A program made the position numbers and the translations under genes. This document shows, piece after piece, positions 1 through 64,000 of a stretch of 64,000 nucleotides of DNA. Location of the stretch: positions 3,224,001 through 3,288,000 of the forward strand of contig NZ_CP062008.1 in assembly GCF_005670685.2 (NCBI RefSeq). Direction: 5' to 3'. Origin of the DNA: Mycolicibacterium mucogenicum DSM 44124 (GTDB taxonomy: Bacteria; Actinomycetota; Actinomycetes; Mycobacteriales; Mycobacteriaceae). A model generated the notes under the pieces. It was not told where the DNA came from. It ran no database searches and saw only the letters and a program-made list of their open reading frames with translations. Numbering within the stretch: position 1 is the stretch's first letter; each line of letters opens with the position of its first letter.

Positions 1-58
1 TGCGGCGCACCCATTCGTGCTCGGTGGTGTACAGCAGATCGGCTGGCGTTTCGCTCAC
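1..58 (-). CDS. gcvH: Glycine cleavage system H protein, N-terminal fragment
   Basis: Only the first 19 codons lie in the window; the gene continues beyond base 1. The reading starts MSETPADLLYTTEHEW (GTG start), which matches the conserved N-terminus of GcvH, the lipoyl-carrying shuttle protein of the glycine cleavage system. A good ribosome site (AAGGAG) lies just upstream of the GTG. It follows the DUF881 gene on the same strand with a 59-base gap, the order known around gcvH in M. tuberculosis. The identity rests on this short match plus gene order. Confidence 0.8.
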   Translation of the reverse strand, partial: MSETPADLLYTTEHEWVRR

Positions 59-117
59 GACGCTCCTTGAGTGTTGGTGGGGTACATACGATACGGCTCG
101 ACGATCAGGCCCGGCGT

Positions 118-903
118 CTACTTGACGGGCTGAGCGTATTGGCGCGGTTTCGGTTGCCGCAAGGCACTCACGTCGATCGTGTCGGCCTGTTGCACGGTCA
201 TTGTGCCGCCAACCCGTTTCACACTGTCCATCGCCCCGCCCGGGATGTTCATCGCGGCCGCCAGCGTCGGCGGATCCCCAATGGCGAGAATGGAATAGGG
301 CGGGTTCATGGTCACGTTGTCGACGACCAGCGCGCCCGCGGTGCCGGTCACCCAGGTGTCGACACCGACCCGTACCGCGGTCTGCTGGTCACCGCGTCCC
401 GACCGGATCTCCATGGCCTCGGCGCCGGCGGCGCGCAACTCGTTGATGACATCGAGCAGGGTCTCGGGCGACACGCCGGGTGCGACGTCCTCGATGGTGA
501 TGGTGACGCCCGGGCCGGTGGCCGCGACGGTGCCGATCAGGATCGACAGGGCGCGCAGGCGCGCCTGCGCGTTCTCGATGGCGGCCTGGTCGCTGTTGCC
601 CGACGCCTGCAACGACGACAGCGTCTTCTGCAGGTCGGCCACCTCGGTGTTGAGAGACGCCTCGCGCTGTTGCAGCGAGTCGAGCAGCACCAGCAGGTCG
701 GCGGGCCGCGCGGTGTCGAGGGCGTCACCGGATTCGGTCTGGCGCACCTGCGTCGCGATGGCCACCCCGAGCAGCACACAGAGCAGTACCGCCAGCGCGC
801 CGAACATCAACTGCGACCGGGTGCGCGGCAGCCGGGCCGGGACGCCGTCGGGCAGCTCGTGCCGGCCGTGGTGTTCTTCCTCGTGCTGTTCGTCGTCAGC
901 CAT
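118..903 (-). CDS. DUF881 membrane-anchored protein (Rv1825-like)
   Basis: 261 residues. A charged His/Glu-rich cytoplasmic N-terminus (residues 1-30) is followed by one membrane segment (about 32-51), a coiled-coil-like stretch (about 70-125), and the DUF881 domain with the typical GPGVTI and DVINELRAAGAEA segments. Family members sit beside the small basic protein gene in many Gram-positives; their role is unknown, and a link to envelope or division has been suggested. The gene starts 9 bases after the small basic protein gene and should be in the same transcript. It is one of two DUF881 paralogues in the cluster, the other being at 1256-2197. Confidence 0.85.
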   Translation of the reverse strand: MADDEQHEEEHHGRHELPDGVPARLPRTRSQLMFGALAVLLCVLLGVAIATQVRQTESGDALDTARPADLLVLLDSLQQREASLNTEVADLQKTLSSLQASGNSDQAAIENAQARLRALSILIGTVAATGPGVTITIEDVAPGVSPETLLDVINELRAAGAEAMEIRSGRGDQQTAVRVGVDTWVTGTAGALVVDNVTMNPPYSILAIGDPPTLAAAMNIPGGAMDSVKRVGGTMTVQQADTIDVSALRQPKPRQYAQPVK

Positions 904-912
904 GGTGCACCG

Positions 913-1245
913 TCACGCCCCGAACAACCTTCGGCGCAGCGCCGCCGCGTTGCCGAAGATCCGGATACCGAGCACGACGATGATCGCGGTGGACAGCTGC
1001 GTGCCCACGCCCAGCTGGTCGCCCACGTAGACGATCACGGCCGCGACCAGGACGTTGAAAACGAACGAGATCACGAAGACCTTCGCATCGAAGATGCGTT
1101 CCAGGTAGGCCCGCAGCCCCCCGAACACCGCGTCCAGCGCCGCCACCACGGCGATCGGCAGATACGGCTGGACCGCTTCGGGCACGCTGGGGTGGAAGAT
1201 CAACCCCACCACGATGCCGACCACCAGTGCCGCGATCCCGATCAT
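913..1245 (-). CDS. Small basic protein family (DUF1290) membrane protein
   Basis: 110 residues, three or four hydrophobic segments, with the family hallmark AALDAVFGGLRAYLE and a basic end (ALRRRLFGA). The function is unknown; the family is always found with DUF881 genes, as here. I prefer the ATG at 1245 because it aligns with the start of the Bacillus family member and has an AGGG box 4 bases upstream. An in-frame ATG at 1290 would give 125 residues and overlap the preceding gene by 35 bases. It lies between two DUF881 genes on the same strand. Confidence 0.82.
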   Translation of the reverse strand: MIGIAALVVGIVVGLIFHPSVPEAVQPYLPIAVVAALDAVFGGLRAYLERIFDAKVFVISFVFNVLVAAVIVYVGDQLGVGTQLSTAIIVVLGIRIFGNAAALRRRLFGA

Positions 1246-1255
1246 GAAGCCCTGC

Positions 1256-2197
1256 TCACTTTGGTCCAATCTCCTTGGCGAAGTTGACATCTCGTACCGA
1301 CGCGGCCGACACCGTCAGCCGGTCGCGGGTCTGGACGCTGATTCCCACGCCGTACGACTGGGCGAGCAGCATCAGCCGCTGCATGGCAGGGGTCTGCTCG
1401 AACACCTCCTGCATGGCGTGCGGCGGCCCGATGGCGACGACGACGTACGGGCTGGCCACCGGCTGGTTGTCGACGAGGATGCCACCGCCGGCCTGCCGCA
1501 TGGTCACGTTCGGCCCGATCCGCACGCCGCCGACGGAGACCGCCTCGGCACCGGCCGCCCACAACGAGTTGACGGCCAGCTGCAGGTCGCGGTCCAGGAT
1601 GATCTGCGGGCTGCCGGCAACGCGCTGCTTCGACACATCGGACAGGTTCGGGCTCGGCGGCGGCTCGGTGACGGTGACGGTGAGGCCGGGGCCGGTCACC
1701 GCGGTCACGCCCGCGCCGAACTCGGCCTGCTCGAGGGCGGCCAGCAGCTCACGGCCTTTCTCGTCGCCGGCCAGCCGGCTGCGGCGCGCGGCCTCCACCT
1801 GGCCCGCGAGGGCGTCGCGGGTGGCGGTGCTGTCGCGGGTCCGCTCTTCGGCGGTGCGCGCGTTGGCCGACAGGACATGCTGGGTCTGGTCGTTGGCCGG
1901 GGCCATCGACACCGCGTGCTGTGCCGCCGTCACGAACACCACCGACACCGCGGCGACGCCGACCAGCAGCCAGGCGCCGTCGACGAACCGCCGGGAGCCG
2001 CGGCGGGCACCGTCACCGGCCGCCTCGCGGCGCTCGGCCGCGGCGGCGTAGCCCGGATCGAGATGGTCGGTCAGCAGCGAGCGCAGCAGTGACGGCACCG
2101 GAATCCGGACCGGCTCGTCGGCGACGTGGCTGTTACGGCCGGCCTCCGGCCAGTAGCCGCCCAGCGCCCGGTCCCGGGGCGTCCCGGCTTCCGTCAC
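1256..2197 (-). CDS. DUF881 membrane-anchored protein (Rv1823-like)
   Basis: 313 residues from a GTG that overlaps the pgsA2 stop by four bases (GTGA), indicating translational coupling. There is a long cytoplasmic N-terminal region of about 80 residues, one transmembrane helix, a coiled-coil linker, then a DUF881 domain with GPGLTVTVTEPP, LQLAVNSLWAAGAEAVSV and DNQPVASPYVVVAIG segments. It is longer than its paralogue at 118-903, mainly at the N-terminus. A longer in-frame reading up to 2503 runs antisense-like through pgsA2 and is rejected. No enzymatic function is known. Confidence 0.85.
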   Translation of the reverse strand: MTEAGTPRDRALGGYWPEAGRNSHVADEPVRIPVPSLLRSLLTDHLDPGYAAAAERREAAGDGARRGSRRFVDGAWLLVGVAAVSVVFVTAAQHAVSMAPANDQTQHVLSANARTAEERTRDSTATRDALAGQVEAARRSRLAGDEKGRELLAALEQAEFGAGVTAVTGPGLTVTVTEPPPSPNLSDVSKQRVAGSPQIILDRDLQLAVNSLWAAGAEAVSVGGVRIGPNVTMRQAGGGILVDNQPVASPYVVVAIGPPHAMQEVFEQTPAMQRLMLLAQSYGVGISVQTRDRLTVSAASVRDVNFAKEIGPK

Positions 2198-2832
2198 GCC
2201 GCCGACCTCGCGACCGGCGGCAGCTCCCTGCGCACCATGGCCACCTGGATCAGGTACAGCACCGCCGACCACAGATACATGGCCATGCCCCACACGAGGA
2301 ACGCCCAACCACAGGCCAGCACCACGCGGCTCCAGGCGTCGGGCCACTGTCCCAGCAGCACGAGCGGGAAGCCGGACATCAGCGCGAACGTCGCGGCCTT
2401 GCCGATATAGGTGACGGGCAGCGCCGTCAGCCCGCGGCCGCGCAGCAGCGGCAGCGTGGCCGCCAGCACGACGTCGCGGCCGATCAGGGTCAGCACGAAC
2501 CACCAGGGCACGACGTGCGCGATCGCCAGCGCGACCGGCACGACGAGCATGTAGATCCGGTCGACCAGCGGGTCCAGCAGCTCGCCCAACCGCGACGACT
2601 GGTTCGGCACCAGCCGCGCGATCTTGCCGTCCGCCCAGTCGGAGAAGCCGCTGAACATCAGGATCGCGACGGCCCAGCCGTTGGCATGCGCCGACAGCAG
2701 CAGGTAGAGGAACACCGGGACCAGCAGCAACCGCAACGCGCTGAGCGCGTTGGGAATCGTGAGCACGCGGTCGCCCGACTCGGCTTCCACGTCTGTATGC
2801 GATCCGCCTCCGGCTTCTCGCTGGGGGTCCAT
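2194..2832 (-). CDS. pgsA2: CDP-alcohol phosphatidyltransferase
   Basis: 212 residues with five or six membrane helices. The CDP-alcohol phosphatidyltransferase signature is complete: DWADGKIAR, nine residues, G-ELL-D-PLV-D. Enzymes of this family transfer a phosphatidyl group from CDP-diacylglycerol to an alcohol such as glycerol phosphate or inositol at the membrane. Its place between secA2 and a DUF881 gene matches pgsA2 of M. tuberculosis. The acceptor cannot be told from sequence; phosphatidylglycerophosphate synthase is the usual annotation. The end overlaps the next gene by four bases, and the start is 10 bases from the secA2 stop, so the block reads as one operon. Confidence 0.88.
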   Translation of the reverse strand: MDPQREAGGGSHTDVEAESGDRVLTIPNALSALRLLLVPVFLYLLLSAHANGWAVAILMFSGFSDWADGKIARLVPNQSSRLGELLDPLVDRIYMLVVPVALAIAHVVPWWFVLTLIGRDVVLAATLPLLRGRGLTALPVTYIGKAATFALMSGFPLVLLGQWPDAWSRVVLACGWAFLVWGMAMYLWSAVLYLIQVAMVRRELPPVARSAA

Positions 2833-2842
2833 AGGGCTAAAC

Positions 2843-5200
2843 CTAACGGAATACCCCGGGCAGGCTCAGCGCTGCCATCGTGTCGTCGGCCAGCGGGTTG
2901 TCGTGAATCATGTACGTCCACGTCGACGTCGGGCGGGCCAGCTTGGACAGATCCAGGCCGGGCTCGTCCTCCAGCACGTTGGCGGTCTCGAAGGTCTGCT
3001 GCGCGGCCTCGATGGCGTCGGCCGCCAGCGACGCGAACGCGTCGACCGCCATGCGGTGGAACTCGTCGAGCGGATCCTGGCGTCCCAGCGCGCGCAGGTG
3101 GATGCTCTCGCGGATGTCGGACAGGTACGCCAGGTGGTCGGCCCAACCGCGGTCCAGGTGGTACAGCATGATCAGCCGGCAGATGCGCTCGAGCTCGTCC
3201 TCGGCGCCCTCTTCCCCAATCTGGCTGACCAGTTCCTGGTACCGGTCCGGCGACAGCTCCTTGAGCTCGTCGCGCGCGGTGGTGGTGCGCAGCAGGGTCT
3301 CGCGGCGTTCCACGATGATCGCGCGCTGCTGCGCGGTGAGCTGGTTGTAGCGCCAGGTGTTGGCGTGCACGTCCAGCAGCCGGCCCTCGGCGACGCGCTG
3401 CGCGTGCTCGAGCATCTGGCCGGCGCGGTCGCTGATGATGCGGCCGTCCTCGTCGGTCTGCATCGGGAGCTTCTCGGGCTCCAGGTGCGACACGACGACG
3501 TCGTCCTCCCAGCTGGAGAAGAACACCGACGAGCCCGGGTCGCCCTGGCGGCCGGCGCGGCCGCGCAGCTGGTTGTCGAGGCGTTCGGTGTGGTGCCGGC
3601 CAGTGCCGATGACGTGCAGGCCACCGAGTTCGGCGACGGCGTCGTGGTCGGCTTCGTCGGATCCGCCGAGGCGGATGTCGGTGCCGCGGCCCGCCATCTG
3701 CGTGGAGACGGTGACGGTGGCGAGCTTGCCCGCCTCGGCGATGACGGCGGCTTCTTCCTCGTCGTTCTTGGCGTTCAGCACGACGGCGGGCACGCCGGCC
3801 TTGACCAGTTTCGCGTGCAGCTCTTCGGATTCGGCGACGTCGCGGGTACCGACCAGCACCGGCTGACCGGTCGCGTGGATCTCCTGGATGTGCTCGATGA
3901 CGGCCTGGTTCTTGGCGGCCGCGGTGATGTAGACGCGGTCGGTCTCGTCCTCGCGGATGTTCGGCGTGTTCGGCGGAATCGGCGACACCCCGAGCCGGTA
4001 GAACTGGCGCAGCTGCTCACCGGCGGCCAGCGCGGTGCCGGTCATGCCGCACACCGTCGGGTAGCGGCCGATGAGGGCCTGGACGGTGATGGTGTCGAGC
4101 ACCTCGCCGGTCTCGGTGGTCTCGATGCCTTCCTTGGCCTCGACGGCCGCCTGCAGGCCGTCGGGCCAGCGCTGCAGCGACGCGATGCGGCCGCGCGAGG
4201 CGTTGATGAGGTGAACGGCGTTGTCCCGCACGATGTAGTGCACGTCGCGCTGCAGCAGCACATGCGCGTGCAGGGCCACGTTGACCTCGGTCAGGGTCGT
4301 GCCGATGTGCTCCTCGGAGTACAGGTCGATGCCGCCGAGCGCCTTCTCGAGCTTGCGCGCCCCGGCGTCGGTCAGGTGCACGTTGCGGCGGTCGGCGTCG
4401 GTGTCGTAGTACTGCAGCGAGTCGTCGACCCGGTTCTCGGAGGTCATCTCCCCGACCAGCCGGATGATCTCCATGCGCGGGGTCTCGCGGTGGGTGGTGC
4501 CGGCGAGGACCAGCGGCACCAGCGCCTCGTCGACGAGCACGGAGTCGGCCTCGTCGATCAGCGCGACGTCGGGCCGCGGCGACACCAGGTCGTCGACGTG
4601 GGTGACCAGCTGGTCACGCAGCACGTCGAACCCGATCTCGTTGACCGAGGCGTAGGTGACGTCGCATTCGTAGGCGGCGCGCCGTTCGTCGGCCGTGGAC
4701 TCGGCGGTGATCCAGCCGACCGTCAGGCCCATCGCCGCCAGCAGCGGTCCCATCCATTCGGCGTCGCGGCGGGCCAGGTAGTCGTTGACGGAGATGACGT
4801 GCACGTGCCGGCCGGCCAGCGCGTAACCGGCAGCCGCGATCGCGCCGGCCAGGGTCTTGCCCTCACCGGTGGCCATCTCGACGACGTCGCCGGCCATCAT
4901 GCGCAGCGCGCCGAGGAGCTGGACATCGAACGGCCGCAGGCCCGTGGTGCGTTCGGCCGCTTCGCGGGCGATGGCGAGGAACTGCGGGATGTCGGCGGCG
5001 TCGGCGAGCTCGGACAGCTCGAGCAGCTTGGCGGCCTTGGTGATCTGCTCGTCGTCCAGCCCCGCGGCCTTGTCGTCGAATTCGGCCGACGCCCGAACCT
5101 GATTCATCGATCGGTTCTGGTTCTTGTCGGTGGAAGCACCGAGCAGCTTCCAGAACTTGCTGCTCAGCCGGCCGGATTTCGCGGTGCTGGTTTTCGCCAC
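2843..5200 (-). CDS. secA2: Accessory preprotein translocase ATPase SecA2
   Basis: 785 residues, the short SecA2 form that lacks the C-terminal zinc-binding tail of SecA1. Walker A is [12 protein letters not shown] (near residue 115); Walker B is [13 protein letters not shown]. The helicase-like second domain carries [16 protein letters not shown] and [14 protein letters not shown], the motifs that close around ATP. SecA2 drives export of a subset of proteins through SecYEG together with SecA1 in mycobacteria. It is the first gene of the conserved secA2-pgsA2-DUF881 block. Its start lies 136 bases from the divergent ABC transporter gene, so that gap must hold both promoters. Confidence 0.95.
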
Positions 5201-5336
5201 AGGTCAAAGGTACCGGTCCCGTCCGGCCGCTCTGCTGCAGCCGTCCACCTGCCGGAGACCCGCGGAAGGTGACCGGCGTCTCACGTCATTGCCTGTCGCA
5301 GCGCGAACGTCAATAGGTCACGGGTACCTTGCGGGG

Positions 5337-7256
5337 ATGGATTTGTTCACCCCGACCCTCGAATGGGGCAGTGAGCTCACTACCTCGCTGTGGTGGATCG
5401 CGAAAGCCTGGCTGATCGCCGCGGTATCGACGCTGGTGGTGGTGACCGCCATCGGCCGGTTCACGGTCTGGGGACGGCAGTTCTGGCGCATCACCGGCGC
5501 GTACTTCGTCGGCCGCGACAGCATCATCGTGTGGCTGTGGCTGGCGGCGCTGCTGCTGTCGGTGATCACCGGCGTCCGGCTCACGGTGCTCTTCAGCTAT
5601 CAGAGCAACGATCTGATGACCAGTTTCCAGGTGGTGGCCTCTGGCCTGGCCGGCCATGACCAGGCCGTGAAGGACTCTGGCGCACACGGGTTCTGGATGT
5701 CGATCGGCATCTTCTCGCTGCTGGCCGTGCTGCACGTCTGCCGCATCATGCTGGACCTGTTCATGACGCAGCGGTTCATCCTGCGGTGGCGCGCCTGGCT
5801 GACCGACCGGCTCACGGGCGACTGGCTGGACGGCAAGGCGTACTACCGGTCGCGGTTCATCGACGACACGATCGACAACCCGGACCAGCGCATCCAGAGC
5901 GACATCGACATCTTCACCGCCGGCGTGGGCCCGCTGCCCAACACGCCCAACAACATGACCACCTCCACGTTGCTGTTCGGCGCCATCAACGCCATCGCAT
6001 CGATGCTTTCGTTCACCGCGATTCTGTGGAACCTGTCCGGCACGCTGACCATCGCCGGGCTCACCATCCCCAAGGCGATGTTCTGGATCGGACTCGGTTA
6101 CGTCCTGATCGCCTCGGTGGTCGCCTTCTGGATCGGCCGTCCCATCATCTGGCTGTCGTTCGACAACGAACGCTTCAACGCCGCCTTCCGCTACGCGCTC
6201 GTGCGGATGCGCGATGCGGCCGAGGCCGTCGCCTTCTACCACGGTGAGCTCGCCGAGCGGACGGGTCTGCGCCGGTTGTTCGCGCCCGTCGTCGACAACT
6301 ACAAGCGGTACGTCAACCGGATGATCGGCCTCAACGGCTGGAACCTGTCGATGAGCCAGATCATCGTGCCGTTGCCGTACGTTCTGCAGTTCCCGCGCTT
6401 CCTCGCCGGCGAGATCAAGCTCGGCGACATGAACCAGACGGCGTCGGCGTTCGGCAGCATCCAGGACGGCCTGTCCTTCTTCCGTAACGTGTACGACCAG
6501 TTCGCCGGCTACCGCGCCGCCATCATCCGTCTGCACGGCCTGGTGACGGCCAACGACGCGGCGCGGCACCTGCCCGAGCTCGCCACCGAGGACTGCCCCG
6601 ACGACACCATCACGCTGGAGCAGGTCACCGTGAGCACCCCGGACGGCCGCGAACTCATCTCGCCGCTGGATCTGTGCCTGTACCCCGGCGAAGCACTGGT
6701 GGTCACCGGCCCGTCCGGCAGCGGCAAGACGACACTGCTGCGCAGCCTCGCCAAGCTGTGGCCCTTCTGCCACGGCGCCATGCATTTCCCGATGGACGAG
6801 AACGAGACGCTGTTCCTGTCGCAGTTGCCGTATGTGCCACTGGGCGATCTGCGCGCGGTGGTGTCCTACCCGAGCAAGGTGGGCGCCCACACCGACGAGC
6901 AGCTGCAGGAGGTCCTGCGCAAGGTCGCCCTGCCGCACCTGGCGAACCGGCTCGACGAGGTGGACGACTGGGCCAAGGTCCTCTCCCCCGGCGAGCAGCA
7001 GCGCGTCGCCTTCGCCCGCGTGCTGCTGACCCGGCCCAAGGCCGTGTTCTTCGACGAGTCCACCTCGGCACTCGACGAAGGCCTGGAAATGATGCTGTAC
7101 CAACTGGTTCGGAACGAACTGCCCGACACCACCGTGGTCAGCGTCAGCCACCGCAGCACCGTCGAACAGCATCACCAGCAGGAGCTGGAGCTGCTGGGCG
7201 ACGGCAACTGGCGGCTCACCCGGATCGAAGACGACGGCGTGCCCGCCGGCGTCTGA
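5337..7256 (+). CDS. bacA: SbmA/BacA-type ABC transporter with fused ATPase (Rv1819c-like)
   Basis: 639 residues, the same length I recall for M. tuberculosis Rv1819c. The N-terminal half has about six membrane helices of the SbmA/BacA type. The C-terminal half is an ABC ATPase: Walker [12 protein letters not shown] (near residue 460), a signature of the form LSPGEQQR, Walker [14 protein letters not shown], and the switch His in VSVSHR. Rv1819c imports vitamin B12 and other hydrophilic solutes. The ATG at 5337 follows GCGGGG; a longer in-frame reading from 5124 would overlap secA2. The stop abuts the stop of the convergent flavoprotein gene with no spacer. Confidence 0.92.
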
Positions 7257-8735
7257 TCACCGCGTGGCGGCGTGGGTGCCGGCCCGGCGGCCGAAGAACG
7301 ATCCCTCGCCCAGCTGGGTGCCACTGGCGTAGCCCTTGCCGTCCTGCGCGATGTTGGACGCGCAGGCGCCCGCCGCGTACAGCCCCGGCACCGCGCTGCC
7401 GTCCGCGCGCAGCACTTGGCCGTCGATGCTGACCGACAGGCCGCCCATGGTGAATCCGGAGTACAGGGCCCGGCCGAGCGACAGGTCGAATGCCGCCCAC
7501 GGCCCATTGTCCTGGGCCGCAACGTAATCCGGCTGCTTGTGGAAGTCGGGGTCGGCGCCGGCCGCGGCGTTGGCGTTGTAGCGCTCCAATGTCGCCGCCA
7601 GGTTCCCGGCCGGAATGCCCAGCGCCTCTTCCATTTCCGCGATCGTCTCCCAGCCGTCGATGAACCGGATCAACGGCATCGCCGGCATCTCGGTGTGCGC
7701 TTCGTCGACGATCAGGTAGGCCACCTGGTCGGGCTGCTCGAGCACGAAAGCCGATGTGCGCGAATGGTAGGAGTCCTCGTTGACGAAGCGCTGGCCGTTC
7801 TGGTTGACGATGACGCCGGTGAGCAGGATCTCCGGCGGGTAGGCGGCAGCGGTGATGAACAGCTGGTCCAGGTTCTTGGCCACGCCGCCGGCCGAGACGC
7901 CGAGCTTGATGCCCAGCCCGTCGTCGTTCGGGTTGCCCAGGATGTAGGGCTCGACTTCGCCGTGGTGCTTGGTCTTTCGCTTCTGACCCAGCGCCGGCGT
8001 GTGCTCGGCCACCATCTCGGGGTTCATCGCGAAGCCACCCGCAGCGATGATCACCGCACCGGCCTTGACGGTGCCCGTCACGCCGAAGTTCTTCCATGCC
8101 ACCCCGGCGACAGCGCCGGTGTCGTCGAGCACGAGGTTCGTCGCGCCGGTCTCGTAACGCATCTCGACGCCGAGTTCGTCCGCCCGCTTCAGCAGCAGCT
8201 TGATGACCATGTCGGCGCCGCCCAGCTCACCCGGTACCGGGACGGAGTGCCCACGGGGTGCGGCCTTGGCCTGCTCGCAGAACGGCCACACCTTCTCGTT
8301 GCCGGTGTAGGACAGGCCCTCGGTGCCCGGCGGCACCACCACCTTGCCCGGGTAGTAGCTGCGCTCGAACTGAAAACCCAAGTCCTCCAACCAGTTGAAG
8401 TGCTCGACGCTGCCGTCGCAGTAGGCCCGGATCTTGTCGTGCTCGGGGTCGTGGGCGACGGCGACCAGGTACTTGTACATCTCGTCGGCGGTGTCGTCGT
8501 GGCCGGTGGCCTGCTGCACCGCCGTGCCACCACCCAGGTAGAAGTGGCCGCCGGCCATGGACGTCGTGCCGCCCGCGCCGGCCGCCTTCTCCAGCACCAG
8601 GACCTTGGCGCCCGCGGCGGCAGCGCTGACCGCGGCGCAGCCACCGGCGATACCGAAGCCGATCACGACGACGTCGGCCTCGTCGGACCATTCGGTGACG
8701 TCGGCGGCGTTGACGGTCTCGGGAACTGTTTGCAT
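7257..8735 (-). CDS. FAD-binding dehydrogenase, fumarate reductase/ketosteroid dehydrogenase type (Rv1817-like)
   Basis: 492 residues. The N-terminus has the dinucleotide fold VVVIGFGIAGGCAAV (near residue 20), then EKAAGAGGTT with the FAD-contacting Gly/Thr run. The C-terminal FAD loop is GLYAAGACASN and the end has SGTQLGEGSFFGRRAG. The FAD_binding_2 architecture is shared by fumarate reductases and 3-ketosteroid dehydrogenases, so the substrate is not fixed. The ATG at 8735 has AGGAG five bases upstream. A KstR-type operator lies 111 bases upstream (8846-8859), which points to sterol or lipid metabolism. Gene order next to the BacA-like gene fits Rv1817. Confidence 0.85.
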   Translation of the reverse strand: MQTVPETVNAADVTEWSDEADVVVIGFGIAGGCAAVSAAAAGAKVLVLEKAAGAGGTTSMAGGHFYLGGGTAVQQATGHDDTADEMYKYLVAVAHDPEHDKIRAYCDGSVEHFNWLEDLGFQFERSYYPGKVVVPPGTEGLSYTGNEKVWPFCEQAKAAPRGHSVPVPGELGGADMVIKLLLKRADELGVEMRYETGATNLVLDDTGAVAGVAWKNFGVTGTVKAGAVIIAAGGFAMNPEMVAEHTPALGQKRKTKHHGEVEPYILGNPNDDGLGIKLGVSAGGVAKNLDQLFITAAAYPPEILLTGVIVNQNGQRFVNEDSYHSRTSAFVLEQPDQVAYLIVDEAHTEMPAMPLIRFIDGWETIAEMEEALGIPAGNLAATLERYNANAAAGADPDFHKQPDYVAAQDNGPWAAFDLSLGRALYSGFTMGGLSVSIDGQVLRADGSAVPGLYAAGACASNIAQDGKGYASGTQLGEGSFFGRRAGTHAATR

Positions 8736-8845
8736 CGTCTCTCCTGGGCCGGTCTCGGTGGTGTCCAGGGCGGTCGATTCAGGCAATCTGGACACGTGTC
8801 TGATCAGTGATCGACTAGACAATAACGTCGAGACGAGACCATGGC

Positions 8846-8859
8846 TAGAACGTGTTCTA
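8846..8859. promoter_or_regulatory. KstR-type operator
   Basis: TAGAACGTGTTCTA matches the published mycobacterial KstR consensus TnnAACnnGTTnnA at every fixed position. The flanking bases extend the dyad to CTAGAAC-GT-GTTCTAG (8845-8860). It lies in the gap upstream of the flavoprotein gene, about where a minus-strand -35 would sit if TATTGT near 8825 is the -10. KstR represses cholesterol catabolism genes. Binding and the regulated gene are inferred. Confidence 0.75.
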
Positions 8860-8954
8860 GTTCTCTACCCGTTTTCGTCGATGCCGAGGTAGGCCGCGAC
8901 GCACCGTGCCGACCGTGCGTTGCACGGCGTTGATCTGTGCGGTGACGTCGATCA

Positions 8955-9287
8955 TCACTCCCCCTTGCGGTTGCGTTTGCCGCGCGCCACCTCGGTGGCC
9001 AGCGCGTCCAGATGTGGCCGCCAGAACTGGCGGAACCCGGCCAGCCAGTTGTCGATGTCCTGCATACCCCGGCCGTCCACGGCATACAGCCGCCGCTGAC
9101 CGTCCGGGCGCACACTGGCAAAACCGTTGTCGCGCAATACCTTCAGATGCTGCGACACCGCCGGTTGACTGATCGAGAACTCGGCCTGAATCGTCGCCCC
9201 GATGGCGCCCGCGGTCAGTTCACCGTTCGCCAGCAGTTCCAGGATCCGCCGGCGAACCGGGTCCCCCAGGACATCGAAGGCGTGCAC
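8955..9287 (-). CDS. ArsR/SmtB-family transcriptional repressor
   Basis: 110 residues with the winged helix-turn-helix of the ArsR family: FDVLGDPVRRRILELLANGE at the start, then SISQPAVSQHLKVLRDNGF as the recognition helix. The metal-binding Cys motif (ELCVCDL) of classical ArsR/SmtB members is absent and there are no Cys residues, so it is probably not a metal sensor. Members of this subgroup are often paired with an AHSA1/SRPBCC gene, but none is next to it. A perfect 16-bp palindrome lies 18 bases upstream of the ATG (9306-9321), suggesting autoregulation. Confidence 0.88.
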   Translation of the reverse strand: MHAFDVLGDPVRRRILELLANGELTAGAIGATIQAEFSISQPAVSQHLKVLRDNGFASVRPDGQRRLYAVDGRGMQDIDNWLAGFRQFWRPHLDALATEVARGKRNRKGE

Positions 9288-9305
9288 ATCGCAAAGTTAT
9301 AGTCG

Positions 9306-9321
9306 TGACTTATATAAGTCA
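9306..9321. promoter_or_regulatory. Perfect 16-bp palindrome, likely ArsR operator
   Basis: TGACTTATATAAGTCA is a perfect dyad 18 bases upstream of the ArsR-family start codon. It is strikingly AT-rich for this genome and contains TATAAG/CTTATA elements that could serve as a -10. Position and symmetry fit an autorepressor site for the neighbouring ArsR dimer. This is inference. Confidence 0.7.
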
Positions 9322-9407
9322 AGGGTTACACATCTGGGTGTGACGTGGACCCACGCCCACTCGCACGTTCGCGCCTTCAGCGCGGGATCGACACGGGCAG
9401 CGCCCGG

Positions 9408-10091
9408 TCAGTTGCCGGCGGCAGCCTGCTGCACGACGGCGTCATTGGTCTGCTGGTCGGTCGCGCTCCACGAGACGGCCGCGGGGAAATGCCCCCACGT
9501 GCTGTTGAAGACGCCGACGAGGACGGCCCGGTTGTCGGGGGTGACGGTGTACACCGGCCCGCCGGAGTCGCCCTTCTGGCTGACGATGCCGTTGGACATG
9601 GTGAACCAGCCGTTGTTCACCGCGTCGACGGTGCCGCACGTCTCACCGGTGACGACGCCGAAGTGGCAGACGGGTGCGCCGCGCTGCGGATTCACGGCGG
9701 GATCGGTGACGAGCATCCGGCCGCCCGGCAGGATGTTGTTCACCATGACGTCGCCGGCGATGTTGATGGACTCCCAGTCGGAGATCTGATGGTCGGTCGC
9801 GATGGTGGCGCCGTCCGGCGTGTTGTCCCGGAACGTGATCATGGTGCCGATGAAGCGGCCGTCCTTGTCGGTGACGGGGCCGTTGCCACGGCAGTGACCT
9901 GCGGTGTAGCCCGTCCGCGCGACCGGGTCCACATAACCCAGCGTGCAGCGCGTGGTGCCCTGGTGAATCTCCATGCCCGGGTAGACGAGCACTCCGGGAT
10001 CAGCCGACGCGACCGGCGCCGGGCCGCCCACAGCGAACATCGGCACAGCGACCGCGGCTACTGCCACGGCCCGCATACCCCCCACAAACAT
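9408..10091 (-). CDS. Secreted trypsin-like serine protease (Rv1815-like)
   Basis: 227 residues with an N-terminal signal peptide (cleavage likely after PVASA, near residue 31). The chymotrypsin-fold triad is visible: His in YTAGHCRG, a probable Asp in the DHQISDWES region, and Ser in QKGDSGGPVY. Four Cys residues (CTLG, GHC, PVCHFG, GETCG) could form two disulfides. It is expected to act outside the membrane; the substrate is unknown. It resembles M. tuberculosis Rv1815 in size and motifs and lies in the corresponding neighbourhood between the flavoprotein and the sterol-desaturase-like gene. Confidence 0.85.
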   Translation of the reverse strand: MFVGGMRAVAVAAVAVPMFAVGGPAPVASADPGVLVYPGMEIHQGTTRCTLGYVDPVARTGYTAGHCRGNGPVTDKDGRFIGTMITFRDNTPDGATIATDHQISDWESINIAGDVMVNNILPGGRMLVTDPAVNPQRGAPVCHFGVVTGETCGTVDAVNNGWFTMSNGIVSQKGDSGGPVYTVTPDNRAVLVGVFNSTWGHFPAAVSWSATDQQTNDAVVQQAAAGN

Positions 10092-10225
10092 GACCTAGCT
10101 CCCATCACCTCGGGACGGACGTCGCGCCAGCCTACCCCGCAAACCCGAACACGGGACGGGAAAGCCCCCGCCCCGGGCGGCCGGCGACCGTCCCGCACCA
10201 GCAAACAAGCTGCCCCTGAAATGCG

Positions 10226-10259
10226 CTGGCGGCCCGGATCTTTCGATCCGGGCCGCCAG
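10226..10259. terminator. Strong hairpin, probable terminator of the lectin gene
   Basis: A perfect 15-bp stem (CTGGCGGCCCGGATC and its complement) closed by a TTTC loop, starting 13 bases after the stop of the minus-strand lectin gene. There is no long U-tract, which is common for mycobacterial terminators. It separates the lectin gene from the protease gene downstream. Confidence 0.75.
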
Positions 10260-10271
10260 GGTCCGACCAGG

Positions 10272-10886
10272 TCAGGGAATGGTCAGGAGCTGACCGGGCT
10301 GAATCAGGTCCGGGTTGTCGATTCCGCTGGCGCCGGCAATCTCCGGGTAGCGGCTGCCGTCGCCGTAGAACTGCTCGGCGATGGCCCACAGGGTGTCACC
10401 CGACTGCACGGTGTAGGTGCGTGCGGCGGGGGCCTCGGGCACCGGGGCGGGCTCGGGCTCGGCAACGACCTCAGCGACCGGCTCGGCAGCCACCTCGGGC
10501 TCGGGTGCGGGAGCAGGCTCCGGGGCCGCCTCGACCGGCGCCGGGGGCGCCTCGTCGGTGTGGGTCTCGGACGACCACTTGGCGTCGTCACCGCTGTAGA
10601 GCACGAGATTGCGATCGTCCTGCAGCACGAGACGGACGTTGTCGGCGCCGGCGGTCTGGCTGGCCCACACCGGCTTGTCCGGGGTGTACAGCACGAAGTT
10701 GCCGTCCTCCTGCACCTCGGCGCGCTTGACGTCCTGGCCGTCGGTTGCGGTGGCCCACACGGACTGCTCCCCTGCGTACAGCACCAGGTTGCCGTCGTCC
10801 TGCAGCACCAGCCGGTACGCACCGTTGTTCGACGTCAGCGACTGGCCGACCTCGAGCTTCTCGCCCTTCTGAAGTGTGTCACCCAT
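10272..10886 (-). CDS. Bulb-type mannose-binding lectin with C-terminal LysM domain
   Basis: 204 residues. The first 110 residues hold three copies of the B-lectin mannose motif QxDxNxVxY: QDDGNLVLY, QEDGNFVLY and QDDRNLVLY. A Pro/Ala/Glu-rich linker follows (about 115-153), then a LysM domain (TYTVQSGDTLWAIAEQFY to PGQLLTIP) that binds peptidoglycan or chitin-like sugars. No signal peptide is visible, so how it reaches the wall is unclear. A mannose-binding lectin of this kind has been described in M. smegmatis. The combination would let it link cell-wall glycan to mannosylated ligands. A GGAGC ribosome site lies upstream of the ATG. Confidence 0.9.
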   Translation of the reverse strand: MGDTLQKGEKLEVGQSLTSNNGAYRLVLQDDGNLVLYAGEQSVWATATDGQDVKRAEVQEDGNFVLYTPDKPVWASQTAGADNVRLVLQDDRNLVLYSGDDAKWSSETHTDEAPPAPVEAAPEPAPAPEPEVAAEPVAEVVAEPEPAPVPEAPAARTYTVQSGDTLWAIAEQFYGDGSRYPEIAGASGIDNPDLIQPGQLLTIP

Positions 10887-11045
10887 GAAGTCCAGCTCCT
10901 TTTGGTTCGATTCACCCTGTCGCTCATCGACAGTACCGGCGGTTCCGGGGAACGCCAGCGTTTGCGCTCGCCCAAATCAAAACAGTTGGCAAACAATGAG
11001 TTATCGCGAAGGATTCACAGCGTTCTGATAGCGTTTACGCCCCTG

Positions 11046-11948
11046 TCAGCGAACCGGCGCGGACCCCGGTCCCGCCGGCTGCCATCCCGGCGGGCCGAAC
11101 ACGTAACCCACCCGGTCACCGAATCCGTTGGCCTGGCGCACATCTCGGACCATCGAGACGTATTCGTGCGTCTGCAGTTTCCAGATGTCATACGTGCCAA
11201 CAGGTTTGGTCAATCCGTAGTTCGGCCGCGCAGTCTCGGGCGCGAAGCTGCCGAACAGCCGGTCCCAGATGATCAGGATGCCGCCGTAGTTCTTGTCGAG
11301 GTACTGCTGGTCCCGGCCGTGGTGCACGCGGTGGTGCGACGGCGTGTTGAAGACGTATTCGATTGGCCGCCAGAGCTTCCCGATACGTTCGGTGTGAATC
11401 CAGTACTGGTACACCAGGTTCAGCGAGAAACTGGCGAACACGATCCACGGCGGCACGCCCAGCGCCGGCAAGACCGCCTTCATCGCCAGGTCGCCGGAGG
11501 GATTCCACTTCTGCCGCAGCGCGGTGGACAGGTTGAAGTACTCGCTGGAGTGGTGCGCCTGGTGCGTGGCCCAGAACAGCCGCACCCGGTGGGCCATGCG
11601 GTGATAGGTGTAATAGATCAGGTCGACGCCGAGGATCGCGATCACCCACGTGTACCAGGCGTCGCCCGGCAGGTGCCACGGCGCGACGTACACGTACAGC
11701 GCCGCGTAGCCGACCAGCGCGAGGAAATTCAGCACACCGCTGGTGAACAGCGACACCGCGCCCATCCAGATGCTGGCCCAGGCGTCGGCGCGCAGATAGG
11801 CGCCGGACGGCGGCCGCTGCTCGTCGTACGCCAGCTTGCGGGCCGCGCCCCACTCCAGCAGCAGCGCCACCACGAAGAACGGAATGGCGTACGAGACCGG
11901 GTCGTGCAGCATGGTGGGCAGCACGTCGGACAGCAGATCGGAACTCAC
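11046..11948 (-). CDS. erg3: Sterol desaturase/fatty acid hydroxylase family protein (Rv1814-like)
   Basis: 300 residues from a GTG preceded by GGAGGTGTCGAC. Four to five membrane helices and the full set of di-iron His boxes: HRMAH (HX3H), HQAHH (HX2HH) and HRVHH (HX2HH). The family hydroxylates or desaturates sterols and long-chain lipids at the membrane. The length equals that I recall for M. tuberculosis Rv1814, annotated erg3, but mycobacteria do not make C5-desaturated sterols as a rule, so the substrate is open. The divergent malQ start lies 130 bases away. A longer in-frame reading to 12419 would run through malQ and is rejected. Confidence 0.88.
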   Translation of the reverse strand: MSSDLLSDVLPTMLHDPVSYAIPFFVVALLLEWGAARKLAYDEQRPPSGAYLRADAWASIWMGAVSLFTSGVLNFLALVGYAALYVYVAPWHLPGDAWYTWVIAILGVDLIYYTYHRMAHRVRLFWATHQAHHSSEYFNLSTALRQKWNPSGDLAMKAVLPALGVPPWIVFASFSLNLVYQYWIHTERIGKLWRPIEYVFNTPSHHRVHHGRDQQYLDKNYGGILIIWDRLFGSFAPETARPNYGLTKPVGTYDIWKLQTHEYVSMVRDVRQANGFGDRVGYVFGPPGWQPAGPGSAPVR

Positions 11949-12078
11949 GTCGACACCTCCGCGCGCAGCGTATCCGGACGCACACCGTCCGCCGGCCGGA
12001 AATGCGCCCGCAACCTCGTCTTCCGGACGGCCCGTGCTCAGCTCCCATGGTGCTCCGAATCGCGGCAAGATGGCGCCC

Positions 12079-14226
12079 ATGACTGATCGCACCGCGTCGC
12101 TCGTCGAGCTCGCCCGACGCCACGGTGTGGCCACCGAGTACGTCGACTGGAGCGGCGCCCAACACGCCGTCGCCGCGTCCACACTGGTCGCCGTGCTCGC
12201 GGCGCTCGGCGTACCGGCGGATTCCGAGGAGGCGCGCGCGGCGGCCCTGGCCGACCACGAGCGCGCGTACTGGCAGCGCACCCTGTACCCCACCATCGTC
12301 GCCCGGTCGGGCCAGCCGACGAGTTTCTGGGTGCACGTCACCCACGGCGCACCCGTCGGCGTGTGGATCCGGCTGGAAGACGGTTCGGTGCGGGCCGGGC
12401 TGCGCCAGCTGGAGAACAACCGGCCGCCTTTCGATCTCGATGGCCGCCTGGTCGGCGAGGCGACCTTCGAGCTGCCCGCCGATCTCCCACTGGGCTACCA
12501 CCGGCTGCACGTCCAGGCCGGCGCCGCCGCGGACGCCGATGCCGTCCTGATCGTCACCCCCGATGCACTGACGCTCCCGAGCCGCCTGGGCAGCGGCCGG
12601 GCCTGGGGCCTGGCCACCCAGCTCTACAGCGTGCGTTCGCAGAACTCCTGGGGTACGGGCGATCTCACGGACCTCACCGACCTCGCCGTGTGGTCGGCCG
12701 CCCGGCATCATGCCGATTTCATCCTGGTGAACCCGTTGCACGCCGCCGGTCCGGTGGCCCCGATGGAGCCGTCGCCCTATCTGCCGACGTCGCGCCAGTT
12801 CGCCAACCCGCTCTATCTTCGGGTGCAGGCCATCCCCGAATACACCGCCGTCCGCACCCCGGCCACGCTGCGCAAGGCGCGGGCCGACGCGCAGTCCCGC
12901 GCCGACAAGAACGAGTTCATCGATCGCGACGCCGCGTGGAAGTCCAAGCGCAACGCACTCAAGGAGGTGTACCGGGCCCGCCGCTCGGCGGGGCGGGCCC
13001 TCGCGTACGACGGCTACCGGCAGCGGACCGGCCGCACGCTCGACGACTTCGCGACGTGGTGCGTGCTGGCCGAGAAGCACGGCGACGACTGGCGCGACTG
13101 GCCGGCGGAGTTTCAGCACCCCGACCATCCGGCGGTGCGGGCATTCGCCGAAAAGCACAGCAGCCGAATCGATTTCCATCGATGGCTGCAGTGGCAGCTC
13201 GATGACCAGCTGACCGCCGCCCAGGCCACCGCGGTCCAGACGGGCATGTCCCTTGGCATCGTCCACGATCTGGCGGTCGGCGTGCACCCGGGCGGCGCCG
13301 ACGCGTGGGCACTGCAGGATGTGCTGGCGACCGGGGTCTCAGCGGGGGCGCCGCCGGACGAGTTCAACCAGCTCGGGCAGGACTGGTCACAGCCACCGTG
13401 GCGTCCGGACGAACTCGTGGAGCGGGCGTACGAGCCGTTCCGCGCCGTCGTCAGGGCGGTGTTGCGGCACGCGGGCGGTGTCCGCATCGACCACATCATC
13501 GGTCTGTTCCGGCTGTGGTGGATTCCGGACGGTGCGACGCCCGTCGACGGTACCTACGTCCACTACGACCACGAGGCGATGATCGGCGTCCTGGCGCTCG
13601 AGGCGTACCGGTCCGGTGCGGTCGTGGTCGGCGAGGATCTGGGCACCGTCGAACCGTGGGTTCGCGACTACCTACGCGACCGCGGTCTGCTCGGCACCTC
13701 GATCCTGTGGTTCGAGGCCGATCAGGACGGCGGACCGCTGCCCGCGCCGCGGTGGCGCGAGTACTGCCTGTCGGCGGTGACGACGCATGACCTGCCACCG
13801 ACGGCGGGTTACCTCGCCGGTGCGCATCTGCGGCTGCGCCGCGACCTCGGGCTGCTGACCCGTCCGTACAAGGAAGAGGTCGCGGCCGATCGAGCCGACC
13901 AGCAGCGTTGGCTGGACGTCCTGCGGGCGGCGGGATTGTTGCCAGCGAACGCGCCCGAGGCGATCGACGCCGACCAGACCGTCCTGGCCCTGTACCGCTA
14001 TCTCACCCGCACCCCGTCGCGGCTGCTGGCGCTGGCCCTGCCCGATGCGGTCGGCGACGTGCGGACCCAGAATCAGCCGGGCACCACCGACGAATATCCG
14101 AACTGGCGGGTGCCGCTGGCGGGTCCGGACGGCCGGAAAATCCTCCTCGAAGACCTGTTTTCCGATGCTCGTGCGGCCGCGTTGGCGCAGGTGATGGCCG
14201 ACGCCGTGACACCGGGATTGAGTTGA
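12079..14226 (+). CDS. malQ: 4-alpha-glucanotransferase (amylomaltase, GH77)
   Basis: 715 residues, the long actinobacterial MalQ form with an N-terminal beta-sandwich region of about 170 residues. GH77 motifs are present: HHADFILVNPLHA, VRIDHIIGLFRLWWIP with the nucleophile Asp, VVGEDLGTVEP with the acid/base Glu, and TTHDLPPTAGYL with the third Asp. It transfers glucan segments between maltodextrins in glycogen and trehalose metabolism in the cytoplasm. Either of two in-frame ATGs (12070 or 12079) could be the start. It is read divergently from the sterol-desaturase-like gene and ends 56 bases before a small exported protein. Confidence 0.93.
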   Translation: MTDRTASLVELARRHGVATEYVDWSGAQHAVAASTLVAVLAALGVPADSEEARAAALADHERAYWQRTLYPTIVARSGQPTSFWVHVTHGAPVGVWIRLEDGSVRAGLRQLENNRPPFDLDGRLVGEATFELPADLPLGYHRLHVQAGAAADADAVLIVTPDALTLPSRLGSGRAWGLATQLYSVRSQNSWGTGDLTDLTDLAVWSAARHHADFILVNPLHAAGPVAPMEPSPYLPTSRQFANPLYLRVQAIPEYTAVRTPATLRKARADAQSRADKNEFIDRDAAWKSKRNALKEVYRARRSAGRALAYDGYRQRTGRTLDDFATWCVLAEKHGDDWRDWPAEFQHPDHPAVRAFAEKHSSRIDFHRWLQWQLDDQLTAAQATAVQTGMSLGIVHDLAVGVHPGGADAWALQDVLATGVSAGAPPDEFNQLGQDWSQPPWRPDELVERAYEPFRAVVRAVLRHAGGVRIDHIIGLFRLWWIPDGATPVDGTYVHYDHEAMIGVLALEAYRSGAVVVGEDLGTVEPWVRDYLRDRGLLGTSILWFEADQDGGPLPAPRWREYCLSAVTTHDLPPTAGYLAGAHLRLRRDLGLLTRPYKEEVAADRADQQRWLDVLRAAGLLPANAPEAIDADQTVLALYRYLTRTPSRLLALALPDAVGDVRTQNQPGTTDEYPNWRVPLAGPDGRKILLEDLFSDARAAALAQVMADAVTPGLS

Positions 14227-14282
14227 TTCGAGTTTCTCCACCCCGGCATCTGCGCTATCTTCGCTGTACTCGAGGAGGTCAG

Positions 14283-14735
14283 GTGAAGAAGCTGAAGATG
14301 CTGACGGCAAGCGCCGTGGCAGCAGGTGCGGTGGCGGTGGGTGCCACCGCGATGTTCGGCTCGTCGGTGGCCGCGTCGGATCCCGGTGGTGCCGGTTCGA
14401 TGAATGTGGTGGGTGAGTCCTACGCCCGCGCCGTCTCGATTCTCAAGAGCCAGGGCGTGAAGGCCACGTTCGGTGGATCTGTCGGCAGCGACGTACCGCA
14501 GGCGCAGTGCATCGTCGATCAGGAGAAGATGGGCAGCCATGGCCGCGTCATCCTGATGCTGAACTGCACCACCAAGGCCGTCGAGAACGCCCAGGCCGGT
14601 GCGCCCGCATCCGCTGGTGCCGCCGGCGGCGCTCCGGGCGCTCCGCAGGGCCCGCACGTCGGCGCCAACGGCGTGACTACGGTCCAGGCGACGCCGGTCG
14701 GCCCGCAGCCGGGCATGTCGGTCCCCGGTATGTAA
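14283..14735 (+). CDS. Small exported protein with one PASTA-like segment
   Basis: 150 residues from a GTG preceded by GAGGAGG. The N-terminus is a signal peptide (KKLK, then an Ala/Val-rich core, likely cleaved near residue 31). The mature part starts with a PASTA-like stretch (MNVVGESYARAVSILKSQGV, then about 40 residues to the Cys at about 75). A Pro/Gly/Ala-rich, probably disordered tail ends in PGMSVPGM. Two Cys (QCIVDQ and LNCTT) could form a disulfide. I do not recognise a named family. A strong inverted repeat follows the stop by 11 bases. Confidence 0.78.
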   Translation: MKKLKMLTASAVAAGAVAVGATAMFGSSVAASDPGGAGSMNVVGESYARAVSILKSQGVKATFGGSVGSDVPQAQCIVDQEKMGSHGRVILMLNCTTKAVENAQAGAPASAGAAGGAPGAPQGPHVGANGVTTVQATPVGPQPGMSVPGM

Positions 14736-14745
14736 CTGTTTGCAG

Positions 14746-14797
14746 AAGCGGCATTCCAGCAGGTCAACACATAGTTTTGGCTGCTGGGATGCCGCTT
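14746..14797. terminator. Long hairpin downstream of the PASTA-like gene
   Basis: 17-bp arms (AAGCGGCATTCCAGCAG and its near-perfect complement with one G:T pair) separated by an 18-base loop. It lies 11 bases after the stop codon and 100 bases before the next gene. Probably a transcription terminator, although the loop is large for that. Confidence 0.65.
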
Positions 14798-14896
14798 CGG
14801 CGTATCACGGCAAAACCCAGTACCGCCGTTCCCACATAAAACGCTTACACTGAATCCACTCGCAACGATGCTTGAGGATCCGGAGGTAGCTGTTCC

Positions 14897-15796
14897 ATGC
14901 TGCGACCACAACGTTTCACTCACGAGGTAGACCCGGGTCCGGTGCAGATCCAGGCCCGCAACGTGGCTTTCGAGACCGCGGACAAGCCGATGTCCTGGAT
15001 TCCCGGCCACCCTGTCGCCTCGCATGTGGTGAACCTGCTGAACATCCTGCTTCCGGCGGGTGAGCGCTGGTTCATCGAGACGTTCAACGAGGCGCTGCCG
15101 CTCATCAAGGATCCGAAGCTCGCCGACGACGTCCGCGGCTTCATCGGCCAGGAGGCCATGCACGCCGAGGCCCACGACACCGTCATGAACGACTACCTGG
15201 TGAACAGCGGCATGAACGTCACGCCGCTGCTGGATCAGGTCGAGTTCGTCTTCGAGGAAATCCTCGCGCCGGCCAAGACGGACGACCCGCGCCGCAAGAT
15301 GAACAACCTCATCGAGCGGCTGTGGTTCATCGCGGCCGTCGAGCATTACACCGCCGTCCTCGGCGACTTCGTCCTGAACTGCACGTGGGACAACTACGAC
15401 GCCGACCCCGTCATGGTTGACCTGTTCCGCTGGCACGGCGCCGAAGAGGTCGAGCACCGCTCGGTGGCCCACGAGGTCGCCGTGTACTTCCGGAACAGCT
15501 ATTTCGACCGCATCCGCGCGATGAGCGTGGTGGCGATCCTGATGTACGTGTTCTTCCAGCGCGGCATGCGGTTCCTGGTCAAGAGCGACCCGCAGCTGAA
15601 GCTCGGCTGGTGGAAGTCGCAGCGCCTGCGCATGCGCGACTCCAAGCTGGGGCTCCTGCCGAAGTACCGGAAGCTGCTGCTCACCCAGACGCTGGTGTAC
15701 TTCAAGCCGAACTACAGCCCGGAATCCATGGGCTCGACCGCGCAGGCCGTGGCGTATCTGGCCGCCTCGCCCGCCGCCCGCGCCGCACACCTGTGA
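14897..15796 (+). CDS. Ferritin-like metal-dependent hydrolase family protein (PF10118 type)
   Basis: 299 residues. The core has the features of a four-helix di-iron fold: FIGQEAMHAEAH and GAEEVEHRSVAHE each contain an ExxH-type pair, and FVFEEILAP and IAAVEHYTA supply further acidic or His residues. This matches the COG3687/PF10118 family, called metal-dependent hydrolases although the chemistry is unproven. The stop overlaps the GTG start of the next gene by four bases (GTGA), so the two are coupled. The partner is a 2Fe-2S reductase, which argues for an oxygen-activating di-iron enzyme rather than a hydrolase. The start has GGAGG upstream. Confidence 0.8.
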   Translation: MLRPQRFTHEVDPGPVQIQARNVAFETADKPMSWIPGHPVASHVVNLLNILLPAGERWFIETFNEALPLIKDPKLADDVRGFIGQEAMHAEAHDTVMNDYLVNSGMNVTPLLDQVEFVFEEILAPAKTDDPRRKMNNLIERLWFIAAVEHYTAVLGDFVLNCTWDNYDADPVMVDLFRWHGAEEVEHRSVAHEVAVYFRNSYFDRIRAMSVVAILMYVFFQRGMRFLVKSDPQLKLGWWKSQRLRMRDSKLGLLPKYRKLLLTQTLVYFKPNYSPESMGSTAQAVAYLAASPAARAAHL

Positions 15797-16899
15797 GGGC
15801 GCGCCGCTTCCAGCCACGTCTGGCGCCGCCCAGCGTGATGGGTCTGTTGCCGCACGACCTGCTCGTGACGGTGGCCGACGCCGTCGTCAGCAGCACGTTC
15901 TGGGCGTCGACGCGACTGCGGAAACCGCCCGTACCCGAGGTCGTCGAACGCACCATCCGGTTGCGGATCGCCGACCGTCAGGTGGTGGCGCACGATCAGG
16001 ACGTGGTGGCGTTGACGTTCGTCAGCGCCGGCGGTGCGGAGCTCCCCCGCTGGCATCCCGGTTCCCATCTGGACATCCACCTGCCCAGTGGCCTGGTCCG
16101 TCAGTACTCACTGTGCGGCGATCCCGATGAACAGGGCGCATACCGAATTGCCGTGCGGCGCATACCCGATGGCGGCGGTGGCTCCATCGAGGCGCATGAG
16201 CTTGCGGTCGGGGACGTGATCACCACCAACGGGCCGCGCAACGCCTTCCCGCTGGCGGTGCCCGGCTTCGGCTCGCCGACCCGCACGCTCCGGTTCATCG
16301 CCGGTGGTATCGGCATCACGCCGATCCTGCCCATGCTGGCGCGCGCCGAGCAGTTCGGCATCGACTGGTCGATGCTGTACGTCGGCCGCAGCCGCGACAG
16401 TCTGCCGTTTCTCGACGAGCTGACGCGGTTCGGCGACCGGGTGCAAATCCGCACCGACGACGTCGACGGCCTGCCGACGGCCGACGACCTGCTGGGCGAC
16501 TGCCGGCCGGGGACCTCGGTGTACACGTGTGGTCCGGCGCCGATGCTCAATGCCATCCGCGCGCGGCTGGTCGGGGCGGACGACATCGAGCTGCACTTCG
16601 AGCGCTTCGCCGCGCCGCCGGTGACCGATGGCCACGAGTTCAAGGTCGAGGTCGCCTCGACGGGCCAGACCGTCGCCGTCGCGGCCGACGAAACCTTGCT
16701 GACGGCCCTGATCAAAGCCGGTGTGCACGCACCGTATTCGTGTCAGCAGGGCTTCTGCGGCACGTGCCGGGTGAAGGTGCTCGCCGGTGCGGTCGACCAC
16801 CGTGACGGCCTGCTGACCGAGACCGAACGCGAGGCCGGTCAGGCGCTGATCTGTGTGTCGCGGGCACAGGGCGACGGCCCCCTGACACTGGACCTGTAG
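15793..16899 (+). CDS. Phthalate dioxygenase reductase-type oxidoreductase (FAD/FMN, NAD(P)H, 2Fe-2S)
   Basis: 368 residues from a GTG overlapping the upstream stop. Domain order is flavin (RQYSLCGD, near residue 103), NAD ([12 protein letters not shown], then YTCGPAPML) and a C-terminal plant-type 2Fe-2S ferredoxin with C-x4-C-x2-C (CQQGFCGTC) and a final Cys in LICVSRA. This is the layout of PDR/VanB reductases that pass electrons from NAD(P)H to oxygenases. The translational coupling to a ferritin-like protein suggests that protein is its electron acceptor. A perfect hairpin 9 bases after the stop closes the pair. Confidence 0.9.
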
Positions 16900-16908
16900 C
16901 CGTCAGTC

Positions 16909-16953
16909 TTGGCTTGTGTTCGGGAGTTTCACCGATTCTCGAACACAAGCCAA
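16909..16953. terminator. Perfect 14-bp stem hairpin after the reductase gene
   Basis: TTGGCTTGTGTTCG and its exact complement, separated by 17 bases, begin 9 bases after the reductase stop and end 37 bases before the kinase start. Most likely the terminator of the two-gene unit, but its closeness to the kinase start leaves room for a role in the kinase leader. Confidence 0.65.
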
Positions 16954-16990
16954 CGGCCGATGCCATCGACCATCGGTTTACGATGCCCCA

Positions 16991-18325
16991 ATGCCAATGG
17001 CCGAGGGGACGGATTTCGCCGGGTACACCATCGTCCGGTGCCTGGGTTCCGGCGGCATGGGCGAGGTCTACGTAGCCCAGCACCCGCGACTTCCCCGGCA
17101 GGACGCGCTCAAGGTCCTGCGTCCCGAGATGTCCACCAATCAGGAGTTCCGCGAGCGATTCCTGCGCGAGGCGGATCTGACCGCCGCGCTGTCGCATCCG
17201 AACATCGTCGGGGTGTATGACCGCGGCGAGTTCGACGGCCAGTTGTGGATCTCGATGGAGTACGTCGACGGCACCGACGTCAGCCGGCTGCTCCGGGGCG
17301 CCGGCGGCGTACCCGATGACCAGGCGGTCGCGATCATCAGCGCCGTGGCCGACGCGCTCGACTACGCGCACCAGCACGATCTGCTGCACCGCGACGTCAA
17401 GCCCGCCAACATCCTGATCAGCGACACCGATCCGTCGAGCCGGCGAATCAAGTTGGCCGACTTCGGCATTGCGCGGTGCGCCAATGACTCCGCCGGACTG
17501 ACCGCGACGAACATGACCGTCGGCACCGTGTTCTATGCCGCGCCGGAGCAGCTGACCGGCAGCATCATCGACGGTCGTGCCGACCAATATGCGTTGGCGG
17601 CCACCGCGTTTCAGCTCTTCACCGGGGCGCCGCCGTTCGAGAACTCCAATGCCGCGGTGATCATCGGCAAGCACCTCAGTGCTCCCCCGCCGTCACTGTC
17701 CCAAAGCCGGCCCGATCTCGCTGCCCTGGACCCGGTGCTGGCCAAGGCACTTGCCAAGGATCCCAAGGCCCGGTACGACAAGTGCGCCGATTTCGCCCGC
17801 GCCCTTCAGCACGGCCTCGGCGTGCCGGGCGCCGATGCCACCATCCTGGCTCCCGCCGCGGCGGGCCGCACGCAGGTCCTGCAGCCCGACAAGACCACCC
17901 GGTCGCGCCGGTCGCTGATTCTCCCCGTCGTGCTCACGGTGCTGTTGATCGCCGCACTCGTCTTCGCGGCCATCGAGTTCACCCGCGCCAAAGACGAGCA
18001 GCCGGCACTGCCCCGTCCCGCCGCGACGACCACCACGGCTCCCCCGGTGACCCCCTCGCCGTCGACCACCGAGGCGCCGCCGAGCCCGACATCGGCCGTC
18101 GCGCCCACCGAGTCTCCCGCCGAGCCGACCGAAGCGACGGTCACCAGCACGGTGACGGTCGAGACCACCACGGCGCCGCCGACGACGACCCCGACCACCA
18201 CCCCGACCACCACCGAAACGCCTGCGCCCGAACAGGAAACGCCGATCCGTGAATGCATGGACCGGACCGGGATGACGCGGCTGCAGTGCTGGGAAGAGAT
18301 TCGCCGTAGCGAGCGGAGGCGCTGA
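16991..18325 (+). CDS. pknF: Serine/threonine protein kinase, PknF-like
   Basis: 444 residues. Kinase domain 1-275: P-loop [10 protein letters not shown], Lys in DALKVLR, catalytic loop [14 protein letters not shown], and the APE segment YAAPEQ. One membrane helix (about 308-330), then an extracellular Thr/Pro-rich linker and a short tail, [20 protein letters not shown], with two Cys. The N-terminus ([14 protein letters not shown]) and the tail resemble M. tuberculosis PknF, which regulates transport and growth by phosphorylating FHA-domain partners. Its stop overlaps the start of the LLM gene by one base. An FHA protein is encoded 42 kb away at 60748. Confidence 0.9.
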
Positions 18326-19212
18326 TGTCGCCCACGTTCGCCGTGGTCGCGCCGGTCGCGGCCGGCGTCACCGCCGACCCGGTCTGGATGACGCAGTTCG
18401 CCCGCCACCTGGAGAGCTGCGGCTTCGAATCCATTGTGGCCGTAGAACATACAGTGCTGCTGACCGAGTATTCGAGCGTATATCCCTACGACGCCTCGGG
18501 CCGGGTGGACATTCCAGCGGATTGTCCCGTCCCGGATCCCCTGGAGCTGCTGACGTTCCTGGCCGGGCAGACGAGCACACTGGGCCTGGCGACCGGCGTG
18601 CTGGTGCTGCCGAACCACCACCCGGTGGTGCTGGCCAAACGTGTCGCCACCCTGAATGCGTTGTCCGGCGGGCGTATTCGCCTGGCCGTGGGCATGGGTT
18701 GGCTGCGCGAGGAGATCGAGGCGTGCGGTGCCCCGTTCGATGCCCGCGGCCGCCGGGCCGACGAGCAGATCGACGTCCTGCGGCTGCTGTGGTCGGACCA
18801 GCCCGAGGGTGCCACCCATTCCGGTGAGTTCTTCGAATTCGCCAATGCCGCTTGCTATCCCAAGCCGGTTTCGCCGATCCCGATCCACATCGGTGGGCAC
18901 AGCCGGGCTGCGGCCCGCCGGGCCGGCCGGCGCGGTGACGGTCTGCAGCCGCTCGGCGTCGCCGGCGCGGAACTGTCGGGGTTGGTCGCGCTGATGCGGG
19001 AATCGGCCGAGCGCGCCGGCCGCGACCCGGACGCCCTCGAGCTGTCCCTCGGACACCTGGTCCCCAAGGTCGACGCCGATCGCGCGGGCCGGCTCGCGGA
19101 GCTCGGCGCCGACCGCATCGTGCTGGCGATGCCGCCCGTCAGCGACATCGACGAGGCCAAGGACATGTTGTCGGCGTGCGCCGAACGGCTGGGGCTCACG
19201 CCGTGCCGCTGA
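18325..19212 (+). CDS. LLM-class (F420-dependent type) oxidoreductase
   Basis: 295 residues with the luciferase-like TIM-barrel pattern: an early GFESIVAVEH, the LGLATGVLVLPNHHPVVLAK block, LSGGRIRLAVGMGWLREE, a long PIPIHIGGHS strand, and an ERLGL end. Most mycobacterial members of this shape use the deazaflavin F420 and reduce or oxidise unknown small molecules. The ATG overlaps the kinase stop (TGATG), so the two genes are probably co-translated. The next gene overlaps its end by 10 bases. Confidence 0.87.
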   Translation: MSPTFAVVAPVAAGVTADPVWMTQFARHLESCGFESIVAVEHTVLLTEYSSVYPYDASGRVDIPADCPVPDPLELLTFLAGQTSTLGLATGVLVLPNHHPVVLAKRVATLNALSGGRIRLAVGMGWLREEIEACGAPFDARGRRADEQIDVLRLLWSDQPEGATHSGEFFEFANAACYPKPVSPIPIHIGGHSRAAARRAGRRGDGLQPLGVAGAELSGLVALMRESAERAGRDPDALELSLGHLVPKVDADRAGRLAELGADRIVLAMPPVSDIDEAKDMLSACAERLGLTPCR

Positions 19213-19658
19213 CCGTGGCCGACCGTCTGGCGCTGACGGACCTGGTGCACCGCTACGCCGCGGCCGTCGACGACCGCCGGTTCGACGACGTCGTCGAACT
19301 CTTCACCAGCACAGCGGAATTGGTCCTTCCGGACCCGCCCCGATCCCTCGACCCGGTACGGACCGAACACGGGCCAGACGGGGTGCGGGCCGCGACGGCC
19401 GCCCTGGCGGGTGTTGCCCGTACCCAGCACGAGATCGTCGGCGAGGTCTACACCGACGCTTCCGACCACGCCCGTGGGCGCATCACGTGCGTCGCCCACC
19501 ACTGGACCCGCGACGCCGACTCCGTCGTCACCGATCTGGTGTGGCATCTGAGGTACGACGACGAGTACGCCCGGTCCGGCGACGGCTGGCGCATCCGGCG
19601 CCGTGCCCTCACGCTCAACGCCATCGAGACGCGGCCCATCCGCCGCCTCCGGGACTAG
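19203..19658 (+). CDS. SnoaL-like (NTF2-fold) protein
   Basis: 151 residues from a GTG inside the end of the preceding gene (10-base overlap); another GTG at 19215 is possible. The pattern LALTDLVHRYAAAVDDRRFDDVVELF is typical of the SnoaL-like/NTF2 fold, followed by a His-rich strand (ARGRITCVAHHWT) and a C-terminal DGWRIRRRALT strand. Such proteins are dehydratases, isomerases or ligand-binding domains. No specific substrate can be named. Coupling with the LLM oxidoreductase suggests a shared pathway. Confidence 0.83.
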   Translation: MPLTVADRLALTDLVHRYAAAVDDRRFDDVVELFTSTAELVLPDPPRSLDPVRTEHGPDGVRAATAALAGVARTQHEIVGEVYTDASDHARGRITCVAHHWTRDADSVVTDLVWHLRYDDEYARSGDGWRIRRRALTLNAIETRPIRRLRD

Positions 19659-19665
19659 CCGCCGT

Positions 19666-20442
19666 CTACGTCGGCTGCGCCACGATCAGCAGCGTGTCGC
19701 CGCCGACCTGCACGCCGCCGTCGCCGATCACCGCTCCCAGCCGCGCCCGCAGCTCCGCGGCCCGGTCGGCGGGCAGTACCAGGTGGTTGGAGTAGGTGAA
19801 CACCAGGTCCAGCCACTGGTCGCGGCTGTACTGCTCACCACGGGCGTAGGTCAGCTGTTGCACGGCGAATCCGGCGGCCTCCAGGTCAGCCACCACGTCG
19901 CCGCTGTCCATCCCCGAGCCCGTCCCGCCCGTGGGTGTCCCGGTCACCAAAGGTGAAGCGGCATCGAGGAAGTCGCGGTACACCTCCGCGAAGTCCGCGC
20001 GCGACGGCTGGACCGGGAACAGCCGGTTCCACGCCAGCGCCAGCCGGCCGCCCGGCACGAGAAGCCGGCGAATCTTCGGCAGTGCCGCCGCCGGGTCGAC
20101 CCAGTGGAACGACTGGGCGAACAGGACCACGTCGAAGGTCCGGCCGGCGTCGTCCCAGTCCTCGAAGGTGTCCACCTCGACTGTGACGCCGTGCTCGGCG
20201 GCGATCTCGGCCATCCGCGGATCCGGTTCCAGCGCAACCAGTTCCGCCCCGTGAGCGATCAGTTGGCGGGACGCGATCCCGGTGCCGGCGCCGACGTCGA
20301 GCACCCGGACCGAGCCCGTCCCGACCAGTTCGTCGAGCATGGCCTCCGGATAGCGGGGCCGGTGTTGGTCATAGGACCGGGCGGCGCCTCCGAAGGAATC
20401 AGCTCGGTCGCGCTGCCGGTACAGCTCATCAGACTCAGCCAC
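19666..20442 (-). CDS. Class I SAM-dependent methyltransferase
   Basis: 258 residues. Motif I is VRVLDVGAGTGIASRQL; motif post I ends in ALEPD; the DVVLFAQSFHWVDP segment is typical of methyltransferase type 11 proteins. An RRLLVPGGRLALAWN strand follows. The substrate is unknown. It is convergent with the SnoaL-like gene, the stops being 7 bases apart. It is read divergently from the DUF2993-like gene. Confidence 0.86.
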   Translation of the reverse strand: MAESDELYRQRDRADSFGGAARSYDQHRPRYPEAMLDELVGTGSVRVLDVGAGTGIASRQLIAHGAELVALEPDPRMAEIAAEHGVTVEVDTFEDWDDAGRTFDVVLFAQSFHWVDPAAALPKIRRLLVPGGRLALAWNRLFPVQPSRADFAEVYRDFLDAASPLVTGTPTGGTGSGMDSGDVVADLEAAGFAVQQLTYARGEQYSRDQWLDLVFTYSNHLVLPADRAAELRARLGAVIGDGGVQVGGDTLLIVAQPT

Positions 20443-20506
20443 GACTCGACGCTACCCGGAGCCCGTTCCCCGGGCACCGAGTGGTGCACCGGCGGCAGAT
20501 CCAGGC

Positions 20507-21313
20507 ATGCTGGAGCCCATGACGCGTCCGCCGCGCCGGTGGGACCCGCTCCGACCGCTCGATCTGTTCACCTCGGTGGTGTCGACCGCCGCGGTGCTGC
20601 CGATGAGCACCGGGGCGGCCGCCGCCTATCGGACGGCGTTGCTGACGGTGCGACCGCTGGTGATCGGGCGCCGGATCACCGTCCGCCTGCGCACCAGTGA
20701 CCTGGCCCTCACGGTGGCCGAGTTCGATTCCAGGTGGGATGCCAGCATCTTCGCCGTCGGCCACATCGGCACCGTCAACATCACCGCCCACAAGGTGAAA
20801 TGGGCTGGCACCGTGCTGAATACGATCTCGGCAAAGCTGAACAACCTGCACATCCGGCCGTCGGTGCCACCGATGCTGGCCGCCGCGCCCGTCGAGTTGA
20901 CGGTGGAGGTGCCGTCCGACTCGCTCGACGAGCTGATCCAGGCCGCCGAACCGCGCGTCAGCACCGAGATCGGCGAGGACGGCGTCGCCCGAATCCGGTT
21001 GTCGCGCTTCCGTTCCGGCGTCGTCGAGGTCGATCCCCACCTGCACGGCAACACGTTGTGGCTCAAGCCCCGTGGACTGACGCTGGGTACGGCCCGGGTG
21101 CCGGTGCCCGGACTCGCCCCGGCCTACCCGGTGCGGTTGCCCGAGCTGCCGTACGGCATGACCCTGACCTCGGTGGAGCTCGGTCCGGGGGTGGTACGGG
21201 TCGGTGCGACGCTGCCGGAATGGCGGTTCGACCTGCCACGCGCCGTACTGGACGAGCTGATCAACCAACTCAGTGTGGTGGGCCGTCCGCTCGACGTGAT
21301 CTGGCCGGGCTGA
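20507..21313 (+). CDS. LmeA/DUF2993-like protein
   Basis: 268 residues (256 if the ATG at 20519 is used). The beta-rich pattern, with ITVRLRTSDLALTVAE, an amphipathic helix PSDSLDELIQAAEP and a closing IWPG, is like the DUF2993 group, which includes LmeA of mycobacteria (a periplasmic lipid-binding protein of the TULIP type). No cleavable signal peptide is visible; one hydrophobic stretch lies at about 24-45. The assignment is by fold pattern only. It precedes an SGNH hydrolase by 45 bases on the same strand. Confidence 0.6.
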   Translation: MLEPMTRPPRRWDPLRPLDLFTSVVSTAAVLPMSTGAAAAYRTALLTVRPLVIGRRITVRLRTSDLALTVAEFDSRWDASIFAVGHIGTVNITAHKVKWAGTVLNTISAKLNNLHIRPSVPPMLAAAPVELTVEVPSDSLDELIQAAEPRVSTEIGEDGVARIRLSRFRSGVVEVDPHLHGNTLWLKPRGLTLGTARVPVPGLAPAYPVRLPELPYGMTLTSVELGPGVVRVGATLPEWRFDLPRAVLDELINQLSVVGRPLDVIWPG

Positions 21314-21358
21314 CCCGCCGCGCTGAAGATTTGCCGATCCTTCATTACAGTCACGGTC

Positions 21359-22162
21359 GTGACCATCGGCTATTCCCGATATGTCGCGCTCGGCGACAGC
21401 CAGACCGAGGGCCTGTTGGACATGGACGGTACGGACGACAGCGCCGTTCGAGGCTTCGCCGACCGCCTGGCCTGGCGACTCAACGCATTACAGCCCGGAC
21501 TTCAGTACGCGAACCTCGCAGTGCGGGGCCGTCGCATCAGTGACGTGCTGGACCGGCAGCTGCCGCTGGCCCGGGACATGAACCCCGACCTGATCACCAG
21601 CTGCATCGGGATGAACGACGTCACGCGGCCGGTGCGCAGCTTCGACAAGGCGCTCGAGGACATGCGGCGCGTGCATACCGAACTCGCCGCCACCGGCGCG
21701 ACCGTGGTCACGACGACGTTTCCCGACATCGCCCGCATCCTGCCGGTCGGGCGGGTACTGAGCGGCCGGCTGCGCCGGATCAACGAGGTCATCCGGTCCG
21801 ACTCGGCCCACTTCGGCTTCCGGCTGGTCGATCTGTCGACGGCCACCTCCATGTTGGACCCCGCGACCTGGGCCGTCGACCGGGTGCACGGCTCCCCGCA
21901 CGGCCATCAGCTGTTCGCCGACGCCGCTGCCGAGGCGCTGGGTTTGCCCGGCAGCGATCACCGCTGGGCAGAGGTAGAGGGTGAACTCGTGCTGCCGCGA
22001 CTGCGCGAGCGGATGTATTCGCAGCTGATGTGGGCGCAGAACATGCTGATGCCCTGGGTCTGGCGGCACACGCTGGGCAGTTCGCGGGGCAAGGGGCTCG
22101 AGCCGAAGCGCCCGGTCATGGCGCCGCTCGACGCCAGCCCTGCGTTATCCGAGGCCGAGTAG
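21359..22162 (+). CDS. SGNH/GDSL-type esterase
   Basis: 267 residues from a GTG. SGNH blocks: ALGDSQTEG (nucleophile Ser, near residue 13), LAVRGRRISD with the block II Gly, CIGMNDV with the block III Asn, and DRVHGSPHGH with the Asp-x-x-His of block V. There is no signal peptide, so it is probably a cytoplasmic or associated lipase/esterase. The last 18 bases overlap the end of the convergent DUF732 gene. Confidence 0.88.
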   Translation: MTIGYSRYVALGDSQTEGLLDMDGTDDSAVRGFADRLAWRLNALQPGLQYANLAVRGRRISDVLDRQLPLARDMNPDLITSCIGMNDVTRPVRSFDKALEDMRRVHTELAATGATVVTTTFPDIARILPVGRVLSGRLRRINEVIRSDSAHFGFRLVDLSTATSMLDPATWAVDRVHGSPHGHQLFADAAAEALGLPGSDHRWAEVEGELVLPRLRERMYSQLMWAQNMLMPWVWRHTLGSSRGKGLEPKRPVMAPLDASPALSEAE

Positions 22163-22519
22163 ACCCAAAGGCAGCGGCGACTCGCCGCGGCCGAGCGCAC
22201 CGACAACCCCCGGGCAGAACGACGAGATCGCGAAGCCGGTGAACATCGTGGCCGGGCCCAGCGACATGCCGGATGAGTCGGCGACCTTGGCCGCCGCGTC
22301 AGCCAGGCTCTGGCCGGGCTGAGCCAGCATCGGGCACACCGACTGGCCGAGCGCGACCGGATCAGAGCCGTTCGGCAGCATCATGTCGGCGTTGCTGAGC
22401 GCGTTGTTGAAGGCGTCGACACCCGCATCGGCGCTGGCCGGACCGGCCGTGACGAGGCTGCCCACGATGCCGGCCGTGGTAGCTGCGATTGCGATAGCGG
22501 TACCGAATGCGCTCTTCAT
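22145..22519 (-). CDS. Small secreted DUF732-type protein
   Basis: 124 residues. Signal peptide MKSAFGTAIAIAATTAG..., cleaved near SADA (about residue 31). The mature part has the DUF732 pattern with two Cys (SVCPML and SFCPGV), expected to form one disulfide. DUF732 proteins are exported mycobacterial proteins of unknown role. It lies last in a run of three minus-strand genes spaced 51 bases apart. Confidence 0.82.
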   Translation of the reverse strand: MKSAFGTAIAIAATTAGIVGSLVTAGPASADAGVDAFNNALSNADMMLPNGSDPVALGQSVCPMLAQPGQSLADAAAKVADSSGMSLGPATMFTGFAISSFCPGVVGALGRGESPLPLGLLGLG

Positions 22520-22570
22520 GATGCCCTCATCATAAGGGAAGCATGTTGCCGATGCCGCCTCGCGGCCGTC

Positions 22571-23134
22571 TCAGACACCCGTCCAGGCGCTCGCGATCCG
22601 GGTTCCGATGTCGATGACCTTGGCATCTGCGCTGTTGATCTCGCCTGCCACGTGGTGGGCGATGAACCGCCGAATCTCGCCGTCGACGTTGCCGACGATG
22701 CGCAGCAGCTCGGCGCGGATCGACGACGACGTGACGTGGATGGCGATGTCCGACGACCGCGGCGTCTTGACGTCGATGACGAGCAGCAGCGGATGAGCGG
22801 CCCGCGCGGTCGCGGTCAGATTGATCTCGCCGAACACCATGAATCGGGGCCGGTCGATGCGCAGGTCGAGCGTCATGTCGATTTCCAGCGGGATGCGGAT
22901 CGCAAAGGTGATCTCCTCACCCAGCGTCCTGGCCACCACGGGGTGTTTGATCTGCACGCGCGCGGTGACCTTCGCGAGCCCGCCGGGGCCCTGGGCAATG
23001 GGACCCATGTCGAAGGCTTCACCGGCGATACCGCCGATCGCGTCCGCGACACGTTCCTCACTGACGGCGACCTCGAAGAATCGTCGACCGAATTCCTCGT
23101 AGGACATGTATTCGTGTTGTGGTTGCACTGGCAT
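22571..23134 (-). CDS. Conserved hypothetical protein, beta-rich
   Basis: 187 residues; not recognised. There is no signal peptide or membrane helix. After an N-terminal EEFGRRFFEVAVSEERVADAI helix it alternates polar and hydrophobic residues (IRIPLEIDMTLDLRI, MVFGEINLTATARA), typical of a beta-sandwich or lipid-binding barrel, and ends with a helix. It is spaced 51 bases from both neighbours on the same strand, so it is probably co-transcribed with the NTF2-like protein upstream and the DUF732 protein downstream. Confidence 0.75.
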   Translation of the reverse strand: MPVQPQHEYMSYEEFGRRFFEVAVSEERVADAIGGIAGEAFDMGPIAQGPGGLAKVTARVQIKHPVVARTLGEEITFAIRIPLEIDMTLDLRIDRPRFMVFGEINLTATARAAHPLLLVIDVKTPRSSDIAIHVTSSSIRAELLRIVGNVDGEIRRFIAHHVAGEINSADAKVIDIGTRIASAWTGV

Positions 23135-23185
23135 GGTGTGACTACGTTCTCATGTCGGGAACGGAAGCCGCGGCAACTGGCGGCT

Positions 23186-23998
23186 TCATTCGGCAAAGAG
23201 TCGCAGGCCGATGATGCCCCGGCCGCCGAGGCCCAGCTCCGCGATGACCACACCGCGGTAGCCGTCCCGTCGGACGCCGGCCAGGACGTACCGGCCCGCG
23301 GCGATCACCTTCGCGACGCGGCTGCCGGTCAGCTCCTCGACCAGTTCGGAGACACTGAGCCGGGTGTCGAGGCCGCGGGTGATCTGCACCGGCTCGCTGA
23401 GCCGGCGCTTCACCGCGAGTTCGTCTCCGTTCGCCGCATCGGCCAACAGCCCGGTCAGCGACCGTTTTGCCCGCGTACCACCGGTGCGCAGGCCAGCAAG
23501 GAAACCGAGCGCGCCGCCGGGGCCCTGGTTACGCAGCAGCGCTCCCGAGAGCCCCAATCCGGCCGGCAGCGCCGCGGCGCCGCACCGCACGAACTGCGCG
23601 ACCATGCCCGGCAGCTCCCAAAATGCTTGCAGCCGAGAAATTTTCAGCGACGGGTCCGAGCCCTCGGTCACCACGTCGTACTGCAGATAGACCGGAATGC
23701 GCAGCTGCACCTTCGAGCCCATGTGCACTTCGAGCTCCAGGTCACGCACCACGGTATTGCCCAGCACGATGTCGGCGTCCCGGTGGAACATGACGGTGCG
23801 GGGCCCGATGAAGGTGTCGTAGAACTGCGCGATAGCGCGGCGCCCGACGTGCGGCCGCGAGCCGACCGGGTCCTCGACGCGTCCGTCGGCGCTGAACAGC
23901 CCCACCCAGGCGGCCTTGTCATGCGCGGCCGTGGCGGCGGGCGAGCGCTCGACGGTGGCCAGGAGGTCGTCGCGGGTCGGCGATTGCGGTACGGACAT
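23186..23998 (-). CDS. NTF2/SnoaL-like N-terminal domain protein
   Basis: 270 residues. Residues 1-125 look like a ketosteroid-isomerase/SnoaL fold (LLATVERSPAATAAHDKAAWVGLFSADGRVEDPVG, then AIAQFYDTFIGPRTVMFH). The second half is not recognised and ends with GGRGIIGLRLFAE. The ATG at 23998 is preferred; a longer reading to 24085 would cover the divergent promoter region. It is first in a three-gene minus-strand unit. It could be a steroid- or polyketide-related isomerase, but the active-site residues cannot be confirmed. Confidence 0.72.
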   Translation of the reverse strand: MSVPQSPTRDDLLATVERSPAATAAHDKAAWVGLFSADGRVEDPVGSRPHVGRRAIAQFYDTFIGPRTVMFHRDADIVLGNTVVRDLELEVHMGSKVQLRIPVYLQYDVVTEGSDPSLKISRLQAFWELPGMVAQFVRCGAAALPAGLGLSGALLRNQGPGGALGFLAGLRTGGTRAKRSLTGLLADAANGDELAVKRRLSEPVQITRGLDTRLSVSELVEELTGSRVAKVIAAGRYVLAGVRRDGYRGVVIAELGLGGRGIIGLRLFAE

Positions 23999-24093
23999 GT
24001 CTCCATCGTCCACCACCGCCGAGTTCCGCTGCGAGCGGATGGCCGGCCAGATGGTCGTGGCAGATGTCGCCGATGTCGCGCACACTGGTCGGT

Positions 24094-24507
24094 ATGAGCA
24101 ACAACGGCCCGTTCGGCATCGATCCGGAAGAGTTCGATCGCGTCCTGCGCGAGACGGGCGAGGGCATCCGGGGCGTGTTCGACCGCCTCGGCCGCGGTGC
24201 CGCCTGGGCCAATGTGGTCAACGATCTGACCCGCACGCCGCGGCACGCGACGCAGCCCGAGACCACCGGCGACACGGGCGACGGCGTGTGGGTGGTGTAC
24301 ACCGTGGCCGCCGACGGCGGAGCGCACGTCGAGGAGGTCTACCCCTCCGAACTGGAAGCCCTGCGGGCCAACAAGAACAACATCGATCCCTCCCGCAAGG
24401 TCAGGTTCCTGCCCTACGGCATCGGAGTGAGCGTGCTGGACGCGCCCGAGCAGGCCGGTCCGCCGCCGCATGACGACGATCAGACGCCGCGGCACGAACC
24501 CCACTGA
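24094..24507 (+). CDS. Hypothetical actinobacterial protein
   Basis: 137 residues; not recognised. Soluble and acidic, with an N-terminal helix (DPEEFDRVLRETGEGIRGVF) and a strand pair (GVWVVYTVAADGGAHVEEVY, KVRFLPYGIGVSVLDAPE), and a charged tail. The ATG at 24094 (MSNNGPFG) is chosen over the one at 24064 because the shorter form keeps the gene clear of the divergent neighbour's leader. It starts 95 bases from the divergent NTF2-like gene. Confidence 0.7.
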   Translation: MSNNGPFGIDPEEFDRVLRETGEGIRGVFDRLGRGAAWANVVNDLTRTPRHATQPETTGDTGDGVWVVYTVAADGGAHVEEVYPSELEALRANKNNIDPSRKVRFLPYGIGVSVLDAPEQAGPPPHDDDQTPRHEPH

Positions 24508-24592
24508 TATTGACCTGCCGACAATATCCCCGGCGACGCGGCTGACACGCTACGCTTTGCCACATTGTCGTGTGGCAGTAGTGCGAGGGGAG

Positions 24593-25024
24593 ATGACCAG
24601 GATGTTTCGGGTACTGACGGTGGCCGCAGCGATCGCCGGAACCGCCATCGGGCTGGCACCTTTCGCGAATGCCGATCCGGCCCTGGGCGGCAGCGACGAT
24701 CCCGGCCGCTACCCCACCGACGTCCCCGGCATGAACTACCAGGCTGTCAACGGCGCGCCGTGCGACAACCACGACATCTTCATCTTCGGCCGCGGCCCGG
24801 GCGGCGCCTCCATGGCCTGTCACTGGATCCCCAACCAGTGGCCGCCGGTCGACACCGGGTTCTGGGGCTACTCCTATGCGATCCAGGGCGTGAAGGACAT
24901 CGGTTCTCCGTGCCCGGGCCCGCAGACCGCGGCGCAGGCCCCCGACGGCCGCCCGCTGCTATGCCTGGGCCCCGCCGGCTGGCAGCCCGGCTTCAAGACC
25001 GGTGACGGGTTCTTCCCGAGCTGA
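24593..25024 (+). CDS. Small secreted protein
   Basis: 143 residues from ATG 24593, or 140 from ATG 24602; a GAGGGGAG box precedes. Signal peptide MFRVLTVAAAIAGTAIG..., cleaved after ANA (near residue 28). The mature part is rich in Gly, Pro and Trp and has four Cys (APCDNHD, MACHWIP, SPCPGPQ, LLCLGP), fitting two disulfides. No domain is recognised. It resembles the many exported Cys-paired proteins of mycobacteria with unknown roles. Confidence 0.75.
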   Translation: MTRMFRVLTVAAAIAGTAIGLAPFANADPALGGSDDPGRYPTDVPGMNYQAVNGAPCDNHDIFIFGRGPGGASMACHWIPNQWPPVDTGFWGYSYAIQGVKDIGSPCPGPQTAAQAPDGRPLLCLGPAGWQPGFKTGDGFFPS

Positions 25025-25301
25025 CCGCCTCCCGGCCTGACCACGCCACCCGCCTGATCGCCACACCGCGCAATCAGCGCTGGTAGCCTGTCGGCTGCCT
25101 CCTACCCCTGGCGGTAGTGAGTAGCCGATTCGGCTGCAACGCAACATCTTCGCCTCTCGTGGTTGTCGTCATCCGTGGGTAGTCGGTGGCGCCGCGCAGC
25201 GTGGTTGCCATAGCCCCGCAGCCCCACGGCTCACACGGCGGGGCCGTCGATCCCCACCCAAGGCGCGCGCCGACCCGACGCGACCAGCTCAGTGCGCCGT
25301 A

Positions 25302-26162
25302 TCACCTTGCGGGACTATCACTTTCGCCATCTGCGTCCTCACCCTCGGTCGGATACAGGGTGGGGTGGTGGTAGTGGTTGGTTCGGGGTTGGCCGACGTC
25401 CAGGAGTGGTGGTGGGGTCCAGTGGGTGCGGCCGTTCTTCATGGTGGTGGTCCAGCCGCCGGTGTCGGCGAGGCGGTTGTCGGGTCCGCAGGTCAGGGTG
25501 AGGTTGGTGATGTCGGTGGGGCCGTCATCGCGCCAATTGGTGTTGACGTGATGGGCCTGAGACCGGGATGCGGGGGCGGTGCAGTTGGGTTTGGTGCAGC
25601 CCAGGTCGCGGGCGAACAAAGCGAAACGTTGGGCGACAGTGGCGGTGCGACGTGCTCGGCCCATGTACAGCGGTTGTTCGGTGTGGTCGTCGAAGACGAC
25701 GAGGTAGTGGTCGGCTCCGCTGGCGGCCATCTGAACCAGGTCTTTGACCGGGAGTTTCGTGCCGGTGTGCGTGAGCGCCATTCCGGTGCGCTTCTCCAGG
25801 TCGCTGACGGTGCAGGTGGCGACCACCGCGACGGGGAAGCCGTTGTGCACCCCGGAGGTCCCGGTGGCCAGCATCATCCGGCCCACGAATTTGAACGCGT
25901 CGTACTGCCGCTGGGCCACAGTTCTTGTGTCGTTGTCGATCTGTTCCTGCGTCGGTGTCCCGGAGTAGCAGGGTTCCGGGTCGGCGGGGTTGCACATGCC
26001 CGGGGCGGCGTACTTGTCGAACAGCACTTGCCAGTAGGCACGGCCTTCGGGATCCAGTTCCGCGGTGACGTCGGTACGGCCATCAGGGCGCTGCTTGCCC
26101 ATGACGAACGAGCGTTTCGGGTCCGGCTCAGTGTCGTCGGGTTCGGGCCCGTCCTGATCGAG
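25302..26162 (-). pseudogene. DUF222/HNH endonuclease, C-terminal fragment
   Basis: The C-terminal two thirds of a 13E12/DUF222-family HNH protein. It holds the HNH region: CTKPNCTAPASRSQAHHVN, then DITNLTLTCGPDNRL and GGWTTTMKNGRTHWTPPP. The third position of the motif is Asn rather than His. It is cut off from its start by the IS256 element at 26171. Joining base 27642 to base 26162 (minus strand) restores one open frame of 466 codons. An internal ATG at 26102 could in theory start a 266-residue product, but no promoter is apparent. Confidence 0.88.
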
Positions 26163-26170
26163 CCGGTACA
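26163..26170. repeat. Target-site duplication, left copy
   Basis: CCGGTACA, repeated exactly at 27642-27649 on the other side of the IS element. Eight bases is the usual IS256-family duplication size. Confidence 0.92.
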
Positions 26171-26197
26171 GGGCGTGTCAAATGGTCTGTGTAAGTC
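26171..26197 (+). repeat. IS256 element terminal inverted repeat, left
   Basis: Starts GGGCGTGTCAAATGGTC. The complement of the right end starts GAGCCTGTCAAGTTTTC; 21 of 27 positions agree over the whole repeat. Confidence 0.88.
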
Positions 26198-26221
26198 CTG
26201 TTAACGGAAGGATCGCAGGAC

Positions 26222-27577
26222 GTGACAACAGGCAAGGACATGGATGGGGTGCTGGTTGAGGCGGTCTCCACGGTGGAGATGGCCGAGGCGCTTCGGGCGT
26301 CGGGCGCGGTCGATGATCTGCTGGCGCAGATCGATACCGGCGAGGTGGCGCTGACCGGCGAAGGCGGGCTGCTGCCCGGGCTGATCAAGCTCGCTCTCGA
26401 ACGCGGCCTGGCCGCCGAGCTGACCGATCATCTGGGGTATGAGAAGGGCGACCCGGCCGGCCGGGTGCTGCCCAACGCCCGCAACGGCAGCTCACCCAAG
26501 ACTGTGCTCACCGAGGCCGGCCCGGTGCCCCTGGATGTGCCGCGGGACCGCGATGGCTCGTTCACCCCGACGCTGGTGCCCAAAGGCACCCGCCGTATCG
26601 GTGGTCTCGATGACATGATCGTTTCACTGTATGCGGGTGGAATGACGTTGCGGGACATACAATTTCATCTTCAATCGACGATCGGGACCGAGGTGTCGCA
26701 CGAGACGATCTCCAAGATCGTCGACGAGATCTCCGATGAGGTGCTGGCTTGGCAGCGCCGGCCGTTGGAGCCGCTGTATCCGGTGATCTACCTCGACGCG
26801 ATGATCGTGAAGGTCAAAGACGGCGGCCACACCCGCAACAAGGCCGCGCACATCGCTGTGGGCGTCGACATGGCCGGGGTCAAGCACGTCCTGGGCATCT
26901 GGGTCCAGCCCAACGAAGGCGCATCGTTCTGGGCGTCGGTGTGCGCGGACCTGGCCAACCGGGGTGTCAAGGACGTGCTGATCGTGTGCTGCGACGGGCT
27001 CACGGGCTTCCCGGAGGCGATCGCCGCGACCTGGTCGCAGGCCGCGGTGCAGACCTGCGTGGTGCATCTGATCCGCAACGCGCTGCGGTTCGTGTCCTAT
27101 GCCGACCGCAAGGCCGTGGCCGCGGCGCTCAAGCCGATCTACACCGCACCCGATGCCGACGCTGCCCGCGTCGAGTTGGACGCGTTCGCCGCCTCGGAGC
27201 TGGGGAAGAAAAATCCCACGGTGACAATGGTTTTCGAACGCGCGTGGGAGCAGTTCATCCCGTTTTTGGCGTTCCCGCCTGAGCTGCGCCGGGTGATCTA
27301 CACGACCAACTCGATCGAGTCGTTGAACTATCAGCTGCGCAAGATCATCAAGAACCGCGGACAGTTTCCCAACGATGCCTCGGCGGTGAAATTGCTGTGG
27401 CTGGCGATCTGCAACATCGAAGACAAACGCGCTGCACAGCGGGCCAAGGAACGCGGCCAGAAACAGGGCCGCACAGCCCCCGGACGCCTCGTGGAAGGAC
27501 AGGTGGTCACCAACTGGAAGAAGGCACTCGAGCAACTCGCACTGGTCTACCCAGAGCGCATCGAACGTTATCTGTAA
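26222..27577 (+). CDS. IS256-family transposase
   Basis: 451 residues from a GTG (ATG at 26240 possible), with an AGGA box upstream. This is a Mutator-type DDE transposase: Asp in VIYLDAMIVKVKDGG, Asp in VLIVCCDGLTGFPEAI with the family CxxH (CVVHLIRNAL), and Glu in YTTNSIESLNYQLRK. The N-terminal DNA-binding part has LAAELTDHLGYEKGD. The length is a little above the usual 390-420 residues because of the first 20 or so. No frameshift or missing motif is seen, so it should be functional. Confidence 0.95.
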   Translation: MTTGKDMDGVLVEAVSTVEMAEALRASGAVDDLLAQIDTGEVALTGEGGLLPGLIKLALERGLAAELTDHLGYEKGDPAGRVLPNARNGSSPKTVLTEAGPVPLDVPRDRDGSFTPTLVPKGTRRIGGLDDMIVSLYAGGMTLRDIQFHLQSTIGTEVSHETISKIVDEISDEVLAWQRRPLEPLYPVIYLDAMIVKVKDGGHTRNKAAHIAVGVDMAGVKHVLGIWVQPNEGASFWASVCADLANRGVKDVLIVCCDGLTGFPEAIAATWSQAAVQTCVVHLIRNALRFVSYADRKAVAAALKPIYTAPDADAARVELDAFAASELGKKNPTVTMVFERAWEQFIPFLAFPPELRRVIYTTNSIESLNYQLRKIIKNRGQFPNDASAVKLLWLAICNIEDKRAAQRAKERGQKQGRTAPGRLVEGQVVTNWKKALEQLALVYPERIERYL

Positions 27578-27614
27578 GCACCACAACAACTCACATACGG
27601 ACAATCAGACAGGC

Positions 27615-27641
27615 GATTTACACAGAAAACTTGACAGGCTC
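27615..27641 (-). repeat. IS256 element terminal inverted repeat, right
   Basis: The partner of the left repeat at 26171-26197, ending directly at the right copy of the 8-bp target duplication. Confidence 0.88.
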
Positions 27642-27649
27642 CCGGTACA
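27642..27649. repeat. Target-site duplication, right copy
   Basis: CCGGTACA, identical to 26163-26170 across the IS element. Confidence 0.92.
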
Positions 27650-28181
27650 ACAAATCCGCCGCGGCTTTGCGGAGGTCTTCGGGGGTTTTCACCCTCGCGT
27701 CGGCCACCAGATCTGTTTCACACTGGGCCAGGGTGACCGGATCAGCCGCCCACAACGGGACCTTGCCGAAAAACCAGGTGATCACCGCGACGTGCTCGCC
27801 ATTGATCGCACCCTCAGCCAGCGCCGCGGCGACCAACTCCCACACCGGGCCCAACGCCTCCCCGGTGATCGCCGAGCGCGGACCCACGTTGTCGCAGTCC
27901 CGCACCCGTCGACGGGCCTCCTCCCGGCTGATCCGCAGCCGCACATGCAACACCTCAGGCCAATCCTTGGCCCCGATCTCCTTCGCCGTCGCCTGGGTTT
28001 GGGCGGCCGCCAGGATCTGGTGATCGACGGCTTCGGCGGCGCACTTCAGGGTTTCGCGGCGGGACTGCAGCTCCAACAGGACTTTGATGGGCAACCCGCT
28101 GTAGTCCAGGCCGTTGACCGTGGCGATCGCATCCTCAAGCGCCGCGTAGGCGTTGAGGACGGTAGCGGAGTCGATGGCCAT
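27642..28181 (-). pseudogene. DUF222/HNH endonuclease, N-terminal fragment
   Basis: The first 180 codons of the disrupted nuclease gene. It carries the DUF222 N-terminal part (LQSRRETLKCAAEAVDHQILAA, then WPEVLHVRLRISREEARRRV and EHVAVITWFFGKVPLW). The reading frame enters the IS element after LLYR and stops there after seven foreign codons (EPVKFSV). The start codon lies two bases from a perfect LexA box (28184-28199), so the intact gene was an SOS gene. A truncated product lacking the HNH part may still be made on DNA damage. Confidence 0.9.
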
Positions 28182-28183
28182 AC

Positions 28184-28199
28184 TCGAACATTAGTTCGA
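28184..28199. promoter_or_regulatory. LexA SOS box
   Basis: TCGAACATTAGTTCGA matches the mycobacterial SOS box TCGAAC-N4-GTTCGA at all 12 fixed positions. It sits two bases upstream of the DUF222/HNH start codon on the minus strand. Genes of the 13E12 (DUF222) family are known members of the mycobacterial LexA regulon, which supports the call. Confidence 0.9.
28188..28193 (-). promoter_or_regulatory. Probable -10 element of a leaderless SOS promoter
   Basis: TAATGT on the minus strand lies inside the SOS box, six bases before the ATG at 28181. Transcription would then start at or beside the A of the ATG, giving a leaderless mRNA; no Shine-Dalgarno sequence is present upstream of this start. 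LexA bound to the box would cover the -10. Confidence 0.55.
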
Positions 28200-28345
28200 A
28201 TCACCGACAAGTCGCTGTGACGAATGGGCCACTAGTTACCTTCTGCGACCAGTGAAAACAAAGTGACCAAAGTTTTTTCGAGAGAGTCGCCGTCGAGCCA
28301 GGTATATGAAGCCATCCAGCGCGGCACCCCATCCAGCCGCCTGGA

Positions 28346-28807
28346 TCAGGCCGAGCTTTCCTCAAAGTGACGCCGGATAGCCGAGAGCATCGCCGCGTGC
28401 GCTTTCTCCGCCTGCGCGGCAGTGAAGACCATAAGCGGAAAAGGCGCCTCTATATCCACCGCCTCGGCGACAGTGGTGCCGGCGCCGGCAGGTGCGAAGG
28501 TAACCGTGCCACGGAGCCGCACAGCCGGAAATTGACGCGCCTCGGTGTGCACGACACCGTCGGGCGCGATCAGCACCGTGGCCCGGTAGGTCACGCCCAG
28601 ACTGAACGGACCGAGTGGGATGCGATCCCGCACCCGATAGTCACGACGACGGCCCCGCACATCCTGCCGATCGGCCAGACAGTCCACCGCCACGACGAGT
28701 GGATGCACCAGTTTCATGTTCGCCAGATCTGTATAGAAGGTGCGGACATCAGCGGGCGCCCCGGGCACCTCTTCGGTCAGCTCGAACCGGGACCGCGACA
28801 GCCACAT
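28346..28807 (-). CDS. SRPBCC-family (polyketide cyclase/START-like) protein
   Basis: 153 residues, starting MWLSRSRFELTEEVPGAPADV with a GGTGGG box upstream. The pattern of a strand, a helix (VRTFYTDLANMKLVHP) and a long run of strands ending in a C-terminal helix (AEKAHAAMLSAIRRHFEE) fits the SRPBCC ligand-binding fold. No catalytic residue can be assigned. Such proteins bind or modify hydrophobic molecules. It is read divergently from the NlpC/P60-like gene across a 350-base gap. Confidence 0.75.
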   Translation of the reverse strand: MWLSRSRFELTEEVPGAPADVRTFYTDLANMKLVHPLVVAVDCLADRQDVRGRRRDYRVRDRIPLGPFSLGVTYRATVLIAPDGVVHTEARQFPAVRLRGTVTFAPAGAGTTVAEAVDIEAPFPLMVFTAAQAEKAHAAMLSAIRRHFEESSA

Positions 28808-29158
28808 CGACCCACCGTAACTTGACCGTTTCAGATGGTCAGCCAGTATCCGCCGGATCGGCGGCACGAGCTGCCCGGCCGGGCGTCGAAATCGGCGCCA
28901 AAACCGCACAAAGGCCTCGCAGGGCCGTTTCGGAATTAGCTGGTCACGACCTCGCAACGACCGCGACGACCTTGCATTTGCGCAAAAGCTGTGTATGGCA
29001 GTATGTTTTGTGCATTCACCTGCGAATACGTGAAATCGCCTCTGCCCCAACAAGACGCGAATAAACGTGGATGTAACGCACACCACAGGATTCGCGAAAC
29101 GTGATGGCGGACACGGAATTTTGACGCTGTCGAATTTCCGTTGCTAGCGTTCATCGCC
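28808..29158. other. 350-base gap between divergent genes
   Basis: No open frame with convincing coding pattern. It is AT-richer than the flanks near 28980-29140 and must hold the promoters of the SRPBCC gene (minus) and the NlpC/P60-like gene (plus). I could not assign a specific factor to it. Confidence 0.5.
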
Positions 29159-29728
29159 ATGTTTGCTATTGCGACCGCATCGCTGCTGGCTTTGGTCAAC
29201 CAGGTTTCGGGTACGCCCTACATCTCCGGCGGAGACACGGCACGCGGCACTGACTGCTCCGGACTGGCCTCCTGGGTGGCCAACGCGGCCACCGGCCGCC
29301 CCGTTTACGGCAACCGGTTCAACACCGGCAACGAAGAGGCCGCTCTGCGGGCTCGTGGCTTCCTGCCCGGCACCGCGCCCGGCGCCCTGAACATCGGCTG
29401 GAACGGCGGCCACACGGCCGTGACGCTGCCGGACGGCACCCCGGTGTCCAGCGGCGAGGGCGGCGGCGTCCGCATCGGTGGCGGCGGCGCCTTCCAGCGC
29501 CAGTTCACCCACCACATGCACCTGCCGCTGGCTCCGGGCGAGGACATCCCCGCCGATCTGCCCCTTGACGGCCCGCTGGACGCGCCGCTGGCTCCTCCCG
29601 CAGGTCCGGCCGACCTCCCGGCCCCGGAAATCATCGAGGCGGCCAACTTCGCGCCTGCCCCCGAGGCCCCGGCCCCGGCTCCCGAGGCGCCGGCGCCGGC
29701 TCCTGAGGGCCCGGAGATGCCCGTCTAA
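29159..29728 (+). CDS. NlpC/P60-like peptidoglycan hydrolase with Pro/Ala-rich tail
   Basis: 189 residues from ATG 29159 (195 from the in-frame TTG at 29141). The N-terminus has a short hydrophobic stretch (MFAIATASLLALV). Then YISGGDTARGTDCSGLASWVA holds the candidate catalytic Cys, GWNGGHTAVTLPDG the His, and FTHHMHLPL further His residues. This is the Cys-His arrangement of NlpC/P60 endopeptidases that cut peptidoglycan stem peptides. The last 50 residues are repeats of APAPE, probably a wall-spanning or disordered tail. The typical third polar residue is not certain. Confidence 0.75.
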   Translation: MFAIATASLLALVNQVSGTPYISGGDTARGTDCSGLASWVANAATGRPVYGNRFNTGNEEAALRARGFLPGTAPGALNIGWNGGHTAVTLPDGTPVSSGEGGGVRIGGGGAFQRQFTHHMHLPLAPGEDIPADLPLDGPLDAPLAPPAGPADLPAPEIIEAANFAPAPEAPAPAPEAPAPAPEGPEMPV

Positions 29729-29753
29729 CCGTTCGACGACCCCTCTGTTTCAC

Positions 29754-29792
29754 AGTCAGGGCTGCCACCGCTCAGCGGTGGCAGCCCTGACT
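29754..29792. terminator. Bidirectional terminator hairpin
   Basis: An 18-bp perfect stem (AGTCAGGGCTGCCACCGC and its complement) with a 3-base TCA loop. It lies between the stop of the plus-strand NlpC-like gene and the stop of the minus-strand UvrA-like gene (2 bases away), so it can serve both convergent genes. Confidence 0.9.
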
Positions 29793-29793
29793 G

Positions 29794-32169
29794 CTATTTG
29801 ACGTACTCGGCCAGGTGGGACCCGGTCAACGTCTCGCCGTCCGCGACCAGGTCTGCAGGAGAGCCCTCGAAGATCACCCGCCCGCCGTCGTGACCTGCAC
29901 CGGGACCCAGATCGATGATCCAGTCAGCGTGGGCCATGACAGCCTGGTGATGTTCGATGACGATCACGGACTTGCCGCTGTCGACGATCCGGTCCAACAG
30001 CGCCAGCAGCTGCTCGACGTCCGCCAGGTGCAGGCCGGTGGTCGGCTCGTCGAGGATGTAGACGTCGCCCTTCTCCCCCATCTGCGTGGCGAGCTTGAGT
30101 CGTTGCCGCTCCCCGCCGGACAGCGTGGTCAACGGCTGCCCGAGCGTCAGGTAGCCCAGCCCGACGTCCACCATCCGAGCGAGGATCTTTTCTGCGGCCG
30201 GCACTTTCGCATCGCCGTCGGAGAAGAACTGCGCGGCCTCGGCGACAGGCATGGCCAGTACTTCGGCGATGTTCTGCCCGCCCAGGGTGTATTCGAGTAC
30301 CGAGGCACCGAACCGGCGGCCTTCACACTCTTCACAGCGGGACTCGACGGTCGCCATTACTCCGAGGTCGGTGTAGATGACACCGGCACCGTTGCACGCC
30401 GGGCAGGCGCCTTCCGAATTCGAGCTGAACAGTGCGGGTTTGACGTCGTTGGCCTTCGCGAACGCCTTGCGGATGTGGTCGAGCAGTCCGGTATAGGTGG
30501 CCGGGTTGCTCCGTCGTGATCCCCGGATCGGTGCCTGGTCGATGGTGACGACGCCGTCGCGGCCGGCCACCGAACCGTCGATCAGGGAGCTCTTGCCCGA
30601 GCCCGCCACGCCCGTGATCACGGCGAGCACGCCGAGCGGGATGTCCACGTCGACGTCCTGCAGATTGTTGGTGTTGGCACCGCGAATCTCCAACGCCCCG
30701 TTGGCCTCTCGCACCGAATCCTTCAGCGCCGCCCGGTCGTCGAGATGGCGGCCGGTGATGCTGCCGCTGCCACGCAACCCTTTCACCGTGCCTTCGTAGA
30801 CCACCTCACCGCCGCGCGAGCCCGCCTCGGGACCGAGGTCCACCACATGGTCGGCGATGGCGATCACTTCCGGCTTGTGTTCGACGACCAGCACGGTGTT
30901 TCCCTTGTCCCGCAACTGGATCAGCAGTTCGTTCATGCGGGTGATGTCGTGCGGGTGCAGTCCGATGGTCGGCTCGTCGAACACGTAGGTGACGTCGGTC
31001 AGCGCCGAGCCGAGATGACGAATCATCTTGACCCGCTGGGCTTCTCCGCCGGAGAGTGTGCCGGCGGGCCGAGCCAGGGACAGATAGCCCAGCCCGATCC
31101 CGACGAACGAATCGAGCGTGTGCCGCAACGTCGCCAACAGCGGAGCCACGCCGGCGCCGAGGCGCTTGTCGTCGGCCAGCGCGCCGACCCACTCGGCCAG
31201 ATCGGTGATCTGCATGGCGCAGGCCTCAGCGATGTTGACGCCCTTGATCTTTGACGAGCGTGCCAGCTCCGACAGCCGGGTGCCCTCGCACTCGGGGCAT
31301 GTCGTGAACGTCACCGCCCGCTCGACGAACGCCCGGATATGGGGCTGCATCGCCTCGACGTCCTTGCTCAGGAACGACTTCTTGATCTGCGGGATCAGAC
31401 CCAGGTAGGTGAGGTTGACGCCGTCGACCTTGATCTTGGTCGCCTCCTTGTGCAGCAGGGCGTCCAGTTCCTTCTTGGTGAACTTCCGGATCGGCTTGTC
31501 GGGGTCGAAGAAGCCGCAGCCGTTGAAGATTCGGCCGTACCAGCCCTCCGTGCTGAAGCCGGGAATGGTGATGGCGCCATCGTTGATCGACTTGCTGTCG
31601 TCATACAGTGCGGTGAGGTCGATGTCGTTGACCGCGCCGCGGCCCTCGCACCGCAGACACATGCCGCCGACGATGTTGAAGTCGCGACGTTCCTTGACGG
31701 TGCGGCCGGCGCGTTCCATGGTCACGGCGCCGGCCCCACTGATCGAAGCGACGTTGAACGAAAACGCCTGCGGCGAGCCGATGTTCGGTTCACCGATCCG
31801 GCTGAACAGGATCCGCAGCAGCGCACCGGTGTCGGTTGCCGTGCCGACCGTGGAACGTGGGTCGGAGCCCATCCGTTCCTGGTCGACGATGATCGCGGTG
31901 GTCAAGCCCTCCAGCACGTCGACGTCGGGGCGGGCCTGTGACGGCATGAAGCCCTGGACGAACGCGCTGTACGTCTCGTTGATCAGCCGCTGCGACTCGG
32001 CAGCGATGGTGTCGAACACCAGCGAGCTCTTGCCCGAGCCGGACACCCCGGTGAAGACCGTCAGCCGCCGCTTGGGGATCTCGACGCTGATGTCCTTGAG
32101 GTTGTTCTCCCGGGCACCGACTACGCGGATGAGGTCATGGCTGTCAGCGGCATGCGTTCTGCTGGGCAT
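29794..32169 (-). CDS. UvrA-like ABC-class DNA repair protein, short form
   Basis: 791 residues, well short of the 940-970 of UvrA1. Two ABC modules: Walker [15 protein letters not shown] and [14 protein letters not shown], signatures [12 protein letters not shown] and [12 protein letters not shown], Walker [13 protein letters not shown] and [12 protein letters not shown]. The Zn-finger pairs are [24 protein letters not shown] and CEECEGRR. The region between the first Walker A and the Zn pairs is short, so the UvrB-binding domain seems to be missing, as in UvrA2/DrrC proteins linked to drug or lesion tolerance. It follows tex by 58 bases. Confidence 0.87.
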
Positions 32170-32227
32170 ACCCACACGCTAATCGGGCGCCGATCGGCCG
32201 TGCTTCTCGATTCCTGATCTCTTCTCG

Positions 32228-34675
<2,448 letters not shown>

Positions 34676-34788
34676 GGGCTGGACCCTACCCAATGCTGCC
34701 GACAGTCGTCGGCAGCGGCGAGTAAGTTTGCGCTATGCCTCAGCCGATCCCGACGCCGCACGCCCCTGGGCGCACCCGGTAGCGCGAC

Positions 34789-35955
34789 ATGAATCCCGAC
34801 GTGCGCACCCTGTGGATGGTCGTCTCGATGACCGCCCTGATTTTCGGGTTGCTGCACGTCTGGGTGGGGGCCGGTAAGCGGCGGCATCCGGCGGTCCAGC
34901 TGTGGGGCGCGGGCAACTTCGCCGGCGCCCTCGGCGCCGGGCTGCTGAGCGCGCGCGGGTTCGTCCCCGAGGCGTTGTCGGTGACGGTCGCCAACGTCCT
35001 GATCATCACCTGCTGGTCGTTGATCTGGGGTGGCCTGTGCGCCTTCAACGGCCAGCCGGTCCGCGGCCGCGTGATGGCTGCGGGACCGCTGGCGGTACTG
35101 GCCGCATTTCAGTTGATACCGCCGTTCACCGTCAGCATCCCGGCCCGGGTGTCCCTGACGGCCCTCGTCCTGGCCGGGTATTTCACGCTGAGCGTCGTCG
35201 ACGGCGTCAAGGCCCAGCGCGTCGAGCGTCTGGCATCACGGCGCATCCTGATCGGCCTGTATGTCGTCGCGGCCGCGGCGACCGTCGCCCGCTCGGTGAG
35301 CCTGCATCTCGACGCCGGCGCCGTCCAGTTCGCCACGACAAGCGCGGTCGTGTCGGTTCCGATGCTCTTCTTCGCGTTCGCCGTCATGGCCATCAACCTG
35401 TGCCTGTCGCTGATGGGGTGGGAACGGCTCGAGGATCAATTGGCCGATGCCGCGATGCTCGACTCGCTCACCAGCACGCTGAACCGCGCCGGTTTCATGA
35501 TTCAGGCGCAGCGCCTGGCCGAGGAATGCGTGGCACGGCAGCTGCGGTGCTCGGTCATCGTGATGGATCTAGATGAGTTCAAGGCCGTCAACGACGTCTT
35601 CGGGCACGAGGCCGGCGACCGGCTGCTGACCGAATTCGCGTGCGTGGCGCGGTCGAACCTGCGCAGCGGCGACCTGCTGGCCCGCATCGGCGGCGAGGAG
35701 TTCTGCGCGATGCTGCCGGGCGTGGACGAAAGTCAGGCTGCGGTCATCGCCGACCGGCTGCGGGTGGCGTTCGCCGCCGCGACATTCAGCCACAACGACG
35801 CCGTGCTCGCCGGAACGGTGAGCATCGGGGTCTCTCAGCTGGGGCACAAGGCGGGGTTGCGATCGGCGATCCGCCGCGCCGACGTGGCGATGTACGAAGC
35901 GAAGAGCCGGGGCCGCGACCGCGTGATCCGCGCCTCCGCAGCGGGCAGAGACTGA
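34789..35955 (+). CDS. Membrane diguanylate cyclase (GGDEF)
   Basis: 388 residues. About six membrane helices in residues 8-205, then a GGDEF domain (about 220-380) with MDLDEFKAVNDVFGHEAGD and the active-site loop GGEEF. An inhibitory I-site RxxD is present five residues before it (RSGD-LLARI-GGEEF). It should make cyclic di-GMP with product feedback. No EAL domain is fused. The N-terminal membrane region resembles MASE-type sensors, but no ligand is known. The start (MNPDVRTLW) lies close to the divergent tex promoter. Confidence 0.9.
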   Translation: MNPDVRTLWMVVSMTALIFGLLHVWVGAGKRRHPAVQLWGAGNFAGALGAGLLSARGFVPEALSVTVANVLIITCWSLIWGGLCAFNGQPVRGRVMAAGPLAVLAAFQLIPPFTVSIPARVSLTALVLAGYFTLSVVDGVKAQRVERLASRRILIGLYVVAAAATVARSVSLHLDAGAVQFATTSAVVSVPMLFFAFAVMAINLCLSLMGWERLEDQLADAAMLDSLTSTLNRAGFMIQAQRLAEECVARQLRCSVIVMDLDEFKAVNDVFGHEAGDRLLTEFACVARSNLRSGDLLARIGGEEFCAMLPGVDESQAAVIADRLRVAFAAATFSHNDAVLAGTVSIGVSQLGHKAGLRSAIRRADVAMYEAKSRGRDRVIRASAAGRD

Positions 35956-35969
35956 GCCGTCGGCTCAGT
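35951..35969. terminator. Hairpin spanning both convergent stop codons
   Basis: ACTGAGCC-GTC-GGCTCAGT. The left arm contains the stop of the GGDEF gene and the right arm the stop of the lipase gene on the other strand. Compact and symmetrical, probably a shared terminator. Confidence 0.65.
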
Positions 35970-37251
35970 ACGTCCCGCAGTTCGGCGACGTGGGCTCACC
36001 GTTGAACCGCGCCGCGATCCACTGCATCGCCGGCTCGCCGTCGACCAGCATCGGCAAGGCATGGTTGATCACCAGCTTGTTCAGGAACGGCGGTTCCTCG
36101 TTGGTGCGGAATTCGACGTCGGCGCCCTTGTCGCACCAGTCCCGGCCGAGCTGATTGGCCGCGGTCCACGGCACCAGCGGGTCGTATCGATTGCTGTTGA
36201 TGAGAACCGGCGCGTTGGGCTTGTACTTGCCGAGCTTCTGCATCTCGAAAAGTGTCTTGAAGGGCTCTTCCTCGACCAGCACGTTGATGTCCTCGGTGAA
36301 GTACGGCTGCAGGTGCCGGAACATGAAGTCGACGATGGTCTGCCCGACGCACTGCCGCGAGACACTCTCGAGCATGTCCTTGCCGCGCTGGGTGAGCTTG
36401 GAGCGGATCAGGTCGGCGAACTCCGGGTAGGCGTAGATCTCGCCGTTGAGCGCGTAACCGACCACACCGACCAGCGCGCTGCCGTCGGTGTACGGGAACA
36501 ATTCCTTGAGGTCGGCCACCGGAGCCCCGGCGTATGTGCCGACGACATGCAGCTCAGGCGCGTAGGACGACGCCAACTCGGCCGCCGACGCCGCGGCACC
36601 GCCCCCTTGCGAGTAACCCCAGAAGGCAACGGGCCCATCGGGGTCCAGTGAGGTGCCCGGCAGCTTCTTGGCGGCGCGCGCTGCGTCGAGCACCGCGGCG
36701 GCCTCGGCGACGCGGTTGACGTACGTGTGCATCCCGGGAGTGCCGAGGCCCTCGTAGTCGGTCATCACGATCGCGAAACCACGCGCGACCATCGTGGCGA
36801 TGAACGCCTCTTCGTAGTTGACCATGATGTCCCAGCCACCCGAATAGTGGATGCCCTGGTTGAACTGCCGCGACGGTGCGCACTGGTTGCCCTGGCCCTG
36901 CGTGCCCACCGCGTAGCTGATCAGTGGCCGCGGCCCCTTACCCGGCCAGTCGTTGTACGGCTCGAAGTAGGTGCCGGTCACGGCGACCGGGTTTCCGCGG
37001 GCATCGGTGCTGCGGTACATGATGCGCGTGCCGGTGGCCATGATGGCGCCGAGCTGGCCGGACGGCTCGAGTACCAGGCGCGAGGGTTCGGTGCGGATCA
37101 GGTCGCCGGGCCGGCCTGGCGGCAGCGGATCGGGCGGCAGGTAGAACTCGGCATACTGCGGCTCGTCGCCGTCCGCGTGGGCCGCGGGCGGTCCCGCAAG
37201 CAATGAACCGATGAGCACACATGCGGCCAGAACTCCCCCGAAGCGATGCAT
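35965..37251 (-). CDS. Secreted lipase of the LIP (secretory lipase) family
   Basis: 428 residues. Signal peptide cleaved after AAHA (near residue 26). The alpha/beta-hydrolase nucleophile elbow is FWGYSQGGGAA (Ser), the acid is in NSNRYDPLVPW and the His in VINHALPM. Six Cys could form disulfides, as in fungal-type secretory lipases (PF03583). Mycobacterial members are exported and act on lipids or esters at the cell surface. It is convergent with the GGDEF gene; the stops share one hairpin. Confidence 0.88.
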   Translation of the reverse strand: MHRFGGVLAACVLIGSLLAGPPAAHADGDEPQYAEFYLPPDPLPPGRPGDLIRTEPSRLVLEPSGQLGAIMATGTRIMYRSTDARGNPVAVTGTYFEPYNDWPGKGPRPLISYAVGTQGQGNQCAPSRQFNQGIHYSGGWDIMVNYEEAFIATMVARGFAIVMTDYEGLGTPGMHTYVNRVAEAAAVLDAARAAKKLPGTSLDPDGPVAFWGYSQGGGAAASAAELASSYAPELHVVGTYAGAPVADLKELFPYTDGSALVGVVGYALNGEIYAYPEFADLIRSKLTQRGKDMLESVSRQCVGQTIVDFMFRHLQPYFTEDINVLVEEEPFKTLFEMQKLGKYKPNAPVLINSNRYDPLVPWTAANQLGRDWCDKGADVEFRTNEEPPFLNKLVINHALPMLVDGEPAMQWIAARFNGEPTSPNCGTY

Positions 37252-37517
37252 AACGGCACGATAACAATGGGACTCTCGTACACGAAATCATTGCTGCCCG
37301 AAATCGAGAATTTTGTTCTTGACAGACGTCGAGTGATGGGCCGCACAGAGATTACCTGCAAGCGACGCGCGACGTCAGCGAGACCGCTGTGTCCGCCACG
37401 GCATATCGCCACCAATCCCGCGTGACATCACACCTGCGAGAACGCCGCTATCGGAGTTTCTGCCCTTGCGCGCTGATTTACTGGCCATCGTTACTTCGAC
37501 CCCGGAGATGAGCAGCA

Positions 37518-38210
37518 ATGGACGACGAGACGACGGCCGCCCCCGAGACAACGGACAGCCCGCCGGTGATCACCGCGCAGGGGCTCGCTGTCATCGGCGA
37601 ACACGGCGCGCTCTTCTCTGATGTCGATCTCGAACTGCAGCCGGGGTTCCACGCCATCCAGATGCCGGGCGGTCCCGCTCAGCACACGTTGTTGCTGTCG
37701 CTCGCGGGCCGGCTCAAGCCGACGCGCGGCACCGTCACCGTCAATGGTGCGACGGGGCCCCGCGGCATCCGGAAGCACTGTGCCATCGCCGCATTCGCGG
37801 ACATCGACGACCTCGAAGAAATGGTGACGGTGCAGACGGTGATCACCGAGCAGCGCCGCTGGGTGTCGCCGTTCCCGGCGTGGGTCCCGGTCCAGTCGGA
37901 CGTCCCGGAGATGGCGGCGGTGTTCGGCGACGACATTCCCCTGTTGTCGCCGAAGACCTTCATCATCGGGCTGTCCGATCTTGAGCTCTTCCTGCTGCGC
38001 ATCACCCTGGCGCTGATGTCCGACCGGCCGGTGCTGGTCGTCGGCGACCTCGAGCAGGTCCGCGACAACGAACGCCGCGCCCTCGCGGTCCAGCGGCTCG
38101 GCGCCCTCGCCGAACACCGCACCGTCGTCGTCGGTGTGACCAACCCGCTGGGCGACGACGCCCCCGACCACGTTCTGCATGACCGCCGTATGCAGACCGG
38201 AAAGGCCTGA
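37518..38210 (+). CDS. Degenerate ABC ATPase-like protein (pseudo-ATPase)
   Basis: 230 residues with the overall outline of an ABC ATP-binding domain but lacking its motifs. At the Walker A place the sequence reads MPGGPAQHTLL, so the Lys and Ser/Thr are Gln55 and His56. No LSGGQ signature is seen (LSDLELFLLR instead), and the Walker B region is VLVVGDLEQ. It is therefore unlikely to hydrolyse ATP. It lies two bases upstream of a YhgE/Pip permease gene and is probably its regulatory or structural partner. Similar pairs occur in other actinobacteria. Confidence 0.75.
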   Translation: MDDETTAAPETTDSPPVITAQGLAVIGEHGALFSDVDLELQPGFHAIQMPGGPAQHTLLLSLAGRLKPTRGTVTVNGATGPRGIRKHCAIAAFADIDDLEEMVTVQTVITEQRRWVSPFPAWVPVQSDVPEMAAVFGDDIPLLSPKTFIIGLSDLELFLLRITLALMSDRPVLVVGDLEQVRDNERRALAVQRLGALAEHRTVVVGVTNPLGDDAPDHVLHDRRMQTGKA

Positions 38211-38212
38211 CC

Positions 38213-40171
38213 ATGCTTGCTGGACTCGCATTCGGCTCGGAGATCAAGCGATTCGGCCGCAGCCGCATGACGCGTGCCGCCATCGTGGTGCTGATGCTGC
38301 TGCCCCTGGTGTACGGCGCGCTGTACCTGTGGGCGTTCTGGGATCCGTTCGGCCAGGTCAACAAGATGCCGGTGGCCCTGGTGAACGCCGACCGCGGCGC
38401 TGTCGTCGAAGGCGTCCACGTCAACGCGGGCGACGAGATCGCCCGGAGCCTGACCGCCGACCACAGCCTGGACTGGCACGTGGTGAGCGACAAGGAGGCG
38501 CGGGACGGCGTCGAGCACGGCAAGTTCTATTTCATGCTGGAGCTGCCGGAGAACTTCAGTGAGGCCATCGCCTCACCGGTCACGGGCAATCCCGAAAAAG
38601 CACAGCTGATCGCGGTGTACAACGACGCCAACAACTACATCTCCTCGACCATCGGGCGCACTGCCACGAGCCAGGTGCTCAACGCGGTGTCGACCCGCAT
38701 CTCCGGCCAGGCCGTCAATCAGATTCTGTCCGTGGTGGTTTCGTCCGGAACCGGCATCAAGCAGGCGGCCGACGGGGCGCAGAAACTGGCCGACGGTGCA
38801 GCGCAGGTCGACACCGGCGCGGGCAAGTTGGTCAGCGGCCTCGACAACGCCCGCAACGGCTCGGCCAAGCTGTCCTCCGGAGCCAAACAACTCTCCTCGG
38901 GCATCACCCAGGCCACCGACCCCCTGTTGAAGGTCACCAAGGCCCTGTCACAGGTCGGCGGAAGCACCGAGCAGTTGCAGCAGAGCGCGACGGCGCTGGA
39001 GCAGGCCGCCGACCAGGCCGGTGCGCTCGCCACCGCCCAAGACACCGCGGCAGCGGCGATCGGTTCGGTGATCCAACAACTTTCGGTGAACCAGGACCCG
39101 GTTTCGGTCGGTGCGGTCAACACGCTGCGCGGCGTCCAGGACCAGCTGAACGGCCATCAGTTCACGCCACAGATCCGTCAGCAGATCACCGATGGCCGCA
39201 ATGCCGCGATCTCGATGACCGAGACTCTGCGGTCCCCCGGCAGCCCGCTCCGGACTGCTCTCGACCAGGTGGGCAGCAGCGGCCAGCAGCTCACCGACAA
39301 GCTGAACCAGTTGCGCAACGGCGCCCAGCAACTGGCCACCGGAAATGCGCAATTGGCAAGCGGCATCGTGCAACTCGATGACGGGGCGCGCCAGTTGAAG
39401 TCCGGCACCGTTCAGCTCAAGGACGGCAACCACGAGCTGGCCACCAAGCTGGCCGACGGCGCCAAGCAGGTGCCGACGTGGACCGAGCAGCAGAAGCAGG
39501 CCATCGCCGACACCATCGGTGGTCCGGTGAATCTGGAGTCCTCGCACGAGAACGGCGCCCCCAACTTCGCCACCGGCATGGCCCCGTTCTTCCTGACGCT
39601 GGCCCTGTTCTTCGGCGCGCTCGTGCTGTGGATGGTGTTGCGGCCCTTGCAGAACCGTCCTATCGCGGCCGAGGTGCTGGCCATCCGCGTGGTGTTCGCC
39701 AGCTATCTGCCCGCGGCGGTTCTCGCACTGGGCCAGTCGATCATCCTGTACTGCGTGGTGCGGTTCGCCCTCGGCATGCAGGTGGCGCATCCGGTGGCGA
39801 TGCTCGGCTTCATGATGCTGATCTCGCTGGCCTTCGTCGCCGCGACGCAGGCCATCAACGCGCTGGTCGGGCCCGCCGTCGGCCGCGTGCTGATCATGGC
39901 GCTGCTGATGCTGCAGATGGTCAGCGCCGGCGGCATGTATCCGGTCGAGACGACGTCCAGGCCGTTCCAGGTCATGCACAAGTTCGATCCGATGACGTTC
40001 GGCGTCAACGGACTTCGCCAGTTGATCTTGGGCGGTATCGACGGCCGACTGTGGCAGGCCATCATCGTGTTGGTGTGTATCTGGCTCGGCGCACTGGGCA
40101 TTTCGAGCCTGTGCGCCCGCCGCAACCGAACCTGGAACCTGATCCGGCTGCTGCCTGCCATCAAGATGTAG
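38213..40171 (+). CDS. YhgE/Pip-family ABC-2-type membrane protein
   Basis: 652 residues. One N-terminal membrane helix (about 22-42), a large extracellular region with many Gly/Ala-rich heptad-like repeats (KLADGAAQVDTGAGKLVSGL, QLASGIVQLDDGARQLKSGT), and five or six C-terminal helices. YhgE/Pip proteins include the phage-receptor Pip of lactococci and export-type permeases such as those for toxins or lipids. The pseudo-ATPase gene upstream is likely its partner. The transported substrate is unknown. Confidence 0.88.
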   Translation: MLAGLAFGSEIKRFGRSRMTRAAIVVLMLLPLVYGALYLWAFWDPFGQVNKMPVALVNADRGAVVEGVHVNAGDEIARSLTADHSLDWHVVSDKEARDGVEHGKFYFMLELPENFSEAIASPVTGNPEKAQLIAVYNDANNYISSTIGRTATSQVLNAVSTRISGQAVNQILSVVVSSGTGIKQAADGAQKLADGAAQVDTGAGKLVSGLDNARNGSAKLSSGAKQLSSGITQATDPLLKVTKALSQVGGSTEQLQQSATALEQAADQAGALATAQDTAAAAIGSVIQQLSVNQDPVSVGAVNTLRGVQDQLNGHQFTPQIRQQITDGRNAAISMTETLRSPGSPLRTALDQVGSSGQQLTDKLNQLRNGAQQLATGNAQLASGIVQLDDGARQLKSGTVQLKDGNHELATKLADGAKQVPTWTEQQKQAIADTIGGPVNLESSHENGAPNFATGMAPFFLTLALFFGALVLWMVLRPLQNRPIAAEVLAIRVVFASYLPAAVLALGQSIILYCVVRFALGMQVAHPVAMLGFMMLISLAFVAATQAINALVGPAVGRVLIMALLMLQMVSAGGMYPVETTSRPFQVMHKFDPMTFGVNGLRQLILGGIDGRLWQAIIVLVCIWLGALGISSLCARRNRTWNLIRLLPAIKM

Positions 40172-40177
40172 GCGGCA

Positions 40178-40606
40178 CTACCCCAGGCTGACGGTGCCGT
40201 CCGGATTGATACGCCAGTTCGGATTGTGGGCGATCTCCCAGATCACGCCGTTCGGATCCTGCACATGCGCGTGGAACACGCCACCGAACTGCCCGGGTTG
40301 TGGCGGCTTGAGCGTGGTGCCGCCCGCGGCGATCATGGCGGCCGCCAGCGCGATGACTTCGTCCTGGCTGTCGACGTTGTGTGCCAACGTGATTCCGCTG
40401 ACCTGTGAGTGGTCGGCAGCCTGCGCGAGATCGGCGTTGAACTTCTCCGCGAGGAAGAACCCGAGCAGTTGGCCCGGCGCCGTCTGGTAGAAGATGATCT
40501 CCCCCGGCACATCGAGCGTCGGCGTCCAGCCGAGCGCACCGTAGAACTGCCGGGTGGCATCGAGATCGACCGTGGCCAGCGTGAAGAAGTGCACTTGCTG
40601 CTTCAT
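40178..40606 (-). CDS. VOC (glyoxalase/bleomycin resistance) family protein
   Basis: 142 residues in two beta-alpha-beta-beta-beta halves: [22 protein letters not shown] in the first and [19 protein letters not shown] to [18 protein letters not shown] in the second. Metal-binding candidates are the His near the start and the Glu in WEIAHNP. Typical of small VOC enzymes or antibiotic-binding proteins; the substrate is unknown. It is convergent with the YhgE/Pip gene. Confidence 0.85.
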
Positions 40607-40651
40607 GGCCCCAGGCTACGTAGCCCCACCGACACTGCTCGCACGGCTCGA

Positions 40652-41071
40652 CTAGAGCAAACCCACGCCGGCGACCAGGAGCGCGACGACCTTGACCAAC
40701 TCCAGCACCACATAGGCGTAGTGACCGCGGGAGCGCGGCCCTTCGCGCCCGGCCAGCACCTCGTCGGACCGGCGGTTGAGCCCCGGCCGCACGGCAATCA
40801 GCTGCACCGCCAGCGCCCCCACGGCCACGGCGAACGCGACCATGACAGTCACCGACGGCCGATTCATCAAGGCCGCCAAAACAATTGCCGCAGCGAACAC
40901 CAGCTCGACGGTGTTCAGCGCCCGGAACACCAGACGCCCGATACCGAGACCGATCGGCAGGGTGACATTCGGCGCGCGAAATTTGAGCGGCGCCTCCAGG
41001 AAGGAGATGGCGAGCACCATCCCCAACCAGACGAAGGTGATGGCGACCTGGATCGCAGTCGGCGTACTCAT
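40652..41071 (-). CDS. Small integral membrane protein
   Basis: 139 residues with four hydrophobic helices; not recognised with certainty. It starts MSTPTAIQVAITFVWLGMVLA and has FLEAPLKFRAPNVTLPIGLGIGR between helices one and two. It looks like a four-helix DUF4149-like protein. The stop is 45 bases upstream of the VOC gene, and its start lies 11 bases from the end of the flavohaemoglobin gene on the same strand, so it is probably co-transcribed with it. Confidence 0.68.
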   Translation of the reverse strand: MSTPTAIQVAITFVWLGMVLAISFLEAPLKFRAPNVTLPIGLGIGRLVFRALNTVELVFAAAIVLAALMNRPSVTVMVAFAVAVGALAVQLIAVRPGLNRRSDEVLAGREGPRSRGHYAYVVLELVKVVALLVAGVGLL

Positions 41072-41082
41072 CAGCGGCGAGG

Positions 41083-42273
41083 CTAGACGGCCAGCGGGCT
41101 GAACGCTTCGAACCAGATACGGTCACGCGCCACGCCGGCCGTCCCGAGCTGCCGGACCGCCGCTTCCATGAAGGGCGTCGGACCACAGATGTAGACGTTG
41201 ACATCCGGCGGAAATGCGATGGCGCTCAGGTCAATTCGACCGCGCCGGTCGGGTTCCGTCAGCGGATAGCCGTCAGGCAGCCCGTCGTACCACGTGTGCA
41301 GCGCGGCACCGGGAATCTGCGCGACGAGATCGGCCAACTCGGCACGGTGGGCGTGACTGGCGCGGGTGCGGTCGCAGTGCACGACGGTCACCCGGCGTCC
41401 CGGCTGCTCGGCCGCGATGAAATACAGCATGCCGAGTACCGGCGTGATCCCGATGCCCGCCGAGATCAGCAGCAGTGGCGTCTCCGCCGGACTGTCCAGG
41501 GTGATATCGCCGAAGGGGTGCGACACCTGCAGCACGTCGCCTTCGAACACGTACTCGTGCAGGTACGACGACACCGCGCCGTCGCGGCGCACCGAAATGC
41601 GCCACCGGTCGTCGGCACCGGCGTGCGACAGGCTGTACTGACGAATCTGCCGCGCTCCGTCGGGCAGCTGCACGGCTACCGAAATGTACTGTCCAGGAGC
41701 AAAATCCGGAAGTTCGGCACCATCGACGGCGGCAAGTCCAAAGGCGACGGTGAGCGGCGACTGCTGCACCCGTTCGACCACCCGAACCGGCATCCAGACA
41801 TGCCCCGGACTGGTTCCGGCCGCCGCGTACAGCTCCCGTTCCCGGCCGATCAGCATGTCGGCCATCGACCAGTACACCGCGGTCCACGCCTCGGCCACCT
41901 CCGCGGTGACGACGTCGGCACCGAGCACCTCGACGATCGCCGCGAACAGATGTTCATAGACCACCGGGTACTGTTCCGGCGCCACGCCGAGCGACGCGTG
42001 CTTGTGGGCGATCCGCTCGATGACGTCCGCCCCGCGGGCGTCAGGGTGGACGAGCAGCGTGGCGTACATCGCGACCGATCCGGCCAATGCCTTCTGCTGC
42101 GACCCGTTGGCCTGGTTGCCGCGGTTGAACAGGTCCCGCTCCAACTCGGGGTGCGCCGCGAACAGCCGGCGGTAGAAGACGGGGGTGATCTCGCCGATGG
42201 CACCGCCGATGACAGGCAACGTGGCTTTGACAACCTCGGCGTGGGCCGGCGACAACGTGGACGTGGACAACAT
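41083..42273 (-). CDS. hmp: Flavohaemoglobin-type nitric oxide dioxygenase
   Basis: 396 residues. Globin domain (1-140) with the proximal His in ERIAHKHASLG; FAD domain (150-255) with RQYSLSHA; NAD domain with SAGIGITPVLGML and YICGPTPFM, ending WFEAFSPLAV. It converts nitric oxide to nitrate using NAD(P)H and oxygen. The ATG at 42273 has AGGTCC upstream. The upstream gap (42274-42508) contains a TATTTAAATA palindrome (42361-42370) beside an imperfect GCAT/ATGC dyad, which may be where a nitrosative-stress regulator binds; this is weak. Confidence 0.92.
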   Translation of the reverse strand: MLSTSTLSPAHAEVVKATLPVIGGAIGEITPVFYRRLFAAHPELERDLFNRGNQANGSQQKALAGSVAMYATLLVHPDARGADVIERIAHKHASLGVAPEQYPVVYEHLFAAIVEVLGADVVTAEVAEAWTAVYWSMADMLIGRERELYAAAGTSPGHVWMPVRVVERVQQSPLTVAFGLAAVDGAELPDFAPGQYISVAVQLPDGARQIRQYSLSHAGADDRWRISVRRDGAVSSYLHEYVFEGDVLQVSHPFGDITLDSPAETPLLLISAGIGITPVLGMLYFIAAEQPGRRVTVVHCDRTRASHAHRAELADLVAQIPGAALHTWYDGLPDGYPLTEPDRRGRIDLSAIAFPPDVNVYICGPTPFMEAAVRQLGTAGVARDRIWFEAFSPLAV

Positions 42274-42508
42274 GGCAGGACCTCTCACTTCGTCGTGAAT
42301 GCGTGGGCGCGACCTGGATCGACGACTAGCCGATGCCCGTCCTCCACCTGTCTGCCAGGCTATTTAAATAAGCATGCTCGATGCAAGTATAGCTAAACGT
42401 GACCTACGACACAACGTAGTAGCCGCTGGCGCGCACCTCAGAATGACCGATCTGCGAATCCGACGGCCCCGATGTTTGACTGCGTCGTCAGACGGCAATG
42501 AACCAGAT

Positions 42509-42874
42509 ATGTTCACCAACAAGTTGATTCCCCTGCTGGCGGCCGGAGCGTTCGCATCGGCTGGCGTGGCCGCCTCATTCGTGTCAGCCGATATCGTGCC
42601 GAGCACCGTGGGCGCCCATCCGGTGCTCACCAGCTACCCCCTGCAGCCCGCCGATGATCCCGGCCCCGGCCCGGGCGGTGGCGGCTGTGTCAATGGCCAG
42701 TGTGGTTCCGGCGGCGTGAACGGTGGACCCGGAGGCGGCCCGGGAGGTGCCGGCTGCGTGCCCACCCAATGGGGCACGGCCTGCGGTTCCGGCGGCGTGA
42801 ACGCCGGCCCGGGTGGCATTCCGGGCGGCAGCGGCTGCATTCCCGGAGTGGGTTGCGGCAGCGGGCACGGCTAG
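42509..42874 (+). CDS. Exported Gly-rich protein with three Cys-pair repeats
   Basis: 121 residues. Signal peptide MFTNKLIPLLAAGAFASAG..., then a mature part that is almost all Gly, Pro and Cys. Three related units carry Cys pairs: C60-x4-C65, C83-x8-C92 and C110-x5-C116, each followed by GSG. The first two are also followed by GVN[GA]GPGG. No family is recognised; the even Cys count and repeat suggest a disulfide-stapled wall or surface protein. It starts 235 bases from the divergent flavohaemoglobin gene. An in-frame ATG at 42374 would add 45 residues without coding character. Confidence 0.72.
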   Translation: MFTNKLIPLLAAGAFASAGVAASFVSADIVPSTVGAHPVLTSYPLQPADDPGPGPGGGGCVNGQCGSGGVNGGPGGGPGGAGCVPTQWGTACGSGGVNAGPGGIPGGSGCIPGVGCGSGHG

Positions 42875-42977
42875 ACGTCCGTGAGGCCCGTGTCAGCGAC
42901 CAACAGACGATCGACGACGCTGGTGCGTCAAGGCGAAAGTCCTTGGCACATCAGCGCGTCGACGTCGAGGTGCGCCG

Positions 42978-43784
42978 TCAGGCCTGCGCGACCTGTTCTC
43001 GGATGTCCCGCAGGGTGCGCTCCAGGATGCGCGAGACGTGCATCTGCGAGACACCGATGATTTCCGCGATCTGGCGCTGCGTCTTGGCCGCGAAGAACCG
43101 CAGGTAGAGGATCCGCTGTTCGCGCACCGGCAGCGCTTGCAGCACCGGTTTGACCGACTCGCGGTCGGTGATGCACTCGAACCCCTCGTCTACGTCACCG
43201 AGCAGGTCGGAGAGCGACTGCGCGTTGTCCTCGTTGTCGACGACGGGCGTGTCGAGCGATTGCGGCTGATAGGCATTGGCCGCCAGCAAGCCTTCGACGA
43301 TCTGTTCCGGCGAGACGGACAACGCTTCCGCCAGTTCACCGGCGGTCGGTGTGCGCCCTAGCCGCTGCGTCAATTCCGTTGTCGCGCCCTTGATTTGCTG
43401 ACGGATGTCCCGAATGCTCCTCGGCACGTGGACTTTCCAGCCATAGTCGCGAAAATGGCGGCGCAACTCCCCCATGATCGTCGGGACAGCGAACGCGACG
43501 AACCCCGCACCGTTGTCCGGATCGAAGCGGTTGATCGCCTGGATCAGGCCGAGTCGTGCCACCTGGACCAGGTCGTCAAGGTTCTCTCCTCTGCCATCGA
43601 AATGCCGCGCCAGCCGGTCCGCCAACGGGCAGCACCGCAAGACGATCTGCTCGCGCTGCCGAGCGAACTCGTCGGATTCGGCTGGCAGGGCGCGGAGCTC
43701 CGCCACCAATTCCGGTACGTCCGCATACTCGTCGGCGTAGCGGGCTCCTGCAGGTAAACGCTGCTCCAGCAACGAAGTTGACAT
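42978..43784 (-). CDS. Sigma factor, SigF/SigB family
   Basis: 268 residues. Region 2 (RCCPLADRLARHF, DDLVQVARLGLIQAINRFDP, and FAVPTIMGELRRHFRD), region 3 (LTQRLGRTPTAGELAEAL) and region 4 (VREQRILYLRFFAAKTQRQIAEIIGVSQMHVSRIL) are complete. Close in pattern to mycobacterial SigF. Unlike sigF it has no anti-sigma (RsbW-type) or anti-anti-sigma gene next to it, so its control must come from elsewhere. A GGAAGG box precedes the ATG. A SigF-type promoter drives the small Cys-rich protein 340 bases away. Confidence 0.9.
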   Translation of the reverse strand: MSTSLLEQRLPAGARYADEYADVPELVAELRALPAESDEFARQREQIVLRCCPLADRLARHFDGRGENLDDLVQVARLGLIQAINRFDPDNGAGFVAFAVPTIMGELRRHFRDYGWKVHVPRSIRDIRQQIKGATTELTQRLGRTPTAGELAEALSVSPEQIVEGLLAANAYQPQSLDTPVVDNEDNAQSLSDLLGDVDEGFECITDRESVKPVLQALPVREQRILYLRFFAAKTQRQIAEIIGVSQMHVSRILERTLRDIREQVAQA

Positions 43785-44121
43785 GACGTGCCTTCCCCAG
43801 GCCTACAACACGCACCGGGAGATTCGGCTCCCTGAGTATCGACTCGGCGCCGTGCATGCGTGTTGTTTCCACCAATGAGGTGGACCGGCAATCTGCCGTC
43901 GCCGATCGCCACCTACGGCATCAATACAGCCGTACCCTCATCTGGACCGCGGCCGCGTACCGGACCGGTGGCGCTCAGCTGCCGTCGCTTCGGTCTAAGC
44001 AACTGCGCCATCTTGACGCTGCATCCGACCATACCGCCGAACCCATCGAGGCACCACCGCGGCGCCGCGCCGACCGGCCATCACAGCTGGTCAGGCGGCA
44101 AAAAACTTTTCTGCCAGAACA
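43785..44121. other. 337-base gap upstream of the SigF-type promoter
   Basis: No convincing open frame on either strand. It holds the leader of the sigma factor gene (minus) on the left and the upstream region of the zinc-binding-type gene on the right. The base composition is like the flanks; I see no clear repeat. Confidence 0.5.
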
Positions 44122-44148
44122 GGTTTGGCCGGGACCGCCCCAGGGTAT
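44122..44148 (+). promoter_or_regulatory. SigF-type promoter
   Basis: GGTTT at 44122-44126 and GGGTAT at 44143-44148 with a 16-base spacer, a full match to the mycobacterial SigF consensus GGTTT-N15-17-GGGTA. It lies 56 bases upstream of the ATG of the Cys-rich protein and on its strand. A SigF-family gene is divergently encoded just upstream. Confidence 0.85.
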
Positions 44149-44204
44149 GCCCGGAAACGGCACCGACCAACAGTTGAAAACCTCGACAGGAACGGCTCTT
44201 TTCG

Positions 44205-44459
44205 ATGGCGGTATGTATTACCTGCGGAACCGATTGCGACGAGTCGTTCACTGTCAATTGGAACGGGCGCAGCGCAAGCTTCGACTGCATCGAATGCATG
44301 GCCACCATGGTGGCCCCGATGTGCCGCCACTGCGGATGCCGAATCTTGGGCCACGGCTTACGACTCGACGGCCGCCAGTACTGCTGCGACCATTGCGCTC
44401 AGGCCGGTGATCACTCGGCCAGGCCGTCGACGAACACCGACCGTTGGCAATTCGGGTAG
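44205..44459 (+). CDS. Small Cys-rich zinc-binding-type protein
   Basis: 84 residues with 11 Cys (4, 7, 11, 28, 31, 40, 43, 45, 60, 61, 64), four of them in CxxC pairs (4-7, 28-31, 40-43, 61-64). The C-terminal CRHCGCRILGHG and DGRQYCCDHCA segments recall bacterial metallothioneins (SmtA-type YCCxxCA). The first half looks like a separate zinc ribbon. It would bind several metal ions. A SigF-type promoter precedes it by 56 bases, which also supports the reading frame over the longer overlapping frames here. Function unknown; a stress-induced metal or redox buffer is a reasonable guess. Confidence 0.78.
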   Translation: MAVCITCGTDCDESFTVNWNGRSASFDCIECMATMVAPMCRHCGCRILGHGLRLDGRQYCCDHCAQAGDHSARPSTNTDRWQFG

Positions 44460-44573
44460 TCATCAAGTGATGCGAACGGTGGTTTAGAACTTCGGACGCG
44501 GGGTAAACCCGCCGTATTCGTCGACCGCAATGGAGCGATCCGACCGGTGAGCCGAGGATCGGTGGATTCCGTC

Positions 44574-45299
44574 ATGAAGACCATCACATTTTGCATCGCA
44601 GCGGCGGTGCCCCTGACGACTCTGATGCTCGCCGCGCCGGCGGGCAGCGTTCCGGCGCCTGCGCAGCCGTGCCCTGATATTCAAGTGATTTTCGCGCGCG
44701 GCACGATGGAACCGCCGGGCGTGGGCAAGGCCGGCCAGGCCTTCGTCGACGCCCTCAGCGCGCGGGCCGCGGGCCGCACGGTCGATGTGGCCCCGGTGGA
44801 TTACCCCGCGTCGCTCGACTTCGCGACCGCCGCGGATGGGGTCGTCGACGCGACGAACCGGGTTCAGAGCGCCGCATCCGTCTGCCCCACCACCAAGATC
44901 GTGCTGGGCGGGTATTCCCAGGGCGCGGCGGTGGCCGCCTACATCACCGAAGACGCCGTCCCCGCCGGCGTCACCCTGCCCATGGGTATCACCGGGCCGA
45001 TGCCGGCATTCGTGGCAGACCACGTCGCGGCGGTCGTCCTGTTCGGCAAGCCGTCGTCCGGCTTCCTGCAGATGGTCTACACGGGCGCGCCCCCGATCAC
45101 GGTCGGTTCGCGCTACGTGTCGAAGACCCTCGATCTGTGCATCGCCGATGACCCGGTGTGTTCGAACGGCGGCGGCGACAATGCCGCCCACGTGGAGTAC
45201 TCCGACAACGGAATGGCCGACCAGGCAGCACAATTCGTCATGGGCAAGCTCGGTCACTCCCCGGCGCAACCCCGCGTCGAACAGTCCGCGCCGCGCTGA
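44574..45299 (+). CDS. Secreted cutinase-family esterase
   Basis: 241 residues from ATG 44574; GTG 44562, with GAGG four bases upstream, is an alternative start. Signal peptide, then PCPDIQVIFARGTMEPPGVG, the GGYSQGAAVA nucleophile elbow, and a catalytic Asp/His pair in DLCIADDPVC and AHVEYSDNG. Four Cys in the expected disulfide positions. Mycobacterial cutinase-like proteins hydrolyse lipids and esters at the cell surface. The stop abuts the stop of the convergent hemerythrin-like gene inside a CGCTGATCAGCG palindrome. Confidence 0.9.
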   Translation: MKTITFCIAAAVPLTTLMLAAPAGSVPAPAQPCPDIQVIFARGTMEPPGVGKAGQAFVDALSARAAGRTVDVAPVDYPASLDFATAADGVVDATNRVQSAASVCPTTKIVLGGYSQGAAVAAYITEDAVPAGVTLPMGITGPMPAFVADHVAAVVLFGKPSSGFLQMVYTGAPPITVGSRYVSKTLDLCIADDPVCSNGGGDNAAHVEYSDNGMADQAAQFVMGKLGHSPAQPRVEQSAPR

Positions 45300-45686
45300 T
45301 CAGCGGCGGTCGGTCAAAAGCGGAAACTCCTCGGCTTCGACGCGCTGGGTGTGGTCTTCGGTGGCCTGCTGCAAGTCGGTCAGCGCCGTCTCGAATTCTG
45401 CCGAGGCCGGATCCAACCGTGCCATGCGGTCCAGCCGTTCCTTGGTGTCGTCCGTCTCGCCGCGGAGCGACTCGACCACCAGCCCCCGCCGCACCCTCGG
45501 GTGGACCAGCAGTTCCCCGCTCACTTCCTGCGCGGTCAGCGCGGCGCGCAGCTCCGCGAAGCGCTGCCGGCGCGCGGCGGCGTCGGCCGCGTGCAACGTC
45601 TTTCGGAACAACTCACGCGCCATGAGGTGCCGGGCCTTGACGTAGTCGATGACGTCATCGGTGGCGGTCGTCGACACAGTTCTCAT
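45300..45686 (-). CDS. Hemerythrin-like HHE domain protein
   Basis: 128 residues with a GGAGGG box upstream of the ATG at 45686. The pattern DDVIDYVKARHLMARELFRKTL, a His/Pro in LLVHPRVRR, and EDHTQRVEAEEFPLL matches the HHE four-helix domain that binds a di-iron site. Mycobacterial members have been tied to nitric-oxide or peroxide responses. One family His (the first, in E-H-x3-R) is present as ARHLM. It is upstream of nothing on its strand. Confidence 0.78.
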   Translation of the reverse strand: MRTVSTTATDDVIDYVKARHLMARELFRKTLHAADAAARRQRFAELRAALTAQEVSGELLVHPRVRRGLVVESLRGETDDTKERLDRMARLDPASAEFETALTDLQQATEDHTQRVEAEEFPLLTDRR

Positions 45687-45772
45687 CAAAATCCCTCCAA
45701 GGTTGGTCCGGCCGGTTTTCCAGCTTCTGTGACCCAATCCGCGGCGAAGTAAACCCTCCAATTACGCCCGAA

Positions 45773-47032
45773 CTACTGCGGCGAGACGTCGGCGCTGCCC
45801 TCCTCGGGTGGCCAGTGGTGCCCCTGAGACGCGGCGCCCGGGTCGTGGAAGTCGCCGCGCGACAGCGGCACCCACTGCTCGCTGGCCGCGGCCTGCTCGG
45901 CGGGGAAATCTTCCAGATCGCCGAACGGCTGCGCATCCCACATCGCGAACGTCAGCGGCGTCCGGAGCCAGCTGTACAGCAGCAGATACGTCGCCTCGAG
46001 CGAATCGAGGTGGGTGCGTTCCCAGCCGTGACTGCCGTCGAGCCCGAATCCCACGAGAGCTGCCCGGGTCGCGGCGCCGGCTTCGATGGCCGCCGCCACA
46101 TCCGAGCGGTAGTAGCGAAAGATGTCGCGGGCGTGGGTGATTCCCTTTTCCTGGGCCAGCTTGCACAACTTGCGGGTGAGGTAATAGTCGAACGGTCCGT
46201 GCATGTCGGCCATCGGGATGGTGACGCCGTGTTCGAGCGACTGCTGGCCGGGCGCGCAGACCGCATTGTCGACCGACACCAGTTCCGCGACGTCGGGCGG
46301 CAGGCCGTGACTGGCACCGTGGCCGACCTCCTCGGTGATCGTCACCATGAGCGTGGTGCGGTGCGGCAGCACGATGTTGCGCTCGGCGACGACCTTGGCC
46401 AGTGTCAGTGCGACGGCCACGCCGGCCTTGCCGTCGAGGTGGCGGGAGACGACGAAGCCGTCTTCCGTCAGCTCCGGGCTGGCGACCAGCGCGACGAAAT
46501 CGCCGACGTTGAGCCCCAGCTGCTCGAGATCCGCGCGCGACGACACGCTGCGGTCGACACGGACCTCGACGTCGTCCCAACTGGTCGGCTGGGTGTCGAT
46601 CTCGTCGCCGAACGCATGACCACTCGCCTTGAGCGGCATCACGGTTCCGGTGAAGAACTTGTCGTTGTCGTCGGGCAGGATGCGGACCCGGGCGCCGGTG
46701 GCGAATCGCGCCGAGAAGGTGCCGACGGGCACGAGCGCGAGCCGGCCGTTGTCCTTGAGTTCGCGCACCATACAGCCGATGGTGTCGGCGTGCACCACGA
46801 TGGCGCGGTCGGTGGTCTGCGACCGCCCCGGCAGTTCGGCGATGAGTGCACCGCGCCGGGTCAGCGTGAACGGCACGCCGAGTTTGGTCAGGGTCTGGCC
46901 GATCAGTTGCATCACGGCATCGGTGCGACCCGACGGGCTCGGCGTCTGCAGCAGCGCCAACAGGGTGTCGACCATCCAGCCTCGGTCGTCCGGCGACATC
47001 CGTACGTTCTCGGCATCGTCGGGCTCAGCCAT
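45773..47032 (-). CDS. M42-type peptidase of the NAGGN osmoprotectant cluster
   Basis: 419 residues from ATG 47032, with GGAGAG five bases upstream. Metal-binding residues of M42/M20 aminopeptidases are visible: His in IVVHADTIGCMV, the Asp in VSRHLDGKAGVAVAL, the Glu pair in VTITEEVGHGAS, and the Asp in VSVDNAV. It is the third gene of the cluster, 14 bases after the synthetase. A gene of this family accompanies NAGGN biosynthesis in other bacteria; whether it degrades the dipeptide or something else is not settled. Confidence 0.9.
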   Translation of the reverse strand: MAEPDDAENVRMSPDDRGWMVDTLLALLQTPSPSGRTDAVMQLIGQTLTKLGVPFTLTRRGALIAELPGRSQTTDRAIVVHADTIGCMVRELKDNGRLALVPVGTFSARFATGARVRILPDDNDKFFTGTVMPLKASGHAFGDEIDTQPTSWDDVEVRVDRSVSSRADLEQLGLNVGDFVALVASPELTEDGFVVSRHLDGKAGVAVALTLAKVVAERNIVLPHRTTLMVTITEEVGHGASHGLPPDVAELVSVDNAVCAPGQQSLEHGVTIPMADMHGPFDYYLTRKLCKLAQEKGITHARDIFRYYRSDVAAAIEAGAATRAALVGFGLDGSHGWERTHLDSLEATYLLLYSWLRTPLTFAMWDAQPFGDLEDFPAEQAAASEQWVPLSRGDFHDPGAASQGHHWPPEEGSADVSPQ

Positions 47033-47046
47033 CATCTCTCCAATTG

Positions 47047-48768
47047 TCAGTGTTGCTCGATCGGGTCTGGATGCCAGGCCCACGGCGTCGCCGCGGTTCG
47101 CGGGAACAGCAGATCAATGAACGCCTGTGCAGTCGGCCGCGGCTCGTGATTGGCCAGGCCCGGCCGCTCGTTGGCTTCGATGAACACGTACTCCTCGCCG
47201 CCCACCGACGGCACGATCAGATCGATCCCGGTCACCGGAATCTCGATCGCAGCCGCCGCGTCGACCGCCACTTTCGCCAGCATGGGGTTGAGTTCGTCGG
47301 TGACGTCGTGAATGGTCCCGCCGGTGTGCAGGTTGGCGGTGTGACGCACGATCAGTCGTTCGTTGGCGGGCAGCACGTCGTCCAACTGCCAACCAGCCTT
47401 GTGCACGGTGTCATCGGTGACGCTGTCCAGCGGGATCACCGATTCCCCGTGGGTGGCCACCGACCGGCGCCGGCTCTGTGCTTCGATCAGCTGGCGGATG
47501 GTGTGGGTGCCGGTGCCGATCACCTCGGGCGGCCGGCGGATGGCCGCCGCGATGACCTTCCCGTCGATGACGACGATGCGCAGATCTTCACCCTCACAAC
47601 GTTCTTCGATGAGGACGTCGGGGCAGTGCTGCATGGCCAGGCCGATGGCACGGTTCAGATCATCGGGGTTGGTGACGCCGACGGTGATGCCCGCGCCCTG
47701 TTCGCCCCGGGCCGGTTTGACGACGGCTGTCCCCACCTTCTCCAGGAAACGGCAGTCCTCGTCGGTGAACGTCGCGGTGCAGCCCTCCGGCACGCGGATG
47801 CCCGCCTCCGCGACGACGGCCCGGGCGACGCGCTTGTCGTCACACCGGCTCATCGCCACCGCGCTGGTCAGCTCGGACAGCGATTCACGGGTGACGATGC
47901 TGGTGCCACCGTGGGTGAGCCGGAGGTAGCCGCCCTGAGCGTCGAGCACGTCCACCGCGATGCCCCGCAGGATCGCCTCGTCGGCGATGATCCGGGCATA
48001 CGGGTTTAGTTGTCCCAGTTCTTCCTCCGGTTTCACCGGGGCGAACAACGGTTCGTTGATGGCGTTCTTGCGTTTGATCCCGAGCGCGGCGGGCACCCGA
48101 GTGAAGCCGATGCGCTCATAGAGCGCGATCGCGCCGTCGTTGTTGTGCATCACCGACAGGTCCATCTGGGACCGTCCCCGCCGGCTGAACTCCTCCATCA
48201 GCGAGCGCACCAGCAGGCCGCCGGTGCCGGGCCGGGTGCCGGTCGGCTCGACCGCCAGGCACCACAGGCTGGATCCGTTCTCCCGGTCCCCGAACAACTG
48301 GCAGTGATCGATGCCGGTGACCGTGCCGACCACCTGCCCGGTCTCGTCGTCCACGGCGACCAGATACACCACGTGCGGCGCGGTCTGACTGTTGGTCCAC
48401 ATGAGGTCGCTGTCGGCCGGCACCATGTGGCACCGCACGTAGATGTGATTGATCGCGATGCAGTCCTCGATCGAATTCACCTGGCGGACCGTCAATCCCG
48501 GGACATCGGGCGGACGATATTGCATGGGCTTCGTCAGGTCGAGCCGGTAGGTGAAGCTCGGGTCGATGAAGAATTCGTGGGCGTGCAGCGCCACGAAGAC
48601 GTGTGGCGCATCGAGATACATCCCGATGTCGCGGCGGCCGCTGCCCTCCTCCCGCAGCGCCGTCCCGAACTCGTCGGGATCGTGGAACGTCTGACCGAAA
48701 ACCAGCCGCCCCCAACCCATATCCTGTACGACACCCTCGGCCATCTCGCCGCTCTGCGTTGTCATCAT
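47047..48768 (-). CDS. ngg: N-acetylglutaminylglutamine synthetase (GNAT + ATP-grasp)
   Basis: 573 residues. An N-terminal GNAT domain (about 80-235; SLWCLAVEPTGTRPGTGGLLVRSLM and LYERIGFTRV) is fused to a C-terminal ATP-grasp domain (about 290-560; VVKPARGEQGAGITVGV, EERCEGEDLRIVVIDGKV, FIEANERPGL). The GNAT part acetylates Gln and the ligase part joins a second Gln, giving the backbone of the osmoprotectant N-acetylglutaminylglutamine amide. The start overlaps the preceding stop (ATGATG), so it is coupled to the amidotransferase gene. An M42 peptidase gene follows by 14 bases. Confidence 0.93.
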   Translation of the reverse strand: MMTTQSGEMAEGVVQDMGWGRLVFGQTFHDPDEFGTALREEGSGRRDIGMYLDAPHVFVALHAHEFFIDPSFTYRLDLTKPMQYRPPDVPGLTVRQVNSIEDCIAINHIYVRCHMVPADSDLMWTNSQTAPHVVYLVAVDDETGQVVGTVTGIDHCQLFGDRENGSSLWCLAVEPTGTRPGTGGLLVRSLMEEFSRRGRSQMDLSVMHNNDGAIALYERIGFTRVPAALGIKRKNAINEPLFAPVKPEEELGQLNPYARIIADEAILRGIAVDVLDAQGGYLRLTHGGTSIVTRESLSELTSAVAMSRCDDKRVARAVVAEAGIRVPEGCTATFTDEDCRFLEKVGTAVVKPARGEQGAGITVGVTNPDDLNRAIGLAMQHCPDVLIEERCEGEDLRIVVIDGKVIAAAIRRPPEVIGTGTHTIRQLIEAQSRRRSVATHGESVIPLDSVTDDTVHKAGWQLDDVLPANERLIVRHTANLHTGGTIHDVTDELNPMLAKVAVDAAAAIEIPVTGIDLIVPSVGGEEYVFIEANERPGLANHEPRPTAQAFIDLLFPRTAATPWAWHPDPIEQH

Positions 48769-50567
48769 CGGGCTGCTCCGTCGACGTGGTTGGCGAGCCA
48801 GAGTTCCAGCAATCCGATCTGCCACAACGGATTCCCGCGCAGTGGGGTGAGGTTGCCGTTGGGGTCGTCCAGCATCTGCGCGACCACATCGGGGGCGAAC
48901 AGACCACGATCACGCGCGGCCTGGCTGTGCAGCGCATCGCGGACCAGGTCGAGGTACGGGCCGGCGAGGTGCTTGAGCGCGGGCACCGGGAAATAGCCCT
49001 TGGGCCGGTCGATGACGTCGGCCGGAATGACCTTGCGCGCAGCGTCTTTCAGCACACCTTTACCGTCCTGGGCGGTCTTGAGTTCCGGCGGGCATGTCGC
49101 CGCGAGCTCCACCAGCTCGTGGTCGAGGAAGGGCACGCGCCCCTCCAGACCCCAGGCCATGGTCATGTTGTCGACGCGTTTGACCGGGTCGTCGACGAGC
49201 ATGACGGTGGTGTCGAGCCGCAATGCGCGGTCGGTCGCGGTGCCCGCCCCGGGATGGGTGAAGTTCTGCAGCGCGAACGCGCCCGCGGAATCGTGCTCGA
49301 GCCGCCACCTCGGCTGCAGCAGGCGGTTGACCGCATCGTGACTGCGGTCGAAGAACGCGGCGCGGTAGCGCTGCAACGCGTCGGCTGGATCGTTGTCGAT
49401 CGCCTGCGCCATCGGTGGGTACCAGTGATAGCCGGCGAAGATCTCGTCGGCGCCCTGCCCGGACTGCACGACCTTCACATGCTGGCTGACCTCCTGCGAC
49501 AGCAGGTAGAACGCCACACAGTCGTGGCTCATCATGGGCTCGCTCATGGCTTCGACGGCACCGGAGAGCGCAGGCAGCATGCGTGACGAGTCGATACGGA
49601 TCTGGTGGTGATCGGTGTCGAATTGACGGGCGATGATGTCCGAGTACTTGAACTCGTCGCCCTCCTCGCCACCGGCGGATTCGAACCCGATGGAGAAGGT
49701 GGCCAGGCCGTGCTGGCCGGCTTCGGCGAGCAGACCGACGATCAAGCTGGAGTCCAGGCCGCCGGACAGCAGGCAGCCCACCGGCACGTCGGCCACCAGC
49801 CGACGCTCGACCGCGGTGCGCAGTGCCGCCAGCACGGCGTCCCGCCAGTCGTTCTCGGTCCAGTCGGCCCGCTCGAGCGACCGCTCGAAAATCGGTTCCC
49901 AGTAGGTCGTTTCCGTGCGCTTGCCATCGCGTTCGATGCGCATGACGGTGCCCGGCGGCAGCTTCTGCACCCCACGCAGGATGGTGCGCGGGGCGGGCAC
50001 GACCGAGTGGAAGCTCAGATAGTGTTGCAGGGCAACAGGATCGAGTTCGGTATCGACGCCGCCGCCGGCAACCAGGGCCGGTAGCGACGACGCGAAGCGC
50101 AGCGCTCCCCCGGCGGCCTCACACCAGTACAGGGGCTTGACGCCGAGGCGGTCGCGCGCCAGCAGCACGCGGCCCGATTCGATCTCCGCGACCGCGAAGG
50201 CGAACATCCCGTAGAGATGCTCGACGACGCGCTCGCCCCACTCCTGGTATCCCTTCAACACCACCTCGGTGTCACTGTGGGAGAAGAATCGGTATCCCTT
50301 ACTCGAAAGTTCCTGGCGCAGTTGGGGATAGTTGTAGATACACCCGTTGAAGACGACGGTGAGGCCCAGCTCCGGATCGTGCATGGGTTGGTGTCCGTGA
50401 CTGGACAGATCGATGATTGCCAGACGCCGGTGGCCCAACGCCACCCCGTCCCGCACCCACAATCCGCTACTGTCCGGGCCCCGCGGTGCCATGCGGTCGG
50501 TCATGGCAGCAACCGCCGCCAGATCAGCACCACGGCCCCAGGCGATTTCGCCGGCAATGCCGCACAT
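48765..50567 (-). CDS. asnO: N-acetylglutaminylglutamine amidotransferase (asparagine synthase type)
   Basis: 600 residues starting MCGIAGEIAW, with Cys2 as the glutamine-amidotransferase nucleophile. The glutaminase domain (1-200; RGPDSSG, NGCIYNY) is followed by the AsnB-type synthetase domain with the PP-loop LLSGGLDSSLIVGLL and MTMAWGLEGRVPFLDHELVELA. In the NAGGN pathway it amidates the acetylated dipeptide. It is the first gene of the three-gene operon. A longer reading to 50645 has no good ribosome site and is rejected. I see no SigF-type promoter in front, but a GGGTAC near 50619 has the wrong -35. Confidence 0.92.
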   Translation of the reverse strand: MCGIAGEIAWGRGADLAAVAAMTDRMAPRGPDSSGLWVRDGVALGHRRLAIIDLSSHGHQPMHDPELGLTVVFNGCIYNYPQLRQELSSKGYRFFSHSDTEVVLKGYQEWGERVVEHLYGMFAFAVAEIESGRVLLARDRLGVKPLYWCEAAGGALRFASSLPALVAGGGVDTELDPVALQHYLSFHSVVPAPRTILRGVQKLPPGTVMRIERDGKRTETTYWEPIFERSLERADWTENDWRDAVLAALRTAVERRLVADVPVGCLLSGGLDSSLIVGLLAEAGQHGLATFSIGFESAGGEEGDEFKYSDIIARQFDTDHHQIRIDSSRMLPALSGAVEAMSEPMMSHDCVAFYLLSQEVSQHVKVVQSGQGADEIFAGYHWYPPMAQAIDNDPADALQRYRAAFFDRSHDAVNRLLQPRWRLEHDSAGAFALQNFTHPGAGTATDRALRLDTTVMLVDDPVKRVDNMTMAWGLEGRVPFLDHELVELAATCPPELKTAQDGKGVLKDAARKVIPADVIDRPKGYFPVPALKHLAGPYLDLVRDALHSQAARDRGLFAPDVVAQMLDDPNGNLTPLRGNPLWQIGLLELWLANHVDGAAR

Positions 50568-51106
50568 GGTGGAAGTCAGCTCCCTTGGTGGACGTCTCCG
50601 GCTCCACCGTACCCGATGTGCACCGTCGACGTGCGGATGATTCAAATTTGTTCTGCTGCAGTATGTTTGCTCGCGGAGTTGTCAGCGATCCGATTTACGG
50701 CGACGAAAGCACCCGTCCCGCAGACCGCGCTCCGTCGGCTTCATCTGGAGTTTCCTGTTGATTTCCAATCGATTTCGTGATGCGGAGTCCGGTTAGCCGG
50801 CTACCGCCTTGCGCGGTAGCCGACTAACCTCGTCAAAATGTCTGTGCCACTACCTCATTGGGCAGTGGGATACGCGCGCGGACCACGCAATTGCGCCCGC
50901 TGCCGTCGGCGCCTTCGTACCGATCGCCGCCACGCGTCGAATCGACCGTATTGAGTTGTCGCTCGCGTCCGTCAAGGACTGCTCCCCTCCATGGCTTCGC
51001 TCGATCAGCTCAGGGCAGGCGCTGCCCTGGGGCTCACATACCCGGGCACGGGCCGGGTGAAACCTCGAAGCCGCAAACTCGTCGAAATCGCAGGCACACT
51101 GGTCAG
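50568..51106. other. 539-base gap between divergent genes
   Basis: It lies upstream of the osmoprotectant operon (minus) and the DUF1361 gene (plus). No convincing open frame. It contains one strong hairpin (50792-50828) and some short GC-rich direct repeats. Osmotic-stress control sites for the operon would be expected here, but I cannot assign any. Confidence 0.5.
50792..50828. repeat. Imperfect hairpin in the gap upstream of the NAGGN operon
   Basis: GTTAGCCGGCTACCGC and its complement with one mismatch, around a CTTGC loop (16-bp stem). It lies in no gene, 225 bases upstream of the amidotransferase start and 278 bases upstream of the DUF1361 start. Possibly a terminator or a protein-binding dyad; not resolved. 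Confidence 0.55.
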
Positions 51107-51769
51107 GTGATCGATTTCCGCGGGTACCTGCTGGTCGCCGCCCTGCTCGCCACGACCGCCCTGACGCTGGTCCTCGGGATCACCGATCCCGAGGCACCGC
51201 TGTCCTACCCGACTCGGTTCCTGGTCTGGAACATGTTCCTGGCCTGGATCCCGATGTGCTTTGCCGCCGCGTTCTCGGTAGTGACCCGCCGCCGCTGGCT
51301 GCTTCCGCTGGGTCTGGCCTGGCTCGCGTTCCTGCCGAATGCGCCGTACCTCGTCACCGACCTGGTGCATCTGGGTGAGCAGGACGAGCTGTGGCGCCAC
51401 GTCCTGCAGTACGGGTTCGCCGCGTGGACCGGCATCCTGCTGGGCACCGTGTCCCTGTTACTGGTGCACAAACGCATCGATCGCGAGTTCGGGCCGGTCT
51501 GGGGCTGGCTGACCGTGGTCACGTCCGTGGGGCTCTGCGCGATCGGCGTGGTGATCGGCCGCTTTCAGCGGTGGAACTCCTGGGACCTGGTCACCCGGCC
51601 CCACGCCGTCGTGGCCGCCACGTTCGAGTGGGTGCGCGCGCCGCTGTCGTACGTGCAGTCCACCGGGGTCGGGCTGGCGGTCGCCGCGTTCTTCGGGTTG
51701 GCCTACGTGACCATCTGGGCGCTGGGCGGCGTCTCCCGCCCGCAGGTCAGCGCGAATCCAGGAAGGTGA
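51107..51769 (+). CDS. DUF1361 membrane protein
   Basis: 220 residues from GTG 51107, six membrane helices. Typical DUF1361 segments are VWNMFLAWIPMCFA, LAWLAFLPNAPYLVTDLVHL and IGRFQRWNSWDLVTRP. The function is unknown. The last 23 bases overlap the end of the convergent NarL-type regulator gene. Confidence 0.88.
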   Translation: MIDFRGYLLVAALLATTALTLVLGITDPEAPLSYPTRFLVWNMFLAWIPMCFAAAFSVVTRRRWLLPLGLAWLAFLPNAPYLVTDLVHLGEQDELWRHVLQYGFAAWTGILLGTVSLLLVHKRIDREFGPVWGWLTVVTSVGLCAIGVVIGRFQRWNSWDLVTRPHAVVAATFEWVRAPLSYVQSTGVGLAVAAFFGLAYVTIWALGGVSRPQVSANPGR

Positions 51770-52409
51770 TGACGGCCAGCACCCGGCGGTGATCTTCACC
51801 GGTGTCGGGCAGGTTCAGCTTGCTGAGAATGCTGCGCACGTGCTTCTCGACGGTGCCTTCGGTCACCCAGAGCTGATGCGCGATGCCGGCGTTCGACCGG
51901 CCCTCCGCCATCAGGGCCAGCACTTCGTGCTCGCGTTCGGTCAACACCGCCAGCGGGTCCTCCCGCCGCTGCGCCGCGAAGAGTTCCTGCACGAGGGCGG
52001 GGTCGACCACCGATGCGCCACCGGTGATGCGGTGCAGCGTCTCGAGGAAATCGGTCACATCGATGACGCGGCTCTTGAGCAGGTAGCCGATGCGCTGGCC
52101 GCCGCTGAGCAGTTCCATCGCATGCTCGACGTCGACGTGCGCCGACAGGACCAGGATCGCGACGTTCGGCAGTTCGCCGCGGATCATCTTGGCGGCGTCC
52201 AGGCCCTCGGTGGTGTGCGTCGGCGGCATCCGGATATCGGTCACCACCAGGTCGGGGACGGTGTCCCGGACCAAGGCGAGCAGCTCGCCGCTGTCACCGG
52301 CCTGCCCGACGACGGTGAAGCCCGCGCCGGTCAGCAGGCTCGCCACGCCTTCCCGAAGCAGCACGTCGTCGTCGGCGACAACGACGCGCGTCCCCTCCAC
52401 TGCGTCCAC
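51747..52409 (-). CDS. NarL/LuxR-type response regulator
   Basis: 220 residues. Receiver domain with the acidic pair at 13-15 (VADDDV), phosphoacceptor Asp58 (VVTDIRMP) and Lys in YLLKSR; the linker is followed by a LuxR helix-turn-helix (LTEREHEVLALMAEGRSNAGIA, WVTEGTVEKHVRSILSKL). It is read away from the exported peptide/kinase cluster, with a 272-base gap between. It is the only full response regulator nearby and so the likely partner of the histidine kinase at 53235. Confidence 0.9.
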   Translation of the reverse strand: MDAVEGTRVVVADDDVLLREGVASLLTGAGFTVVGQAGDSGELLALVRDTVPDLVVTDIRMPPTHTTEGLDAAKMIRGELPNVAILVLSAHVDVEHAMELLSGGQRIGYLLKSRVIDVTDFLETLHRITGGASVVDPALVQELFAAQRREDPLAVLTEREHEVLALMAEGRSNAGIAHQLWVTEGTVEKHVRSILSKLNLPDTGEDHRRVLAVITFLDSR

Positions 52410-52617
52410 TTATGTCCTGTTCGTCTCGACCCATGGCCGCCGTGCCATCAGACGCCGGACGTGCCGCTCATTGCGTTCATCTTGCCTGGCCGCGGTCCCG
52501 CATCGCTCGCGGTCCTGTGAATCGGCCCCGGACCCGCTGACGGCGGGCTCGTATTGCAGCTAGCCCTACCCCCTATTTGGGCGCTGGCATCGACGACACC
52601 GACGACGCCGCGGAGCA

Positions 52618-52659
52618 TTCTGAATACCAGCCGGACACGGCCAACCGAAGAATTCAGAA
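52618..52659. repeat. Inverted repeat upstream of the first exported peptide gene
   Basis: TTCTGAAT (52618-52625) and ATTCAGAA (52652-52659), 26 bases apart, lying 23-64 bases upstream of the ATG at 52682. Arms separated by about 3 helical turns in a promoter region could be paired binding sites, for instance for the NarL-type regulator encoded on the other side. Inference only. Confidence 0.45.
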
Positions 52660-52681
52660 CACCGAAAGCTGGTAGAGGACA

Positions 52682-52915
52682 ATGCATATCACCCGCACCC
52701 GGATCATCCCGCTGGCCGCGACCGCAGCGGCGGCCCTGACCATCGTCGTCGCCCCGACCGCGGCGGCCGCCACCCTGCCCACCGGATCCACCGTCACCCA
52801 GAGCAACGGCAACGCCCAGGTCGTGGCGACCCCGGGCCCGGCAGCCCAGGAAGCCGGCCAGTTGCAGCAGCCGTTCGGCGGCGACTACGGCTTCCTGCTG
52901 TTCCACAACCACTGA
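52682..52915 (+). CDS. Small exported protein with GQLQQPF motif
   Basis: 77 residues with a GAGGAC box upstream. Signal peptide (MHITRTRIIPLAATAAAALT..., cleaved near residue 30). The mature part is about 47 residues, has no Cys, contains AGQLQQPFGG and ends GFLLFHNH. The GQLQQPF segment matches a motif shared with the two other small exported proteins at 52960 and 55352 (G-x-[LI]-[DQ]-Q-[PS]-[FL]). It is 45 bases upstream of the second and 320 bases upstream of a histidine kinase gene on the same strand. Not recognised otherwise. Confidence 0.72.
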   Translation: MHITRTRIIPLAATAAAALTIVVAPTAAAATLPTGSTVTQSNGNAQVVATPGPAAQEAGQLQQPFGGDYGFLLFHNH

Positions 52916-52959
52916 CCTGATCCCGAACCCTCTCGTCCGACCGAAAGCGAGCCCCGATC

Positions 52960-53151
52960 ATGAAGAACTCCCTGAAGCGCGCCACTGTCTGGTTGTCCAT
53001 CGCCGCGGTCGCCGGGGCACTCGTGGTGGCACCCGTCGCCGCCGCGGACACCAACCCGACCGTCCCCTCCGGCACCGACACCTACAGCCAGTACCAGAAC
53101 GGCGAACACAACACGAACGCGCCGGCAGGCCACATCGATCAGTCGTTCTGA
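52960..53151 (+). CDS. Small exported protein with GHIDQSF end
   Basis: 63 residues. Signal peptide MKNSLKRATVWLSIAAVAG..., cleaved after VAAA. The mature peptide is about 34 residues, polar, rich in Asn, Thr and Gln, without Cys, and ends in GHIDQSF. The signal peptide and the end both resemble the 45-residue protein at 55352 (MKITVKHFAPWLAAVAAIG..., ending GALDQPL). It lies directly upstream of the histidine kinase gene (83-base gap). Confidence 0.72.
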   Translation: MKNSLKRATVWLSIAAVAGALVVAPVAAADTNPTVPSGTDTYSQYQNGEHNTNAPAGHIDQSF

Positions 53152-53234
53152 CGCTTCGGCCAAGTCGCCGTCTGCGCCGTCCTGACCACGGTTAGGGTCG
53201 TGACGAGATCAGGCGACCAGGCGGGAGGCGGCCC

Positions 53235-54788
53235 ATGAACCCGGCACGATGGAATCCGGCTGTCTCCACCCCGCCGTGGTACGTCGGGCTGCTGGTCGCG
53301 GCGGGACTGATCGCCGCCGAGGTCGGAGTGGTGCAGCTGTTGCGTGATCCGCCGCCGCACAGCACCTACGCCATCGTCTTCATGTTCGGCGTGTTGGTCA
53401 TGAGCGCGGGCTGGGGCCTGGGCCTGTCACTGCTCACCACCGTCGCCAGCACCGTCGCCTATCTGTGGGTGCATCTGGACGGCGGCCCGCTCCTGCCCCT
53501 CAAGCCCATCGACATTCTCACCGTCTCGGTGTTCCTGCCCATTGCCGGGATCGCGAATGTCCTTGGCTGGCAACTGCGTAACCGCGCACGCGACGCGTAC
53601 CAGAGCTGGCAGGTCGCCACCGAGGCCACCGAGCGCGTGCGTGAACTGGCCGATCAACAGGGAGCGCTGCGACGGGTCGCGACACAGATCGCCGAAGGCA
53701 GATCACCGTCCGACGTCCTGTCCGGTGTGGCCGACGAAGTCGCCGCGGTACTGCACGTCCGCAACGCCGGGCTCGTCCGCTACGAATCCGGCGGCACCGC
53801 GACTCTTGTTGCCGCACACAACGAGCCGGGACTCACAGCAATCTCCGTCGGGACCACCTTCCCCCTCGACGGCGACGGCGTCATCGCGACGGTGCGCTCG
53901 ACCGGCCGCCCAGCGCGCATGGACACCCACGACGACGCCGATGGTTCGACGGCGGCGCTCGCCCGCGACCTCGGGCTGCGCGCGTGCGTCGGCGTGCCCA
54001 TCACGGTCGATGGAGAGCTCTGGGGCGCAATGGTTGTCGGCACCTCCGGTCCGGACGCACTACCAGACGACACCGAAGACTGTCTGAAGGACTTCGCCGA
54101 ACTCATCGCCACGGCCATCGCGAACGCGCATGCGCGCGCCGAGCTCGTGGCATCCCGCGCCCGCATCGTCACCGCCTCGGACAACGCACGGCGTGGCATC
54201 GAACGCGACCTGCACGACGGCGCCCAGCAGCGTCTGGTCACCCTGGCCCTGCAGGTTCGCACGCTCCAGATGGCTATCCCAGAGGATCCCGCCGAACTGC
54301 AATCCCGGATTGCCGGCATCGGCGACGGCCTGCGCACCGCCAGCGACGAGCTGCGCGAACTCGCGCACGGGGTCCATCCCGCGATCCTGTCGCGCGGCGG
54401 ACTACGTCCGGCACTGCGCGACCTCGGCCGGCGCGCGCCGCTGCCCGTCGAGGTCAATGTCGACGTCCCGGTAAGGCTGCCGCAGGCCGTCGAGATCGCC
54501 GCGTACTACACCGTCGCCGAAGCCCTCACGAACGCCGCCAAGCACGCGCAGGCGTCCGTGGTCACCGTGAACGTCGATACCGACGCGACATCGTTGCGCA
54601 TCGCCGTCGCCGACGACGGGGTCGGCGGTGCGAACCTCGACGCCGGCAGCGGCCTGCTCGGGCTCGAGGACCGGGTGGCCGCGCTCGGCGGCAAGCTCCG
54701 TGTGTCCAGCATCGCGGGCGCCGGCACCACACTGGTCGCCGAGATGCCGCTGGAAGAAGCCGTCGCCGTCGGCACAGATAGCAGCTAG
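53235..54788 (+). CDS. NarL-type sensor histidine kinase with GAF domain
   Basis: 517 residues from an ATG with GGGAGG upstream. Four membrane helices in residues 15-110 with short loops (DUF4118-like), a coiled-coil linker, a GAF domain (about 150-305), then HisKA_3 with the phosphoacceptor His327 (GIERDLHDGAQQRLV) and a HATPase domain (EALTNAAKHAQ, ADDGVGGAN, GSGLLGLEDRVAALGG). It follows two exported peptides and precedes a receiver-only protein; the full response regulator is on the other side of the peptides. The membrane part lacks a large sensor domain, so the GAF or the peptides may supply the signal. Confidence 0.9.
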   Translation: MNPARWNPAVSTPPWYVGLLVAAGLIAAEVGVVQLLRDPPPHSTYAIVFMFGVLVMSAGWGLGLSLLTTVASTVAYLWVHLDGGPLLPLKPIDILTVSVFLPIAGIANVLGWQLRNRARDAYQSWQVATEATERVRELADQQGALRRVATQIAEGRSPSDVLSGVADEVAAVLHVRNAGLVRYESGGTATLVAAHNEPGLTAISVGTTFPLDGDGVIATVRSTGRPARMDTHDDADGSTAALARDLGLRACVGVPITVDGELWGAMVVGTSGPDALPDDTEDCLKDFAELIATAIANAHARAELVASRARIVTASDNARRGIERDLHDGAQQRLVTLALQVRTLQMAIPEDPAELQSRIAGIGDGLRTASDELRELAHGVHPAILSRGGLRPALRDLGRRAPLPVEVNVDVPVRLPQAVEIAAYYTVAEALTNAAKHAQASVVTVNVDTDATSLRIAVADDGVGGANLDAGSGLLGLEDRVAALGGKLRVSSIAGAGTTLVAEMPLEEAVAVGTDSS

Positions 54789-54830
54789 CAGGAATGCCCC
54801 GACGGCATCACCCGCGCGACAATGCAGTAC

Positions 54831-55196
54831 ATGACGAACGCCCAATCTTTGCGATGCGTCATCGTCGACGACAACGCCGACTACCTCGCCGCGGCGACGG
54901 CACTCCTGGAACAGGGCGGCATCGACGTCGTCGGTACGGCGCGGTCGCTCTCGGACGGGATGCACACCGTCGAACGGCTCCGGCCGGACATCGCGCTGGT
55001 GGACGTGAACCTCGGCGAGGAGAGCGGATTCGACCTTGTCGCCCAACTGAACTCCCACGCGGGCACCGCCACCGTCATGGCCATCCTGACTTCGACCTTG
55101 ACCGAACTGCCCGTCGCAGAGTTGACCGACTCGCCCCCGAGGTTCCTGCCGAAACTCGATCTGTCGGGTGACGCCATCCGCGCCCTCATCGCCTGA
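54831..55196 (+). CDS. Stand-alone response-regulator receiver domain
   Basis: 121 residues from ATG 54831 (an in-frame ATG at 54822 is possible). One receiver domain only: acidic pair in IVDDNADYL, phosphoacceptor Asp58 (ALVDVNLG), Thr in ILTST and Lys108 in FLPKLDLS. No output domain. It starts 43 bases after the kinase stop. Single-domain receivers can compete for phosphate or act as phosphate sinks, and here it may tune the kinase toward the NarL-type regulator. Confidence 0.87.
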   Translation: MTNAQSLRCVIVDDNADYLAAATALLEQGGIDVVGTARSLSDGMHTVERLRPDIALVDVNLGEESGFDLVAQLNSHAGTATVMAILTSTLTELPVAELTDSPPRFLPKLDLSGDAIRALIA

Positions 55197-55220
55197 CGGC
55201 ACCAAGCTGCACCGGCCGCA

Positions 55221-55252
55221 CCGGGCCGCGCCACACAGCCGAAACGGCCCGG
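55221..55252. terminator. Weak hairpin after the receiver gene
   Basis: CCGGGCCG and CGGCCCGG, 16 bases apart, starting 24 bases after the stop. A modest stem; possibly the terminator of the cluster. Confidence 0.4.
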
Positions 55253-55351
55253 CTCCCCACCAATGTCACCCCTCGATACCGCCTTCTCATCGAAAACCCT
55301 TGGAAGGCAGAAACACTGGTCTGGTGGAGCCGGGCCGGTCGCCGGACGCGA

Positions 55352-55489
55352 TCAGAGAGGCTGATCCAGCGCGCCGCCAGACTGGTTGGTCTCGTCGCGG
55401 TCTGCGCCGGCGACAGGTGCCAGGGTTAACGCTCCGATGGCGGCGACAGCGGCCAGCCAGGGCGCGAAGTGCTTGACGGTGATCTTCAT
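55352..55489 (-). CDS. 45-residue exported peptide with GALDQPL end
   Basis: A short gene on the minus strand: ATG at 55489, stop at 55352, with GAGGACCG a few bases upstream of the ATG. The product starts with the signal peptide MKITVKHFAPWLAAVAAIG..., cleaved after VAGA, and leaves a mature peptide of only about 16 residues, starting DRDETN and ending GALDQPL. Both the signal peptide and the end match the exported protein at 52960. It is convergent with the kinase/receiver genes, 155 bases away. Confidence 0.68.
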   Translation of the reverse strand: MKITVKHFAPWLAAVAAIGALTLAPVAGADRDETNQSGGALDQPL

Positions 55490-55698
55490 GGTCGGTCCTC
55501 GCTTTCACGTCGACAGCCGGAGTTCCGGAGTGCTTCCATCGTCGGTCCTGACCTGCACGTTTGTCGCTCCGGCGAGCACCCGTTCCCGCGTTGCAGCTAG
55601 CTGGAAGATGCTCCGATTCCTGACGTCGTCCACGTGGGAGTAGCGGGTGTCGATGAAAATCCTTTGAGTCCAGTGGAGCCGTGCTGTCACGATTGCTC

Positions 55699-56220
55699 AT
55701 GCCCGTCAACATCAGGGAAGCCGTTGCTGCGGACGCAATGGCTGTTGCAGAGGCTCATGTCCGGTCATGGCAAATCGGCTACCGCGGTCTGCTTCCAGCT
55801 CCGTACCTTGATGCCTTGCGACCCGAAGACAGGGCCAGCCGGTACTCCTTCGAACAGATGAACCCCGAGGGTCCCTTCACTCAGGTCGCTATTGACGGGG
55901 ACACGATCTGCGGTCACGTCACCACAGGTCGTTGCAGAGACGACGACCTCCAAGGCGGTGGCGAGATCTGGGCAATCTACGTCGACCCGCACAACTGGGG
56001 CTGCGGAATCGGGCATCGCCTCATCACCGCTGGTTGCGCGCACCTGCGGAGTCGCGGCTACAACATGGCGTCACTGTGGGTTCTATCGGCGAACGACCGA
56101 GCCCGACACTTCTATGAATCGGCGGGTTGGTACTACGACGGGACACAACGCACCGACTCCATCGGCGACCATCTCGTCGACGAGGTGCGCTATCAGCGGT
56201 CACTGCACATCACAGATTGA
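55699..56220 (+). CDS. GNAT-family N-acetyltransferase
   Basis: 173 residues from ATG 55699 (GTG 55681 is also in frame). The GNAT core is complete: IWAIYVDPHNWGCGIGHRLITAGCAHLRSRGYNMASLWVLSANDRARHFYESAGW in four blocks, with the acetyl-CoA loop at WGCGIGHRL. The substrate is unknown. It is the first of a run of accessory-looking genes to 60.6 kb. Confidence 0.88.
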   Translation: MPVNIREAVAADAMAVAEAHVRSWQIGYRGLLPAPYLDALRPEDRASRYSFEQMNPEGPFTQVAIDGDTICGHVTTGRCRDDDLQGGGEIWAIYVDPHNWGCGIGHRLITAGCAHLRSRGYNMASLWVLSANDRARHFYESAGWYYDGTQRTDSIGDHLVDEVRYQRSLHITD

Positions 56221-56275
56221 TCGGCATCTTGCCCGAGATGCCGCTGCGATGGAACCGGCGTAGTCCACCAAGGCT

Positions 56276-57007
56276 TCAGCGGTGTAGTCGTCGGACGTCG
56301 AGGGCGGTCTCGATCACCTCAGTGCCACGTTGATCGATGAAATACGCTCCGGCGGTGCCATTTTCGGCGACAGCTTCCACGAGCTGCGTGCCGCGGTACA
56401 CCAGGCCTGCACCGTCATCGGTGGCAAACGCGGATGGGAGAATTCCGGTACCGACTAGTTCATGCAGCAGCGGCCGACGCTGCGCTTCTGAGTCGTAGTG
56501 CACACCGTTGGCGTAAGGCAGGAATCCCAGTCCGTTGGTGAGAGGCTGCAGTTGCGGGCCAAACGAGTCGGTGGTGCCGCCAGCGTGCCAGCAGATCGAG
56601 CCGGCAGAGATTCCGGTCAGTACTACCCCGGCCTGCCACGCTGCACGTAGGGCTTCATCCACACCATGCAACCGCCACATCGCCAGGAGCCCCGCAACGC
56701 TTCCGCCGAACACCCACACCACATCCTGCGACAGCAGGTGCGCGGTGACGTCGTCGTGTGTGGGCATCGGAAATAGCGCCAGGTGTGACGGGATGAAGCC
56801 GCGGATCTGCGCCGCTTCCGTGAGGTGGTGCAGTAATGCCTTGTCGTCGCCCATCGCCGTCGCCAGCAGGCAGAAGCGCGGGGGCCGCCCGGTGACACCG
56901 GAGAGTTCGACCGCGTAGTCGGTCAGGGCGGTGAACTCGAACCGCGTGCGCTGACCTGTTCCTATTCCGCCGCTGGTCGCGAGAATGGTGGGTGCATCTG
57001 CTGGCAT
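56276..57007 (-). CDS. Peptidase E-like (S51 family) protein
   Basis: 243 residues from ATG 57007. The S51 nucleophile elbow is TGISAGSICW (Ser), with GGSVAGLLAMW before it and the HYDSEAQRRPLLHEL and FATDDGAGLVYRG segments after. Family members cleave N-terminal Asp peptides or are cyanophycinase-like. It has no signal peptide. A longer reading from 57106 would include an unconvincing Cys-rich N-terminus. Confidence 0.82.
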   Translation of the reverse strand: MPADAPTILATSGGIGTGQRTRFEFTALTDYAVELSGVTGRPPRFCLLATAMGDDKALLHHLTEAAQIRGFIPSHLALFPMPTHDDVTAHLLSQDVVWVFGGSVAGLLAMWRLHGVDEALRAAWQAGVVLTGISAGSICWHAGGTTDSFGPQLQPLTNGLGFLPYANGVHYDSEAQRRPLLHELVGTGILPSAFATDDGAGLVYRGTQLVEAVAENGTAGAYFIDQRGTEVIETALDVRRLHR

Positions 57008-57175
57008 AGCCTCGACGGTAGGTGCACCGTCCGCTGGCGGACAATCGAGTTTTGCTGAACATGCCCATCCCACCATCAGGCACACCGCCTCGCTGTCAGT
57101 GCCCAATGCGAGTGGTGATCGTCGTGCAGCGCAACGAAGACGTCTCGCGCACGCTTGAGCTCCTACCGCAGGCGA

Positions 57176-58150
57176 CTAAACACCCTGCGCACCTGATTGC
57201 TTGGGCTTTTCGATAACTGCAGCTGCTTGATTCGGCCCAGCTCTGTCACTATTTGTGGTGATGGAGTAGGCGCTTCCCAGGATCAGAATGCATCCGACCA
57301 CCTGTAGGGCCGACGGCATCTCCGCAAGGACCGCGGCGGCCAACACCATGGCGCCGACCGGAGTGAGTAGCAGCAGTGCAGAGCTGACTTCGACGCGAAG
57401 CGAGGGGCTGCCTAGTGCGACGAGTAGCCAGCCCAACACCTGACCGCAGATCGCTGTCAGCACAAGCCATCCCGTCGGCCCCCAGCCAGGAACCAGACTG
57501 ACACCACCCGAGAGCGCACCACCGATGAGTGCAGCCATAGCGGCGAACACCATGATCGTCACGTACGACTGGACCGGTGGTCGGTTCGGACCGCCGCGGC
57601 GAAGCAGAAACAAGAACAACGAGTAGCACAGGGCAGCCAAAGCAGAATGCACCGTGCCCGCAATAGGCGCAGACCCGGTCACACCTGTCTCGAAGACGCC
57701 CCCGGTGAGCACAGTGCCAACGACAACGACGGGCAACAGCACAAAGAACCGCATGCTTAGCGACTCACGGTCAATAAGCCAGGCAAGCAAAGGCACCATG
57801 ACGACCTGGGTGTTGACCAGGACCGCGGACAGCCCGACACCGACCTCGTAGATCGCTTGGGTCCACAGCAGTGCGTCGGCCGCGAACAACACGCCCGCAG
57901 CGGCTGCCCACCAGTGTTGATGCGTCGTGGGCTCGCCGAACTGTTGCCGTTCTGCGATGGCCAACGGCGTCAGAAAGGGCAGGGCGAAAACACACCGATA
58001 GAACGTCGCCGTGCCCGGCGTCGTGTTCGACAAGGCCACGAACAGACCCGAAGACGACACTCCAATCGCACCCAGGGCCGTGGCCATGGCGGGGCGGTCG
58101 GCGACCGCACCCAGTAAGGCCCTCAACCCGTTGCCGACTCCTGCGAGCAC
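57176..58150 (-). CDS. EamA-family (DMT superfamily) transporter
   Basis: 324 residues with ten membrane helices in two EamA repeats. First repeat: VSSSGLFVALSNTTPGTATFYRCVFALPFL and YEVGVGLSAVLVNTQVVMVPLLAWLIDRE; second: ALCYSLFLFLLRRG to VEVSSALLLLTPVGAMVLAAAVLAE. Members export or import metabolites such as amino acids. The substrate is unknown. The C-terminal tail of about 25 residues is polar. Confidence 0.9.
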   Translation of the reverse strand: MLAGVGNGLRALLGAVADRPAMATALGAIGVSSSGLFVALSNTTPGTATFYRCVFALPFLTPLAIAERQQFGEPTTHQHWWAAAAGVLFAADALLWTQAIYEVGVGLSAVLVNTQVVMVPLLAWLIDRESLSMRFFVLLPVVVVGTVLTGGVFETGVTGSAPIAGTVHSALAALCYSLFLFLLRRGGPNRPPVQSYVTIMVFAAMAALIGGALSGGVSLVPGWGPTGWLVLTAICGQVLGWLLVALGSPSLRVEVSSALLLLTPVGAMVLAAAVLAEMPSALQVVGCILILGSAYSITTNSDRAGPNQAAAVIEKPKQSGAQGV

Positions 58151-58416
58151 GCGCTCGATCGTAAAGACGACGCTGCCGCGAGTGCACCTGGTTTTCGCGC
58201 ACTATCTCCAACGCACACCTGGCAGCTTCTCAGGCGTCAAAAGTCAGAAGTTGGCACGAGATCAATTTCGCCGAGTTGTTGACAGCGGCGCCACCACCGA
58301 CTCGACTCAGCCAAGCTGAAGGCGACGGCGATGAGGTAGCCGCGCCACTCGCGGCCGAATGCCAAGAGGACGACGCCGGCGACGCGGCCTATGCCCACGA
58401 ATCGATCTCAGCGCCC

Positions 58417-59052
58417 TCAAACACCCTCTGCGCTCAACAACGCTGCCAGTTCTCGCAGCGAATCAACTCGCATATCAGCAAGTGCCGCTTCATCTTTGAG
58501 GGCGTGAATATGCCCCCAGGGACCGCGGCGAACAAACACCGTGCGCATCCCCGCCGCCCGAGCAGGCAATACGTCGTTATCGAGCCGATCACCCACATAC
58601 AAGATGGTCTCGGCAGGAACGTCCGCCTCGGCAACCAGCCGGGCGAAGAACGCGGGATCCGGCTTGGAGACACCCCATGCCGCAGAGGAAGCCACGAAAT
58701 CCGCCTCCAGCCCGGCCGCTGCGAGCATCTCCTCGATGCTCTCCGGTTGGTTACCGGCGATGCCGACGATCAACCCCACCCGACGTACAGCTGCGACGCA
58801 CTCCAGCGCATCGGGATACAGATCACCCTGGTTCGGGTCGACGCCGAGCGCGGGGCGATTGACACCAAGGACATCCCATAGGTCGTGATGATCTCGTCCA
58901 GTGGCGATCAACGCTCCGAGCACTCCACCCAGGGTCAATGGAGTCACCCCTAGCCGCTGGGCAAGTTCGCTCCACATCCGAGTCTCATCAACCAAGGTTT
59001 CGCCTATGTCGAACGCCACGCATTGAATCCGCGACAAGAACTCCGAAGACAC
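58417..59052 (-). CDS. HAD-superfamily hydrolase
   Basis: 211 residues. Motif I is VAFDIGETLVD: the nucleophile Asp is present, but the second acid (Asp+2) of DxDGT is Gly, as in several DxG-type HAD proteins. Motif II lies in IVGIAGNQ, motif III is the Lys in GVSKPDPAFF, and motif IV is YVGDRLDNDVLPA. Cap region typical of subfamily I. It may be a phosphatase or haloacid-type hydrolase; loss of Asp+2 would affect phosphatase chemistry. It ends 266 bases upstream of the transporter. Confidence 0.85.
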   Translation of the reverse strand: MSSEFLSRIQCVAFDIGETLVDETRMWSELAQRLGVTPLTLGGVLGALIATGRDHHDLWDVLGVNRPALGVDPNQGDLYPDALECVAAVRRVGLIVGIAGNQPESIEEMLAAAGLEADFVASSAAWGVSKPDPAFFARLVAEADVPAETILYVGDRLDNDVLPARAAGMRTVFVRRGPWGHIHALKDEAALADMRVDSLRELAALLSAEGV

Positions 59053-59080
59053 CGCCCCAGCGTTTCACACCACGATGCGC

Positions 59081-60577
59081 CTACCGGCCGATGAGGTCGA
59101 GGGCATCGAATCGGTGCTCGGCCCACAGACGGCGGGACGGTTCCTCGGGGTACGGCTCGGTGGTCAGTTCGGCGTTGTAGACGCGGGTGAGTCTTGCGTG
59201 CGAATCGTATTGGGGCCAACCAGGATTGCCGCGCGCGGCGAAGTTCACGCATTCGGTGCGCATGTCACTGGATATGCGCCCGAGTTCGATGTTGGCGTTC
59301 CGGTGCGCTGAGCGATGATTTGTCACATCGTCGGTCCCGAGAGTGCCGAAGACCAGCAAGGTGGCCAGCCCGTGGGAGGCTCGTTCGTCTTGGTTGAAGC
59401 TCCAGCACAGTTCGAACAGCCACGCCGCTCCTTGGCCTGCGTGTTGGGCCTCGGCGAGCTGTTGGCTGGGCATGCGGAAGAGCCAGTCGGCGTTGACGAT
59501 TTCATACAGCTCGGCTGACGACGCATCCGGGTAGGTGGCGCGATATCCGTTGGCCCCGTGTGGTTTTGGGGCGAGTCGCTGCAGGGTTGTCGTCAGCTGC
59601 GCGTCGGTCATGTGTTTGTCGCGCCAGGTATTGAACAGCGAGTATTCGTCGCGGGTGTGTCCGACCAGTAGTTCGACACTGCGGGCAGCGCCGCCAGCCA
59701 GCGCACGCCACGGCACTTCAGGCAGTGCCGCACCGTCGACCACCGGCGAGAAAGGTGTCGGGGTGAGAGCCATGGGACCCCACGAGTCGGCGAATTTGGG
59801 CATCTTTTCCAGAACTACCTGGCTGGCCTCTACTAGTGCGTGGGGCGGAATGGTTTCGAGTTCCACCCGGGTGGCTCGCGTACCGAGTTCAGCTGCAATC
59901 TCAGCGGAGACAGTGGCGGCGAGACGTTCGGTGAAGAAGGTGCCGGGCACGCTGTGTGCTACGGCGCGGCGAAACAATCCGGCCGCGATCGGCATCGCGA
60001 GCAGTGCCGCGACACTTCCAGCGCCGGCGGATTCACCGAAGACGGTGACGTTGCCCGGGTCTCCGCCGAAGGCGGCCACATTGTCCTTCACCCACCGCAG
60101 CGCAGCGATCTGATCAAGAAGCCCACGGTTGTTCGGGCAGCCGCCGATCAGAGCGAAACCCTCCACACCGACGCGGTAGTTCATGCTGACCATCACAACG
60201 CCTGCACTGGCCAGCACCGCGCCGTCTTGGTGCGGATTGGCAGTGCCGCCCACCATGTATCTACCGCCGTGAATCCATACCAGTACCGGCAACCCGGAAG
60301 CGCTGAGATCCGGCGACCACACATTGAGCGTCAACCACTGTGCGTCTTCGTCACCGGTCGCGTCGATGACAGTGGACATTCCTGGCTGCGGAACCGGCGG
60401 CCCGAATCGCAGTGCGTCGCGCACACCGTCCCACGGCTGCGCAGGCGCAGGCGCCTGAAATCGCCGCGGACCAGCGGGCGGCTGGGCGTAGGGAATTCCA
60501 CGGAAAACCGCAACTGCGGACTCCCACTGTCCACGCACCACACCCGCCGTCGTGCGAACTTCGGGATCGAAGCCCAC
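59081..60577 (-). CDS. Type B carboxylesterase
   Basis: 498 residues if the GTG at 60577 is the start (longer in-frame readings lack coding character). Oxyanion motif WIHGGRYMVGG, nucleophile GESAGAGSVAALLA (Ser), catalytic acid in GHTRDEYSLF, and His in ERASHGLATLLVFGTL. Esterase/lipase of the COesterase family, cytoplasmic as no signal peptide is seen. It is followed closely by the HAD gene (28 bases) and read divergently from the FHA gene. Confidence 0.85.
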   Translation of the reverse strand: MGFDPEVRTTAGVVRGQWESAVAVFRGIPYAQPPAGPRRFQAPAPAQPWDGVRDALRFGPPVPQPGMSTVIDATGDEDAQWLTLNVWSPDLSASGLPVLVWIHGGRYMVGGTANPHQDGAVLASAGVVMVSMNYRVGVEGFALIGGCPNNRGLLDQIAALRWVKDNVAAFGGDPGNVTVFGESAGAGSVAALLAMPIAAGLFRRAVAHSVPGTFFTERLAATVSAEIAAELGTRATRVELETIPPHALVEASQVVLEKMPKFADSWGPMALTPTPFSPVVDGAALPEVPWRALAGGAARSVELLVGHTRDEYSLFNTWRDKHMTDAQLTTTLQRLAPKPHGANGYRATYPDASSAELYEIVNADWLFRMPSQQLAEAQHAGQGAAWLFELCWSFNQDERASHGLATLLVFGTLGTDDVTNHRSAHRNANIELGRISSDMRTECVNFAARGNPGWPQYDSHARLTRVYNAELTTEPYPEEPSRRLWAEHRFDALDLIGR

Positions 60578-60747
60578 CCCTTGATCCCACCACAGTCCTG
60601 CAGCGCGTAGTGCTGTCGTGGCGCAACAACTATCTGGGCCGTCGACGATGACCGCGATCGGATCACGCAGCCCATTCGCCACATGGCACGGGGTCGGACG
60701 CTGACTTATCATCAGCATCTGCGGCAAACTACCGAGGCGGCGACAAG

Positions 60748-61602
60748 GTGGAACAGAAGCGGCACTACGTGGCCATCGGCCGCGGAGAAGGTCTGGTCGC
60801 CCGATTCGGTGACGTACTGACATATGTAGCCGACGCCGCCAGAGCCCGCCCGCTTCTGCGCTTGCTGACCATCGTCGCGCCACCGGCATTGCCCCAGGCG
60901 CTCGCCGCCCTCGCGTGCGGCCCGGAATCCGACACGGTGCCGCCCTTCGGCGCGCTGGTACCGGCCGGCGACTGCCTGCACCTCATCGTGCGCGGCGACG
61001 TGATCGCCGACGTCGAGGCCGGGGGCGGTCAGCAGCGCCTCAGCAGCGGCGGCCGGCCGTTGGTCGATGAGCCCGTCGCCTCCTGGTTCGACCGGATCAC
61101 AATCTGCGGCACCACAACGACATTCGTGCCCTGCGCGGACACCGATCTGGTCGCCGGCGTGGTGCCCGGCGGCGGCTTCGTACTGCAGTCGCGACTGGCG
61201 CGGTCCACCGCCCAGCACGCACCACAGCCGGCGCCCGCGACCACGCGCGCCCGTCCCGTCACCGGCAACCTGACCGCCGACGACGGCGCCGTGTACCCGT
61301 TGGACCGCGCGTACATCATCGGCCGCAATCCGATGATCGACCCCGCGGTGGTGAGCGGGGCGGCGTCGCCGATCAGCCTGCCCGACGATCCGCAGGTGTC
61401 GCGCGTGCACGCGTATGTCACGGTCAACGGCGGCATGGTCCTGGTCCGCGACGCGCAGACCGTCGGCGGCACGCACATCGCGTCGCCGGGAGACCAGACC
61501 TGGACGCAGATCGGCGACCAGCCCGTCGAGTTGCTCCCCGGCTGCTACCTGCGGATCGGCCAGAAGATCCTCACCTACCAGGTGCCGGCCCAGAGTCAGT
61601 AG
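60748..61602 (+). CDS. FHA-domain protein
   Basis: 284 residues from GTG 60748. The first half is a beta-rich region not recognised (GRGEGLVARFGDVLTYVAD, then CLHLIVRGDVIADVE). The C-terminal FHA domain (about 175-280) has the conserved IIGRNPMIDP, QVSRVHAYV and a GCYLRIGQKIL end; it should bind phosphothreonine. Partners are unknown; the PknF-like kinase in this window (16991) belongs to a class that phosphorylates FHA proteins. The last 7 bases overlap the convergent oxidoreductase gene. Confidence 0.85.
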   Translation: MEQKRHYVAIGRGEGLVARFGDVLTYVADAARARPLLRLLTIVAPPALPQALAALACGPESDTVPPFGALVPAGDCLHLIVRGDVIADVEAGGGQQRLSSGGRPLVDEPVASWFDRITICGTTTTFVPCADTDLVAGVVPGGGFVLQSRLARSTAQHAPQPAPATTRARPVTGNLTADDGAVYPLDRAYIIGRNPMIDPAVVSGAASPISLPDDPQVSRVHAYVTVNGGMVLVRDAQTVGGTHIASPGDQTWTQIGDQPVELLPGCYLRIGQKILTYQVPAQSQ

Positions 61603-64000
61603 GCAAGCCTTTCGGTGTCGGACAGAATGTCCCAGTTCCCCGTCCGCAACACCCCCAGTGCCACCGGACCGACACGTCGCTGCTCGCGGACCGCTTTCTG
61701 TGCGGCCGCGAGGTCGGCCGGATGGTGCCCCAGCACCGTCGCCCCGACCGCGCGGCCCTTCGACACCACCAGCCTGCGATAGGACGGCACCGCCGGCCGG
61801 TCGATGACGACCACCTCGTCGCCGGCGCCGGGATCCACCGGGCCGATCGAAAACAGCTCCAGTTCAACACCTTTGAGGATGGTCGGTGGGGTCTCGACCG
61901 GCACCGTCCGGTCACCGCCGAGCGCGTTCACCGCCGCCGCCTCGGCCTGTTCGGTGGCCACCGGCCACAGGCCGAGCACCCGGCCGCCGTGCTCGGCCAC
62001 GTCGCCGGCGGCGTAGACGCCGGGCACGCGGGTCTGCATGCGATCGTCGACCAGCACGCCCTTACCGACGGGAAGTCCTGCGTCCCTGGCCAATTCGATG
62101 TTGGGCCGGATACCGGTGGCGGCCAGGAACAGCTCGCACGACAGGATCCGGCCGTCCTTGAACCGCACGCCCGTGACGGCGGGGTCGCCGCGCACTTCCG
62201 CCGTTTCCGCCTTGTGCGCGATGGTGATTCCCGCGCGGGCGAAATGCTCGGCCACGAGCTGCGAGCAGCGCGCGTCGATCTGTTTGCTCAGCAGCCGGGT
62301 ACCGCGTTCCAGCACCGTCACGTGCAGCCCCAGCTGATGCAGGCAGTACGCGGCCTCGAGCCCCAGGAGCCCACCGCCGGCCACCACTGCGTGTCGGGCC
62401 CGCCGTTCCTGCACGTAAGCGCGGATCCGCATCGCCTCGGCAGCCGAGCGCAGCACGACGCTTCCGGGCCGGTTCAGTCCGGGAATGTCAGGGACCGAGG
62501 CGCTGGACCCCATCGCCAGGATCAGCCTGTCGTAGGGCAGCGTCTCGCCGGTGCCCAGGCGTACCACCCGCGAGCGCAGATGGATGCCGGATGCCCACGT
62601 GTTCAGCCAGGCGGTGACACCGTGGTCGTCGTACCACTGCTCGGGCAGCAGGTACAGCCCCTGCATCGCCGACCGGCCGTACACCAGGCGCGAGATGCCC
62701 ATCCGGTTGTACAGACCGTGTGGTTCGGCTCCCACCAAATGGATTTCGCAGTCAGGGTGGCCGCGGCGCAGGAAGTCCGCGGCCGTCACGCCCGCGATGC
62801 CGTTGCCGATCACCACGATGCTGACGATCGAGCGGTCGTAGCCGACGGGCCTGCTCGCGGTGGTGTCGGCGCGCTCAGGTGTCAGCGACACCGTGACGTC
62901 GCCACCTTGGATCCGGGCGCAGCACGCCATCCGGCTGGACTTGCCCAGACCCAGCCGGTTCAGCGTCTTGAGCTCGTCGGCCTCTGCCGGCGACAGACAG
63001 CTCATGCCGTCGACGATCGACACGGGGTCGGCGCCGCACACCCCCATCCGGCAGCCCGCCTCGATCGGCTGTCCACTGCTTTCCGCGACGTCGAGCAGAC
63101 TCATGCCGATGTCGGCCCCGACCGGCTCGGCATCTGATTCGAAACGCACTCGCACCGCGGCGGTTTCGCCGCCGGCGCCGTCCGCGCGCGCCGGCACCTT
63201 AGGCTGGTTCAGCAGCACCGGTTCGGGCCGCGCTCCGGTGACGTACGCGAATTGCAGCTCACTGACCCGGGTTCGGGCCAGCCACCACAGCGTCAACACA
63301 CCGATTGCCGAGGTGATCAGCCACCGCAACCAGGGGGCGTCGAGACCGGTGATCTGTCGCACCGAGTCGACGATGATGGGACCGGAGAACCAGTAGTACG
63401 CGTTGATCGCCACCGCGGCGAAGATCGCCGTCACCATCGCCTGGCTCAGCGGTGTGACCGCCTGCAGCACATAGCAGAGCCCGACGCTCACCAACACGAA
63501 AAGCGCCAGCACACCGTACTTTTCGGTCGTCGTTCCGCCCTGCTGGGCATGCACCGTGAAGAACCCGATGATGAATCCCGGTAACGCGGCGGCGAACAAC
63601 ACGCGCGGCGCACTCCATCGCGGTTCGGGGTCGGCCATGTCGGCCTGCCAGGCCGCCCGGGGCTTGAAGTCGTAACAGTTCTTGGCGCAGCCCAGGCAGG
63701 ACTCACAGTGACTGTTCGGCGAGGTGACGTACGGCGTCTGCCCGTACGTGCGCTGCAGCGGTAGCAGCGGGCAGATGCTGGAACACCAGCCGCTCTTGCC
63801 TTTGAGCAGGAACCCACCGGCGAACGCCGACGCGATGATCACGGCCAGCACCACGCCCATCGCCGGTCCGCTGCGGTCCAGGCCGGCCAGCCGCGCTCCC
63901 GCGATGCCGAAGAACAGGGCGGCGGCGATCAGGAAACTGTTGCGCGTCCACCAGCCGGGCGCGGTAGCGGCCCGGCTGAACCCGGCCACCCGAGGCAGTT
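61596..64000 (-). CDS. Membrane-anchored iron-sulfur/FAD oxidoreductase, partial
   Basis: The frame is open to the window edge, so the N-terminus is missing; about 800 residues are seen. Order: membrane helices with a NapH-like Cys region (GWCSSICPLL) and a 4Fe-4S motif C-x2-C-x2-C-x3-C (CESCLGCAKNC), three more helices, a 2Fe-2S-like domain (GCRMGVCGADPV ... RMACCARI), then an NADH-dependent FAD reductase half (VVIGNGIAGVTAADFL, VVAGGGLLGLEAAYCL, VYAAGDVAEH). It looks like an electron carrier from NAD(P)H through FAD and two Fe-S clusters to a membrane acceptor. Substrate unknown. A GTG at 63989 could be an internal start. Confidence 0.85.
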   Translation of the reverse strand, partial: LPRVAGFSRAATAPGWWTRNSFLIAAALFFGIAGARLAGLDRSGPAMGVVLAVIIASAFAGGFLLKGKSGWCSSICPLLPLQRTYGQTPYVTSPNSHCESCLGCAKNCYDFKPRAAWQADMADPEPRWSAPRVLFAAALPGFIIGFFTVHAQQGGTTTEKYGVLALFVLVSVGLCYVLQAVTPLSQAMVTAIFAAVAINAYYWFSGPIIVDSVRQITGLDAPWLRWLITSAIGVLTLWWLARTRVSELQFAYVTGARPEPVLLNQPKVPARADGAGGETAAVRVRFESDAEPVGADIGMSLLDVAESSGQPIEAGCRMGVCGADPVSIVDGMSCLSPAEADELKTLNRLGLGKSSRMACCARIQGGDVTVSLTPERADTTASRPVGYDRSIVSIVVIGNGIAGVTAADFLRRGHPDCEIHLVGAEPHGLYNRMGISRLVYGRSAMQGLYLLPEQWYDDHGVTAWLNTWASGIHLRSRVVRLGTGETLPYDRLILAMGSSASVPDIPGLNRPGSVVLRSAAEAMRIRAYVQERRARHAVVAGGGLLGLEAAYCLHQLGLHVTVLERGTRLLSKQIDARCSQLVAEHFARAGITIAHKAETAEVRGDPAVTGVRFKDGRILSCELFLAATGIRPNIELARDAGLPVGKGVLVDDRMQTRVPGVYAAGDVAEHGGRVLGLWPVATEQAEAAAVNALGGDRTVPVETPPTILKGVELELFSIGPVDPGAGDEVVVIDRPAVPSYRRLVVSKGRAVGATVLGHHPADLAAAQKAVREQRRVGPVALGVLRTGNWDILSDTERLAY

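Follow-up and report, generated by a model that had tools for sequence, protein, structure and literature searches.

Organisation of the locus

Three short genes for exported proteins lie around a two-component system in the window (the whole 64-kb stretch of DNA that was analysed, which belongs to a 6.1-Mb single-contig genome), and the question they raise is whether such mini-proteins are signals for the adjoining kinase or part of what the kinase controls. The sequence comparisons reported here point to the second answer: with a probability of about 0.72, the three genes, called P1, P2 and P3, are controlled by the adjoining two-component system as its output, and oxalate-decarboxylase-like cupins belong to the same regulon. 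The features considered were the following.

51747..52409, minus strand: NarL/LuxR-type response regulator with receiver and GerE domains (Pfam Response_reg and GerE; PDB relatives VraR, which is the best, NarL and DevR)
52553..52570, no strand: degenerate copy of the box (ATTGCAGCTAGCCCTACC), centred 120 bp upstream of the P1 start, matrix score 4.9
52578..52597, plus strand: second promoter element before P1 (TGGGCGCTGGCATCGACGAC), 14/20 consensus positions, 16 bp after the box centre
52682..52915, plus strand: P1, 77-aa exported protein, family B of the PGN superfamily (frame, profile match, dN/dS)
52960..53151, plus strand: P2, 63-aa exported protein, family A (frame, homologues, profile match, dN/dS)
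53235..54788, plus strand: sensor histidine kinase with DUF4118, GAF, HisKA_3 and HATPase_c domains (Pfam)
54778..54795, no strand: box where the kinase and receiver genes meet (ATAGCAGCTAGCAGGAAT), highest-scoring match of the 64 kb (19.4)
54822..55196, plus strand: receiver-only protein (Pfam Response_reg only, plus a sub-threshold DUF7382 match)
55352..55489, minus strand: P3, 45-aa exported protein, family A (frame, profile match, dN/dS)
55563..55582, minus strand: second promoter element before P3 (CGGGTGCTCGCCGGAGCGAC), 12/20 consensus positions only
55590..55607, no strand: box before P3 (GTTGCAGCTAGCTGGAAG), ranking second in the 64 kb and centred 109 bp upstream of the P3 start

The order is thus the NarL-type regulator on the minus strand, then P1, P2, the kinase and the receiver-only protein on the plus strand, and P3 on the minus strand. 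A preliminary description of this DNA had placed frames of 77 and 63 residues (plus strand) before the kinase and one of 45 residues (minus strand) past the receiver gene; these coordinates were confirmed, as were by Pfam the kinase, the NarL-type regulator and the receiver-only gene that it had named. The HisKA_3 and HATPase_c domains of the kinase and the receiver and GerE domains of the regulator all exceeded the Pfam gathering scores, and a hydropathy scan of the kinase placed three or four membrane segments, with short loops, in its first 110 residues. In two close relatives (L033 and L034) the kinases aligned to residues 1-131 and 300-516 only, the GAF domain (53628-54131 in the window) being absent.

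The kinase of the window is 91% identical to that of Mycolicibacterium llatzerense, and homologues of P2 were found in Mycolicibacterium species, M. mucogenicum among them; these close relatives are referred to here as the mucogenicum group. Synteny of P1, P2, kinase, receiver gene and regulator was found in all four close named genomes, and P3 was present in one of the four and in one further genome (L109). The neighbouring genes recognised by Pfam in the window were an asparagine synthase, DUF1361, GNAT, an S51 peptidase (56276-57106) and EamA, with no obvious peptide-processing or ABC export gene among the neighbours scanned.

Mini-protein genes and their families

Judging from their substitution patterns, P1, P2 and P3 are real genes. 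The dN/dS values against relatives were about 0.14-0.36 for P1 and about 0.12-0.45 for P2; that of P3, about 0.24-0.46, comes from two relatives only, with few changes, and excludes the row of L112 labelled P3, which is a match to P2. P2 and P3 each retrieved the other when the window genome was searched, and both matched the profile of a family that we call A, among whose seeds both also are. On these matches the two are paralogues within one mycobacterial family, so that the likeness between them seen in the preliminary description is real homology. Two more family-A paralogues were found in the same genome, at 2145178 and 1113655. The C-terminus D-x-[PS]-[FYL] was present in 59 of the 62 members of family A, and P2 and P3 have both the signal peptide and the C-terminus that define it.

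The family of P1 is a different one, B. Profile comparison relates it (probability 98.4%, E 9e-15) to C, a larger set that has a PGN-like element. Families A, B and C were defined in this analysis, and B and C together are called the PGN superfamily; P1 carries a signal peptide and GN-x-[QE] in its mature part and matches the profile, as PGN proteins do. Genes of A and B adjoin each other in three further genomes (G145, G112 and G154). None of the three mini-proteins matched Pfam or NCBIfam, one Gly-rich PGN member matched GRP below the GRP cut-off, PDB profile searches returned weak matches only (E 0.16 to 0.89), and the AlphaFold model of P1 had a mean pLDDT of 49.6. A single family-A member retrieved 374 database relatives, and the 120 of them that were listed had no Pfam domain and no name other than hypothetical or uncharacterized protein.

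Some arrangements of these genes were seen in passing. Several divergent mini-protein members co-occur in some genomes; different A and PGN genes are clustered at L095, L099 and L118, where some ends are very rich in Gly and His and might bind metal; and at L024, L025 and L030 family-A genes lacking the box described below precede a possible catalase relative, which was recognised by eye.

The preliminary description had read one motif in all three proteins, and this was not borne out. When the mature parts of P1's family were compared by profile with those of family A, the probability was only 0.7%, that is, no relation, and the best heptamer score of P1 against P2 and P3 was reached by 231 of 1000 shuffles of mature P1. 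The regular expression proposed earlier, which was fitted after the fact, was rare in shuffles (23/200000), and 289 of 20000 shuffles equalled the match of P1 to the two C-terminal heptamers, a comparison also fitted after the fact. A motif uniting the three proteins was rejected, the likeness of P1 to P2 and P3 being no better than chance; by these comparisons, what had been noted is the C-terminal motif of family A mixed with an internal stretch of family B (GQLQQPF of P1).

The kinase, regulator and receiver module in the genus

A match to the kinase (E<=1e-40) was found in 100 of 248 genomes of the genus, paralogous kinases being counted in. We fetched 80 kinase regions outside the mucogenicum group, which were among the higher-scoring of more than 150 listed places. 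Their usual order was the regulator, a convergent receiver-only gene and a divergent kinase, and the receiver gene was divergent from the kinase and less than 500 bp away from it in 45 of the 80 regions (45 genomes). In the mucogenicum group the order is altered, the kinase following P1 and P2 and preceding the receiver gene. By this conservation of gene content, the kinase, the NarL-type regulator and the receiver-only protein are a module that recurs in the genus, and their families and conserved neighbourhood suggest that phosphate would be transferred from the kinase to the regulator.

PGN genes were found at most 1.1 kb from the kinase in 15 of the 80 kinase regions, as against none anywhere in 40 control regions. 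The control regions were a non-random choice, set at round offsets of coordinate in genomes that have the kinase, and four of the 15 positive kinase regions (L114, L118, L140 and L175) had contributed to the seven seeds of the C profile. All 18 PGN genes of the kinase regions sit within this distance, with flanks reaching up to 5 kb. The position of mini-protein genes beside the kinase, on which the preliminary description had relied, holds for P1 and P2 in the four close named genomes and for PGN genes in those 15 regions, but many mini-protein genes lie away from the kinase.

A palindromic box and a second promoter element

A 16-bp palindrome, TTNCNGNTANCNG[G/T]AA, was found in 43 of the 45 divergent receiver-kinase intergenic regions, and a matrix was built from these 43 sites only (30 unique 18-mers), the remaining 35 of the 80 regions being unused. 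Its two best matches in the 64 kb were the kinase/receiver-gene junction, where a box was also present in eight related loci scanned, and then the site before P3, which is the sole exact TTNCNGYTARCNGNAA in the window genome. The degenerate box before P1 ranked tenth in the 64 kb and was recognisable in five upstream regions, four named relatives among them, with one change in two of the five.

Reduction by upstream similarity left 121 of 154 family genes and 244 of 288 control genes. None of the family genes had served for the matrix, which placed a site 85-130 bp upstream of the start codon in 31 of the 121 non-redundant regions (A 16/47, B 3/25, C 12/49), mostly at 90-110 bp, and no site at this distance in the other 90; 300 permuted palindromic matrices gave a mean of 0.27 sites and a maximum of 8. 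Control genes of the same loci had a site in 10 of 244 cases at 85-130 bp and in 37 of 244 anywhere in 400 bp; since, of 37 site rows with a score of at least 10, 8 belong to neighbouring family genes, 21 fall in the kinase regions, 6 in loci of the window genome chosen by their boxes and 2 in L106, the same-locus genes are not a clean control. A cleaner comparison is that of the fetched regions: at a score of at least 12, there were 93 boxes, training sites included, in the 861 kb of the 80 kinase regions versus 3 in the 458 kb of the 40 control regions. The one-mismatch box was not enriched across the window genome (13 sites versus 21 for the reversed control), and the family-A paralogue at 1113655 had no good box. 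Family genes had the box in 31 of 105 cases in kinase-positive genomes versus 1 of 16 in kinase-negative ones, a difference in the right direction but weak.

When 54 upstream regions were aligned by a box of score at least 2, a second element, TGGGTGTCAGCNGTGACGAC, was found to adjoin the box. It was matched at 14 or more of its 20 positions in 62 of the 121 family genes versus 25 of the 244 control genes, and shuffled seeds reached a mean of 1.74 and a maximum of 9; as the consensus was taken from the counted regions, the 62 measures its strength and is not independent proof. Its place was regular: in 35 of 42 cases it followed the centre of a box scoring at least 4 by 14-16 bp, and its distance to the start codon was mostly 71-85 bp. 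A match at 14 or more of the 20 positions is by itself not rare within the window, the one-mismatch pattern occurred at 203 places in the window genome, and 4 of the 12 exact matches there sit at boxes, the pattern having been written from those copies. In some promoters of family genes (L052, L074, L131, L223, L235 and L243) the box and the second element stood about 22 bp further apart, and several such gaps seem to contain further box-like sequence.

Distribution among genomes

Exact boxes numbered 118 in the 100 kinase-positive genomes, 72 of which had at least one, versus 40 in the 148 kinase-negative genomes, 35 of which had at least one; the reversed pattern occurred 31 and 47 times, respectively. 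Presence of the box was associated with that of the kinase (Fisher p 3e-14, the kinship of the genomes being ignored). The module's own intergenic sites account for 37 of the 118 boxes, and some more are expected among the remaining 81, in genomes outside the 45. Family A (E<=2e-10) was found in 29 genomes, 28 of them kinase-positive, and family B (E<=1e-20) in 13, all kinase-positive; at the weaker E<=2e-15, family B was found in 24 genomes, five without a kinase match. All these co-occurrence counts are of raw genomes, with shared ancestry not accounted for. Only 28 of the 100 kinase-bearing genomes had a strong family-A or P1-like member.

Another palindrome, TTTCGGCTAGCCGAAA, recurred in several genomes, at L266, L273 and other places, twice before a possible threonine dehydratase gene (recognised by eye). 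It probably has nothing to do with the box and makes the number of boxes in kinase-negative genomes look too high.

Cupin genes as further candidate targets

At G000:C1:2145036-2145106 in the window genome, the family-A paralogue at 2145178 is divergent from a cupin gene (Pfam Cupin_1). A one-mismatch box lies between the two genes and a second element faces each of them; the cupin protein has a twin-arginine-like start, as read by eye. The same genome has a bicupin gene at G000:C1:3037440-3038628, whose product is a relative of oxalate decarboxylase, below the NCBIfam cut-off. A box of score at least 10 was found upstream of the bicupin gene in 10 of 30 loci (L347-L376, the window genome included), all 10 of them kinase-positive, as were 26 of the 30 loci overall. 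The bicupin gene lay 5 to 1381 bp from the kinase gene in 15 genomes, the window genome not among them, these cupin-kinase pairs having been chosen by eye. The oxalate decarboxylase of Bacillus subtilis is induced at low pH (PMC11433825), and by this analogy acid or organic-acid stress may be offered as a first guess at the signal of the kinase.

Proposed control and alternative explanations

The genes and their families, the module, the box, the second element, the spacing and the distribution described above are present in the DNA, and we propose the following scheme to account for them. The kinase, like the regulator of a known kind, would respond to some condition within or close to the membrane by phosphorylating the NarL-type regulator, as its family suggests. 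The regulator would bind TTNCNGNTANCNG[G/T]AA, to judge from the box in the system's own divergent promoter and from the distribution of boxes, and, with the adjoining TGGGTGTCAGCNGTGACGAC element, it would activate the genes of family A (P2 and P3) and of the PGN superfamily (P1), together with the system's own genes and those of the oxalate-decarboxylase-like cupins. The mini-proteins would be exported and may act in the envelope or outside. P1, P2 and the kinase gene of the mucogenicum group probably form one operon, with positive autoregulation, and the receiver-only protein probably buffers the flow of phosphate. Because the A and PGN genes share the box with the kinase system, they look like what it controls, not like what sets it off. 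Of the peptide-linked module previously suggested, the functional link is thus retained, on the strength of the box, the second element, adjacency and co-occurrence, but its direction is not, as the mini-protein genes look like targets.

The mini-proteins, or peptides from their conserved ends, might nevertheless signal to the kinase or modulate it by feedback, in the manner of pheromones or of CpxP, while being made under the control of the same system. Their small size and export, their place beside the kinase in the mucogenicum group and in 15 of the 80 other kinase regions, the conserved C-terminus of family A (59/62) and the several divergent members of some genomes are all consistent with this, but 72 of the 100 kinase-bearing genomes have no strong A or P1-like member, the kinase loops are predicted to be short, the neighbours examined hold no obvious peptide-processing or ABC export gene, and the mini-protein genes are often far from any kinase. 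We consider such a signalling function unlikely, no result favouring a ligand or feedback role over that of a target, while recognising that the status of a target is still compatible with feedback. It is also doubtful that, in a circuit widespread among mycobacteria, the DUF4118 kinase, the NarL regulator and a receiver-only brake drive fast-changing exported mini-proteins whose conserved ends act back on the kinase or carry signals to nearby cells, which would amount to peptide communication in mycobacteria.

The box could also be the site of another regulator or of a sigma factor governing the two-component and mini-protein genes alike, in which case the NarL regulator would be only one more target. 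Palindromes that resemble the box, such as TTTCGGCTAGCCGAAA, occur in kinase-negative genomes as well, so that some of the pattern has another origin; this explanation nevertheless seems quite improbable to us, because box counts track the presence of the kinase, a box lies within the module's own divergent promoter, and a 16-bp dyad fits a dimer of the NarL type. Finally, small secreted proteins are common in mycobacteria, and three of their genes could lie by a kinase with no functional link. P1 is not homologous to P2 and P3, the three-way motif is within chance and P3 is absent from three of the four close named genomes, as a fortuitous neighbourhood would have it, but the recurrent adjacency, the co-occurrence and the shared promoter elements make mere coincidence very hard to credit.

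Many small exported mycobacterial proteins are without a family name. Control of the mini-protein and cupin genes by the adjoining system, if true, would give two such families one regulator and a defined DNA site, and the oxalate-decarboxylase-like cupins would hint at the signal. It would also provide a predicted regulon for a conserved two-component module; neither this module nor the box nor the A and PGN families were found described in a literature search whose coverage lay mostly outside subscription journals.

Comparison with known systems

Agr and Com, the pheromone systems of Gram-positive bacteria, resemble the present one in that a small exported product adjoins the kinase in some genomes. 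They differ from it in that the peptide gene is not constantly beside the kinase here (PGN genes near 15 of 80 kinases, strong A or P1-like members in 28 of 100 kinase-bearing genomes). Among the Pfam-scanned neighbours of the window kinase, which include the S51 peptidase, no obvious processing or export gene was seen. CpxAR of enterobacteria, with CpxP and Spy, has small exported proteins as the regulated output of a two-component system, as is proposed here for the mini-proteins, but its kinase, regulator and protein families are, as far as we are aware, unrelated to those described here.

LiaRS and VraSR are envelope-stress two-component systems of Firmicutes. Like the system of the window, they have a HisKA_3 kinase with little outside the membrane and a NarL-type regulator, VraR being the best PDB relative of ours, and their output genes encode envelope proteins, a role that the mini-proteins may share. 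In contrast, DUF4118 and GAF domains are present in the window kinase, which reaches 61.3 bits against Strep_LiaS (NCBIfam), whose cut-off is 450; no LiaF-like gene was found among the Pfam-scanned neighbouring proteins; and the window system adds a receiver-only protein and would have other targets. DosRS (DevRS) also combines a GAF-containing HisKA_3 kinase with a NarL-type regulator, DevR being among the PDB relatives of ours, and a palindromic box precedes its targets. The two boxes differ in sequence and length, and the system described here is distinguished by a kinase with a DUF4118 membrane part and by putative targets that are exported mini-proteins and cupins.
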